Part shown: piece after piece, positions 1 through 45,454 of the stretch
How positions within the stretch are numbered: the stretch's first letter is position 1
Layout: every line of letters begins with the position of its first letter
Source: Bacteroidota bacterium
GTDB lineage: Bacteria > Bacteroidota > Ignavibacteria > Ignavibacteriales > Melioribacteraceae
DNA: 45,454 nucleotides
NCBI GenBank assembly: GCA_018818165.1
Contig: JAHISP010000049.1
Location: 1 to 45,454, forward strand
Reading direction: 5' to 3'
Translations under genes and position numbers: made by a program
Notes under the pieces: model-generated
What the model saw: only the letters and a program-made list of their open reading frames with translations
Database searches by the model: none
Told to the model about the DNA's origin: nothing

Positions 1-248
<248 letters not shown>

Positions 249-250
249 TT

Positions 251-293
251 AAAATAAAAAAACCTCTTTAGAAGAAATTCCTAAAGAGGTTTT
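251..293 (-). terminator. Rho-independent terminator of the SAM riboswitch expression platform
   Basis: On the minus strand a perfect 12-bp stem (arms 281-292 and 260-271, core AAACCTCTTTAG) is followed by a U-rich run (251-260). It lies between the SAM-I aptamer and the metY start, where an S-box transcription terminator is expected. With SAM bound the aptamer should let this hairpin form and switch metY off. Confidence 0.85.
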
Positions 294-304
294 AAAATGT
301 ATTG

Positions 305-411
305 CTTCTCTTATCTATCCCAAAAAAAATGGGTAGGAATTAGCACCTTGAACAAATATATTCAGGTTGCTAAGGCTTCGCAGGGCCTATCCCTCAGCCT
401 TTCTTGATAAA
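305..411 (-). promoter_or_regulatory. SAM-I (S-box) riboswitch aptamer
   Basis: Read on the minus strand, the segment has the S-box landmarks in order. They are a P1 strand TTATC, the AAGAAAGGCTGAGGGA block, GGCCCTGCGAAGCC, TTAGCAACC, a variable P3 loop, AGGTGCTAATTCCTACC, and the closing P1 strand AGATAAG. The order and the internal-loop motifs fit the SAM-I family, whose ligand is S-adenosylmethionine. It sits in the leader of the metY-like gene between its promoter (446-474) and terminator (251-293), so it should shut transcription when SAM is plentiful. Boundaries are by eye. Confidence 0.92.
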
Positions 412-445
412 TAAATACTAAAAAGAACTTAAAAACTTGAGTGCT

Positions 446-474
446 AAAATATAGATAAATCGATATCTTGTCAA
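446..474 (-). promoter_or_regulatory. Sigma-70-like promoter for the SAM riboswitch-metY transcript
   Basis: The minus strand carries TTGACA (474-469), an exactly 17-bp spacer and TATTTT (451-446). This would start the transcript about 30 nt before the aptamer. The -35 is a perfect consensus and the -10 matches at four positions. It faces away from the plus-strand promoter at 585-613. Confidence 0.65.
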
Positions 475-584
475 GCATTAAATCTTATTATGGAAAACTT
501 GCAAAATATTATAGGATAAATATCCATGATAAATGAATAAAACCAACGTATATAGGTGCGTTAGTAAATATATAAACATTGTAT

Positions 585-613
585 TTGACATAAAACAATA
601 CATAGTATATATT
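585..613 (+). promoter_or_regulatory. Sigma-70-like promoter for the ilv-leu operon leader
   Basis: TTGACA (585-590), a 17-bp spacer and TATATT (608-613) form a near-consensus promoter. The expected start point is about 620, only about 16 nt before the ATG of the small leader ORF at 636. The site also fits a Bacteroidetes-style arrangement loosely (TTTG at 584-587, then about 20 bp, then TATATTTTG at 608-616), so either sigma type could read it. It is the only strong promoter I see in front of the nine-gene cluster. Confidence 0.65.
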
Positions 614-635
614 TTGAAAAACAAATTTAAGAATT

Positions 636-785
636 ATGCAAAAAACAACTACATATACTAGTAATTTAACCTCAAAAAATGGAAATATTTTTTTGCGTAA
701 TACTATAAGTAACCAACCAATTATTATTAACAATCTGCTCGGAATTATTATTCTGAGCCTACTGGGTATTTTACTCGTAGGCTAA
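636..785 (+). CDS. Candidate branched-chain leader peptide (49 aa) of the ilv-leu operon
   Basis: ATG 636 to TAA 783-785. The first 28 residues are polar (Thr/Asn/Ser-rich). The last 21 codons (720-782) contain seven Ile, seven Leu and one Val, broken only by Asn, Gly and Ser. Six of the seven Leu codons there are CTG, CTC or CTA, although the neighbouring genes mostly use TTA, CTT and TTG. The ORF begins about 16 nt after the predicted transcription start and ends 114 nt before ilvD. Clusters of regulated codons just after a promoter and just before alternative hairpins are the classic design of attenuation leader peptides for branched-chain operons. The ribosome site is weak (AAG about 5 nt upstream). 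The alternative is a small tail-anchored membrane protein, since the C-terminal 22 residues are also hydrophobic enough. No homologue is known to me. Confidence 0.6.
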   Translation: MQKTTTYTSNLTSKNGNIFLRNTISNQPIIINNLLGIIILSLLGILLVG

Positions 786-889
786 ATAATAAAAAGTTAA
801 TCCAGATTTCATTTCACAATAATTACACATTTAAAAGATTTCGGGATTAACCTGATAACAAGCAAATAATATTGAAATGTTGTAATTAT
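737..889 (+). promoter_or_regulatory. Leader RNA with overlapping hairpins upstream of ilvD (candidate attenuator)
   Basis: Four pairings are visible by eye. A: GCTCGGAAT (737-745) with ATTCTGAGC (750-758), one G-U. B: AGCCTAC (756-762) with GTAGGCT (777-783); it shares 756-758 with A, so A and B exclude each other. C: GTTAATCC (796-803) with GGATTAAC (844-851). D: 819-832 with 875-889, 14 pairs with one bulge, ending against the GAGG ribosome site of ilvD at 890-893. The 5' strand of D sits in the loop of C. A and B lie inside the Ile/Leu-rich codons of the leader ORF, so ribosome position would select among them. No U-run follows any stem, so control of ilvD translation is more likely than a simple terminator. 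Energies were not computed. Confidence 0.5.
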
Positions 890-899
890 GAGGAAAAAT

Positions 900-2579
900 A
901 TGAGATCAGACTTAATCAAAAAGGGATTTGAAAAAGCTCCACATCGTAGTTTATTGCGAGCAACTGGAGTTATTAAGGATAATGAAGATTTTAACAAACC
1001 ATTTATTGGAGTTGTTAACTCGTATATTGACTTAATTCCTGGTCATGTTCACTTGCAAGAGTTTGGCAAATTAATTAAAGATACAATTCGTGAAGCTGGT
1101 GGAATTCCATTCGAATTTAATACAATTGGAGTAGATGACGGCATTGCAATGGGTCACATTGGAATGCGATATTCACTTCCAAGTCGTGAATTAATTGCTG
1201 ATAGCGTTGAAACTGTGGTTGAAGCACACCGTTTGGATGGAATTATTTGTATTCCAAATTGTGATAAAATTGTTCCAGGAATGTTAATGGCAGCCGTTCG
1301 AATTGATGTTCCAACAATATTTATTTCGGGTGGACCAATGAAAGCTGGTGTTACCGCTGCTGGAGAAAAAACAGATTTAGTTTCAGTATTTGAAGGAGTT
1401 GGTAAATTTAAGTCAGGGGATATTAGTGAAGAAGCGCTACTTGAACTTGAAACTGTTAGCTGTCCTGGCTGTGGTTCTTGTTCCGGAATGTTTACTGCAA
1501 ATTCAATGAATTGTTTAATGGAAGCACTTGGTATGGCTTTGCCAGGAAATGGCTCAATTTTAGCAGTTGATGCGCGAAGAAAAGAATTAGCTGTTTCTGC
1601 TGCCAAACAGATTATGACTTTGGTAAAAGAAGACATAAAACCATCCGATATTTTATCACGCGAAACATTTATGAATGCTTTTGCTTTAGATATGGCAATG
1701 GGTGGAAGCACAAATACAATTCTTCATACATTAGCAATTGCAATTGAAGCTGGCGTAGATTTTGACTTGAAAGAACTAAATGTTCTTGCAGAAAAAGTTC
1801 CATATATATGTAAAGTTAGTCCTGCTTCTCCATTTGTACACATGGAGGATGTTGAAGAAGCTGGTGGAATTTCAGCAATATTAAATGAAATATCTAAACT
1901 TCCAAATGTACTTTTTCTTGATAAAATGACCGTTACTGGAAAAACGCTTGGCGAAAATATTGCTAAATCTGAAGTAAAAAATAGAGAAGTTATTAAAAGT
2001 ATTGATGCTCCTTATTCAAGCAAAGGTGGATTAGCCGTTCTTTTTGGAAATCTTGCTCCAGAAGGCTCCATTGTTAAAACTGCAGCGGTAAACCCTTCAA
2101 TGTTGGTTCACAAGGGACCAGCAAGAATTTATGAATCACAAGATGAAGCACTTGCTGGAATAAGAAATAAAGAAATACAAGCTGGCGATGTTGTTGTTAT
2201 TAGATATGAAGGTCCGCAAGGTGGTCCTGGAATGCCCGAAATGCTTGCTCCAACAAGTGAAATTATGGGAATGGGTCTAGGAGATAAAGTTGCACTTTTA
2301 ACAGACGGTAGATTTTCTGGTGGAACTCGTGGTGCTTGTATTGGGCATATTTCTCCAGAAGCAGCAGAAAAAGGTCCTATTGCAGCGTTAAAAAATGGTG
2401 ATATAATATCAATAGATATTCCAAATAAAATTTTAGAAGTAGAACTTAGTAATGAAGAAATAAATAATAGATTAAAATTAATTCCAGATTTTGAACCAAA
2501 AATAAAAAAAGGGTACTTAGCGCGTTACTCTAAAATGGTAACCTCAGCAAGCAAAGGTGCCGTTCTTAGAATAAAATAG
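900..2579 (+). CDS. ilvD: Dihydroxy-acid dehydratase
   Basis: Dehydrates 2,3-dihydroxy-isovalerate and -methylvalerate to the 2-oxoacid precursors of valine and isoleucine. It is 559 residues, normal for IlvD/Edd enzymes. Iron-sulfur ligand motifs are visible: NCDKIVPGM with Cys121 and [10 protein letters not shown] with Cys188, 191 and 194. [10 protein letters not shown] and the C-terminal [15 protein letters not shown] are also family signatures. I place the start at ATG 900 ([23 protein letters not shown], the usual N-terminus), because GAGG at 890-893 is 6 nt upstream. The in-frame ATG at 888 has no ribosome site and lies inside a predicted helix. First structural gene of the cluster, 24 nt before ilvB. 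Confidence 0.96.
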
Positions 2580-2603
2580 AAATTATTAAATAAAGGTAAT
2601 TTT

Positions 2604-4322
2604 ATGAATACAAAGAAAAAAACAATGACAGGCGCAGATATATTTTTCGAATCACTTCGAAAAGAAGGTGTTGAAAAAATATTTGGTTATCCAGGTGGAG
2701 CTACAATTAAGCTTTATGAAAAATTGTATGATGTCAAATTTCTTGAACATATTTTAACTAGACATGAGCAAGGTGCAACACATGCTGCTGATGGTTACGC
2801 ACGTGTTTCGGGAAAAGTTGGTGTTGTTCTTGTAACTTCTGGTCCTGGAGCAACAAATACTGTTACTGGAATTGCAAATGCATATATGGATTCAGTTCCA
2901 CTTGTTATATTTACTGGGCAAGTGCCATCTCATTTAATTGGAAATGACGCATTTCAAGAAGCGGATATTGTTGGCATTACTCGTCCAATTACAAAACATA
3001 ATTTTTTAGTTAGAGATGTTAAAGATTTAGCTTCCACAATTAAGAAGGCTTTTTATATAGCTGCAACTGGCAGACCAGGACCAGTTTTGGTTGATTTGCC
3101 CAAAGATGTAATTGCGGCTGAATGTGAGTTTGAATATCCAGAAACAGTTGAAATCCGTGGTTATAAGCCAACACTAAAAGGGCACTCAAATCAAATAAAA
3201 AAAGCAGCGGAAGTTATTAGAAATGCAAAGCGTCCATTACTTTATGTTGGAGGCGGTGTAATAATGGCAAATGCTTCAAAAGAGTTAACAGAATTTGCAA
3301 AGAAAAATAATATTCCCGTTACCAATACTTTGCTTGGTTTAGGTTCTTTTCCAGGAACTGACCCTCAATTTCTTGGAATGTTAGGAATGCACGGAACTTA
3401 TTATGCAAATCAAGCAGTTAGCAATTGTGACGTGTTAATAGCCGTAGGTGCTAGATTTGATGATAGAGTAACTGGAAATACTAAAACATTTGCAAAGGAA
3501 GCATATAAAATTCACATTGATATTGACCCAACAGCAATTGATAAAAATGTAGCAATCGATTTACCAATTGTTGGAAATGCAAAAGAAATTCTAACAGAAT
3601 TATTGAAAGAACTATCTGATAAACCAAGAGAAGAAGCATGGTTTAAACAAATTGAAGATTGGAAAGATGCCTGTCCTCTTGAATATAAAAGACCCGATAA
3701 CGAATTAAGAACTCAGTTTGTTATTGAAAAAATTTCAGAAAAAACGAAAGGCGAAGCTATTATTATATCGGATGTTGGTCAACATCAAATGTGGATTGCC
3801 CAATATTATAAGTTTAATAATCCTCGTTCGCATGTTAGCAGTGGTGGTTTAGGCACAATGGGTTTTTCAATTCCAGCAGCAGTTGGCGTTGCTTTTGCAA
3901 TAAAAGATAGACCAATTGTTTCTATAAGTGGAGATGGCGGTTTTCAGATGAATATGCAAGAACTAATTACAGCTGCATATCACAAACTTCCAATTAAATT
4001 TTTTATTATGAATAATTGCTTTTTAGGAATGGTTAGACAATGGCAAGAACTATTTCACGAAGAAAAATATAGCTTCACGGATTTATGCGATAGCAATCCA
4101 ATTTTTACAAAAATAGGAACAGCATTAGGAATTGAATCTTTTTCTACTTACAATCCAGATGAAGTTGAAGAATTATTAGACAAAGTATTTGCAATAAACG
4201 ACAGACCAGTTCTAGTTGAATTTAAAGTCGCTAAAGAAGATCTTGTTTTTCCAATGGTTCCTTCTGGTGGTTCAATTTCAGATATGATTCATAAAAGAAT
4301 AAATCCAAAGGGGAAAAAATAA
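2604..4322 (+). CDS. ilvB: Acetolactate synthase large (catalytic) subunit
   Basis: TPP- and FAD-dependent acetohydroxyacid synthase, 572 aa. It condenses two pyruvates to acetolactate, or pyruvate with 2-oxobutyrate to acetohydroxybutyrate. FGYPGG near residue 28 and RHEQGATHAADGYAR (Glu55, the TPP-activating glutamate) mark the N-terminal PYR domain. The central segment has the family's GGG...VPVTNTLLGLG pattern. GDGGFQMNMQEL (Gly443-Asp444-Gly445) to Asn470-Asn471 is the Mg-TPP motif. AAAGG precedes ATG 2604. The stop overlaps the ilvN start by one base (TAATG), implying translational coupling with the regulatory subunit. Confidence 0.96.
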   Translation: MNTKKKTMTGADIFFESLRKEGVEKIFGYPGGATIKLYEKLYDVKFLEHILTRHEQGATHAADGYARVSGKVGVVLVTSGPGATNTVTGIANAYMDSVPLVIFTGQVPSHLIGNDAFQEADIVGITRPITKHNFLVRDVKDLASTIKKAFYIAATGRPGPVLVDLPKDVIAAECEFEYPETVEIRGYKPTLKGHSNQIKKAAEVIRNAKRPLLYVGGGVIMANASKELTEFAKKNNIPVTNTLLGLGSFPGTDPQFLGMLGMHGTYYANQAVSNCDVLIAVGARFDDRVTGNTKTFAKEAYKIHIDIDPTAIDKNVAIDLPIVGNAKEILTELLKELSDKPREEAWFKQIEDWKDACPLEYKRPDNELRTQFVIEKISEKTKGEAIIISDVGQHQMWIAQYYKFNNPRSHVSSGGLGTMGFSIPAAVGVAFAIKDRPIVSISGDGGFQMNMQELITAAYHKLPIKFFIMNNCFLGMVRQWQELFHEEKYSFTDLCDSNPIFTKIGTALGIESFSTYNPDEVEELLDKVFAINDRPVLVEFKVAKEDLVFPMVPSGGSISDMIHKRINPKGKK

Positions 4323-4834
4323 TGAAACATACAATATCAGTATTAGTTGAAAATACATTTGGTGCTTTTGATAGAGTTGCAACAATGTTTAGTGCAAAAG
4401 GATTTAATATTCATAGTATTTCAATTGGTGAAACAGAACAAAAAGATATTTCAAGAATGACAATAGTTACTTCGGGCGATAAGCAATTAATTGACCAAAT
4501 AGTTAAGCAACTTAATAGATTAATTGATACAATTAAAGTATCCGAATTAACTGGACAGGCAAGAACAGAAAGGGAATTAGCTCTTATTACAGTTAGTTTT
4601 CATAAAGGTGGAATTGAGGAAATTAAAAACATTAATGATATATTTAGAGGTAAAATAGTTGATATAAATAATAAAACTATGATGCTTGAAGTTACTGGAC
4701 CTCCAGAAAAAATTGATGCAATAATTAACGTTCTAATGCCTTTTGGAATTATTGAAATGGCTCGTTCTGGAACGGTTGCTCTCAAAAGAGGTGAGCAAAT
4801 TAGACCCAAAAATGAATATGTTAATAAAAAATAA
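4322..4834 (+). CDS. ilvN: Acetolactate synthase small (regulatory) subunit
   Basis: 170 aa with an N-terminal ACT domain (residues about 3-78, [17 protein letters not shown]...[10 protein letters not shown]) and a C-terminal small-subunit domain (about 85-160, [13 protein letters not shown]...[13 protein letters not shown]). This is the standard long IlvN/IlvH type. It binds IlvB, raises its activity and normally confers feedback inhibition by valine. It starts one base inside the ilvB stop and is followed 11 nt later by ilvC. Symbol ilvN versus ilvH cannot be decided from sequence alone. Confidence 0.94.
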
Positions 4835-4845
4835 GGAAACAAAAA

Positions 4846-5850
4846 ATGAAAGCTTACTATGATAATGAAGCATCGTTGGATTCACTAAAAGATAAAAATA
4901 TTGCGGTTTTGGGCTTCGGAAGTCAAGGTCATGCGCATTCATTAAACTTAAAAGAAAGTGGAATGAATGTTGTTGTAGGTGCTAGAAAAGATGGAAATTC
5001 TTGGAAAAAAGCTACCGATTTGGGAATGACAGTAATGGAAATTGATGCTGCTACAAAATGGGCTGATGTTGTTATGGTACTTTTACCTGACCAAGATCAA
5101 AAGAAAGTATATGACGAACAAATTGCTACAAATTTGGTAGAAGGCAATACACTAGTATTTGCTCACGGTTTTAATATTCACTACAAACAAATTGTTCCAC
5201 CAAGTAATATAAATGTTATGATGATTGCCCCTAAAAGTCCTGGACATTTGGTTCGCAGAACTTTTAGAGAAGGAAATGGTGTTCCATGTTTAATTGCTAT
5301 TCACAATGATTATTCTGGAAATACAAAAGAAATGGCGCTGGCTTGGGCTAAAGGAATTGGCGGTACAAGAGCTGGAGTGATTGAAACAAATTTCAAAAAT
5401 GAAACTGAAACTGATTTATTTGGCGAACAAGCCGTTCTTTGTGGTGGTTCTGCTGAATTAATAAAAGCTGGATTTGAAGTGCTTACAGAAGCTGGTTATC
5501 CTGAAGAACTTGCTTATTTTGAAGTTATGCACGAAATGAAATTAATTGTTGACCTTTATTATGAGGGTGGATTATCAAGAATGAATTATTCTGTTAGTGA
5601 CACTGCAGAATATGGTGGTTATGTAACAGGGCCAAAAGTAATTAATGCAGAATCTAAAAAAGCGATGAAAGCTGCTTTATTAGAAATTCAAGATGGCACG
5701 TTTGCAAAGAACTTTGTTGCAGAAGTAAATGGTGATAAAGCAAATATGACAAAACTCAGAAAAGAAAATAGTGAACATCCAATTGAAAAAATTGGTGCCA
5801 AATTGCGTGAAATGATGAGTTGGGTTAAAAACAAAAATGATGAGGATTAG
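4846..5850 (+). CDS. ilvC: Ketol-acid reductoisomerase (class I)
   Basis: Isomerises and reduces acetolactate or acetohydroxybutyrate to the dihydroxy acids used by IlvD. It is 334 aa, the short class I form with a single C-terminal knotted domain. The Rossmann motif [17 protein letters not shown] is at about residues 23-39. The cofactor-specificity loop reads [13 protein letters not shown], where the Ser before Trp favours NADPH by analogy with characterised enzymes. Metal ligands fall in the segment [14 protein letters not shown] and in '[20 protein letters not shown]'. Start ATG 4846 has AAGGA 8 nt upstream. Confidence 0.96.
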
Positions 5851-5853
5851 TTA

Positions 5854-6951
5854 ATGAAAAAGAAAGTTGCACTTTTACCTGGTGATGGAATTGGAACAGA
5901 AGTAATGTCTGCCGCAGTTAAACTTATGCACCATGTTGCTGAAAAATATGATTTAACAATTGAAACTACTGAAAGTCTTATGGGTGGCTGCTCTTATGAC
6001 GCTTATGGAACACCATTGACTGATGAAACAATTCAACTTTGTTATGAATCGGATGCTGTTCTTCTTGGTGCAGTTGGTGGTTATAAATGGGAAAATCTTG
6101 AACATCATTTAAAACCAGAAGCTGCTTTGCTAAAACTTAGAAAATCGTTGGGATTATACACAAATATACGTCCAGCAAAGGTTTATCCATCTTTTGTTAA
6201 TTCTTCATCGCTAAAAGAAAGTGTAATTCTTGGAACAGATTTTGTTGTTTTTCGTGAATTAACTGGTGGAATCTATTTTGGTGAACCACGTGGTTATGAT
6301 GAAAATAAAGGCTTCAATACAATGGTTTATGAAAAATATGAGATTGAACGTATTGCTCATCAAGCTTTTAAAGTTGCACAAAAAAGAAAAAAAGTACTAA
6401 CATCTGTTGATAAAGCAAACGTTTTAGAAGTATCTCAATTCTGGAGAAAAGTTGTTGAAGAAGTAAGCAAAGAATATCCAGATGTGAAATTAAACAATAT
6501 GTACGTTGATAACACGGCAATGCAAGTTGTTCGCGACCCACGACAATTTGACGTAATTGTTACTTCTAATTTATTTGGTGATATAATTAGTGACATTGCT
6601 GGAATGATTACTGGCAGTCTTGGTATGCTTCCATCAGCGAGTTTGGGCGATAAATATGCACTATACGAGCCAGTTCATGGAAGCGCTCCTGATATTGCTG
6701 GACAAAATAAAGCAAATCCTATTGCGATGATTGGCTCTGTTGCAATGATGTTCGATTTATCATTTGGAATGAAAGAAACTGCCGAGTTGATAGAAAAAGC
6801 AATTGAAAGAACTCTTGACCAAGGATTTAGAACAGTTGATATAAATCTAGATAACGGAAATGTTGTATCAACAGATAAAATGACAGAAATGATTATAAAA
6901 AACTTTGATATAATTTTTCAAGAAAATAAGGAAAGTGTATTTACACTTTAA
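5854..6951 (+). CDS. leuB: 3-isopropylmalate dehydrogenase
   Basis: NAD-dependent decarboxylating dehydrogenase of 365 aa, working on 3-isopropylmalate in leucine synthesis. In organisms using citramalate it also acts on 3-methylmalate for isoleucine. N-terminal LLPGDGIGTEV, the substrate loop LLKLRKSLGLYTNIRPAKV, the metal-binding segment TSNLFGDIISDIAGMI and the NAD motif YEPVHGSAPDIAGQNKANP identify the family. The LeuB loop 'LRKSLGLYTNIRP' separates it from isocitrate and tartrate dehydrogenases. It begins 3 nt after ilvC; its GAGG ribosome site lies inside the end of ilvC. Confidence 0.95.
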   Translation: MKKKVALLPGDGIGTEVMSAAVKLMHHVAEKYDLTIETTESLMGGCSYDAYGTPLTDETIQLCYESDAVLLGAVGGYKWENLEHHLKPEAALLKLRKSLGLYTNIRPAKVYPSFVNSSSLKESVILGTDFVVFRELTGGIYFGEPRGYDENKGFNTMVYEKYEIERIAHQAFKVAQKRKKVLTSVDKANVLEVSQFWRKVVEEVSKEYPDVKLNNMYVDNTAMQVVRDPRQFDVIVTSNLFGDIISDIAGMITGSLGMLPSASLGDKYALYEPVHGSAPDIAGQNKANPIAMIGSVAMMFDLSFGMKETAELIEKAIERTLDQGFRTVDINLDNGNVVSTDKMTEMIIKNFDIIFQENKESVFTL

Positions 6952-6962
6952 ATGGTAAAACC

Positions 6963-8543
6963 ATGAAAAATCAATTAATTATATTTGATACAACATTACG
7001 CGATGGTGAACAATCACCTGGAGCATCTTTGAGTGTTTCTGAAAAAGTTGAAATTGCCAAACAGTTGGAAAAATTAAAGGTAGATGTAATTGAAGCAGGT
7101 TTTCCAGTTTCATCTCCTGAACAATTTGAAGCAGTTGAAAGAATAGCAAACGAAGTGGGTGTTACAGTTGCTGCTCTTGCTCGAGCAAAAGAGATTGACA
7201 TCAAAGCTGCTTACGATGCAATTAAAAATGGTGAGAAGAAAAGGATTCATACATTTTCCAGCACTTCGGATTATCATATTCTTGGTAAATTTGGTGACGA
7301 TAGATATGGTAAAACTCTGGCTGAAAAGCGAGAAACTATTATTAAAATGTCTTACGATATGGTGAAGTATGCAAAATCACTAGTTGATGATGTTGAGTTT
7401 TCTGCAGAAGATGCTGGACGCACAGACATGAATTATCTTGTTGAGGTTATTGAAGCTGCAATTGATGCTGGTGCAACAACCATTAATATTCCTGATACCA
7501 CTGGATATACTTTTCCCAAAGAATTTGGTGAAAAAATTGCCTACTTAAAAAAGAAAGTTAAGAATATTGAGAACGCAATTATTAGTGTGCATTGCCATAA
7601 CGATCTTGGTCTTGCGGTTGCTAATTCCATTGCTGGTATTGAGAATGGTGCACGCCAAGTTGAATGCACAATAAATGGAATTGGTGAACGTGCTGGCAAT
7701 GCTGCACTTGAAGAAATAGTAATGGCATTAAAAGTGCGCAAAGATATTTTAGATATTGAAAGTAAGATAGAAACCAGAGAAATAATGAATACCTCAAAAC
7801 TAGTTTCTGGCTATACTGGTATTATTGTTCAACCAAACAAAGCTATTGTTGGTGAAAATGCTTTTGCGCACGAATCTGGAATTCATCAAGATGGAATGTT
7901 GAAGAATCGTGAAACTTACGAGATAATGACACCAGAAACAGTTGGAGTGCAAAATACAAAAATTGTTTTAGGAAGACACTCTGGAAGGCATGGTTTAAAA
8001 GCCCGCCTAGATGAACTTGGATATCAAGTTAATTCAGAAGATTTGAATAACATTTATAAATCCTTCACAAAATTAGCAGATAAAAAGAAGGAAGTTTATG
8101 ATGACGATTTAAGAATTCTTATGGGCGACTCCAAAAATAGAAATGAAGCAATTTATGACTTAAAATATATGCACGTCTTTGCTGGTTCGTCAACAATTCC
8201 AACCGCAACTGTTAGGATAAAAGTTGACGGAAAAGTAAATGAAGATTCTGCAACGGGTGATGGTCCAGTTGATGCTTTATTTAATGCTATAGATAGAGCA
8301 ATTGATAAGAAACCAACGGTTGAATCTTATCGAGTTCGCTCAGTAACTGCTGGAAGGGAAGCTCTTGGTGAGGTTGCTGTACGAATTAGAAAAGATGGTC
8401 GTTCTTATACTGGCATTGGTGTTTCAACTGATATTATTGAAGCAAGTGGGAAAGCATATATTCAGGCTATAAATAAAAAAGAGCACCATGAAAGAAATAA
8501 AAACAAACTTCAAAATGAAGAAGAATTAAAAGGTGAGATTTAA
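6963..8543 (+). CDS. leuA: 2-isopropylmalate synthase
   Basis: Condenses acetyl-CoA with 2-oxoisovalerate, the committed step to leucine. It is 526 aa. The TIM-barrel domain opens with FDTTLRDGEQSPGASL (Arg13-Asp14) and carries the metal-binding HCHNDLG (His210, His212) and the NGIGERAGNAALEE motif. A linker domain (GRHSGRHGLKARLDELG, about residues 340-357) leads into a LeuA allosteric dimerisation domain from about residue 385, with GDGPVDALFNAID and ALGEVAVRIR. The complete C-terminal domain implies leucine feedback inhibition. Residues about 100-125 (SDYHILGKFGDDRYGKTLAE) are longer than in common LeuA proteins. The ribosome site is weak. Confidence 0.94.
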   Translation: MKNQLIIFDTTLRDGEQSPGASLSVSEKVEIAKQLEKLKVDVIEAGFPVSSPEQFEAVERIANEVGVTVAALARAKEIDIKAAYDAIKNGEKKRIHTFSSTSDYHILGKFGDDRYGKTLAEKRETIIKMSYDMVKYAKSLVDDVEFSAEDAGRTDMNYLVEVIEAAIDAGATTINIPDTTGYTFPKEFGEKIAYLKKKVKNIENAIISVHCHNDLGLAVANSIAGIENGARQVECTINGIGERAGNAALEEIVMALKVRKDILDIESKIETREIMNTSKLVSGYTGIIVQPNKAIVGENAFAHESGIHQDGMLKNRETYEIMTPETVGVQNTKIVLGRHSGRHGLKARLDELGYQVNSEDLNNIYKSFTKLADKKKEVYDDDLRILMGDSKNRNEAIYDLKYMHVFAGSSTIPTATVRIKVDGKVNEDSATGDGPVDALFNAIDRAIDKKPTVESYRVRSVTAGREALGEVAVRIRKDGRSYTGIGVSTDIIEASGKAYIQAINKKEHHERNKNKLQNEEELKGEI

Positions 8544-8555
8544 GGAGATAAATTA

Positions 8556-9851
8556 ATGGGAATGACAATTACTGAAAAAATTCTTGCTAAATCAGCTGGA
8601 AAAGAATCAGTTAAACCTGGTGATAATATTTGGCTAAATGTAGATGTGTTAATGACTCACGATGTTTGCGGACCGCCTACGATTGGAATTTGGAAAAGTG
8701 AATTTGGTAAAGATGCAACCATTTGGGATAAAGATAAGTTGGTTATTTTTCCAGATCACTATATTTTTACAGCCAATAAACATGCAAATAGAAATGTTGA
8801 TATTCTAAGAAATTTTGCTGATGAGTATTCAATAGATAATTATTACGATGTGGGAACTTCGCGCTATAAGGGTGTTTGTCATATTGCCCTTGCTGAGGAA
8901 GGTTATAATATTCCTGGAACCGTTTTAATTGGCACAGATTCACACACTTGTACTTCAGGTGCGTTTGGAATGTTTTCTACTGGAGTTGGGAATACTGACG
9001 CTGCGTTTATTTTGGGTACTGGAAAAATATGGGAAAAAGTTCCAGAAACTATGAAATTTACTTTCACTGGAAAAATGCCAGAATACTTAACTGCAAAGGA
9101 TTTAATATTGCAAATACTCGGCGATATTACTACAGACGGTGCTACTTATCGTGCTATGGAGTTTGATGGTGAAGCTGTGTTTTCTCTTTCTATGAACGAA
9201 AGAATGACTCTTTGCAACATGGCTATTGAAGGCGGTGGAATGAATGGAATAATTCCAGTTGATGCAGTAACAGAAGATTATTTACAAGAAAGAACTAATA
9301 AAGCTTATGATAAATTTTACAGTGACGAAGATGCTGTTTATCATAGTAAATATGAATACAATGTCGAAAACCTTGTTCCATTAGTAGCTAAGCCACATAG
9401 TCCTGACAACAAAGCTGCAGTTAGAGAAGTTGAAGGAACTCCTATTACAAAGGCATATATCGGTTCTTGTACTGGTGGAAAAATATCTGATTTTCAGTTT
9501 GCTGCAAAAATATTGTATGATAAAAAGGTTGCTGTAACTACTTTTATTGTTCCAGCAAGTACAGAAGTTGCAAAGCAATTGGAAACTGAGATGTATAAAG
9601 ATAAATCGTTAAAAGAAATCTTCGAATCAGCTGGTGCTGTAATTGCAAAATCATCTTGTGCTGCTTGTCTAGGTGGACCAGACGATACAATTGGAAGAAC
9701 TGTTGGAAACGATGTAACAATTTCAACAACCAATAGAAATTTTCCAGGTAGGATGGGAAGCAAACAAGCAGAAGTATATTTGGCTTCACCACTTACAGTT
9801 GCTGCTTCTGCAGTTAAAGGAGTTATAACAGACCCACGTGATTTAATGTAA
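8556..9851 (+). CDS. leuC: 3-isopropylmalate dehydratase large subunit
   Basis: Aconitase-family [4Fe-4S] subunit, 431 aa. This length belongs to the LeuC2/homoaconitase-like class (about 420 aa) rather than the longer enterobacterial LeuC. Visible signatures are GTDSHTCTSGAFGMFSTGVGN and three cluster cysteines: Cys305 in IGSCTGG, then Cys368 and Cys371 in CAACLGG. With LeuD it isomerises 2- to 3-isopropylmalate. By analogy with other citramalate-pathway organisms it probably also converts citramalate to 3-methylmalate. AAGGAG 7-8 nt upstream supports ATG 8556. Confidence 0.93.
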   Translation: MGMTITEKILAKSAGKESVKPGDNIWLNVDVLMTHDVCGPPTIGIWKSEFGKDATIWDKDKLVIFPDHYIFTANKHANRNVDILRNFADEYSIDNYYDVGTSRYKGVCHIALAEEGYNIPGTVLIGTDSHTCTSGAFGMFSTGVGNTDAAFILGTGKIWEKVPETMKFTFTGKMPEYLTAKDLILQILGDITTDGATYRAMEFDGEAVFSLSMNERMTLCNMAIEGGGMNGIIPVDAVTEDYLQERTNKAYDKFYSDEDAVYHSKYEYNVENLVPLVAKPHSPDNKAAVREVEGTPITKAYIGSCTGGKISDFQFAAKILYDKKVAVTTFIVPASTEVAKQLETEMYKDKSLKEIFESAGAVIAKSSCAACLGGPDDTIGRTVGNDVTISTTNRNFPGRMGSKQAEVYLASPLTVAASAVKGVITDPRDLM

Positions 9852-9875
9852 TTTAATAGAAAAAATGGATTTATA

Positions 9876-10436
9876 ATGGAAAATATAGTAATTGGAAAAG
9901 CATTTGTTTTGGGAAACAATATTGATACTGATCAAATAATTCCCGCAGAACATCTTGTTTATAGTATGGATGATGAAAACGAAGCAAAAATGTATGGTAA
10001 ATATGCTCTTTCGAGTGTTCCAAAAGAATATTCTGGATTACCGTTGGGAAATATACCATTTGTTGAAGAAGGGAAATATGAATCAGAATATCAAATTATT
10101 GTTGGAGGTTCAAATTTTGGCTGTGGCTCTTCGCGAGAACATGCTCCTTATGCACTTATGAAAGCTGGTGCTAAAGTAATTATTGCAGAATCTTATGCTC
10201 GAATTTTTTATCGTAATTCTGTTGATGGTGGCTTTGTTATTCCATACGAAATAAAAGAAAAACTGAATGAAAAAGTTAAAACTGGGGATGTATTAAAGAT
10301 TGATATTGAAAATAATATTTTAGTCAATAATTCAACTGGAGAAACTTTTAGTTTAAATCCACTTGGAGATGTATTGCCAATAGTTTCAGCAGGTGGACTT
10401 TTCAAGTATGCCCGAAAAAGTGGAATGATTGAATAA
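9876..10436 (+). CDS. leuD: 3-isopropylmalate dehydratase small subunit
   Basis: Swivelling-domain partner of LeuC, 186 aa, of the short LeuD2 type matching the LeuC class next to it. GNNIDTDQIIPAEHL near the N-terminus and NFGCGSSREHAPYALMKAG in the middle are the substrate-binding loops of the family. FYRNSVDGGF is equivalent to the usual FFRNxINxG segment. It starts 24 nt after leuC with GGA 7 nt upstream. It is followed by a 120-nt gap holding short tandem repeats before cimA. Confidence 0.93.
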   Translation: MENIVIGKAFVLGNNIDTDQIIPAEHLVYSMDDENEAKMYGKYALSSVPKEYSGLPLGNIPFVEEGKYESEYQIIVGGSNFGCGSSREHAPYALMKAGAKVIIAESYARIFYRNSVDGGFVIPYEIKEKLNEKVKTGDVLKIDIENNILVNNSTGETFSLNPLGDVLPIVSAGGLFKYARKSGMIE

Positions 10437-10466
10437 ATTATTGTTTTCAAAATAGAATTTAGAAAA

Positions 10467-10502
10467 AAGATTAGGAGTAAGATTAAGAGAAAGATTAAGA
10501 CA
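10467..10502 (+). repeat. Three 12-bp tandem repeats between leuD and cimA
   Basis: Three adjacent copies at 10467-10478, 10479-10490 and 10491-10502 share the core AAGATTA and differ mainly in the last five bases. The next 50 bases also look low-complexity and semi-repetitive (ATATCTAACATCTCAAATC). There is no ribosome site in front of cimA here, so this spacer may be a degenerate dispersed element inside the operon. Confidence 0.55.
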
Positions 10503-10556
10503 TAACAATTCGTAATTTCTTGTGTCTCATATCTAACATCTCAAATCTAAAATAAA

Positions 10557-12116
10557 ATGAAAAAATTAGAATTATTTGATACAACTTTAAGAGATGGTAC
10601 TCAAGGCGAAGGCGTTAATATTTCCATCCATGATAAATTAGAAATAACAAAAAGATTGGATGAATTTGGAATTAACATTATTGAAGGTGGTTGGCCAGGC
10701 AGTAATCCAAAAGATGAGGAGTATTTTGAAATAGTTCAAAACTTGAAACTTAAAAATTCCAAGATATGTGCGTTTGGCTCAACAGCCCGCTATCCCGATA
10801 GAATTGAAAGCGATAATAACTTACTCAAACTTGTGGCTTCAAATGCTCCAATTATAACAATATTTGGAAAAACTTGGCGTTTCCATTCAGAAAAAACACT
10901 TGGATTAACAGATGAACAAAATGAAGAGTTGATTTATAAATCTGTTAAATTCCTTGTAGAAAAAGGTCGTAGAGTTATTTTTGATGCCGAGCATTTTTAC
11001 GATGGTTATAAAGATGATGCAAATTTTGCTATTAAAATGTGTAAAGCAGCAGTAAAAGGTGGAGCAGATACAATTGTACTTTGTGATACAAACGGTGGTT
11101 CGCTTCCTCACGAAGTTTATGATATTACTGAAAATACGCTAAAACAAATCGAAATACCTATTGGAATTCACGCTCATAACGATGGCGGAGTTGCAGTTGC
11201 AAATTCAATTGCTGCGGTTCAAGCTGGTGCAACTCACGTTCAAGGCACAATGAATGGAGTAGGTGAGCGTTGTGGAAATGCTGACCTTTGTACAATAATT
11301 CCAAATCTAATTTTGAAAATGAAAAGGGAAACAGTCTTTGATTTGAATTTGACCAATTTAACTTCACTCTCTAATTTTGTTTACGAAATGATGAACGTTT
11401 CACCAAACACACGAGCGCCATTTGTTGGTAAATCTGCATTCGCTCATAAAGGTGGAATTCATGTTAGTTCGGTGTTAAAAGATAGCAGAATGTATGAGCA
11501 TCTTGAACCAAACGCGGTTGGAAATATTCAGCGAGTTATTGTTTCTGATTTATCAGGACAGAGTAATATTAGATATAAAGCTGCAAAACTTGGAATTGAA
11601 TTGCCAGAAGATCAGGAATTCAATAAAAAATTCGTTCATTTTCTAAAGGAACTTGAGTATAAAGGATTTCAGTTTGATGGCGCAGAAGCATCTTTTGAAC
11701 TTTTACTAAGAAACGAACTAAGTGAATTACCAACGTACTTTAATGTAACTTATGCAAAAGTTAATGTCATGTTTGATGACAAAGGATCAGAATATTCCGA
11801 AGCAGTGTTAAAGGTTGAAGTAAATGGTGAAGTTGAGCACACCGCAGCTGAGGGACATGGTCCAGTAAATGCACTTGATAAAGCATTACACAAGGCTTTA
11901 AGAAGATTTTATTCAGAATTGGATGATGTTCATTTGATTGATTACAAAGTGCGCGTGCTTGGTGAAGGCGATGGAACTGCAGCAAAAGTGCGTGTATTAA
12001 TTGAATCGGGAGACAAAAATAATACTTGGTCAACAGTTGGAGTTTCTGAAAATATTATTCAAGCATCATTACAAGCACTTACTGATAGTATCAACTATAG
12101 ATTATTTAAAAGCTAA
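10557..12116 (+). CDS. cimA: (R)-citramalate synthase
   Basis: 519 aa, homologous to LeuA but of the CimA family. The opening LELFDTTLRDGTQGEGVNIS and 'IIEGGWPGSNPKDEEYF' are hallmarks of this group. Metal-binding HAHND (His205, His207) and NGVGERCGNADL complete the barrel, and a C-terminal LeuA-type regulatory domain follows ('AAEGHGPVNALDKAL'). CimA joins pyruvate and acetyl-CoA to citramalate, the entry to 2-oxobutyrate and isoleucine without threonine. Its place behind leuBACD fits, since LeuCD and LeuB can finish the conversion. No Shine-Dalgarno precedes ATG 10557. A strong hairpin follows the stop. Confidence 0.92.
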   Translation: MKKLELFDTTLRDGTQGEGVNISIHDKLEITKRLDEFGINIIEGGWPGSNPKDEEYFEIVQNLKLKNSKICAFGSTARYPDRIESDNNLLKLVASNAPIITIFGKTWRFHSEKTLGLTDEQNEELIYKSVKFLVEKGRRVIFDAEHFYDGYKDDANFAIKMCKAAVKGGADTIVLCDTNGGSLPHEVYDITENTLKQIEIPIGIHAHNDGGVAVANSIAAVQAGATHVQGTMNGVGERCGNADLCTIIPNLILKMKRETVFDLNLTNLTSLSNFVYEMMNVSPNTRAPFVGKSAFAHKGGIHVSSVLKDSRMYEHLEPNAVGNIQRVIVSDLSGQSNIRYKAAKLGIELPEDQEFNKKFVHFLKELEYKGFQFDGAEASFELLLRNELSELPTYFNVTYAKVNVMFDDKGSEYSEAVLKVEVNGEVEHTAAEGHGPVNALDKALHKALRRFYSELDDVHLIDYKVRVLGEGDGTAAKVRVLIESGDKNNTWSTVGVSENIIQASLQALTDSINYRLFKS

Positions 12117-12124
12117 AATCAACA

Positions 12125-12172
12125 AAACGCTAATTTATTCCAGCATATTTTTACTGGAATAAATTAGCGTTT
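12125..12172 (+). terminator. Hairpin ending the ilv-leu-cimA operon
   Basis: A perfect 19-bp inverted repeat (12125-12143 with 12154-12172, core CGCTAATTTATTCCAG) around a 10-nt loop begins 9 nt after the cimA stop. The stem ends in TTT but no long U-run follows, so it may act as a weak intrinsic terminator or an RNA 3'-end stabiliser. Confidence 0.7.
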
Positions 12173-12239
12173 ACAATTCGAATTATTTGATATTTGCTAA
12201 TCATTTCAATAATATTATTTTTATCAAAATGAGCTTTGA

Positions 12240-12833
12240 ATGAAAATAAATATCGCAAAAATAATTTTAGTCGTTAGCATTATAATTATTTCCGCATGTA
12301 GTGAAGTTGAAAAAGATAATACTGAAGACTTAAATGTTATAATATCATTAAATGACAAAATTATTGTTGATGACGATTTAAGCATATCATATCAAGTTCC
12401 TCAAAACTGGGATGAAATGCCAGCCTCACTATCGGATAAATTAGTTGCAAGAATCAATAAAAAAGGTGAAGATGAGTTTATCGTATATTCTCCCAAAACT
12501 TTTTATTATGCAAACTCATTAAACGCTTTATTACGAATTGGTAAAATTATACATAAAGATAGCATCTCAAATGATTCACTATCAATTGAAAAATATTCTG
12601 CTCTTTTTCAAAAATTCAATAATGAATTGCAAATTGAAACTTCAAATATTAGGGTAAGCAATTTTTCAATTTTGCAAATGAAAATAGTTAGAAACAATTT
12701 AATGTCATTTAAGTATTTATTTGAAAATCATAACAGAGAGATTATTCAATTTGACTTTTCAATTAATGAAGAAAACTATTTGGAAGTTTATCCTAGTATA
12801 ATTGCTTCCATTAATTCAATTAAGATACTTTAA
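12240..12833 (+). CDS. Uncharacterised lipoprotein
   Basis: 197 aa with a type II signal peptide (residues 1-20, IILVVSIIIISAC, lipobox Cys20) and no other membrane segment. The mature part starts acidic and has a pattern like PsbP/DcrB-type small lipoproteins: 'LSISYQVPQNWDEMP' near the start and a final 'QFDFSINEENYLEVYPSIIASINSIKIL'. That resemblance is an inference from hydrophobic spacing, not a firm assignment. It stands alone between the ilv-leu terminator and pdxJ. Start ATG 12240 has GAG 7 nt upstream. Confidence 0.7.
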   Translation: MKINIAKIILVVSIIIISACSEVEKDNTEDLNVIISLNDKIIVDDDLSISYQVPQNWDEMPASLSDKLVARINKKGEDEFIVYSPKTFYYANSLNALLRIGKIIHKDSISNDSLSIEKYSALFQKFNNELQIETSNIRVSNFSILQMKIVRNNLMSFKYLFENHNREIIQFDFSINEENYLEVYPSIIASINSIKIL

Positions 12834-12960
12834 AACTTCCTAAAAAATTATTTGGTATATGTAATCTGAAAATCATTTATACTTTAAATAAATAGGGACA
12901 AGCATTTTCGCTCACATTATCTTAAATTTAATCTATAAAAAAAAATATTTTGAGGATATA

Positions 12961-13671
12961 ATGAAATTTACATTAAACGTTGACCATGTTGCTACATTAC
13001 GAAATGCAAGGGGAGAAATGCAACCTGACCCTGTAACTTTTGCGCTAATGGCGGAGCAATTTGGCGTGGACGGAATTGTAGTTCATTTGCGTGAAGATAG
13101 ACGACACGTAAACGAACGTGACGTTCGTCTTCTTCGTGAATTAATTACTACAAAACTTGATCTTGAAATGGCTGCAGTTGATGAAATAATTGAGATTGCT
13201 TGTGATATCCAACCAGAAATGGCTACTTTAGTTCCTGAAAAGAGGCAGGAATTAACAACAGAAGGTGGATTAAACGTAATTGACGACATTGAAAAATTAA
13301 GAAATGCTATAGATAGACTTCATGAGAAGGATATTCTTGTATCACTTTTTGTAGAACCTGATATTGAGCAAATTGATGCTGCTTATGGAATTAATGCTGA
13401 TATGATTGAAATCCACACCGGAAATTATGCCAATGCTGAAACTGAAGTTGATATGTTTATTGAATTGGATAGAGTTAAACTTGCTGTTGAACATGCCAAA
13501 AAACTTGGACTTACTGTTAATGCAGGACACGGATTAAATTATAATAATATTACAGAGTTCCTTGAAGTTGAGGGAATTGATGAAGTAAGTATTGGGCAAG
13601 CGGTTATTGCTCGTTCTATTTTTGTAGGATTAGAAAAAGCAATTTCTGAGATGAGAAATTTGATTAAATAA
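12961..13671 (+). CDS. pdxJ: Pyridoxine 5'-phosphate synthase
   Basis: Condenses 1-deoxyxylulose 5-phosphate with 3-amino-2-oxopropyl phosphate in the DXP-dependent vitamin B6 route. It is 236 aa, normal for PdxJ. The N-terminus LNVDHVATLRNARG, then 'VHLREDRRHVNERDVRLL', 'VPEKRQELTTEGGLNV' and the C-terminal 'VNAGHGLNYNN' are conserved active-site and phosphate-binding segments. GAGG is 5 nt upstream of ATG 12961. Monocistronic in this window. Confidence 0.96.
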   Translation: MKFTLNVDHVATLRNARGEMQPDPVTFALMAEQFGVDGIVVHLREDRRHVNERDVRLLRELITTKLDLEMAAVDEIIEIACDIQPEMATLVPEKRQELTTEGGLNVIDDIEKLRNAIDRLHEKDILVSLFVEPDIEQIDAAYGINADMIEIHTGNYANAETEVDMFIELDRVKLAVEHAKKLGLTVNAGHGLNYNNITEFLEVEGIDEVSIGQAVIARSIFVGLEKAISEMRNLIK

Positions 13672-13692
13672 AATCATTTATTTTTTGATTTT
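13670..13692 (+). terminator. Weak hairpin between pdxJ and the convergent STAS gene
   Basis: AAAATCA (13670-13676) pairs with TGATTTT (13686-13692) around a T-rich loop, overlapping the pdxJ stop. It lies between convergent genes and could serve both directions, but it is short and purely AT-rich apart from one pair. Confidence 0.3.
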
Positions 13693-13759
13693 AATAAGTA
13701 ATTGAAATGTTATATTTTTGATGCGAAATTGGAATTAGGAAGAATTATGTGTGTAAATT

Positions 13760-14125
13760 TTAAGAGTTTAACCATTTAATTGCGTCCTTAAAACTGGCTA
13801 CATATTTTATTTCTCGCATCTTAAATATTTTATCCATTTTACTAAAATTAAGCAGATTTGTTTTTGATTGACCAATTATTCTTACAACTTTTCCTACCTT
13901 AACTTTTTGCTTTATGGAAAGATTTACCTTATTCAATATTGCTATTTGTTCCAGAGATTCTGATACATATTCAGAAAGATCTGTAATAATTGAAAAATTC
14001 TCTTTCAACTGCACGACCAATGGTCCAACGCTTGCAATACTATTGGCTATATCTTCTTTTGTCATACCAGAAGTAATAAATACTAAAAGGAGATTATTTT
14101 CTATATCAATTTTACATTCAATCAT
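13760..14125 (-). CDS. STAS-like (SpoIIAA/anti-sigma antagonist type) protein
   Basis: 121 aa, no signal peptide or membrane segment. The beginning IECKIDIENNLLLVFITSGMTKEDIANS and 'FSIITDLSEYV' followed by 'VRIIGQSKTNLLNF' resemble the beta-strand/helix order of SpoIIAA-like STAS domains. I see no conserved phosphorylatable Ser in the usual position, and no anti-sigma kinase or phosphatase gene nearby. Function is unknown. It is transcribed toward pdxJ and diverges from pabBC. Confidence 0.6.
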   Translation of the reverse strand: MIECKIDIENNLLLVFITSGMTKEDIANSIASVGPLVVQLKENFSIITDLSEYVSESLEQIAILNKVNLSIKQKVKVGKVVRIIGQSKTNLLNFSKMDKIFKMREIKYVASFKDAIKWLNS

Positions 14126-14361
14126 TCTACATCTTGATTTTATATAATTTATATTATCGTTTTAAATGAAAAAAAGTTGATTTTATTTCTTAAATAATGG
14201 TATAGAATTAATAAAATAATTTATTCATTTCAAAAGTTAATACATGATTATAAAAATTGAATAATTTGCATAATCCACATGATTAAAACGATTAAAATCT
14301 TACAAATAATGATGTATTATTGTTAAATTTGCGTTTCAGTTAATTTTATAAGAATTATTGC

Positions 14362-16224
14362 TTGATAACAGATATAGTTAAAATATTAGAATTTGTAACC
14401 TCAAACGAAGAATCCGCATTTTTTTATACTCCCTTAATTAATGGCAATGAAACAAGCTACTTGTTCAAAAAATCCACAGAATCAGTTATTTGTAAAAATT
14501 TGAATGACATAAATAAGTCGCTAAAATTAATTGATGAATTATCAAAAAAATATGATTTTGCTTACGGCTCAATTCCTTATGAAACTGGATATTTTTTTGA
14601 AGAAAAATTGAAATCATTTATAACAAGTAAGGATAGTAAATTTATTACTTTTCATTTCTTTGATGACAATGAAGTGGAAATTATTTCTACAAAAAATATT
14701 GATTTTAGAAATGTCAATAAATTATTTAATGATACTAATTTTACTATCAATAATTTGGAATTAAATGAATCACAAACGGAATATGAAGCAAAAATTGAAA
14801 GAATTAAAGATTACATTTCCAAAGGTGACACCTATCAAGTTAATTATACATTAAAAGCTAAGTTTGATTATAGCGGTGAAATTATAAATTTCATTGCCCA
14901 ACTTTTATTCAAACAATCTGCTTCTTTTACATCAATCATAAATGAAAAGCACTATTTTATTATTTCAATTTCACCTGAACTATTTTTTAAAACTGAGGGA
15001 AATAAAATTATTTCCAAACCGATGAAGGGAACTATTAAACGAGGCGTGAATTTTGAAATTGATTCTGTCCAAAGTATGAATCTTAGAAATAGTGAAAAGG
15101 ATAAAGCTGAAAACATAATGATTGTTGATTTACTTCGTAATGATTTTGGAAAACTTTGTAATTATAATTCTGTAAAAGCTGAACCAATATTTGAGATTGA
15201 AAAATACGAGACTTTATATCAAATGACTTCTACTGTTAGTGGCGAGTTGAAATATAAATCATTTTCTGAGATAATTACAAACCTTTTCCCATGTGGTTCA
15301 ATTACTGGTGCTCCTAAAATTAGGACGATGGAAATAATACATGAGCTGGAAAAAGAAAAACGGGGTGTATATACTGGAACCATCGGAATTATTAATAAAA
15401 ATGATTTCACATTTAATATTCCAATTAGGACAATTACATTGGGTAAGTTCACAAATAAAGGTGAAATTGGGCTTGGAAGTGGAGTTGTATGGGATAGTAA
15501 TCCACAAGCTGAATTTGAGGAAGTAAAACTTAAAAGCGAATTTTTAACAAATTCCACTAACTATTTTGAACTCTTTGAAACTATGCTGATTGAAAATGGA
15601 GAAATATTCTTATTAGAAAATCACATTAGTAGATTAAAAAAAGCAGCACAACATTTTCTCTTTTATCTTGATGAAGTTAATTTGCGCGAGCTGCTAAAAT
15701 TAATTGTTGTTGGATTAAATCAAAACCTTAAATTCAAACTAAAAATATCGCTTACTAAGTGGGGAGAATTAAAATATAATTTGGAGCAAATTGCTGAAAA
15801 TAAAAATTATGGAAGAATATTAATCTCTAAAAAAATAATTGATAGTAATAATATGTTCCAATATTTTAAAACAACTAACCGAGAATTGTACAATTCTGAA
15901 ATCAAGAAATGGCAAAAAGAAGGTTTTGACGATGTAATATTTCTGAACAAAAATGGTAACGTTGTTGAAGGTGCAATTACTAATATCATGATTTCACACA
16001 AAAATGGTTTTATCACACCACCAATTGAAGATGGTTTGCTAAACGGATGCTATCGTGAATATTTGCTTTCCAAAAAGAAAAATGTTACTGAAAAGAGTTT
16101 TGGAATTGATGAATTGTTAAATGCTGAAGAGGTTAAAATATTTAATTCTGTGAAAAAAGAGATTAAGATTCGGGAGATTATCTTTGATGGGAAAAGCACA
16201 GAAAAAAAATGGAATAGAACATAA
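14362..16224 (+). CDS. pabBC: Fused aminodeoxychorismate synthase component I / aminodeoxychorismate lyase
   Basis: 620 aa. The PabB part (about 1-390) shows DTYQVNYTLKAKF, KPMKGTIKRG (Lys222), ENIMIVDLLRNDFGKL and LFPCGSITGAPKIRTMEI (Cys311). It aminates chorismate to aminodeoxychorismate. The PabC part (about 395-620) is a fold-IV PLP lyase releasing p-aminobenzoate for folate: FELFETMLIENGEIFLLENH, the PLP Lys503 in YFKTTNREL, and 'EGAITNIMI'. No ATG fits; I use TTG 14362 because homology begins soon after it. The glutamine amidotransferase partner (PabA) is not in the window. Confidence 0.9.
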   Translation: MITDIVKILEFVTSNEESAFFYTPLINGNETSYLFKKSTESVICKNLNDINKSLKLIDELSKKYDFAYGSIPYETGYFFEEKLKSFITSKDSKFITFHFFDDNEVEIISTKNIDFRNVNKLFNDTNFTINNLELNESQTEYEAKIERIKDYISKGDTYQVNYTLKAKFDYSGEIINFIAQLLFKQSASFTSIINEKHYFIISISPELFFKTEGNKIISKPMKGTIKRGVNFEIDSVQSMNLRNSEKDKAENIMIVDLLRNDFGKLCNYNSVKAEPIFEIEKYETLYQMTSTVSGELKYKSFSEIITNLFPCGSITGAPKIRTMEIIHELEKEKRGVYTGTIGIINKNDFTFNIPIRTITLGKFTNKGEIGLGSGVVWDSNPQAEFEEVKLKSEFLTNSTNYFELFETMLIENGEIFLLENHISRLKKAAQHFLFYLDEVNLRELLKLIVVGLNQNLKFKLKISLTKWGELKYNLEQIAENKNYGRILISKKIIDSNNMFQYFKTTNRELYNSEIKKWQKEGFDDVIFLNKNGNVVEGAITNIMISHKNGFITPPIEDGLLNGCYREYLLSKKKNVTEKSFGIDELLNAEEVKIFNSVKKEIKIREIIFDGKSTEKKWNRT

Positions 16225-16313
16225 TAGAAGAATAAATAACATCCAAAAGTTGGATAATAAAATTCAACTGGTTAAAAATTAGCATAAGGAAGATTCGATA
16301 AATACTTTGCTTT

Positions 16314-16435
16314 TGTCATTGCGCCCGATTCATAGGGAGAAGCAATCTTTTGATTATAACCCAATATCTAAAGATTGCTTCGTGGAGTATATACACTGAA
16401 CGAAGTGAATATGCTCGCAAAGGCAGTTATGAAAT
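16314..16435. repeat. Degenerate REP-like palindromic repeat
   Basis: GAAGCAATCTTT (16339-16350) is matched by AAAGATTGCTTC (16370-16381), a perfect 12-bp inverted repeat. It is flanked by an outer GTCATTGCG at the left and an eroded CTCGCAA arm at the right. The sequence closely resembles the widespread 'TCATTGCGAGCGAAGCAATCT' type of intergenic palindrome. The outer arms have diverged, which suggests an old copy. Confidence 0.65.
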
Positions 16436-16502
16436 AATAGAATTTTTATCAACTCTAAGTTATTATAAATGAATATGTTAGACTATGTTTTTCATGATGA
16501 CC

Positions 16503-16528
16503 GTCATTAGAAATTATTTCTAAATGAC
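16503..16528. repeat. Short near-perfect palindrome
   Basis: GTCATTAGAAAT followed by ATTTCTAAATGAC gives a 12-bp stem with one bulged base and a minimal loop. The next 90 bases (TTCTGACCTTCC..., GAGAAATCTTTC..., GCGTGACAAG) look like remnants of the same class of dispersed repeat as the element just upstream. Confidence 0.45.
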
Positions 16529-16857
16529 AGATTTGTGTTTATTGTTCTGACCTTCCTTCAGCAGACAGACTACTTGGAGAGAAATCTTTCATAATTCAAT
16601 TCTGCTTTGCGTGACAAGCCAACAGAAATGGTTCAAAATAACAGATCCAATATTTTACTGAAACTCCAATATCTTTGAAATAATATTATTTAATGTGAAG
16701 TCAAAACACTTCACTTAATTGAATCAATTTGATAATATATCAAATTTATGCACTTTAGATAAATTATATTCAAATAATAATAGCTGAAAAATTAGCAAAT
16801 TAGACAAAAAAAGAAGATTTCCCTTAAAAGTACAATCGCTTTTTTTGTTTTATCATT

Positions 16858-16872
16858 TGGCATATTACTTGT
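16858..16872 (+). promoter_or_regulatory. Sigma-54-like promoter sequence before a small ORF
   Basis: TGGCAT (16858-16863), 5 nt, then TTGT (16869-16872) fits the -24/-12 layout TGGCAC-N5-TTGC except for T at the -24 end and T for C at -12. It lies 28 nt before ATG 16901. About one such match is expected by chance in a window this size, so it is only suggestive; a similar site occurs at 27836-27851. Confidence 0.3.
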
Positions 16873-16900
16873 GGTATTTTAGCTAAATAATGAGACCACA

Positions 16901-17056
16901 ATGAAACAAGTAACATTTAAATATTTTATGAACTTACAAGCACGCTTCTTAAATTTTAAGGCTTACCAACTTAAAGTTTCTGAGCTGGAAGTAGCTTCAA
17001 TTTTTGCAGAGTATTTAAGAAGCAAAATTGAGCAAAAATATACCATAATATTTTAA
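16901..17056 (+). CDS. Possible small protein, 51 aa, unknown
   Basis: ATG 16901 to TAA 17054-17056. The product begins MKQVTFKYFMNLQARF, is basic in its first half and has a likely amphipathic helix (about residues 24-44, VSELEVASIFAEYLRSK) ending in KYTIIF. There is no ribosome site apart from weak AGACCACA, no homologue that I recognise, and the surrounding DNA looks degenerate. It could be chance, a gene remnant, or a short regulated protein, given the sigma-54-like site upstream. Confidence 0.25.
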   Translation: MKQVTFKYFMNLQARFLNFKAYQLKVSELEVASIFAEYLRSKIEQKYTIIF

Positions 17057-17513
17057 TACTACATTCTATCTGTTTTTGCTGTGTTATTAAGAAGTAATAT
17101 TTATATCTAATATGGTAAAAAGAGAATTGCTCTTCACTCAAAAACTTGTATACCAACTGCCAATATCTTCTTCAACTTAAAATCCAACAATAAATGTAAT
17201 AATACTAAATTTAGTTTCATTTCTTTATAAATATATTTACCAATGGTAAGGTTTTATATTAAGTGTAGAATAAAGATTTAGCTAAACATTAAAAGAAATT
17301 TATAGTGAAAATAATTATCTTCATAAATCAAAATAAATAATTAGATAGAAAGAAAATCACGGTAATACAGAGAGAAAAAAGAGCATATAAAAAGTTGCAG
17401 GATCTGCTAGTACAATTTTATCTACATTTGATTTATCAGTAATTAGGGGAGTTATATATTTTATTATAAATTTGTAGTGCAAAAAAATAAGTTTAGATAA
17501 TAAAGGAATTATA

Positions 17514-18506
17514 TTGAAAAAGAAATTTGAAAAATACTCACAAAACTATAACAAAGAAGCTGAAAAAATAGATAAAAAATTATCAATTTTATTGGAGAAT
17601 GCAAGTCCCAAATCATTATATGAACCATGTAGTTACATTTTGCAGAGTGGAGGTAAGCACTTACGTGCATATTTAGTTCTACTTTGCACAAAGGCAGTTG
17701 GTGGAAAATTTTCACAAGCCTATAATGCTGCTTTATCAGTTGAAATATTGCACAACTTTACACTTGTGCACGATGACATAATGGATAGTGCTGAAAAACG
17801 CCGCGGTAGAGAAACACTTCATATAAAGTATGATATAAGCACAGCAATTCTTGCAGGCGATAGTTTAATAGCAGTTGCATATAAAAATTTACTAAAGGAT
17901 TGTAAAATCAATACCACTAGCATCCTAAATACATTTAATGAAAGTGTAATAGAAATATGCGAAGGGCAAAGTCTTGATAAAGAGTTTGAAATTAGAAATG
18001 ATGTTACAATTGATGAATATAAAGTAATGATTTACAAAAAAACTGCTGCTCTTATTCAAATGTGCTGTTCAATTGGTGCACAACTTGGTAATGGAACAAA
18101 ACAAGAAATAAAAGCTCTTGAAAATTACGGAAATAATCTTGGTTTAGCTTTTCAATTAAAAGACGATTTACTTGATATTATTGGAGATGTTAAGGATTTT
18201 GGGAAAAATGTTGGGGGAGATTTAGTTGAAGGCAAAAAAACATTTCTTTTTCTAAAAGCTTTAGAATTAGCAAATGGTGATGACAAAAAAGAGTTATTAA
18301 AAGTTATAGAAAATAAGGGTATTAGAAAAAGCCAAATTAACAAGTATAAAAAGCTTTATGAAAAACTTAATATACTTGAAATTACTGAGAAAGAAATTAG
18401 TAGATATACTAACTTGGCAATTAAAGCTATTAAAAATATTAAGGATTCTGAAGTTAAGGAAAATTTAATTTGGTTGGCAAATTTACTCATAAATAGAAAT
18501 AAATAA
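17514..18506 (+). CDS. Polyprenyl diphosphate synthase family protein
   Basis: All-helical trans-prenyltransferase, 330 aa. First aspartate-rich motif DDIMD at residues 87-91 (in LHNFTLVHDDIMDSAEKRRG), second motif DDLLD at 217-221 (FQLKDDLLDIIGD), plus GGKHLRAYLVLL and ILAGDSLIA. It elongates allylic diphosphates with isopentenyl diphosphate; chain length (farnesyl, geranylgeranyl or octaprenyl) cannot be fixed by eye. The start is TTG 17514, with AAAGGA 8 nt upstream. The stop overlaps the HPr start by one base, so it is co-expressed with ptsHI. Confidence 0.9.
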   Translation: MKKKFEKYSQNYNKEAEKIDKKLSILLENASPKSLYEPCSYILQSGGKHLRAYLVLLCTKAVGGKFSQAYNAALSVEILHNFTLVHDDIMDSAEKRRGRETLHIKYDISTAILAGDSLIAVAYKNLLKDCKINTTSILNTFNESVIEICEGQSLDKEFEIRNDVTIDEYKVMIYKKTAALIQMCCSIGAQLGNGTKQEIKALENYGNNLGLAFQLKDDLLDIIGDVKDFGKNVGGDLVEGKKTFLFLKALELANGDDKKELLKVIENKGIRKSQINKYKKLYEKLNILEITEKEISRYTNLAIKAIKNIKDSEVKENLIWLANLLINRNK

Positions 18507-18772
18507 TGATTGAAGAAAAAGTTGAAATTATAAATAACGCTGGTTTACATACTAGACCTGCTGCAACTATAGTAAAAATTGCTGCTCAATTTGAATCTGA
18601 ATTTTTTATAATGAAAGATGGATTTAGTATTAATGGTAAAAGTATAATTGGAGTTATGACTTTAGCGGCTGCTAAAGGTTCAATTATAAAATTAACTTTT
18701 GATGGAATTGACGAAGTGGAAATGTCAAAAGCAATATTGGAATATTTTAACAGAGGATTTGATGAATTATGA
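18506..18772 (+). CDS. ptsH: Phosphocarrier protein HPr
   Basis: 88 aa. NNAGLHTRPAATIVKIA carries the phosphorylatable His15, and NGKSIIGVMTLAA carries Ser46, the site used by HPr kinase/phosphorylase in other bacteria. Both residues are at canonical positions, so the protein can act in phosphotransfer and possibly in HprK-type regulation. It overlaps the upstream prenyltransferase by one base and enzyme I by four (ATGA). No sugar-specific EII gene is in the window. Confidence 0.95.
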   Translation: MIEEKVEIINNAGLHTRPAATIVKIAAQFESEFFIMKDGFSINGKSIIGVMTLAAAKGSIIKLTFDGIDEVEMSKAILEYFNRGFDEL

Positions 18773-20529
18773 CTGAGTTAAAAAAAGCAAATGTTTATCG
18801 TGGAATTCCTGCTGCTCCAGGTATTAGAATAGCTGAAGCCTTTTTATTTAAAAAAGATATAGAACGTGTGGTTGAAGAAGATATTTTGGATGTTGATAAA
18901 GCACTCGAAAACTTCAACGAAGCACTTGTAAAATCAAAAGATGAACTAAGTAAAGTATTTAGTTTAGCAGTTGATAAACTTGGGGAAAAACGAGCTGCAC
19001 TTTTCGAAGCTCAAATTATGATTCTAGATGATCCCATTCTAATAAAAACAATTGTTGATAGAATTATTGATGAGAAAAAAAACTCTGAATTTATTGTAAA
19101 TAGTGAATTTTTAAAATATCAAAATTTAATGTCTATGTCAGAAGAACCATACATGAAAGAAAGGTCACATGATATTGAAGATATTAAAAACAGAATTATT
19201 AGGAATATTAGAAAGAAAAAATGGAAATCGAGAATTACCGAAGAAGAAATAATTCTTGTGTCAAATTCACTTACACCAGCCGATACTGTGCTTTTTTCAA
19301 GGTTAAAAGTTACTGGTTACGTAACTAACTTTGGTGGATTAACATCACATGCAGCAATAGTTGCAAGATCTCTTAATGTACCTGCTGTTGTTGGACTTCA
19401 TGAAGCAACTGAAAACATAAATAACGGTGATAGATTAATTATTGATGGCTTCAATGGAATTGTTGTTGTAAATCCTGATGATGAACAACTAGAATTCTAC
19501 CAACGGAAATTAAAAAAACTTTCCCAGGCGGATATTGAACTTGCAAAGTTGAAAGATTTACCAGCTATAACATTAGATGGTAAAAAAATTGATATACTAG
19601 CAAATCTTGATATGAGTGAAGAACTTGAGTTAATTATACAGAATGGTGGTGAAGGTGTTGGTTTAATGCGCACAGAGCAAATATTCCAGGAGTATGATTC
19701 ATTTCCAAGTGAAGAAGAACAAACAACTGTATATTCAAATTATGCTCAAAAATTATATCCGCTTCCGTTAACAATTCGTGCCTTTGATATTGGTGGTGAT
19801 AAAGTTCTTCCTGTTGATGTTCGTGAACCAAATCCTATGTTAGGTTGGAGAGGAATAAGATTTTTGCTTGATAATAGAAGTCTTTTCAAATCGCAAGTAA
19901 GAGCTGTGCTAAAAGCAAGTATTCATAAAAACATTAAATTTATGATTCCAATGGTAGCATCCTTCAAAGAAGTGAAGTTAACAAGAGTATTATTTGATGA
20001 ATGCAAAAATGAATTAACCAACGAAGGTGTAAATTTTGATAATCATATGGAACTTGGAATTATGATTGAAGTTCCATCTGCGGCTTTAATGATAAAAGAT
20101 TTAGCTGATGAAGTCGACTTTTTTAGCATTGGGACAAACGATTTAATCCAATATATGCTTGCAGTTGATAGAGGAAATGATATTGTTTCAAACCAATACC
20201 AAGAGTTTCATCCAGCTATTATTAGAACTTTATATTTTATAATTAGTGAAGCAAAGAAATACGAAACTAAAGTTACTCTCTGTGGCGAAATGGCTGCTGA
20301 TTACATAGCACTTCCACTTTTAGTTGGTTTAGGACTTGACTCAATAAGTGTTAGCGGTTCTGTAATTCCACATGCAAAACAAATAATTCGCGCATTAAAT
20401 TATAAAGAAATTTCTGAATTAGTTGCAGTTTGTCTGAAATATAAAACTGAAAAAGAAATTCATGATGCCCTGGATAAATTTTATTTTGATAAATTCGGCG
20501 AAAGTTCAAAAGAATTTTATTCTAATTAG
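18769..20529 (+). CDS. ptsI: PTS enzyme I (phosphoenolpyruvate-protein phosphotransferase)
   Basis: 586 aa, normal length. The N-terminal HPr-binding and swivelling domain contains GGLTSHAAIVARSLNVPAVVG with active-site His194. The C-terminal PEP-binding barrel shows GGEGVGLMRTEQIF, 'AFDIGGDKVLP', 'NPMLGWRGIRF', 'FSIGTNDLIQYMLAVDRGN' and LCGEMAAD with the catalytic Cys. It transfers phosphate from PEP to HPr. It is translationally coupled to ptsH by the four-base overlap and followed 11 nt later by a small lipoprotein gene. Confidence 0.96.
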   Translation: MTELKKANVYRGIPAAPGIRIAEAFLFKKDIERVVEEDILDVDKALENFNEALVKSKDELSKVFSLAVDKLGEKRAALFEAQIMILDDPILIKTIVDRIIDEKKNSEFIVNSEFLKYQNLMSMSEEPYMKERSHDIEDIKNRIIRNIRKKKWKSRITEEEIILVSNSLTPADTVLFSRLKVTGYVTNFGGLTSHAAIVARSLNVPAVVGLHEATENINNGDRLIIDGFNGIVVVNPDDEQLEFYQRKLKKLSQADIELAKLKDLPAITLDGKKIDILANLDMSEELELIIQNGGEGVGLMRTEQIFQEYDSFPSEEEQTTVYSNYAQKLYPLPLTIRAFDIGGDKVLPVDVREPNPMLGWRGIRFLLDNRSLFKSQVRAVLKASIHKNIKFMIPMVASFKEVKLTRVLFDECKNELTNEGVNFDNHMELGIMIEVPSAALMIKDLADEVDFFSIGTNDLIQYMLAVDRGNDIVSNQYQEFHPAIIRTLYFIISEAKKYETKVTLCGEMAADYIALPLLVGLGLDSISVSGSVIPHAKQIIRALNYKEISELVAVCLKYKTEKEIHDALDKFYFDKFGESSKEFYSN

Positions 20530-20540
20530 AAGGATTTAAT

Positions 20541-20831
20541 ATGAAAAAAGAGAAATGGTTTATCATTTTAATATTATTAATTTCTGTTGTGTTTATTACA
20601 TCTTGTGTACCAGGTGGTGGTTCTAGTGGACCAGATGATCTTGCTGGCTTTTTTCTGGGCATCTGGCATGGTTGGATAGCACCAATTTCTTTAATTCTTG
20701 GATTGTTTAATCCAGAAATCCGAATTTATGAAATACAGAATTCTGGTTGGTGGTACGATTTCGGTTTTTACATGGCTATTATTAGTGGATTTGGCGGATT
20801 ATCATTCTTTAGAAAAAATAAAGATGAATAA
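20541..20831 (+). CDS. Small conserved lipoprotein/membrane protein
   Basis: 96 aa. A type II signal peptide ends in VFITSCVPGG (lipobox Cys22). The mature part has 'FFLGIWHGWIAPISLILGLF' (a hydrophobic segment), 'IRIYEIQNSGWWYDFGFYMAIISGFGG' (a second one) and a basic tail. I have seen small proteins of this pattern (IWHG...IAP...GWWYDFGF) annotated as hypothetical in diverse bacteria; no function is known to me. Last gene of the prenyltransferase-ptsHI operon, 11 nt after ptsI. Confidence 0.8.
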   Translation: MKKEKWFIILILLISVVFITSCVPGGGSSGPDDLAGFFLGIWHGWIAPISLILGLFNPEIRIYEIQNSGWWYDFGFYMAIISGFGGLSFFRKNKDE

Positions 20832-20955
20832 TATTTTAAATTGTTGAATTGTTAAAATATTACTAGTGGAAAGTCAAACTATTGAAACTAAATTGCTTCT
20901 AAAAAGTATTCATTTTTAAATGAAACTCTCCTAAAAATGTAGCAAAAAGTTGGGT

Positions 20956-20991
20956 TTTTAAGAATTACATTTTAGGATAAAATTCTTAAAA
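20956..20991. terminator. Hairpin between convergent ptsI operon and polA
   Basis: TTTTAAGAATT (20956-20966) pairs with AATTCTTAAAA (20981-20991) around a 14-nt loop. The A/T-rich ends would read as a U-run in either direction, fitting a bidirectional terminator. The stem is AT-rich and weak. Confidence 0.45.
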
Positions 20992-21017
20992 CAATTTAGC
21001 AATTATACAATAATTCC

Positions 21018-23792
21018 TTAATGAGCTTCCAACCAATTATTTCCAACACCAATTTCAACAACTACTGGCACTTTTAATAAAAATGCTTCTTCCATACTTT
21101 TTTTAATTATTGGTTTAACTATTTCAAGTTCGTCTTTGGGAACATCAAAAACCAACTCATCATGTACCTGCAATACCATTTGTGTTTTAGCACTTATTCT
21201 TTTTAACTCATTCTGAACTTTAATCATAGCTAGTTTAATCATATCAGCGGCTGTACCTTGAATTGGCATGTTTACAGCAACTCTTTCTTCAAATTGACGT
21301 AAAACTCTATTTTTACTATTTATATTTTTAAGATATCGTCTTCGTCCAAGAAGAGTTTCTGCGTATTCTTTTTCTTTAGCTTGTGCAATTGAATTATCAA
21401 TAAAATTTTTAACATTGCTGAAATTTTCAAAATATGTATCAATTATTTCTTTGCCATGAGCACGAGTAATTCCAAGTCTTGTTGAAAGACCAAAAGCTCC
21501 AATTCCGTAAAGGATTCCAAAATTTACTTCTTTTGCTTTTCTACGCATATCTGGTGTAACTTCTTCTTTAGGAATTTGGAAAACTAGTGCTGCTGTTGAA
21601 GTATGAATATCCTCACCATTGCCAAATGCTTTCATTAAAGTTTCATCTTCACAAATTGAAGCCATAATTCGCAATTCTATTTGACTATAGTCTGAACTAA
21701 GCAAAACATGATTTTTATCGCGTGGAATAAAGGCTTCACGAATTTTCTTACCTAAATCAGTTCGTATTGGAATATTCTGCAAATTGGGATTCAAGCTAGA
21801 AAGCCTACCAGTTGAAGCAACGGTTTGGCTAAATGACGTATGTACTCTTTTGGTTACTGGGTCAATTAATTTTGGAAGTGAGTCGGCATAAGTTGATTTT
21901 AACTTTGTAGCTTGGCGAAATTCAAGTAAATAATCAATAATTGGATTTGTGCCTTTTAGTGCTTCAAGTGATGAAGCATCTGTTGAAAATCCAGTTTTTG
22001 TTTTTTTATTTGAAGGAAGATTCATTTTATCAAACAAAATTACTTGTAATTGTTTTGGCGAGTTAAGATTAAATGTTTCTCCAGCAATTTCGTAGATAGC
22101 TTTTGTGTATTCCTCCATTGATTTTTTTAATAGAACACTAAAATCATTTAACGCTTTTGTATTTAGATTTATTCCCGTACGCTCCATATCTTCAAGAACT
22201 TTTACTAAAGGGAAGTCAACTTTTTCAGAAATTTCAGTTAAATTATTTTCGATAAGTAATTTTTTGAATAATTTGTATAGCCTAAAAGTTATGTCAGCAT
22301 CTTCACATGCATAGATTGAAAGTTTATCCAGTTCAACATCAAAAATTAAATTAGGGTCTTTCACTTTGCCCATAATTTCCGAAAATGAAATAGGGGAGTA
22401 TTCCAAATATTTTTTTGACAATGCATCCATTCCATGTTTTTGATCGGGATCAATAATGTAGCTAGCGAGCATCGTATCAAAATAGAAATTTTCAACATTA
22501 ATTCCATTTGTTCTTAAAACGGCAATATCATATTTCCCATTTTGGCAAACTTTTTTAATTTCTTTATTTTCAAAAATTGGTTTAAATATTTTTGTGAAGT
22601 CATCTATATTTATCCTATCACTTAAATCTCTATCAAAAAGTGTGTTGCTAATTACAAATGGATTAATTGGAATAAAAAAAGCCTCGTGTGTTTTAACTGC
22701 AAAAGAAACTCCTGCAATTTTAACATTTAGTGTATCAAGTGAATTAGTTTCTGTGTCAAAAACAAAAAGTTCAGAATTATTTAAAAGAGAGGCTAATTTT
22801 TCTGCTTCTCGTAAATCAGTAATTAATTTATATTCAACTTTATCGGCTTCATATTTAGAATCCATATTTTTCTCTTCAACCACAGAAGATACTTCTGATT
22901 CAGATGAATTGTAAATTTTATTAACTTTATTGATAAGACTTTTTAATTCCAATTCATTAAGAATATCAATTACTTTTTCAAAATTTGGAGGAGTAAATTT
23001 TGCATCTTCAAAATTGAATTCAAAAGGAACATTTGTTTCAATTGTAGCTAATTCCTTTGATAAAAAAGCGTTTTCCTTATTTGCTTCTAATTTTGCACGA
23101 ACTCCTTTTTTTTCAATCTTTTCAATATTATTGTAAATATCTTCTATATGTCCAAATTGTTGTATTAAAGGAGTAGCATTTTTTGGTCCAATACCAGCAA
23201 CACCTGGAATATCATCACTTGAATCACCAACTAAAGCAAGATAATCTATCATGAATTTTGGCTCAAAACCATATTCTTCTATTACTTTTGCTTTATCCAT
23301 TTTAACAATATCATCACCAGAACGACCTGGTTTAATAACTGTAACCTTATCGGTTACAAGTTGAACATAATCCTTATCAGGAGAAACGGCAAAGGAAATT
23401 AGTCCTTCTGACTCCGCACGCTTAACAGCGGTTCCAACTAAATCATCTGCTTCATATCTGGGCAAAATATAAAGTGGAATATTTAGTGCTTCAATTATTT
23501 CTTTTATTCTTTTAATTTGAGGAATTAAATCTTCAGGCATTTCGGTTCGGGAGGATTTATATTTATCATATCTTTCGTGCCTAAAAGTTTTTTCCTTAGA
23601 ATCGTAAGCTATTGCTAAGTAATCGGGTCGTGAATCTTGAATTATTTTGAATAATTGGTTTACAAAACCATAAACTGCTGAAGTTGGTTCACCCTTTGAA
23701 TTTTTTAAGGGATTCTTGATAAAAGCAAAATAACTTCGGTAAGCAATTGCCATTGCATCTATTATAACAAATCGTTTTTGTAGGTTTTCCAT
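21018..23792 (-). CDS. polA: DNA polymerase I
   Basis: 924 aa with all three domains. The 5'-3' nuclease (about 1-290) shows YDSKEKTFRHERYDKYK, YEADDLVG, SPDKDYVQL and GDSSDDIPGVAGIGPKNA. The 3'-5' exonuclease (about 325-510) keeps its catalytic residues: FDTET (Asp346, Glu348), CQNGKYDIAVL and YACEDADIT, so proofreading is probably active. The polymerase (about 530-924) has SSDYSQIELRIMA, RRKAKEVNFGILYGIGAFG and VLQVHDELVFD (His877-Asp878-Glu879). It replicates short gaps and removes Okazaki primers. Transcribed toward the ptsI operon. Confidence 0.97.
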   Translation of the reverse strand: MENLQKRFVIIDAMAIAYRSYFAFIKNPLKNSKGEPTSAVYGFVNQLFKIIQDSRPDYLAIAYDSKEKTFRHERYDKYKSSRTEMPEDLIPQIKRIKEIIEALNIPLYILPRYEADDLVGTAVKRAESEGLISFAVSPDKDYVQLVTDKVTVIKPGRSGDDIVKMDKAKVIEEYGFEPKFMIDYLALVGDSSDDIPGVAGIGPKNATPLIQQFGHIEDIYNNIEKIEKKGVRAKLEANKENAFLSKELATIETNVPFEFNFEDAKFTPPNFEKVIDILNELELKSLINKVNKIYNSSESEVSSVVEEKNMDSKYEADKVEYKLITDLREAEKLASLLNNSELFVFDTETNSLDTLNVKIAGVSFAVKTHEAFFIPINPFVISNTLFDRDLSDRINIDDFTKIFKPIFENKEIKKVCQNGKYDIAVLRTNGINVENFYFDTMLASYIIDPDQKHGMDALSKKYLEYSPISFSEIMGKVKDPNLIFDVELDKLSIYACEDADITFRLYKLFKKLLIENNLTEISEKVDFPLVKVLEDMERTGINLNTKALNDFSVLLKKSMEEYTKAIYEIAGETFNLNSPKQLQVILFDKMNLPSNKKTKTGFSTDASSLEALKGTNPIIDYLLEFRQATKLKSTYADSLPKLIDPVTKRVHTSFSQTVASTGRLSSLNPNLQNIPIRTDLGKKIREAFIPRDKNHVLLSSDYSQIELRIMASICEDETLMKAFGNGEDIHTSTAALVFQIPKEEVTPDMRRKAKEVNFGILYGIGAFGLSTRLGITRAHGKEIIDTYFENFSNVKNFIDNSIAQAKEKEYAETLLGRRRYLKNINSKNRVLRQFEERVAVNMPIQGTAADMIKLAMIKVQNELKRISAKTQMVLQVHDELVFDVPKDELEIVKPIIKKSMEEAFLLKVPVVVEIGVGNNWLEAH

Positions 23793-23902
23793 ATAATCTC
23801 TATCTTTAACGTTACGTTTATTCTTTAAAATGAATGTTAATCTATTTAATTATTGCGCAAATGTAAAATTTCAATAATACAATTATCAAAAAGAGAAAAA
23901 TA

Positions 23903-24931
23903 ATGAAAATTTCAAAAATGCTAATCACTTCACTTCTTGTTCTATTTTGGATGTTTCCAATATATTCACAAAGCGTTAACGACACTTTATTTATTGCTTC
24001 ATGGAATATGGAAAATTTATTTGATGCCATAGATGACCCAAATAATAATGATGAAGAATTTTTACCAAATGGCAAGAAAGAATGGACGCAAGAAAAAATT
24101 GATTCCAAGATTGAAAATCAAGCAAAAGTTATTAAGTGGATGAATAATGGAAATGGACCTGATCTTTTAGGAGTTCAAGAAGTAGAGCATAGGCAGTTAT
24201 TAGATACTCTTCTTGCAAGAAATTTCAAAAACAAAAACTATAAAATTGCATATGTTGAATCACTAGACAAACGTGGTATTGATAATGGACTAATTTACAA
24301 CGCAGATAAATTTGAAGTAATTAATATTAAACCAATTGAAGTTGAATTGCCAAGTAAATACCCAACAAGATATATTTTGGAAGTTAAATTAAAGTCTAAA
24401 TCTGGTGAAGAAATATTCGTTTTTGTAAATCATTGGCCCTCAAGAGGCGGTGGAGAAGAAAAATCGCAACCAAACAGAATTAAAGCGGCGTTAGTATTAA
24501 GAGAAGAAATAGATTTACTTTATCAAGATAATAATAATTTAAATATAGTAATTATGGGCGATTTCAATGACATGCCAAACAATCTTTCAATTGCACGTTA
24601 TTTATGGACAAGCGATTATAATTGTTCAACTATAATAGAGCCAAATAGATTATATAATTTAGCTTATCAAGATTTTACTAATGGAAATGGTAGTTATTTA
24701 TATCGTGGTAATTGGAATATGTTGGATCAGATAATTGTTTCCAGTGATGTTGTTGGTAAAGGAAATGTGAAATATATTTGTGATTCTTTTCATTTAATTA
24801 AGCCTGATTTTTTAATTCAGCAAGATGGCAAATACAAAGGCTCTGCAAAACCTACTTTTGGAGGAAAAACATATTTGGGTGGGTATAGTGATCACATACC
24901 TGTTGCAGCAAAATTTTTAATTAGTAAATAA
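23903..24931 (+). CDS. Secreted endonuclease/exonuclease/phosphatase family protein
   Basis: 342 aa with a signal peptide (residues 1-22, ending FPIYSQS) and no lipobox. EEP-fold motifs in order: ASWNMENLFD, LLGVQEVE (metal-binding Glu), FVNHWPSRGGG, IVIMGDFNDMP and the C-terminal GGYSDHIPVAA with the catalytic Asp-His. Such exported proteins are nucleases or phosphodiesterases; the substrate cannot be read from sequence. It is divergent from polA, with a 110-bp shared upstream region. Confidence 0.85.
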   Translation: MKISKMLITSLLVLFWMFPIYSQSVNDTLFIASWNMENLFDAIDDPNNNDEEFLPNGKKEWTQEKIDSKIENQAKVIKWMNNGNGPDLLGVQEVEHRQLLDTLLARNFKNKNYKIAYVESLDKRGIDNGLIYNADKFEVINIKPIEVELPSKYPTRYILEVKLKSKSGEEIFVFVNHWPSRGGGEEKSQPNRIKAALVLREEIDLLYQDNNNLNIVIMGDFNDMPNNLSIARYLWTSDYNCSTIIEPNRLYNLAYQDFTNGNGSYLYRGNWNMLDQIIVSSDVVGKGNVKYICDSFHLIKPDFLIQQDGKYKGSAKPTFGGKTYLGGYSDHIPVAAKFLISK

Positions 24932-24991
24932 ATTGACTTAAATAGGTTGTTTTAACATTTACAATAATCTAAATATAGAAATGGAATTTTA

Positions 24992-26185
24992 GTGTTACCA
25001 AATAGAAAGATTGAAGATAGAATTGATGTCCTATTAGAATATTTAACAGATTATATTTATACGGTTTCTATTGAAGATGATAAAGTAATGGATACATATC
25101 ATAGTTCCGGATGCGTTGCCGTAACTGGATATACATCAGAGGATTATGAAAATGATCCAGACCTTTGGTTAAGAATGGTTCACAAAGAAGATAAAGACCT
25201 TGTTGTAGATCAAGCAAAAAGAGCAACAGCAGGAGAAAATGTAAAACCTTTGGAACATCGTATTATTCATAAGGATGGTTATACTAGATGGGTGAAAAAT
25301 AGCATTGTTCTTTCAAAAGATAATAATGGAAAAGTTCTTTTTTACGATGGAATTATCAATGATATAACTGAGTTAAAAAATGCAGAATATTTGAATCAAG
25401 TAAAATATAGACAATTAATTCAAGCAGATAAAATGGCTTCTCTCGGAGTTCTTGTTTCTGGCATTGCTCATGAAATGAATAATCCAAATAATTTTATTTC
25501 ATTAAATGTTAAATTTTTAGAAAAAGTATGGAAGGAACTAAAACCAGTATGGAATGATTTTGCTAGTAAAAATGAAGATTATCTTATTGTAGGAATGAGT
25601 GCAAAAAAAATTGAAGAAAATATTGCACAATCTTTAGATGGAATTACAAAGGGAGCTAACCGTATTAGTAAAATAACTAGAAGCTTAACTAATTATGCAA
25701 AGAAAGATCATGGAAAACTTGATGATGATATTGATTTAAATGAAGTTGTGCAAAATGCTGTTCTTATTACAGATAATTTAATTAGAAAGTTTACTAATAA
25801 ATTTGAAGTAAATTATAATAGTGATCTCCCAATTGTAAAAGGGAATATGCAGCAACTTGAACAAGTTGTAATTAACTTAATTAATAATTCATGTCAATCC
25901 TTAGATTCAAAAGATTCTGCAATTACAATAAATCTGTATCATGATGAAAGCGATAATTATGCGGTTATTGAAGTTGCTGATGAAGGTGTAGGAATTGATA
26001 AAGTAGCTTTAAAGAAAATATTCGATCCATTTTTTACAACTAAAAGAAATTCTGGTGGAACTGGATTAGGTTTATCTATTTCATACAATATTGTTAAACA
26101 TCACGACGGTGAACTAGTTATTAAAAGTGATGTTGGAGACGGCACACATTGTTATTTAAAACTTCTAATAAATAGAAAGATGTAA
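24992..26185 (+). CDS. PAS-domain sensor histidine kinase (cytoplasmic)
   Basis: 397 aa without membrane segments. A PAS/PAC sensor domain (about 5-128, 'VTGYTSEDYENDPDLWLRMVHKEDKD', 'HRIIHKDGYTRWVKNSI') precedes the H-box GIAHEMNNPNNFI with phospho-acceptor His160. The ATPase domain follows (N box QVVINLINNSCQSL, G1 DEGVGID, F box FDPFFTT, G2 GGTGLGLSI). The start is GTG 24992 with GGA 7 nt upstream; no ATG fits. Two bases separate it from the response-regulator gene, its evident partner. The signal is unknown; the soluble PAS domain suggests an internal redox or metabolic cue. Confidence 0.92.
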   Translation: MLPNRKIEDRIDVLLEYLTDYIYTVSIEDDKVMDTYHSSGCVAVTGYTSEDYENDPDLWLRMVHKEDKDLVVDQAKRATAGENVKPLEHRIIHKDGYTRWVKNSIVLSKDNNGKVLFYDGIINDITELKNAEYLNQVKYRQLIQADKMASLGVLVSGIAHEMNNPNNFISLNVKFLEKVWKELKPVWNDFASKNEDYLIVGMSAKKIEENIAQSLDGITKGANRISKITRSLTNYAKKDHGKLDDDIDLNEVVQNAVLITDNLIRKFTNKFEVNYNSDLPIVKGNMQQLEQVVINLINNSCQSLDSKDSAITINLYHDESDNYAVIEVADEGVGIDKVALKKIFDPFFTTKRNSGGTGLGLSISYNIVKHHDGELVIKSDVGDGTHCYLKLLINRKM

Positions 26186-26187
26186 TT

Positions 26188-27606
26188 ATGAGTCAAGCTT
26201 TATATCCTAAACTACCAATTATGCTCGTTGATGATGAAGAGCAGTTTTTGTTAAGTGCAGAATTAACACTGGTTTCAAACGGTATTAATAATATTAAAAA
26301 AGTAAGCGATAGCCGCATTGTTATGGACGAATTGGCTATGGATCAGTATTCAATGGTTGTATTGGATATTGATATGCCTAATATTACTGGACTAGAACTC
26401 CTTCCAAAAATATTTGAAAAATATCCAGATATTCCTGTAATAATAATTACAGCAATTAATGAAGTTGAAGATGCAGTATTTAGTATGAAGAATGGTGCTT
26501 TCAATTATTTATTGAAACCAGTTGATGAAACTCGTTTTGTTACTACCATTAAGAGTGGTATTGATTTACGCCAAGTGCGCAGTGAGAATCAATTACTCAA
26601 AAAGTATTTACTTGAAGATAAACTTCAATATGCCGAAGCTTTTGAGCATATAATTACACAGAGCAAAGAGATGCGCGGTGTGTTCAAGTATATTGAGGCA
26701 ATTGGTAAAACTCATTTGCCAATTTTAATAAATGGAGAAACAGGTGTTGGAAAGGAACTTATTGCTTCTTCAATTCATGAAGTAAGTGGGCGTAATGGTG
26801 AACTTGTAACCTTAAACGTTGCTGGCGTTGACGATACACTTTTTTCAGATACATTATTCGGGCATAAAAAAGGTGCCTTTACTGGTGCTGAAATTGACCG
26901 AAAAGGTATGATTGAACGTGCGAGCGGTGGTACGCTTTTTCTTGATGAAATTGGAGACATGAGTATAGAATCGCAAGTTAAGCTTTTGCGCTTATTGCAA
27001 GATGGGCATTATTATCCTCTCGGTTCTGATCTTCCCAAATATTCGGATGCAAGAATTATATGCGCCACTCATAGGGACTTATTAGCAATGAAGGACAAAA
27101 ATGAATTCCGCGCAGATTTGTTTTACCGCTTACAATCTCATCAGATTATTATTCCACCATTAAAAGATAGAAAAGAGGATATTCCTTTATTGGTTGATTA
27201 TTTCATAGAAAAAGCTGCAATTGACTTAAACAAAAAGGTTCCTACTATTCCTAAGCAGATTTATACATTATTATCAAACTATAATTTCCCGGGAAATGTA
27301 AGGGAATTAGGTGGTTTAATTTATAATGCTGTTAGTATGCACAGTGCTGGTGTTCTTTCGCTTGAAACCATCAAGCAAAAAATATTTAGTGATGGTATTC
27401 AAGAAAATGAATACCTTAAGAAGGGTCAGATTAAAATGGATAAGGTATTAAGGTTGCCAGATCCATTACCTTCTTTGAAAGATATGGAAGAGATTTTAAT
27501 TAATGAAGCATTAAAACGTTCCGATGGAAATCAAACAATTGCTGCTCAACTACTAAAAATGAGTCGTAGGGCATTAAACAATCGTATTCAAAGAAATAAA
27601 GATTAG
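26188..27606 (+). CDS. NtrC-type sigma-54-dependent response regulator
   Basis: 472 aa. The receiver domain (about 6-122) has phospho-acceptor Asp60 in LDIDMPNITG and the conserved Lys in LLKPVDE. The AAA+ domain has Walker A GETGVGKE (Gly183-Lys189), the sigma-54 contact loop GAFTGAE (229-235), Walker B LFLDEIGDMS (Asp253) and 'RADLFYRLQ'. A C-terminal Fis-type helix-turn-helix (about 440-468, GNQTIAAQLLKMSRRALNNRIQ) binds enhancers. It is the partner of the kinase just upstream. A sigma-54-like promoter and an inverted repeat follow downstream, suggesting a local target. Confidence 0.95.
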   Translation: MSQALYPKLPIMLVDDEEQFLLSAELTLVSNGINNIKKVSDSRIVMDELAMDQYSMVVLDIDMPNITGLELLPKIFEKYPDIPVIIITAINEVEDAVFSMKNGAFNYLLKPVDETRFVTTIKSGIDLRQVRSENQLLKKYLLEDKLQYAEAFEHIITQSKEMRGVFKYIEAIGKTHLPILINGETGVGKELIASSIHEVSGRNGELVTLNVAGVDDTLFSDTLFGHKKGAFTGAEIDRKGMIERASGGTLFLDEIGDMSIESQVKLLRLLQDGHYYPLGSDLPKYSDARIICATHRDLLAMKDKNEFRADLFYRLQSHQIIIPPLKDRKEDIPLLVDYFIEKAAIDLNKKVPTIPKQIYTLLSNYNFPGNVRELGGLIYNAVSMHSAGVLSLETIKQKIFSDGIQENEYLKKGQIKMDKVLRLPDPLPSLKDMEEILINEALKRSDGNQTIAAQLLKMSRRALNNRIQRNKD

Positions 27607-27657
27607 ATTAGCTCATCATATTGATAGTTTATTAACAATTCCTTAACATTTCTACTG

Positions 27658-27671
27658 CCACATTTTTGTGG
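27658..27671. promoter_or_regulatory. Inverted repeat, possible enhancer site for the sigma-54 activator
   Basis: CCACA-TTTT-TGTGG is a perfect 5-bp inverted repeat, followed 4 nt later by GCCAC (27676-27680), with a further TGTGGCAC at 27751-27758. It is about 165 bp upstream of the sigma-54-like promoter at 27836, a usual distance for an NtrC-family binding site. The assignment is by position only. Confidence 0.3.
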
Positions 27672-27835
27672 AATGCCACTTAACTGTACGACATCTAAAG
27701 TACTATATTATAAAGAGATAGCATAATATTTATCACTATTATTGAATATTTGTGGCACCCACTTTAATTATCAGTAAAAATCAAATATACTTCTAACTTG
27801 TTATAATATAACTAGTTATTCCAATTATCATTTTT

Positions 27836-27851
27836 TGGCACATATGTTGTT
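27836..27851 (+). promoter_or_regulatory. Sigma-54-like promoter for the small exported protein
   Basis: TGGCAC (27836-27841), 5 nt (ATATG), then TTGTT (27847-27851). The -24 element is a perfect match; the -12 element has T instead of C after TTG. It lies 42 nt before ATG 27894 and directly downstream of a sigma-54 activator gene. This context makes it better supported than the sequence alone. Confidence 0.5.
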
Positions 27852-27893
27852 TAATAGGTACATCAAAAACAATACATTTAATGGAGATTTAAA

Positions 27894-28298
27894 ATGAAAA
27901 AAACAATAAAAGTACTTTTAATAGCTACACAATTATTTTCAATTACACTTTTTGCTCATACAACAAGTAAAAGAGAAATTTCAAAAAACACGGAAATTAA
28001 TGTACTTCATTCAATGAACCATGAAGTTGAGACAGTAGCTGAATCTGCAATATTTAATTTATTACTTCTAAAAAATCGTAATCCACAAATGGACTTAACA
28101 GCTTTTACAAATGAACTTGTAAAGCTTGCAACTGAGGGTCAAACTGCAAAAATTAGATATAAAGCACAATTAACATATTGGTATTTAACTAATAAAGATA
28201 AAATTGGTGAAATCGATTTTAACCATGGAGATGATGATAACAGATATTACGAGGAATTAGCAGACAAATTAAAGTCAATTTTAATTGCCTCAAATTAA
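27894..28298 (+). CDS. Small exported protein of unknown function
   Basis: 134 aa with a signal peptide (residues 1-21, cut near LFAHT) and a helical, charged mature part: 'HEVETVAESAIFNLLLLKNRNPQMDLTAF', 'YKAQLTYWYLTNKDKIGEID', then an acidic 'HGDDDNRYYEELADKLKSIL'. I do not recognise the family. GGAG 7 nt upstream supports ATG 27894. It forms a single-gene unit between a sigma-54-like promoter and a strong terminator, next to a two-component system with a sigma-54 activator. It is therefore a likely direct target, and perhaps a stress-induced periplasmic protein (inference). Confidence 0.75.
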   Translation: MKKTIKVLLIATQLFSITLFAHTTSKREISKNTEINVLHSMNHEVETVAESAIFNLLLLKNRNPQMDLTAFTNELVKLATEGQTAKIRYKAQLTYWYLTNKDKIGEIDFNHGDDDNRYYEELADKLKSILIASN

Positions 28299-28326
28299 AA
28301 TTAAAAAGTAGTATACTCCTATAGTT

Positions 28327-28384
28327 AAAAAATGGAGCCGAATTAGGACAATGCTAGGTGCTAATTTAGTTCCATTTTTTATAG
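28327..28384 (+). terminator. Strong intrinsic terminator after the small exported protein
   Basis: A 20-bp stem with one mismatch and two G-U pairs (28327-28346 with 28361-28380, core AAAAAATGGA) ends in a run of six T. It lies 28 nt after the stop and isolates this gene from exbB. Confidence 0.8.
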
Positions 28385-28741
28385 TTTTTCTTCCAATACA
28401 TACTTCATCTTTTGCAATATTCCTCATCACCTAAATTGATAATTATTTCAATTTAAATTTATTCTAATAAAAACTTTTTCTCTTTTTCTAATCATAATTT
28501 TCAGAAAACTTATTTTGGTGGTTATGGTCAAAAATATTTCGTTAGCCAAAAAAATAAAAAAAAATAATATTTAATAAAGAATTTTTACATTATTTTAGTG
28601 TACTGTATAAAAATAATAACTTCAAAATAAATAATTTATTGACATTCATAGGTTATTTGAATAATATTAGCCCTTATAATTTACAGTATAATACATAGCA
28701 TTTTTTTTAATTAAACAACATAACTTAGGAGGTTAACTCTT
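28385..28741. other. AT-rich gap before exbB
   Basis: No ORF of note. The first 250 bases are A/T tracts without recognisable structure. The promoter at 28639-28667 and the exbB ribosome site AGGAGG (about 28727-28733) are the only signals I can name. Confidence 0.5.
28639..28667 (+). promoter_or_regulatory. Sigma-70 promoter of the exbB-exbD-exbD operon
   Basis: TTGACA (28639-28644), a 17-bp spacer and TAATAT (28662-28667): a perfect -35 with a -10 that differs from consensus only at the third and fourth positions. The expected start is near 28675, giving a leader of about 65 nt that ends in AGGAGG before ATG 28742. Confidence 0.7.
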
Positions 28742-29428
28742 ATGCAATTTTCAGAAATAATAGGTTCAATTTCTTACCTAATTGCGCAAGTAGAGAGCAC
28801 TGGTGCACTTACTTATTTACAAGAAAAATTCATTGCTGGTGGAGCATTCATGTATCCGATTCTCGGTTCTTTAATCGTTGGATTAGGATTTGTGTTTGCG
28901 AAAATCTTTACACTTACAAGAGCTAGTGTGAATACTAAAAAATTCATCGTTCAAGTAAAAGACGCTCTACAAAAAGGCGGAGTTGATGAAGCAATAAAAT
29001 TATGTGAAAACTCAAGAGGTTCAATTGCATCAGTATTTCATGCAGGTCTTTTAAGAGCCGATGAAGGTGTTGACGCAGCTGAAAAAGCAATTATGGCTTA
29101 TGGCGCTATCGAAATGGGATTTCTTGAAAAAGGAATGATTTGGATATCAACATTTATCTCTGTTGCTCCTATGCTTGGATTTACTGGTACAGTACAAGGT
29201 ATGGTTGAAGCCTTTGACTCTATTGCTGCTTCTGCCCAAATGTCACCATCTGTTGTTGCAGCGCCTATTGCCGTTGCGTTATTAACAACATTATTTGGTC
29301 TTATTACTGCTATTATTCTTCAAGTATTCTATAACTATCTTATTTCTAGAATTGACAAAATTGTTGGTGATATGGAAGAGAGTTCAATCGAATTGATTGA
29401 TGCATTATATGAATTAAATAAAAAATAA
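28742..29428 (+). CDS. exbB: MotA/TolQ/ExbB proton-channel family protein
   Basis: 228 aa inner-membrane protein with three hydrophobic segments: about 33-55 (FMYPILGSLIVGLGFVFAKI), about 135-155 (GMIWISTFISVAPMLGFTGT) and about 175-205 (APIAVALLTTLFGLITAIIL). 'PMLGFTGTVQGMVEAF' and 'IAVALLTTLFGL' are the conserved channel motifs. It pairs with ExbD proteins encoded next to it to couple proton flow to an outer-membrane or periplasmic partner. TolQ is the alternative; two ExbD genes and no TolA, TolB or Pal favour ExbB. Confidence 0.9.
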   Translation: MQFSEIIGSISYLIAQVESTGALTYLQEKFIAGGAFMYPILGSLIVGLGFVFAKIFTLTRASVNTKKFIVQVKDALQKGGVDEAIKLCENSRGSIASVFHAGLLRADEGVDAAEKAIMAYGAIEMGFLEKGMIWISTFISVAPMLGFTGTVQGMVEAFDSIAASAQMSPSVVAAPIAVALLTTLFGLITAIILQVFYNYLISRIDKIVGDMEESSIELIDALYELNKK

Positions 29429-29455
29429 TTACAAAAATTATTGAGAGAATAAATA

Positions 29456-29995
29456 ATGGTTCAGATTAAAAAGAAAAAAGAACGAGATGCAAAAATACCA
29501 GATGCTGGTATGTCTGATATTGTATTTCTACTTTTATTATTCTTTCTGGTTTCAACAACAATTGATGTAGATACTGGTATTGGATTAAGTTTACCTGAAT
29601 ATATTCCAATAGAGGAACAAGTTTTTGTTCCATTGTCAAAAGATAGATTAGCTGCACTTAATATTAATGAAAATGGTGATGTTCTTCTTGATGGGGAGAT
29701 AATAGCAATTCCTCAAATAAGTGAAACATTAAAACCACGAATTGAAAGTAAAGTTGATTTGCCTTCAACAAAAAAATTGGTAGTTTCTGTAAAAACTGAC
29801 AGAAAAACAAACTATAATCTTTATATTCAAGCATTGGATCAAATTAAGTTTGCTTATGCAGAGGTACAAAGTGCATATGCACAGCAAGCTTATGGGAAAA
29901 AACTTCTTGATTTAACTCCTGAAGAAGCAAATATTGTTAAAAAAGAGAAGGTTCCTATCATTATTTCAATAGCAGAACCAGAAAAGATAAAATAA
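29456..29995 (+). CDS. exbD: Biopolymer transport protein ExbD/TolR (first copy)
   Basis: 179 aa with one N-terminal membrane helix (about 19-38). It carries the essential proton-path Asp21 in GMSDIVFLLLLFFLVSTT, then a periplasmic domain. Longer than usual (about 140 aa) because of an extended C-terminus with 'YAEVQSAYAQQAYGKKLLDLTPEE'. It is 27 nt after exbB and 18 nt before a second exbD. Confidence 0.9.
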   Translation: MVQIKKKKERDAKIPDAGMSDIVFLLLLFFLVSTTIDVDTGIGLSLPEYIPIEEQVFVPLSKDRLAALNINENGDVLLDGEIIAIPQISETLKPRIESKVDLPSTKKLVVSVKTDRKTNYNLYIQALDQIKFAYAEVQSAYAQQAYGKKLLDLTPEEANIVKKEKVPIIISIAEPEKIK

Positions 29996-30013
29996 AGGAT
30001 TTGAGGAAAAGAA

Positions 30014-30427
30014 ATGACTTTTAATAAGAAAAGAGCATCTGTTAAGCAGGAAATACCTACTTCATCTATGCCTGATATTATTTTTATGCTTCTACTTTTC
30101 TTTATGGTTGCAACAACTTTAAGAGAGGTTGATGTTTATGTTCAATATAAACTACCGGAAGCAGTAGCAATAGAGAAAATTGAAAATAAAAGATTAATTT
30201 CATATATCTGGGTTGGTAAAGATGGTAGAATTCAGTTGAATGATGTTATTGTCAAATTAGATGAAATTCAAGATATAATGTATAAGAAACGTGTTGAATT
30301 ACCTAATGTAATTGTTTCATTAAGAATTGATAAAGATTCTGATATGGGAGTTGTTACTGATATTCAACAAGCTTTAAGAAAAGCTGATGCGCGTCGTATA
30401 AATTATTCTGCAATGCTGAAACAGTAA
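30014..30427 (+). CDS. exbD: Biopolymer transport protein ExbD/TolR (second copy)
   Basis: 137 aa, with proton-path Asp21 in SMPDIIFMLLLFFMVATT and a normal-length periplasmic domain. The two copies are clearly diverged, so they probably form a hetero-oligomeric stator with ExbB, as in other Bacteroidota clusters. A tonB gene, often the next gene in such clusters, is absent; a strong terminator follows. Confidence 0.9.
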   Translation: MTFNKKRASVKQEIPTSSMPDIIFMLLLFFMVATTLREVDVYVQYKLPEAVAIEKIENKRLISYIWVGKDGRIQLNDVIVKLDEIQDIMYKKRVELPNVIVSLRIDKDSDMGVVTDIQQALRKADARRINYSAMLKQ

Positions 30428-30447
30428 GAAAATTAAATAGGTTTATT

Positions 30448-30487
30448 AAGGCAGGTTATGTTGAAAATATGGCCTGCCTTTTTTTTT
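30448..30487 (+). terminator. Intrinsic terminator of the exb operon
   Basis: AAGGCAGG (30448-30455) pairs with CCTGCCTT (30473-30480), followed by a run of T to 30487. This is a GC-rich stem in an AT-rich region, 20 nt after the second exbD stop. Confidence 0.9.
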
Positions 30488-30511
30488 ATTAAAAAATAGT
30501 TTGGAATTAAA

Positions 30512-30958
30512 ATGAATTTAAAAGAAAAAATAAACTCTGATCTTAAAGATGCTATGAAATCTGGTGATAAACTTAGATTATCTACTATTCGTTCAATTAG
30601 AGCCTTAATTTTAGAGTTTGAGAAGAGTGGTGCAAATAGAGAATTGACTGCCGAAGAAGAAATTGGTTTAATATCTAGTGCTGCAAAAAAACGCAAAGAT
30701 TCAATTGAACAATATAAAAATGCTGGAAGAACGGATTTATCAGAAATTGAAGAAAAAGAGCTTTCTATTTTGGCGGAATATCTTCCTAAACAACTATCTG
30801 ATGAAGAAATTGAGTTGGAAATTAGAAATATTGCAAAAGAAATTGGAGCTGTAAATAAATCTGATTTTCCTAAACTTATGCCACTTGCTGTAAAGGAATT
30901 AAAAGGCAAGGCTGATGGCAAAAAGATTAAAGAATATGTTGAGAAAATTTTAAGCTAA
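30512..30958 (+). CDS. GatB/YqeY domain protein
   Basis: 148 aa, a stand-alone YqeY-type protein. 'LKDAMKSGDKLRLSTIRSIRALI' and 'RKDSIEQYKNAGRTDLSEIEEKEL' then 'LPKQLSDEEIE' match the family, which shares its C-terminal helical domain with the amidotransferase subunit GatB. It may bind tRNA, but its role is unproven. GGA lies about 10 nt before ATG 30512. Confidence 0.92.
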   Translation: MNLKEKINSDLKDAMKSGDKLRLSTIRSIRALILEFEKSGANRELTAEEEIGLISSAAKKRKDSIEQYKNAGRTDLSEIEEKELSILAEYLPKQLSDEEIELEIRNIAKEIGAVNKSDFPKLMPLAVKELKGKADGKKIKEYVEKILS

Positions 30959-31013
30959 ATATATTTCTATTCATTGAAATATATAAAAATATGCCAAATA
31001 TGATTATTAACTG

Positions 31014-31544
31014 ATGAATTATATAGATTTTGTAATAATATTATTTCTATTTATAGGTTTTGCTCTAGGTTTCAGAGATGGACTTATTCGAAAGCTTATT
31101 GGTCTTATTGGTCTTGTATTAGGATTTATTTTAGCACTTGAGTTTTATCAAAGAGTGGCATATTTAATTGCTCCTTTCATTAATAATGAAATATATCTTG
31201 CTGAAATTGTTGCGTGGCTATTCATTTTTATTGGGACAATCTTTTTAGCCTCAATCCTGAAAAGAATAATTCATCCATTAGATAAAGTTAATAGATTTAC
31301 TAATCAACTTTTGGGTGGAATTTCCGGAACACTTCAAATACTTTTCTTTATAAGTGGATTTTTATTATTTCTAAATGTATTTGAAATCCCATCAAAAGAT
31401 ATTCAAGAAACTTCCTTATTATATTCTAAAGCGTATAATGTAATTCCATACAGTATTGATTTAATTATTGGCGAAAACTCTGAGGCAATGAATTTAGTAA
31501 AAGATTTTATAGAAAAAAGTAGTGATATAGAAGATTCAAAATGA
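31014..31544 (+). CDS. CvpA family membrane protein
   Basis: 176 aa with four hydrophobic segments. The start MNYIDFVIILFLFIGFALGFRDGLIRKLIGLIGL and 'NQLLGGISGTLQ' are the standard CvpA pattern (named for colicin V production; general role unclear). It overlaps mutS2 by four bases (ATGA), an order seen often in this phylum. Confidence 0.9.
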   Translation: MNYIDFVIILFLFIGFALGFRDGLIRKLIGLIGLVLGFILALEFYQRVAYLIAPFINNEIYLAEIVAWLFIFIGTIFLASILKRIIHPLDKVNRFTNQLLGGISGTLQILFFISGFLLFLNVFEIPSKDIQETSLLYSKAYNVIPYSIDLIIGENSEAMNLVKDFIEKSSDIEDSK

Positions 31545-33874
31545 TAACGAAAAAAGTACTTAACACACTTGAGTATTTCAAAGTTCTGGAATATATAGCC
31601 AAGTACTCTTATACAGAAATTGGCAAAGAACTGATACTTACCTCTCTTCCATTTAACAATTCTGATTTAGCAACGAAATGTGGATTGAAGGTTTCTGAAG
31701 CAAAGAGAATTCTTATTGAAAATGATATTCCTCCATTAGAATTTATTCCAAATATTCATACACAATTATCACAAAGTAAAATTGAAGGAAGTATTCTTAC
31801 AATAAAGAATATTAGAGATGTGCAAAATCTTTTAGCTGTTTCAAGAAAACTTAAAAGCTTTTTAATTTCCAAGTGTGAAAGTACTTCTCTTAATTCAGAA
31901 TTTAACTACAAATTATTTTCGGATAAATCTTTAGAAAATGAAATTGATTTGATATTTACTTCTTCTGGCGAAATAAAAGACTCTGCAAGCAACGAGTTAA
32001 AAAAAATCCGTTCTAATATTAACGAAAAAAGTGATGAGCTACGAAAAACAGTTAATAAAATATTAAAGCAATTAAGTAAATCGTTATTGGTTCAAGAAGA
32101 ATATATAACAATGAGAGATGGAAGAGTTGTTCTTCCAATTAAAGCCGAACACAAACGACAAGTAAAAGGATTTATACATTCGGAATCTGGAACTGGACAG
32201 ACAATTTACATAGAGCCAGAAGAATCTTTGGAATTAAATAATGATTTGCTTTCACTTCGATTTGCAGAAAGTAGAGAGATTGAAAAAATATTGAAGCAAA
32301 TTACAAAAAGGATTGGTGAAGCAAGTATTGCATTGAAATTATCACTAAATACAATTGCCGAATTGGATTCGTATTTTGCTAAAGCTCAATATTCACTAGA
32401 AATTATAGGCGATTTCCCAACAATTGATAATTCAAAACCATTTAAAATTATAGATGGTTTTCACCCTATTCTTTTAAAGAAACTTTCACGTAAAAATACA
32501 GTTCCACTTAATCTCGAAATTAAGGATGCAAAAATAATTGTAATAACAGGTCCTAATGCTGGTGGAAAAACTTTAGTATTAAAATCCACTGGTTTGTTAA
32601 CCCTTCTTGTTATGACTGGACTTCATGTACCAATTAGTCCAGATTCCAATTTCCACTTTTTTAGCAATCTATTAGTGGATATTGGTGATCAGCAATCTAT
32701 TGAAGATGATTTAAGTACATTTAGTTCTCACTTAGCAAATATTAGAGATATTCTTGAAGTGATTGATAAAGACACTTTGATAATTCTTGACGAACTCGGT
32801 ACGGGAACTGATCCTACTGAAGGTGCGTCACTCGCATCAGCTATTCTTTTAGAAATGCGCGATAAAGGCTCTACTGTGCTAGCAACAACACATCATGGCG
32901 ATCTTAAAATATTGGCTAATAGTGAAGTTGGATTAGAGAATGCATCCATGGAATATAATATTGAAGAATTGAAACCGACTTATAAATTTAAACAGGGTTT
33001 GCCTGGTTCAAGCTATGCTTTTGAAGTTGCTAGTAGAATTGGAATTAGTGAAAATATAATTGTAAATGCAAAAAGCAGAATTAAAAATGATAGTAATAAA
33101 ATAGAGGAATTTTTAATTGACTTGGAAAATAAGACAAGAAAAATTCAAGTGCAGTTAAATAAGTATGAAATTGAAAATACTAGATTAAAAGGTCTTGCAA
33201 ATCTTTATCAGGCAAAATTAAATAAATTGGAAACCGATAAGAAGGGTATTATATCAGATGCAAAACTTGAAGCATCCGAAATATTGAATAAAGTTAATCG
33301 CGAAGTTGAACTCACAATTAAAAGTATTAGAGAAGGCAAAGCCGATAAAACAGTTATCAAAAAAGCAAAGGAAAATATAAATAGTCTTAAAGAAGCAAGT
33401 AAAATTGTTCAACCAAAAAATGAAAATATTAAGGTCGAAATTCCTAAAGTAGGCGATTTTGTTAGAATAATTGATACAACCACAACTGGAGAAATAATTT
33501 CTGTTAGTGGAAATGTAGCATCAATAGTTTCAGGTAATATTAAAGTGAAAGCAAAGGTTAATCGTTTAGAGTATGCAAAAAGATTGAAAACGAAAGTAGA
33601 TGAATCATATAAATATTATAATGTTGAAATTGCTAGTTCACGATTAGACATAAGAGGAAATAAACCTGAAGAAATTGAATTTGAAGTGGTAAAATTTTTA
33701 GACAATGCTTATAGCAATAATCTAGCTAGCATAGAGATTGTCCATGGAAAAGGCAACGGTGTGTTAAAACAAATGGTTCACGAATTATTGAATCAACATG
33801 CTGGAGTTAAAGATTATGCATTTGCAAAAATAGAATTTGGTGGGGAAGGTGTAACAATAATTAATTTGAAATGA
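31541..33874 (+). CDS. mutS2: Endonuclease MutS2
   Basis: 777 aa, the MutS paralogue lacking the mismatch-recognition domain. The clamp and coiled-coil core is followed by ATPase motifs: Walker A GPNAGGKT (337-344), 'DIGDQQSIEDDLSTFSSHL', and Walker B LIILDELGTGTDPTEGA. A second coiled coil (about 515-625) and a C-terminal Smr nuclease domain (about 702-777, LDIRGNKPEEIE...IVHGKGNGVLK) complete it. MutS2 acts on recombination intermediates or collided ribosomes in different bacteria. Start ATG 31541 overlaps cvpA. Confidence 0.96.
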   Translation: MITKKVLNTLEYFKVLEYIAKYSYTEIGKELILTSLPFNNSDLATKCGLKVSEAKRILIENDIPPLEFIPNIHTQLSQSKIEGSILTIKNIRDVQNLLAVSRKLKSFLISKCESTSLNSEFNYKLFSDKSLENEIDLIFTSSGEIKDSASNELKKIRSNINEKSDELRKTVNKILKQLSKSLLVQEEYITMRDGRVVLPIKAEHKRQVKGFIHSESGTGQTIYIEPEESLELNNDLLSLRFAESREIEKILKQITKRIGEASIALKLSLNTIAELDSYFAKAQYSLEIIGDFPTIDNSKPFKIIDGFHPILLKKLSRKNTVPLNLEIKDAKIIVITGPNAGGKTLVLKSTGLLTLLVMTGLHVPISPDSNFHFFSNLLVDIGDQQSIEDDLSTFSSHLANIRDILEVIDKDTLIILDELGTGTDPTEGASLASAILLEMRDKGSTVLATTHHGDLKILANSEVGLENASMEYNIEELKPTYKFKQGLPGSSYAFEVASRIGISENIIVNAKSRIKNDSNKIEEFLIDLENKTRKIQVQLNKYEIENTRLKGLANLYQAKLNKLETDKKGIISDAKLEASEILNKVNREVELTIKSIREGKADKTVIKKAKENINSLKEASKIVQPKNENIKVEIPKVGDFVRIIDTTTTGEIISVSGNVASIVSGNIKVKAKVNRLEYAKRLKTKVDESYKYYNVEIASSRLDIRGNKPEEIEFEVVKFLDNAYSNNLASIEIVHGKGNGVLKQMVHELLNQHAGVKDYAFAKIEFGGEGVTIINLK

Positions 33875-33946
33875 GTGATGCAATAAAAGAAAAAAAACGA
33901 TATATTGCCTTGTTAAAATTATTTTCTAACTAAACCAGAGGTAACT

Positions 33947-35182
33947 TTGAAAAAAAAACTACGTCTTTTGATTGTTTCATTTGTTGTTTCTACTCAGCTT
34001 TTTGCTAGTGGATTTCAAATAAATGAACATGGTGCAAGAGGAATGGCAATGGCTGGCGCATACACAGCATTGGCATTAGATGGGTCAGCACTTTACTTCA
34101 ATCCAGCTGGATTATCTCAGCTAAATGGTACACAAATAATGGTAGGAGCAACTGTAATCGCTCCATCTTCTTCGTTCAGAGGCGTTTCTCCTGCAATTGA
34201 TGAATCATCAATGAAATCAGCAATTTTTAATCCAATTAATATTTACTTAACTCATAAACTTAATGAAGACTGGGCTTTTGGTTTTGGTGTTAATAATCAA
34301 TACGGACTTGGAAGCACATGGGATGAAAACTGGGTTGGTAAATATCTTGCAATTGATACAGAAATACAAACATTTTATTTTACTGGAGCTGCGGCTTACA
34401 AATTTTCAGACAAATTGTCTCTAGGTGTTACTGCTTCTTATATTTATGGTAATGTTGCAATTAATAAAAAACAATCACTTGCTCCATTTAATGCAGATGC
34501 TACAATTGATTTAACAGGAACTGCAGGTTCATTTGGATATTCAGTTGGACTTCTATATAAATCCACTGATATGATGAATATTGGGTTTAATTTTAGAAGT
34601 GGTTCTAAATTGGAATTTTCTGGAACCGCTGATGTTACTGCTCCTAGTGCATTAATAAGTTTATTACCTTCCGGCGATGTTGAAGCTCCTTTAACTACTC
34701 CGTATAATGCAACAGTAGGTTTAGCACTTATGCCTTCAAAAGAATTAACGGTTTCTGCTGATTTCCAATATGTTGGATGGTCTAGTTACGATAAATTGGA
34801 AGTCACATTTGTAGAATCAGGTGTTATTAGTACATCAATTAGAGATTATTCTGATGGATGGATTGCTCGTCTTGGTGCTGAATATCATATGTCTGATGAA
34901 TTTGATTTACGCGGTGGACTTCTTTATGACAGTAATCCAGTTAAAGATGAATTGGTTGAACCAACTCTTCCAGATGCTGATCGTATTGGTCTAAATATTG
35001 GATTTGGATATAAAATTACTCCTAACCTTTCAATTGATTTGGCTTATTTATTTTTAAGATTTGCTGAAAGAAAAATTGAAAATTCTGAAGTAGATTATAC
35101 AAATGGTGCTGCAGGTTTTAACGGAACTTATAATTCTTCTGCTCACTTAATTGGTCTTAATTTATCATACTACATTAACTAA
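33947..35182 (+). CDS. OmpP1/FadL/TodX family outer-membrane protein
   Basis: 411 aa beta-barrel. A signal peptide (about 1-21, VSTQLFASG) is followed by the FadL N-terminal pattern FQINEHGARGMAMAGAYTALALDGSALYFNPAGLSQL, where NPAG is highly conserved. The rest consists of alternating strands ending in 'AHLIGLNLSYYIN', a barrel end without terminal Phe. FadL proteins let hydrophobic substrates (fatty acids, aromatics) through the outer membrane. The start is TTG 33947 with GAGG upstream. It is followed 16 nt later by an SGNH lipoprotein gene, a likely functional partner. Confidence 0.9.
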   Translation: MKKKLRLLIVSFVVSTQLFASGFQINEHGARGMAMAGAYTALALDGSALYFNPAGLSQLNGTQIMVGATVIAPSSSFRGVSPAIDESSMKSAIFNPINIYLTHKLNEDWAFGFGVNNQYGLGSTWDENWVGKYLAIDTEIQTFYFTGAAAYKFSDKLSLGVTASYIYGNVAINKKQSLAPFNADATIDLTGTAGSFGYSVGLLYKSTDMMNIGFNFRSGSKLEFSGTADVTAPSALISLLPSGDVEAPLTTPYNATVGLALMPSKELTVSADFQYVGWSSYDKLEVTFVESGVISTSIRDYSDGWIARLGAEYHMSDEFDLRGGLLYDSNPVKDELVEPTLPDADRIGLNIGFGYKITPNLSIDLAYLFLRFAERKIENSEVDYTNGAAGFNGTYNSSAHLIGLNLSYYIN

Positions 35183-35198
35183 GGATAGGGGAATAATA

Positions 35199-36551
35199 AT
35201 GAAAAAAATAATTACACTCTTTGCATTATCAACACTTCTATTTTTTGTTGCTTGCGAGGATAGATCTGATTTGACAGCACCTACAGCTCCAAATACTGGA
35301 GATGCAGATTTTACAAGATTTGTTTCAATTGGCAATAGTTTAACAGCTGGATATCAAAGTGGATCTTTATATGAAAGTTCACAAGTATATTCATTTGGTA
35401 AAATTATTGCAGATCAAGTTGGAACTACTTATGAACAACCTCTAATTAGTGAACCTGGAATTCCTGGTAAATTAGAATTGCATGATTTAACACCCACTAT
35501 TATTGCTAATTCTGAATTAGGATCGCTTCTTAATTCAACTTATGCAGCACCTTATAATAATCTAGGTGTACCTGGTGCAATTTTGTATGATTTAATAGAT
35601 GAAACAGGTTTTACAGCAAAATCTGCTGCAAGAGAAAATCCATATTTTAGTATTGTCTTAAGAGATGCAGCATTTGGTGCCAGCATTGTGAAACAAGCAT
35701 TAAATCTTCAACCAACTTTTATTACTCTTTGGATTGGAAATAATGATGTACTTGGATATGCAACAAGCGGTGGAACAACAGGAACAGACCCAGCAACGGG
35801 AAAACTACCAACTGACGTTCCAACTTTTACTTATCTTTATAATCAAGTTGCTTTGGCTTTAACTGATACAACTGGTCATAGAAAAATTGCAGTTGCAAAT
35901 ATTCCAGATGTTCAAAATATTCCATTTTTCACTACAGTTGGTCCTAAATTATCTGCATCACTTGAAGCTATGGGTGTTCCAGCAATGGTTTATCAATCAA
36001 CTCACACCGGAATGGGATTTGGAGTTGCCACAACAGCAGATTTGAAAAATGGCAATGTTCTTTTAACACTTACTGGAAGTGGTGCAACAGCTTATTTGGG
36101 TGATAGAAGTGGAGCATACTATGCAATGAATAATATTGCTGTTCCTACTGGAGTTGTAACTGACTCTGCATTTGGATTTAGTCCATATAATCCTTGGCCA
36201 GATAAATTTACACTTGAGCCAGCTGAAATTACAATTGCTCAAGCAGCTACAACAAATTTAAATAAAGTAATTAGTGATGTTGCAACAGCAAATACAAAAA
36301 CTTGGGTATTAGTTGACATTAATTCTTTCTTTGATGATGTAGCAGATGGTGGAATAATGATAGATGGTATTAATTTCACAACTAGTTTTATTCTTGGAAA
36401 TACTTTTAGTTTAGATGGTGTACATCCAACAACAAGAGGTTATGCAATAATTGCTAATGAATTTATTAGTGCAATTAATGGTAAATTTAAGTCATCTATC
36501 TCTAAAGTTAATGTTTCATCTTATCCAGCTAGTATTTCTTTAAATAATTAA
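35199..36551 (+). CDS. SGNH/GDSL-type lipoprotein hydrolase
   Basis: 450 aa. The lipobox is in LFFVAC (Cys about 19). Hydrolase blocks: block I SIGNSLTAGYQ with nucleophile Ser47, block III WIGNNDVLG (Asn181-Asn182), and block V DGVHPTTRGYAIIA with Asp406-His409. It should be an esterase or lipase anchored to a membrane, probably the outer one. I start it at ATG 35199 (GGGG 8-9 nt upstream); an in-frame ATG at 35151 would lie inside the FadL gene and hide the signal peptide. The pairing with a FadL-type porin suggests release of acyl chains followed by uptake (inference). Confidence 0.9.
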   Translation: MKKIITLFALSTLLFFVACEDRSDLTAPTAPNTGDADFTRFVSIGNSLTAGYQSGSLYESSQVYSFGKIIADQVGTTYEQPLISEPGIPGKLELHDLTPTIIANSELGSLLNSTYAAPYNNLGVPGAILYDLIDETGFTAKSAARENPYFSIVLRDAAFGASIVKQALNLQPTFITLWIGNNDVLGYATSGGTTGTDPATGKLPTDVPTFTYLYNQVALALTDTTGHRKIAVANIPDVQNIPFFTTVGPKLSASLEAMGVPAMVYQSTHTGMGFGVATTADLKNGNVLLTLTGSGATAYLGDRSGAYYAMNNIAVPTGVVTDSAFGFSPYNPWPDKFTLEPAEITIAQAATTNLNKVISDVATANTKTWVLVDINSFFDDVADGGIMIDGINFTTSFILGNTFSLDGVHPTTRGYAIIANEFISAINGKFKSSISKVNVSSYPASISLNN

Positions 36552-36628
36552 TAAACATTTATAATTGGTTATTTATGCCCGCTTTTTTTTATATTAAGTG
36601 GGCTAAATATTTTAATTACAGGTTTTAT

Positions 36629-37138
36629 ATGAAACAAACATTTAAATATTTTCATAAATACAGAAGTATTAACAATTGTGAATATAATTACTATTTAAAA
36701 CTAATTAGAAGCATATTTTTAATGTTATCATCTACATTAGTCTTAATTAGTTGCTCATCTGTGCAAGAATCTGAAACAAAAAGTTCAGACAGTACAAACA
36801 CTGCTAGTACCTATGTCTTCGATAATGTTACATTAGTTGATTCAATAAATAATTCAGAAGTTGAAATAGTTGAATCACCAGTAATTGTTGAAAAAGCTGT
36901 TGAATTATTTATTGTTCAAATTGGTGCATTTACTACTCAAGAGAAAGCGGAATTATTTTTATTAAAATTTAAAAATAAAATTAATTATGATTTAAATATT
37001 AACTTTAACACTGAGAAGGGTTTACATGTAATTCAACTTCCACCGTTTAGAACAAAGGAAGAAGCTGATAAAGTTAGAGATGAGCTAAGAAATATCAATG
37101 AATTAGAAGGTACATTTACAGTACCTAATTATAAATAA
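36629..37138 (+). CDS. SPOR-domain lipoprotein
   Basis: About 169 aa from ATG 36629 (CAGG 6 nt upstream). A hydrophobic stretch ends in the lipobox VLISCSS, preceded by an unusually long basic and aromatic N-region, so the true start is uncertain (an in-frame ATG exists at 36575). After a Ser/Thr-rich linker, a SPOR domain occupies the last 75 residues (LFIVQIGAFTTQEKAELFL...VIQLPPFRTKEEADKVRDEL). SPOR domains bind denuded peptidoglycan at division sites. Confidence 0.85.
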   Translation: MKQTFKYFHKYRSINNCEYNYYLKLIRSIFLMLSSTLVLISCSSVQESETKSSDSTNTASTYVFDNVTLVDSINNSEVEIVESPVIVEKAVELFIVQIGAFTTQEKAELFLLKFKNKINYDLNINFNTEKGLHVIQLPPFRTKEEADKVRDELRNINELEGTFTVPNYK

Positions 37139-37158
37139 CTTCAAAGAGGAGGAACATT

Positions 37159-37587
37159 ATGGCGTTTTCATTAAACAAAGCACAACTAATAGGCACAATT
37201 GGGAGAGATGCTGAAACATCATTTACAACTACAAATTTATCGGTTACAAAATTTTCAGTTGCTACCTCGCACAGCAGAAAGACAAAAGATGGTAATTGGG
37301 AAAATGAAACAACTTGGCACAACATAACTGCTTTTGGATTAAATGATTTCCTTAAGGATAAACTTAAAAAAGGTGCAAAAATTTATGTTGAAGGTAGAAT
37401 TGATCATAACAGTTATGAAAAAGATGGTCAGACAAAGTATTTCACTAGTATTATTACTGACTTCAACGGAATTATTCCTTTGGATAAAAAAGACGATAGT
37501 TATGATTCATCTCAAAGTGGATCATTTACAGAAAGTGCTCCAGCTCCAAGTAGTTCTGCAAATACTGAAGATGATTTACCATTCTAA
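37159..37587 (+). CDS. ssb: Single-stranded DNA-binding protein
   Basis: 142 aa. An OB-fold (about 1-108: SLNKAQLIGTIGRDAE, 'VATSHSRKTKDGNWENETTWHNITAFG', 'GAKIYVEGRID') and a short Ser-rich linker end in the acidic tip EDDLPF, which recruits replication and repair partners. AGGAGG 7 nt upstream gives a strong start. A perfect terminator follows. Confidence 0.96.
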   Translation: MAFSLNKAQLIGTIGRDAETSFTTTNLSVTKFSVATSHSRKTKDGNWENETTWHNITAFGLNDFLKDKLKKGAKIYVEGRIDHNSYEKDGQTKYFTSIITDFNGIIPLDKKDDSYDSSQSGSFTESAPAPSSSANTEDDLPF

Positions 37588-37609
37588 AACAATTCAAAAT
37601 GAATTCACG

Positions 37610-37643
37610 AAGAGTAATTAAATTATTTTAATTACTCTTTTTT
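37610..37643 (+). terminator. Intrinsic terminator after ssb
   Basis: A perfect 13-bp stem (37610-37622 with 37627-37639, core AAGAGTAATTAAA), a 4-nt loop and a T-run to 37643, 22 nt after the ssb stop. Confidence 0.88.
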
Positions 37644-37692
37644 ATTATATTTAGTCTGGTTATGTAAAACATTATGAGGTCTTAAGACTTAA

Positions 37693-38985
37693 TTGGAATT
37701 TGATTCGTATTCTGGGGTATTTATAATACTTCTTTCGTTAGTTATGTCTGCTTTCTTTTCTGGTTCTGAAGTAGCTCTATTCTCACTTGACAAAAAACAA
37801 ATTAATTTGCTTAAAGAACAAAAATCAGTTCTTAGTCGTTATATTATTAGTTTACTTGAAGCTCCAAGACGATTATTAGTGACAATTCTTCTAGGAAATA
37901 CAATATTTAATGTATTAGCTACAATAATAGGTGTTTCACTTGCGATAAGTATTTCGGAAAAATACAATTATCCTGTAGAAGTAATGTTGCTGCTTCAAAT
38001 AATTGTACTAACAGCATTTATTTTAATAATTGGTGAAATAACACCAAAATTATTTGCATCTAAAAATCCCGTTGCTTACTCTAAATTAGTTTCAATCCCA
38101 TTATATTGGACTTCCGTAATTCTCTACCCAGTGGCGAAAATATTAACTGATTCAATTAAAATATTAGTCTCTAATATTAAAATTGATTCATCAAAAACTG
38201 CTCTTAGAACTTCTGAGATAGCTGATTTAGCTGATATTGGAAAAGAGCATGGTTCCCTTGAAGAAGACGAACACGAGTTAATACACGGATTAGTTGATTT
38301 CAAATTAATAATTGCTAGAGAAGTTATGACTCCAAGAGTTGATATTATTTCTCTCTCATATAAATCTACTCTTAATGAAGTAATTAAAGCTATTACCGAT
38401 TCTGGACATAGTAGAATTCCAATTCACAATGATGGTCTGGATAATATTATTGGCATTTTATATGCAAAAGATCTTTTAAATTATCTTGGAAATAAAGAAG
38501 CCGAAAAGAATTTTAATTTGAAAAATATTGCGCGTGATGTAATGTTTGTTCCTGAAACAAAGTTAATAAGTGATTTGCTTAAAGAATTTCAAGAAATGAA
38601 TAGACATATGGGAATAGTTGTTGATGAATATGGTGGAACTGCAGGGTTAATTACATTAGAAGATATTTTGGAAGAAATTGTAGGTGAAATTCAAGACGAA
38701 TATGATAATGAAGATAAAGAAATAATAAAAATTAATGATGATAAATACATTCTTCTTGGTAAAGTTGATATTGATTCTTTAAGTGAATTACTTGGGGATG
38801 ATTTTAAATATGAAGATGAAGACTATGATACTATTGGTGGTTTTATTTTTCAGCAAGCTGGAAGTATTCCAGAAAAAGGTTATAACTTTGATTTTAATAA
38901 TTATAATTTCAAAGTAGTCGAAATTGATAATAATCGAATTTCCAAAGTAATGGTTACTAGAATCATGAAAAAGGGAGATAAATGA
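37693..38985 (+). CDS. CNNM/CorC (hemolysin-type) transporter-associated membrane protein
   Basis: 430 aa. The N-terminal DUF21/CNNM membrane domain (about 1-190, four hydrophobic segments, 'AFFSGSEVALFSLDKKQI' and 'GEITPKLFASKNP') is followed by two CBS domains (about 205-335, 'REVMTPRVDIISL', 'MGIVVDEYGGTAGLITLEDILEEIVGEIQDEYD') and a CorC_HlyC domain to the end. The family handles Mg/Co efflux or related ion functions; the 'hemolysin' name is historical. The start is TTG 37693 with a distant GAGG (12 nt). It overlaps the next gene by four bases. Confidence 0.88.
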   Translation: MEFDSYSGVFIILLSLVMSAFFSGSEVALFSLDKKQINLLKEQKSVLSRYIISLLEAPRRLLVTILLGNTIFNVLATIIGVSLAISISEKYNYPVEVMLLLQIIVLTAFILIIGEITPKLFASKNPVAYSKLVSIPLYWTSVILYPVAKILTDSIKILVSNIKIDSSKTALRTSEIADLADIGKEHGSLEEDEHELIHGLVDFKLIIAREVMTPRVDIISLSYKSTLNEVIKAITDSGHSRIPIHNDGLDNIIGILYAKDLLNYLGNKEAEKNFNLKNIARDVMFVPETKLISDLLKEFQEMNRHMGIVVDEYGGTAGLITLEDILEEIVGEIQDEYDNEDKEIIKINDDKYILLGKVDIDSLSELLGDDFKYEDEDYDTIGGFIFQQAGSIPEKGYNFDFNNYNFKVVEIDNNRISKVMVTRIMKKGDK

Positions 38986-39338
38986 AATTTGGATGTATTT
39001 TCAAACTAATTGCAATTATTGTAGTTATTCTTGGAACATCTTTTTATCTTTACGAAAAATATGGAAAGGATTTTATATCAGAAAATACTGAAAAAGCCAA
39101 GGAATTGGCAATTAATAAAATTGATAAATTGGTTGAGGATTTTAAGACAAGGGAAATAGAAAATCCTCTAAAAGATAAATTCACAGAAATGTTAAAAGAT
39201 GTTGAAAAAAGGAAAAACGAATTTTCCGATGCAAAATTTGAAGAGATAATCAGTAGTTTTAATAAAATAATAAAAGAAAATAATTTGAACAGCAAATCAT
39301 TAGAAAATCTAAAAAAAATAGTTGAATTAAAAAAATAA
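38982..39338 (+). CDS. Single-pass membrane protein with coiled coil, unknown
   Basis: 118 aa. One N-terminal membrane helix (about 5-25, IFKLIAIIVVILGTSFYLYEKYG) and then about 90 highly charged Lys/Glu-rich residues predicted to be helical (ENTEKAKELAINKIDKLVE...). The topology suggests a periplasmic helical rod. It overlaps the CNNM gene (ATGA) and is 4 nt before the MCE gene, so it may work with the MCE protein. No family recognised. Confidence 0.75.
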   Translation: MKFGCIFKLIAIIVVILGTSFYLYEKYGKDFISENTEKAKELAINKIDKLVEDFKTREIENPLKDKFTEMLKDVEKRKNEFSDAKFEEIISSFNKIIKENNLNSKSLENLKKIVELKK

Positions 39339-39342
39339 TTTT

Positions 39343-40251
39343 ATGAAAAATCAAAAAAAAGCAGAATTAAAGGTTGGTATTACTGTTATTGTTGCAATAG
39401 TGATACTTCTTTGGGTTCTTGGATGGGCGAAAAATTTCAGTTTAAATTCTCACGAAAAAATGCTTTCTATATCATTCCAAAATGTTGCTGGCCTTGTTGT
39501 TGGCGATATAGTTGCAGTTCAAGGAATTAAAGAAGGCTATGTTAAGAACCTTCATAACGAAGATAATTCTGTAATTGTTGATGTTTCTATTTCTGATAAA
39601 GTGAATTTGAAAAGTGATGCACAATTCTCAATTATGATGGTTGATTTAATGGGGGGCAAAAAAATAGAAATTTCACCAGGTATTTCTAATGTTATTCTAG
39701 ATTATTCAAAAGTCCAAAATGGTCAATTCGTAGGTGATATTTCTACTGCCATGGCGGCTCTTGGCTCTGTTCAAAATGATTTAATTAGCGTTATTGGTGA
39801 AATAAAAATAACACTAACTTCATTTAATAAAATAATGGATAACCCTAAGTTTATTGATGATTTACAGACAAGTGTTACATCATTAAATTTGCTTATTAAA
39901 AAAACTGATAAAATTATTTCTAATAATAGTAATTCTATTTCAGAATTGATCAAAAATAGCAATGAATTTGTTTCAAATTCAAACAAATTTGTTCTTGAAA
40001 ATAAAGATGATATTAAATCTTCATTAAATGATTTAAGTGGATTAGTAAAAAGTACAGACACACTTATGCTAAAATTAAATAGTTTTTTTGATGAAGTTAA
40101 AAATCAAGAAAATAATTTAGGTAAGTTAATGTATGATAAGGAGTTAGTAGATAATTTGTCGGTTACATTAAAAAGGCTTAAAGAGTTAAGTGATACAATA
40201 AATAAACAATTACGTGAGAAAGGTATTAAAGTTGATGCAAACATATTTTAG
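39343..40251 (+). CDS. MCE/MlaD family protein
   Basis: 302 aa. One N-terminal membrane helix (about 10-30, ITVIVAIVILLWVLGWAK), then an MCE domain (about 38-115, 'SISFQNVAGLVVGDIVAVQGIKEGYV', 'LMGGKKIEISPG'), then a long helical/coiled-coil tail. MCE proteins form hexameric lipid-transfer rings in the periplasm, usually with an MlaE permease and MlaF ATPase; neither is in the window. It overlaps the gamma-glutamyltransferase gene at its end. Confidence 0.9.
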   Translation: MKNQKKAELKVGITVIVAIVILLWVLGWAKNFSLNSHEKMLSISFQNVAGLVVGDIVAVQGIKEGYVKNLHNEDNSVIVDVSISDKVNLKSDAQFSIMMVDLMGGKKIEISPGISNVILDYSKVQNGQFVGDISTAMAALGSVQNDLISVIGEIKITLTSFNKIMDNPKFIDDLQTSVTSLNLLIKKTDKIISNNSNSISELIKNSNEFVSNSNKFVLENKDDIKSSLNDLSGLVKSTDTLMLKLNSFFDEVKNQENNLGKLMYDKELVDNLSVTLKRLKELSDTINKQLREKGIKVDANIF

Positions 40252-41926
40252 AAATTTCCTTTTATTTATTATTCTAATAAGTATTCCATTTTTAGCTAAA
40301 TCCAAAGACCCAGTTAGAGCTAATAATGGAATGGTTGTTTCTGCTAGTGATATTGCATCATTAGTTGGTGTTGAAATTCTTGAAAAAGGTGGAAATGCAA
40401 TTGATGCTGCCGTAGCTACAGGATTTGCACTTGCTGTAACTTATCCTCAAGCTGGTAATATAGGGGGAGGTGGATTTATGGTAATTCATCTAGAAGATGG
40501 TACTAATACAACTATTGATTATAGAGAAAAAGCACCTCAAACTGCATTTCGTGATATGTTTCTTAATAAAAATGGGAAATTTGTTTTAGCAAAAAGTACA
40601 GAGGGATGGTTATCATCAGGCATACCTGGTAGTGTTGCTGGAATGCTTTATGCGCTTGAAAAATATGGAACAATGACTCGTGATGAAATTCTTCAACCTG
40701 CAATTAAATTGGCGAGTAACGGATTTATAATTGATTATAGATTTGCTGAAGCTTTAAATGACTATAAAAAGGAGTTTGAAAGATATAAATCCACAAAGAA
40801 AATATTTACTAAAACTGATGAAGATTTCACTGAAGGGGAATTATTAGTTCAAAAAGATTTAGCTAAAACACTTAGATCAATAAAGTTGATTGGTAATGAT
40901 GGATTTTATAAAGGGGAAGTAGCTAATTTAATTGCAAAGCAATCAAAAGCAAATGGTGGTTTTATATCCATTGAAGATTTGAGTAATTATAAACCAATTG
41001 AACGTGCTCCAATTTTAGGATTGTACCGCAATAACAAAATTGTATCCATGGGACCACCTTCTTCTGGTGGTATTGCGTTAGTTGAAGCACTTAATTCGCT
41101 TGAAATGTTTTCTTTTGAAAATAAAGCATGGGGAAGTAGTAGTTACATCCACACCGTTTCTGAAGTGCTAAAATATGTTTTTGCAGATAGAGCAGAGCAT
41201 CTTGGCGACATGGATTTTTATCCAGTTCCTCAAAAGTGGTTAATCTCAAAAGAAAGAGGTAAAGAAATTGCTGCGCTTGTTGGTGATAAAGCGATTCCTT
41301 CCAATAAAATATCTCATGCAAATCCTCCAGCAAAAGAAAGTGAAGAAACTACACATTTTTCTGTTGTTGATTCTTATGGAAATGCAGTTAGTGTTACTAC
41401 TACCTTAAATTCTACTTTTGGAAATAAAATTGTTGTTTCTGGAGCTGGTTTTATAATGAATAATGAAATGGATGATTTTTCTGCAAAACCTGGAACCTCA
41501 AACCAATATGGATTACTTGGTGGAGAAGCAAACTCAATTGAACCAAATAAAAGAATGTTAAGTGCAATGACTCCCACAATAATTCTAAATTCTGAGGACA
41601 AACCGTTTATGGTTATTGGTTCACCTGGTGGCTCAACTATTATCACAACTGTTTTGCAAGTTATTCTTAATGTCATAGATTTTAATATGGATATACAAGA
41701 AGCAATTGATGCCCCACGTTTCCATCATCAATGGAAACCTGATAGAATTGATTTTGAACATTATGGAATGACCGAAGATGTAAAGAAAAATCTTAGCAGA
41801 AAAGGTCAATTTATTGGTAAAGAGAGAGTTCTTGGTAGAGCTGAAGGAATTATTATAGACTATAAAAATAATATTATTTGGGGCGCATCCGATCCTCGTG
41901 GATATGGAGAAGCAGCAGGATATTGA
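40235..41926 (+). CDS. ggt: Gamma-glutamyltransferase precursor
   Basis: 563 aa from ATG 40235, giving a proper signal peptide (FRNFLLFIILISIPFLAKS). Starts at GTG 40214 or TTG 40232 are possible but add charged residues. This start overlaps the MCE gene by 17 nt. Family motifs: GGNAIDAAVATGFALAVTYPQAGNIGGGGFMV, 'GLLGGEANSIEPNKRMLSAMTPT' and the self-cleavage/nucleophile site EETTHFSVVDSYGNAVS, with Thr372 the likely catalytic residue. It hydrolyses or transfers the gamma-glutamyl group of glutathione-like peptides in the periplasm. Confidence 0.93.
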   Translation: MQTYFRNFLLFIILISIPFLAKSKDPVRANNGMVVSASDIASLVGVEILEKGGNAIDAAVATGFALAVTYPQAGNIGGGGFMVIHLEDGTNTTIDYREKAPQTAFRDMFLNKNGKFVLAKSTEGWLSSGIPGSVAGMLYALEKYGTMTRDEILQPAIKLASNGFIIDYRFAEALNDYKKEFERYKSTKKIFTKTDEDFTEGELLVQKDLAKTLRSIKLIGNDGFYKGEVANLIAKQSKANGGFISIEDLSNYKPIERAPILGLYRNNKIVSMGPPSSGGIALVEALNSLEMFSFENKAWGSSSYIHTVSEVLKYVFADRAEHLGDMDFYPVPQKWLISKERGKEIAALVGDKAIPSNKISHANPPAKESEETTHFSVVDSYGNAVSVTTTLNSTFGNKIVVSGAGFIMNNEMDDFSAKPGTSNQYGLLGGEANSIEPNKRMLSAMTPTIILNSEDKPFMVIGSPGGSTIITTVLQVILNVIDFNMDIQEAIDAPRFHHQWKPDRIDFEHYGMTEDVKKNLSRKGQFIGKERVLGRAEGIIIDYKNNIIWGASDPRGYGEAAGY

Positions 41927-42053
41927 GCAAGAAATAAAAAAGAATAAAAGATAAACTAAAATGACCAAACGTAATACGAGAACTGTTTGATGTTTTAGCA
42001 TTTTTTTTAATTATTATTTTGTTATAATAATTTACAAATTGAAATTTGAGAAA

Positions 42054-42434
42054 ATGATGGTTTTTGGAATAGGTACAGATTTAATAGAAATCAATAGAAT
42101 TGAAAAAAGCATTAAAAAGTTTGGTGAGCATTTTATCGATAAAATTTTCACAGAAGTTGAAAAAAAATACTCCAATTCCAAAGGCTCACCATATCAACAT
42201 TTCGCAGCTCGTTTTGCAGCAAAAGAAGCAATAGCAAAAGCACTAGCCACACCAGATAATAAAGGCTTCAACTGGCACGATATAGAAGTGTTTAATGAGC
42301 CAAATGGTTTTCCCAGTGCTCGCCTTTATGGAAAAGTGAAAAATATTCTCGGTGATGATAAAGAGTTAAAAATATCAATTAGCCATTCTGATAATTACGC
42401 TACTTGTGTTGCAATAGTTTATTATAAAAGATGA
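42054..42434 (+). CDS. acpS: Holo-[acyl-carrier-protein] synthase
   Basis: 126 aa from ATG 42054, behind GAG at 5 nt (MMVFGIGTDLIEINRIEKS). ATG 42057 is equally possible, while the upstream TTG 42039 adds an atypical N-terminus. The Mg-binding Asp in GIGTDLIE and Glu in ARFAAKEAIAKAL are both present, as is 'ISISHSDNYATCVAI'. It transfers 4'-phosphopantetheine from CoA to acyl carrier protein. A TATAAT at 42023-42028 may be its -10 box; I see no good -35. Confidence 0.94.
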   Translation: MMVFGIGTDLIEINRIEKSIKKFGEHFIDKIFTEVEKKYSNSKGSPYQHFAARFAAKEAIAKALATPDNKGFNWHDIEVFNEPNGFPSARLYGKVKNILGDDKELKISISHSDNYATCVAIVYYKR

Positions 42435-42827
42435 ATATTTGTCATGTTTTATATTTTCCAAAATTCACAATACTTTCCAATGTAAAATAATATTTCAACA
42501 CTGTTGGGGTTGCTGTTTTTTTACTTGTATCTATAAATGTACTTTCTCATGTTCCTTTAAACTCATCAGCAAATTCCCTTCCATATTAATATCCTTTTTT
42601 TTATGAAATACTAATATATCTTTTTTACTGACATTTATATCGAGTCATATCTATGACATTTTTATAGAGTTATAACAATAAAATTCAAAATAAAATATCT
42701 CCCTTGATAAATAATAAATATGTTCTTACATTCATATATAAACAATTACCCTTTCTCGGCAATATATTTTCTTTTGTTATACGGAACACATAAGTTTTTT
42801 AATAACAACAAAATTGGGGAGGTAGTT
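42435..42827. other. 393-bp gap between acpS and the YbaK-type gene
   Basis: AT-rich with many T tracts and no ORF I can support; the reading frame open from 42720 is just an N-terminal extension of the next gene. The strong GGGGAGG at 42816-42822 belongs to the downstream gene. I see no clear promoter or RNA structure. Confidence 0.5.
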
Positions 42828-43301
42828 ATGCCATCTAAAACACTTAAAAAATATCTTGACGATAACAATATCAAGTATATTACAATTAATCATTCTGAAG
42901 CTTATACAGCTCAAGAAATTGCAGCATCAGCCCATATAAAGGGCGATGAATTTGCTAAAACAGTAATTCTTAAAATCGATGGTAAAATGGTTATGGCTGT
43001 ACTTCCAGCTTCGTACAAAATAGATTTTAAGAATCTTGTACATCTTGGTTTGGGTGAAAATATCAGACTGGCAAATGAAATGGAATTTAAAGACAAATTT
43101 CCTGAATGCGAAGTTGGAGCCATGCCACCTTTTGGTAATCTTTATAATATTGAAGTTTATACAGCCGAAAGTTTGATGAGAGATAAAGTAATTGCTTTCA
43201 ATAGTGGAACTCATAAGGAATTAATAAAGATGAAAACAGAAGACTTTGTTAGACTTGTTGAACCAGAAATATTTCAGTTTTCTAAAAAAACTATGGTTTA
43301 A
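42828..43301 (+). CDS. YbaK/EbsC family aminoacyl-tRNA deacylase-like protein
   Basis: 157 aa from ATG 42828, chosen for GGGGAGG 5 nt upstream. The stretch 'SEAYTAQEIAASAHIKGDEFAKTVILKIDGKMVMAVLPAS' contains the Lys of the family's active site. 'CEVGAMPPFGNLYNIEVYTAESL' is the conserved GxxxPFG segment, and 'FNSGTHKELIKM' closes the fold. Members hydrolyse mischarged tRNAs such as Ala- or Cys-tRNA(Pro). The exact specificity cannot be read here. Confidence 0.9.
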   Translation: MPSKTLKKYLDDNNIKYITINHSEAYTAQEIAASAHIKGDEFAKTVILKIDGKMVMAVLPASYKIDFKNLVHLGLGENIRLANEMEFKDKFPECEVGAMPPFGNLYNIEVYTAESLMRDKVIAFNSGTHKELIKMKTEDFVRLVEPEIFQFSKKTMV

Positions 43302-43323
43302 TAATTATTGAATATTATAATTT

Positions 43324-43354
43324 AACCACGAATCAAAAGTTCGTGGTTTTTTTA
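43324..43354 (+). terminator. Intrinsic terminator after the YbaK-type gene
   Basis: AACCACGAA (43324-43332) pairs with TTCGTGGTT (43340-43348) around a 7-nt loop and is followed by a T-run. It lies 22 nt after the stop. Confidence 0.9.
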
Positions 43355-43483
43355 TAACTGACCTAAATTAGACATATCCGTAAAATGAACTAACACTTTT
43401 TATCCTAAATCTTATAATAAAAAAATCTATAATTTTTGTATCTTGCAACTTGTTTTAAAATAGTTATTCAAAATGGAATTTAC

Positions 43484-44464
43484 ATGGCAAAAAAGAGAAT
43501 ATTAAGTGGAATGCGTCCTACAGGAAAGCTTCATATAGGACATTATGTTGGTGCTTTAGAAAATTGGGTTAGATTGCAAAATGAATATGAAAGTTTTCAT
43601 CTTATTGCTGATTACCATGTTTTAACTACAGCTTTAAGAAATGATGATATTTATAAAAACACAATTGATATGATTATTGATTGGCTTGCTTCTGGATTGG
43701 ACCCCGTAAAATCACCAATATTTAGACAATCTCAAATTAAACAGCATACTGAGCTACATTTAATATTTTCGATGTTAGTAACTGCTGCTCGTTTGGAGCG
43801 AAATCCTACAGTTAAAGAACAAGTAAGAGATTTGAATATAGAAAATGTTACTTATGGACATTTAGGCTATCCTGTGTTACAATCCGCAGATATTTTATTG
43901 TACAAAGGCGAAGCTGTTCCAGTTGGTGAAGATCAAGTTCCACACGTGGAAATTACTCGCGAAATTGCCAGGAAATTTAATTCTGTTTATGGAGATGTTT
44001 TTCCAGAATCGAAAGCTTTGTTAACAAAATTTGCCCGATTGCCAGGTTTGGACGGCGATGCCAAAATGAGTAAATCACTAAATAATACAATTCTTCTTTC
44101 CGATTCGGCAGAGGAAGTTAAATTAAAATTAAAAAAAGCTAAAACAGATACTCAAAAAGTTAGACGAAATGACCCAGGCAGACCAGAAGTATGCTTGGTT
44201 TTCACTTATCAGAAAAAATTTAATCCAGATGAAGTATTAGAAATTGAAGCAGGATGTAAATCTGGTGAATTAGGTTGTGCGGATTGTAAATTAAAATGTT
44301 CATCGAAAATTAGTGAATTCCTGAACCCAATAATTGAGAAGAGGAATTACTACGAAAACAATTTGGATGAAGTTAAAGATATTTTATCAGATGGTGAAAA
44401 ACGAGCAAAAATAGTAGCTGTTTCAACTATGGAAGATGTTCACAAAGTAATGAAGTTTGGATAA
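43484..44464 (+). CDS. trpS: Tryptophanyl-tRNA synthetase with a likely [4Fe-4S] motif
   Basis: 326 aa from ATG 43484 (GGA 7 nt upstream). The class I signatures are TGKLHIGHYVG (HIGH at 17-20) and KMSKS (194-198). It charges tRNA(Trp) with tryptophan. Unusually, a cysteine-rich C-terminal segment has Cys237, 258, 265, 268 and 272. The spacing C-x20-C-x6-C-x2-C is almost that of the iron-sulfur TrpRS described from Thermotoga maritima (C-x22-C-x6-C-x2-C, from memory), where the cluster sits near the anticodon-binding site. An upstream extension to 43436 has no ribosome site. Confidence 0.95.
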   Translation: MAKKRILSGMRPTGKLHIGHYVGALENWVRLQNEYESFHLIADYHVLTTALRNDDIYKNTIDMIIDWLASGLDPVKSPIFRQSQIKQHTELHLIFSMLVTAARLERNPTVKEQVRDLNIENVTYGHLGYPVLQSADILLYKGEAVPVGEDQVPHVEITREIARKFNSVYGDVFPESKALLTKFARLPGLDGDAKMSKSLNNTILLSDSAEEVKLKLKKAKTDTQKVRRNDPGRPEVCLVFTYQKKFNPDEVLEIEAGCKSGELGCADCKLKCSSKISEFLNPIIEKRNYYENNLDEVKDILSDGEKRAKIVAVSTMEDVHKVMKFG

Positions 44465-44475
44465 GTTAAAGTAAA

Positions 44476-45195
44476 ATGTATAAAATTAATCTATCAAATT
44501 TTGAAGGTCCATTAGATTTGCTTCTCTTTTTTATAAAGAGAGATGAATTAGATATTTACGATATTCCAATTTCTAATATTACTTCGGAATATATGGTTTA
44601 CCTTGAGTTGATGGAAAAATTGGATCTTGAAGCAGCAGGTGATTTTATACTAATGGCTTCAACGCTTATGCAAATTAAAGCAAAAATGATGCTTCCAAAA
44701 GTGAAAAATGAAAAGGGAGAAGAAATTGATCCTCGTATGGATTTAGTTAATGCTCTATTGGAATATAAAAGATATAAAGAAATGTCGGAAGAATTATCCA
44801 TTCAGGAAATGCAGGAAAGAAGAATAAAATATCGAGGTAACTTTTTAGGAGATGAGAAAAAAGATCCGGATGAACTTGATTCACTTTTGAAAAATATTTC
44901 TGTTTACGACTTGATTAAAGCTTTTAAATCGGCATTAGAAGCTCCAAAGCCAGAACATATTCATCAAGTTGAACGGTTTAATGTCTCAATTGAAGAACAA
45001 ATGGTTGAGGTTTTAAATAAAACTGATTTTGGGAAAGAGATTTCATTTGTTGAGTTAATTAAAGGAATGGTTGAAAAACTGCGAATAGTTGTTACATTTA
45101 TTGCATTATTAGAATTAATTAAAATGGGTAAAATTGGTTTAAAGGAATCGACAGAATTTAATAATTTTATCATTTATGGAACTCAAAATGGATAA
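44476..45195 (+). CDS. scpA: Segregation and condensation protein A
   Basis: 239 aa kleisin of the SMC-ScpAB condensin. The N-terminus YKINLSNFEGPLDLLLFFIKRDELDIYDIPIS is the Smc-binding signature, followed by 'AGDFILMASTLMQIKAKMMLPK', an acidic linker and a C-terminal winged helix ('VTFIALLELIKMGKIGL'). It bridges SMC heads and ScpB to organise the chromosome. It is 11 nt after trpS and overlaps scpB by 8 nt. Confidence 0.95.
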   Translation: MYKINLSNFEGPLDLLLFFIKRDELDIYDIPISNITSEYMVYLELMEKLDLEAAGDFILMASTLMQIKAKMMLPKVKNEKGEEIDPRMDLVNALLEYKRYKEMSEELSIQEMQERRIKYRGNFLGDEKKDPDELDSLLKNISVYDLIKAFKSALEAPKPEHIHQVERFNVSIEEQMVEVLNKTDFGKEISFVELIKGMVEKLRIVVTFIALLELIKMGKIGLKESTEFNNFIIYGTQNG

Positions 45196-45454
45196 TATTT
45201 ACAATTCAATAATTGAAGCGCTAATATTTTCCTCAGATGATCCTATTCCTTCATCTGAAATTATTAAAGCAATTAAAGAAATTGATGGAAGTGACACCGA
45301 AATTACTCCTAAAGATGTAGAAACTGCCGTTGATTATCTAAATGAAAAATATGAAGATGATGAAAAATCGTTCAGTATTAAGAGAATTGCAAATGGATTC
45401 GCTTTTGGAACTAAATCAGAGTATGCAAAATATGTTGGATTTCTATCATCAGTA
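45188..45454 (+). CDS. scpB: Segregation and condensation protein B, 5' part (runs off the right edge)
   Basis: 89 codons visible from ATG 45188. The start NIYNSIIEALIFSSDDPIPSSEIIKAI is the first winged-helix domain of ScpB, and 'DYLNEKYEDDEKSFSIKRIANGFAFGTKSEY' continues the family pattern. It overlaps the end of scpA by 8 nt, as expected for the ScpA-ScpB pair. The C-terminal half is outside the window. Confidence 0.92.
   Translation, partial: MDNIYNSIIEALIFSSDDPIPSSEIIKAIKEIDGSDTEITPKDVETAVDYLNEKYEDDEKSFSIKRIANGFAFGTKSEYAKYVGFLSSV

Follow-up and report, generated by a model that had tools for sequence, protein, structure and literature searches.

A conserved branched-chain leader peptide and a long-range codon helix upstream of ilvD in the Ignavibacteriales

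The ilv-leu-cimA operon of a Melioribacteraceae bacterium (contig JAHISP010000049.1; "the window" denotes the whole stretch of 45,454 nucleotides analysed) is preceded by a leader that is very probably a ribosome-sensing attenuator. Comparison across the order Ignavibacteriales backs its leader ORF, promoter, codon bias, a hairpin next to the leader stop (helix C), a long-range helix in which the control codons themselves are one strand (P1), and the absence of a canonical terminator. Sensing of Ile, Leu and Val by the ribosome through the leader peptide is strongly supported by conservation, by codon choice and by the parallel trp and his leaders of relatives. What we infer from these is that starvation regulates the operon, that P1 is the OFF state, and how the leader is read out. 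On balance we hold it probable that the leader is a ribosome-sensing attenuator of ilv-leu-cimA in which P1 is the OFF helix and starvation frees the operon. Coordinates of the elements are collected in Table 1.

Table 1. Elements of the ilv leader and ilvD start, in window positions.
Element	Position	Strand	Description	Basis
Promoter	585-613	+	TTGACA 585-590, 17-nt spacer, TATATT 608-613	Sequence
Leader ORF	636-785	+	49 codons, Ile/Leu/Val control codons at 3' end, stop TAA 783-785	ORF reading; same kind in 55/57 genomes
P1 5' arm	718-742	+	Control codons; CAATTATTATT 718-728, TGCTCGG 736-742	Covariation across the order; minimum-energy fold at transcript ends 876-886
Hairpin A	737-758	+	Overlaps P1 arm; -11.9 kcal/mol	Weak covariation (z -3.4)
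Hairpin B	757-782	+	Over last leader codons, ends beside stop codon; -14.8 kcal/mol	Covariation (z -5.4, -4.0)
Helix C 5' arm (segment 2)	796-806	+	10 nt past leader stop	Covariation (z -9.6)
Helix D 5' arm	818-832	+		-11.4 kcal/mol in window species
Helix C 3' arm (segment 3)	841-851	+		Best-hairpin search, RNAalifold, fold
P1 3' arm (segment 4)	852-874	+	CTGATAACAAGCA 852-864, AATAATATTG 865-874; 15 nt before SD as delimited	Covariation
Helix D 3' arm	875-889	+	Directly before SD	Fold
Shine-Dalgarno (SD) of ilvD	890-893	+	GAGG	Sequence; SD 8-10 nt before start in 51/53 relatives
ilvD	900-2579	+	First operon gene	NCBIfam; same start region in relatives

Leader ORF, codon choice and conservation

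The operon has the order ilvD-ilvB-ilvN-ilvC-leuB-leuA-leuC-leuD-cimA and extends to position 12116 (NCBIfam; cimA is citramalate synthase). Its first gene starts at 900, and an in-frame ATG at 888 precedes the SD. An earlier note on this DNA had placed a near-consensus promoter and a 49-codon ORF before ilvD, and had counted 7 Ile, 7 Leu and 1 Val in the final 21 codons with CTN for six of the seven Leu codons. Promoter and ORF are present, and both counts hold on reading the sequence. Over the whole leader ORF, CTG, CTC and CTA account for 6/9 Leu codons; in 13 window ORFs (the nine operon genes and four others) their shares of the Leu codons are 1%, 3% and 9%, respectively. Transcription is predicted to start at about 620, and the stretch from leader to ilvD folds at -51.3 kcal/mol, compared with -37.05 (sd 4.06) for shuffled sequences (z -3.51).

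Searches for ilvD gave matches in 34/58 relatives (E 0.001), 60/164 genomes of the order (1e-150), 51/391 of the class (1e-180) and 103/392 of the phylum (1e-150). Because just 60 of the 164 genomes matched, this ilvD type is absent from most genomes of the order. The upstream region was read in 57 of the 60, the other three being without an ilvD start. An ORF was counted as a leader if its final 24 codons held at least 13 Ile, Leu or Val, a threshold fixed after the first sequences had been viewed. Such an ORF precedes ilvD in 55/57 genomes, against 0/57 control loci (28 trpE, 29 hisG) and 33/2850 shuffles. The Ile/Leu/Val codon cluster is thus kept among relatives, the outcome that the earlier note had proposed to look for by alignment, and by this comparison the leader ORF is real. 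Two genomes of one genus, L121 and L133 (L039), carry this ilvD type without an Ile/Leu/Val-rich leader ORF.

The set of 56 distinct leaders takes in two records titled Calditrichaceae/Calditrichia (L037, L043) and leaves out L121 and L133, which have no leader, as well as L049 and L145, which have a shorter ORF and are apparently one genome; L145 is counted as a leader in the 55/57. A set of 53 additionally leaves out L008, L037 and L146, in which the automatic search missed helix C or placed it elsewhere. The promoter pattern TTGAC[AT]-N17-TA lies upstream in 55 of the 56 distinct leaders, compared with 169/11200 shuffles.

In 34 divergent species, Ile, Leu and Val together make up 66% of the final 24 leader codons, compared with 25% in the leader N-terminus and 24% in ilvD. 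The choice among Leu codons also departs from that of the gene: CTA has a share of 42% in the final 24 leader codons vs 5% in ilvD, and TTG is found once among 219 Leu codons there vs 17% in ilvD. For E. coli, CUA was rated the Leu codon best suited to control, and in work on Salmonella cited in the same paper the exchange of CUA for CUG lowered sensitivity (Elf and Ehrenberg, 2005; PMC1183508).

The N-terminal half of the leader is highly variable between species, and a LGIIILSLLGILLVG-type end recurs. The final ~21 residues are hydrophobic and could span a membrane, so that the Ile/Leu/Val run might be the transmembrane segment of a small membrane protein, with regulation incidental. We consider this explanation very improbable: the control-codon run is kept, rare CTA codons included, in leaders whose N-terminal halves diverge, Trp- and His-run peptides stand at the same place before the trp and his genes of relatives, and the two strands of P1 change together.

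Beyond the order, a looser criterion was used (at least 11 Ile, Leu or Val in the final 24 codons, a threshold without a control set). By this measure an ORF precedes ilvD at 8/11 further loci of the class, at 12/14 loci from other families of the phylum, and at 14/18 loci of Chlorobiaceae type (in L183 at another place), a family name inferred from the same ORF being common to L048 and L165. Four Marinimicrobia loci have the ORF without a helix C of the GGTCAAYC type. A different, sequence-conserved peptide, of the type MNxLFSLSLIVVxxAVLIIKDxFxVRMATVRVK, precedes ilvD at 20 Chloroflexi loci (L062, L065, L066, L068, L070, L071, L075, L079, L083, L084, L086, L087, L091, L092, L094, L099, L100, L105, L106 and L108) and may be another branched-chain leader.

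Long-range helix P1, helix C and their covariation

Four segments were seen by eye in the relatives. Segment 1 lies in the leader and is typically CTAGGGATT; segments 2 and 3 are the arms of helix C, GGTCAATCCC and GGGATTGACC; segment 4 follows C as AACCCTA running into TATATCTGAAG. P1, which the first model of this leader had omitted, is segment 1 with its upstream codons paired to segment 4. Because the P1 arms shift register in MAFFT alignments, covariation was assessed by swap tests, which ask whether the two arms of one species pair with better energy than arms exchanged between species and need no alignment. The stretches entered for P1 were delimited independently of pairing, with the leader stop, the end of C and the start codon as boundaries.

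Across 53 leaders, P1 scored z -11.9 (own arms better in 46/53) and C z -13.0 (50/53), the latter flattered by the preselection of its arms as the best hairpin of each species; controls ranged from -0.1 to -2.5 in a test whose own-pair scores GC-rich species raise. In the 34 divergent species the values were -10.4 for P1 (own arms better than the mean swap in 29/34) and -9.6 for C (32/34), with controls from -0.1 to -1.5; other pairings gave -5.1 (1:2), -5.1 (D-like), -4.0 (B) and -2.4 (3:4). Finer segments (n=30; L003, L008, L013, L027, L037 and L146 were left out as having no segment-3 anchor) gave -8.1 for outer P1, -6.9 for C, -4.4 for inner P1, -3.5 for 1:2 and -3.2 for 3:4, with controls to -2.3. 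Signals weaker than z of about -3 were disregarded, the strongest controls being -2.5 (C5 with SD, n=53) and -2.3 (n=30). RNAalifold on a MAFFT alignment of 56 sequences returned a consensus with C plus helices at A, B and part of P1; on an alignment of 25 sequences it returned C alone, with both-sided changes at 2/8 pairs, and P1 was not recovered.

In the window itself, folds of the nascent transcript from 717 contain P1, A, B and C at ends 876-886 (-35.2 kcal/mol). When the transcript reaches 890, D and a short 3:4 hairpin replace P1 and C (-35.3 vs -35.2 kcal/mol four bases earlier) and persist to 915, and at equilibrium the full-length window leader has 0.03 P1 pairs. P1 is A-T rich in the window's genus, where own pairing averages -12.2 vs -10.1 kcal/mol for swapped arms (n=5). 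Support for P1 within that genus is weak, and the proposal of P1 for the window species leans on the whole order.

The helices of the earlier note fared unequally. Hairpins A and B had been said to exclude each other; they overlap by two bases only, and both are in the minimum-energy fold at 10/10 transcript lengths, which contradicts the claim. Covariation, which the note had suggested as a check on A to D, is found for C and B and is weak for A (Table 1). Of the proposed interlocking pair C and D, helix C is conserved and D is lost in the closest relatives (-3.8, -2.9 and -2.7 kcal/mol in L002, L003 and L004, respectively), and for these relatives D was rejected as a conserved element. Pairing of the C loop with the pre-SD stretch in general keeps a swap signal (given below) and was not dismissed with it. 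L005 has a partial substitute for it (-8.9 kcal/mol).

A helix C of the type GGTCAAYC..GGGTTGACC was also found at 7/14 loci from other families of the phylum (L170, L172, L173, L174, L179, L180 and L181). This is more sequence conservation than a plain stem needs, and it would suit a riboswitch-like element in which a metabolite or protein binds helix C and the ORF is secondary. Such an element is improbable in our estimate. Family f5, another family of the class, has GCCAGAGG..CCTCTGGC at the place of C, a different sequence in a similar layout, and a binding site in C leaves the codon bias unexplained. Further, at Rfam gathering thresholds the window and 20 relatives' loci gave SAM riboswitches and one tRNA only, none of them in the ilv leader, and a permissive search of the L001, L024 and L131 leaders matched no family.

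The SAM riboswitch of the window (RF00162, 87.5 bits) lies at 308-413 on the minus strand, where it precedes the divergent gene at the window's left edge and is separate from the leader. A SAM riboswitch also adjoins ilvD in L002, L003, L006 and L008.

Ribosome position and the readout of the leader

The ribosome was modelled in 53 species as a 29-nt mask in partition-function folding. P1 has on average 16.0 pairs when no ribosome is placed and 10.7 with a ribosome at the stop codon; the average is 7.6 with the ribosome 27 codons before the stop, 3.3-4.3 at 18-24 codons, 6.7 at 15 codons and 11.9-15.2 from 12 codons on. Single species depart from the mean; in L010, for instance, P1 is also removed by a ribosome at the stop (0.99 pairs). 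The following course is proposed. With Ile, Leu and Val plentiful, the ribosome would reach the stop codon and leave the codon strand free, whereupon P1 would draw the whole leader together as a single branched structure abutting the ilvD start, and expression would fall. With any of the three short, the ribosome would wait on the early control codons and occupy the 5' strand of P1; P1 would then not form and the operon would be expressed. A ribosome stalled within the final ~12 codons leaves P1 free, though those codons are also Ile/Leu/Val, and this speaks against the explanation that we favour.

Helix C begins 3-11 nt past the leader stop in 54/56 leaders, and a ribosome at the stop drops it from 0.68 to 0.14 of its pairs. 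In classical attenuators, too, a ribosome that has reached the stop codon would sit over a helix. The leader might accordingly follow a four-segment logic, with 1:2 and 3:4 paired when it is translated (the ribosome at the stop covering segment 2) and 2:3, i.e., helix C, when the ribosome is stalled on segment 1. Both 1:2 and 3:4 beat swapped partners (z -3.5 and -3.2, n=30); however, C is far stronger than either, both are near the strongest controls (-2.3), and no U-run follows the 3:4 hairpin. We regard this arrangement as unlikely.

For the readout, leaders were scanned for simple, short-loop (3-12 nt) hairpins followed by a U-run, a search whose reach does not extend to long-range terminators. 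Such a canonical terminator was found in 0/56 ilv leaders of the order, and the longest T-run in 786-899 of the window is three. The trp and his leaders of relatives served as positive controls. trpE and hisG were sought in 39 relatives and 30 loci of each were read (L190-L219 and L220-L249; L206 and L240 are those of the window's own genome), 28 and 29 of which had sufficient upstream sequence; the counts do not include L209, L219 and L245, where the match is close to the end of a contig. A reading frame with WW occurs before trpE in 27/28 loci (WWW in 18/28), before hisG in 1/29 and before ilvD in 1/57; one with HH occurs before hisG in 29/29 (HHH in 22/29), before trpE in 0/28 and before ilvD in 4/57. 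Canonical terminators were found in 27/28 trp and 29/29 his leaders. Since they are absent from all 56 ilv leaders, the ilv readout differs from that of trp and his.

The ilv readout should be one of translation initiation, a non-canonical or long-range terminator, or Rho. In the window's genus it is probably not a canonical terminator; there, either translation initiation would be blocked or a different non-canonical readout, such as Rho, would act. The earlier note had observed the lack of a U-run and suggested control of ilvD translation; the first part is borne out across the order, and the second finds no echo in the folds, where predicted SD openness is 0.32-0.38 in every ribosome state. 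As openness stays in this range whatever the stall site, masking of the SD is not what folding predicts, and SD sequestration switched by the stall site finds no support in it. Helix D in the window and a hairpin directly before the SD in several relatives (F; z -4.0, n=52, and -3.1, n=33) adjoin the SD and would form when P1 is blocked, which would be the wrong sign for simple masking. A CTGAA..TTCAG hairpin before the ilvD SD was noticed by eye in L009, L010, L018, L019, L020, L025 and L033. Its 5' arm is common with the P1 3' arm; it would form once P1 is blocked, again with the wrong sign for simple masking of the SD.

In some relatives a T-tract soon after P1 may turn P1 into a long-range terminator, and transcription attenuation is the alternative that follows: P1 with a T-tract (or Rho) would terminate when the leader is translated through, and a stalled ribosome would directly block the 5' strand of that terminator. 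A tract of five or more T begins at most 9 nt from the P1 3' end in 10/53 leaders, and in L041 and L122 a T7 is absorbed into the stem by the duplex prediction. The trp and his leaders of relatives have intrinsic terminators. Outside the order, short-loop terminators were found in 1/8 ilv leaders of f5, 0/10 of other families of the phylum and 11/18 of Chlorobiaceae type (0.8 expected in shuffles; L165, one of the 11, lies elsewhere), and a terminator may exist in the Chlorobiaceae-type leaders. Against this alternative, the window's genus has no such T-tract, the P1 stem is A-U-rich and closes a multibranched loop, and T content at the P1 3' end is barely above that of other positions (4.09 vs 3.76 T per 8 nt, reached in 252/5000 draws), a margin on which the T-tract was rejected as a general terminator. 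A motif-based T count after P1 was dropped, its pattern having fitted 16/56 sequences and sometimes matched the SD instead of the P1 arm. We regard transcription attenuation at P1 as possible but doubtful.

One group of genomes would thus hold two readouts of the same ribosome signal, with terminators for trp and his and none for ilv. Because these readouts separate within one group, the action of a branched-chain leader without a terminator is directly testable there.

Comparison with known leaders

The analysis points to leader-peptide control of ilv-leu, trp and his in those Ignavibacteriales that have the genes; no earlier description of it was found in the literature searched. Searches of the open literature for leader-peptide control in Ignavibacteria, Chlorobi or Bacteroidetes found no description of this leader, in agreement with the earlier note, which knew of none in this lineage; for Ignavibacteria none at all was found. 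A 2004 abstract by Vitreschak reportedly names candidate attenuators in Bacteroidetes/Chlorobi. Before their own case in Firmicutes, Naville and Gautheret were aware of demonstrated leader peptides from Proteobacteria and Actinobacteria only (Naville and Gautheret, 2010; PMC2965389). The Bacteroid-trp motif (RF01692) is listed as a candidate cis-regulatory RNA of Bacteroidetes (Weinberg et al., 2010; PMC2864571). By its name it stands before trp genes and concerns tryptophan, whereas the ilv leader is a branched-chain one; an Rfam search of four trp loci (L193, L202, L203, L206) matched no family in the leader, RF01692 included.

Like the classical attenuators of ilvGMEDA, ilvBN, leu, trp and his, as described by Elf and Ehrenberg (PMC1183508), the ilv leader has an ORF with control codons soon after the promoter and uses the rare CUA. 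A run of end-product codons in the leader ORF, the hallmark of that class, is present here, as it is in the trp and his leaders of relatives. Helices selected by the ribosome in mutual exclusion, a second hallmark, may be represented by P1, most of whose pairs disappear in folds with a ribosome over the early control codons, and by 1:2 and 3:4, whose covariation is modest. Unlike both the classical attenuators and the relatives' trp and his leaders, the ilv leaders of the order have no canonical intrinsic terminator. Sensing of this kind is known; what looks like a new variant is the wiring, in which the usual stop signal is missing. The ilvB-II, ilvB-OMG and ilvB motifs also have upstream ORFs rich in branched-chain codons before ilv genes; as described, they differ in standing before ilvB and in other lineages (Corynebacterium, Leptospira and, for ilvB-OMG, various phyla) (Narunsky et al., 2023; PMC10272879).

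Nearest in architecture is the LEU element upstream of leuA in Actinobacteria (Seliverstov et al., 2005; PMC1262725). Both have a compact RNA beside the ribosome site of the first gene, with its base stem made by the codon run, and the passages on the LEU element mention no terminator for it. There, however, the Leu run is described as pairing with the leuA SD itself around a pseudoknot. In the ilv leader, which is likened to it by layout, mixed Ile/Leu/Val codons pair just before the SD and enclose B and C, the gene is ilvD, and the phylum is another. Pairing of the leader with the SD itself is not supported, scoring z -1.5 in the swap test on 53 leaders, a value to be read with the limit that a conserved SD sets on what covariation reveals, and the predicted P1 3' end lies at a median of 8 nt before the SD across the order. 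A possible counterpart of the internal pseudoknot, pairing of the C loop with the stretch before the SD, scored z -4.0 (own better in 30/53) and -5.1 (24/34), with the largest excess in few species and at no common place. Mutations of leader codons did not act as classical attenuation predicts, as cited by Seliverstov et al., and these results counsel caution for the ilv leader.

The boldest form of our proposal, which we offer tentatively and at somewhat less than even confidence, is that the leader is a terminator-free, ribosome-gated analogue of a riboswitch. Its control codons would be the strand of P1 that closes against the ilvD ribosome site, a waiting ribosome would open the operon by sitting on that strand, the arrangement would be at least as old as the order and perhaps as the phylum, and the trp and his operons of relatives would be governed by ordinary terminators. 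If this is true, a similar plan would have evolved separately as the LEU element of Actinobacteria. The ilv leader is also a covariation-backed case in which control codons are one strand of a long-range stem.
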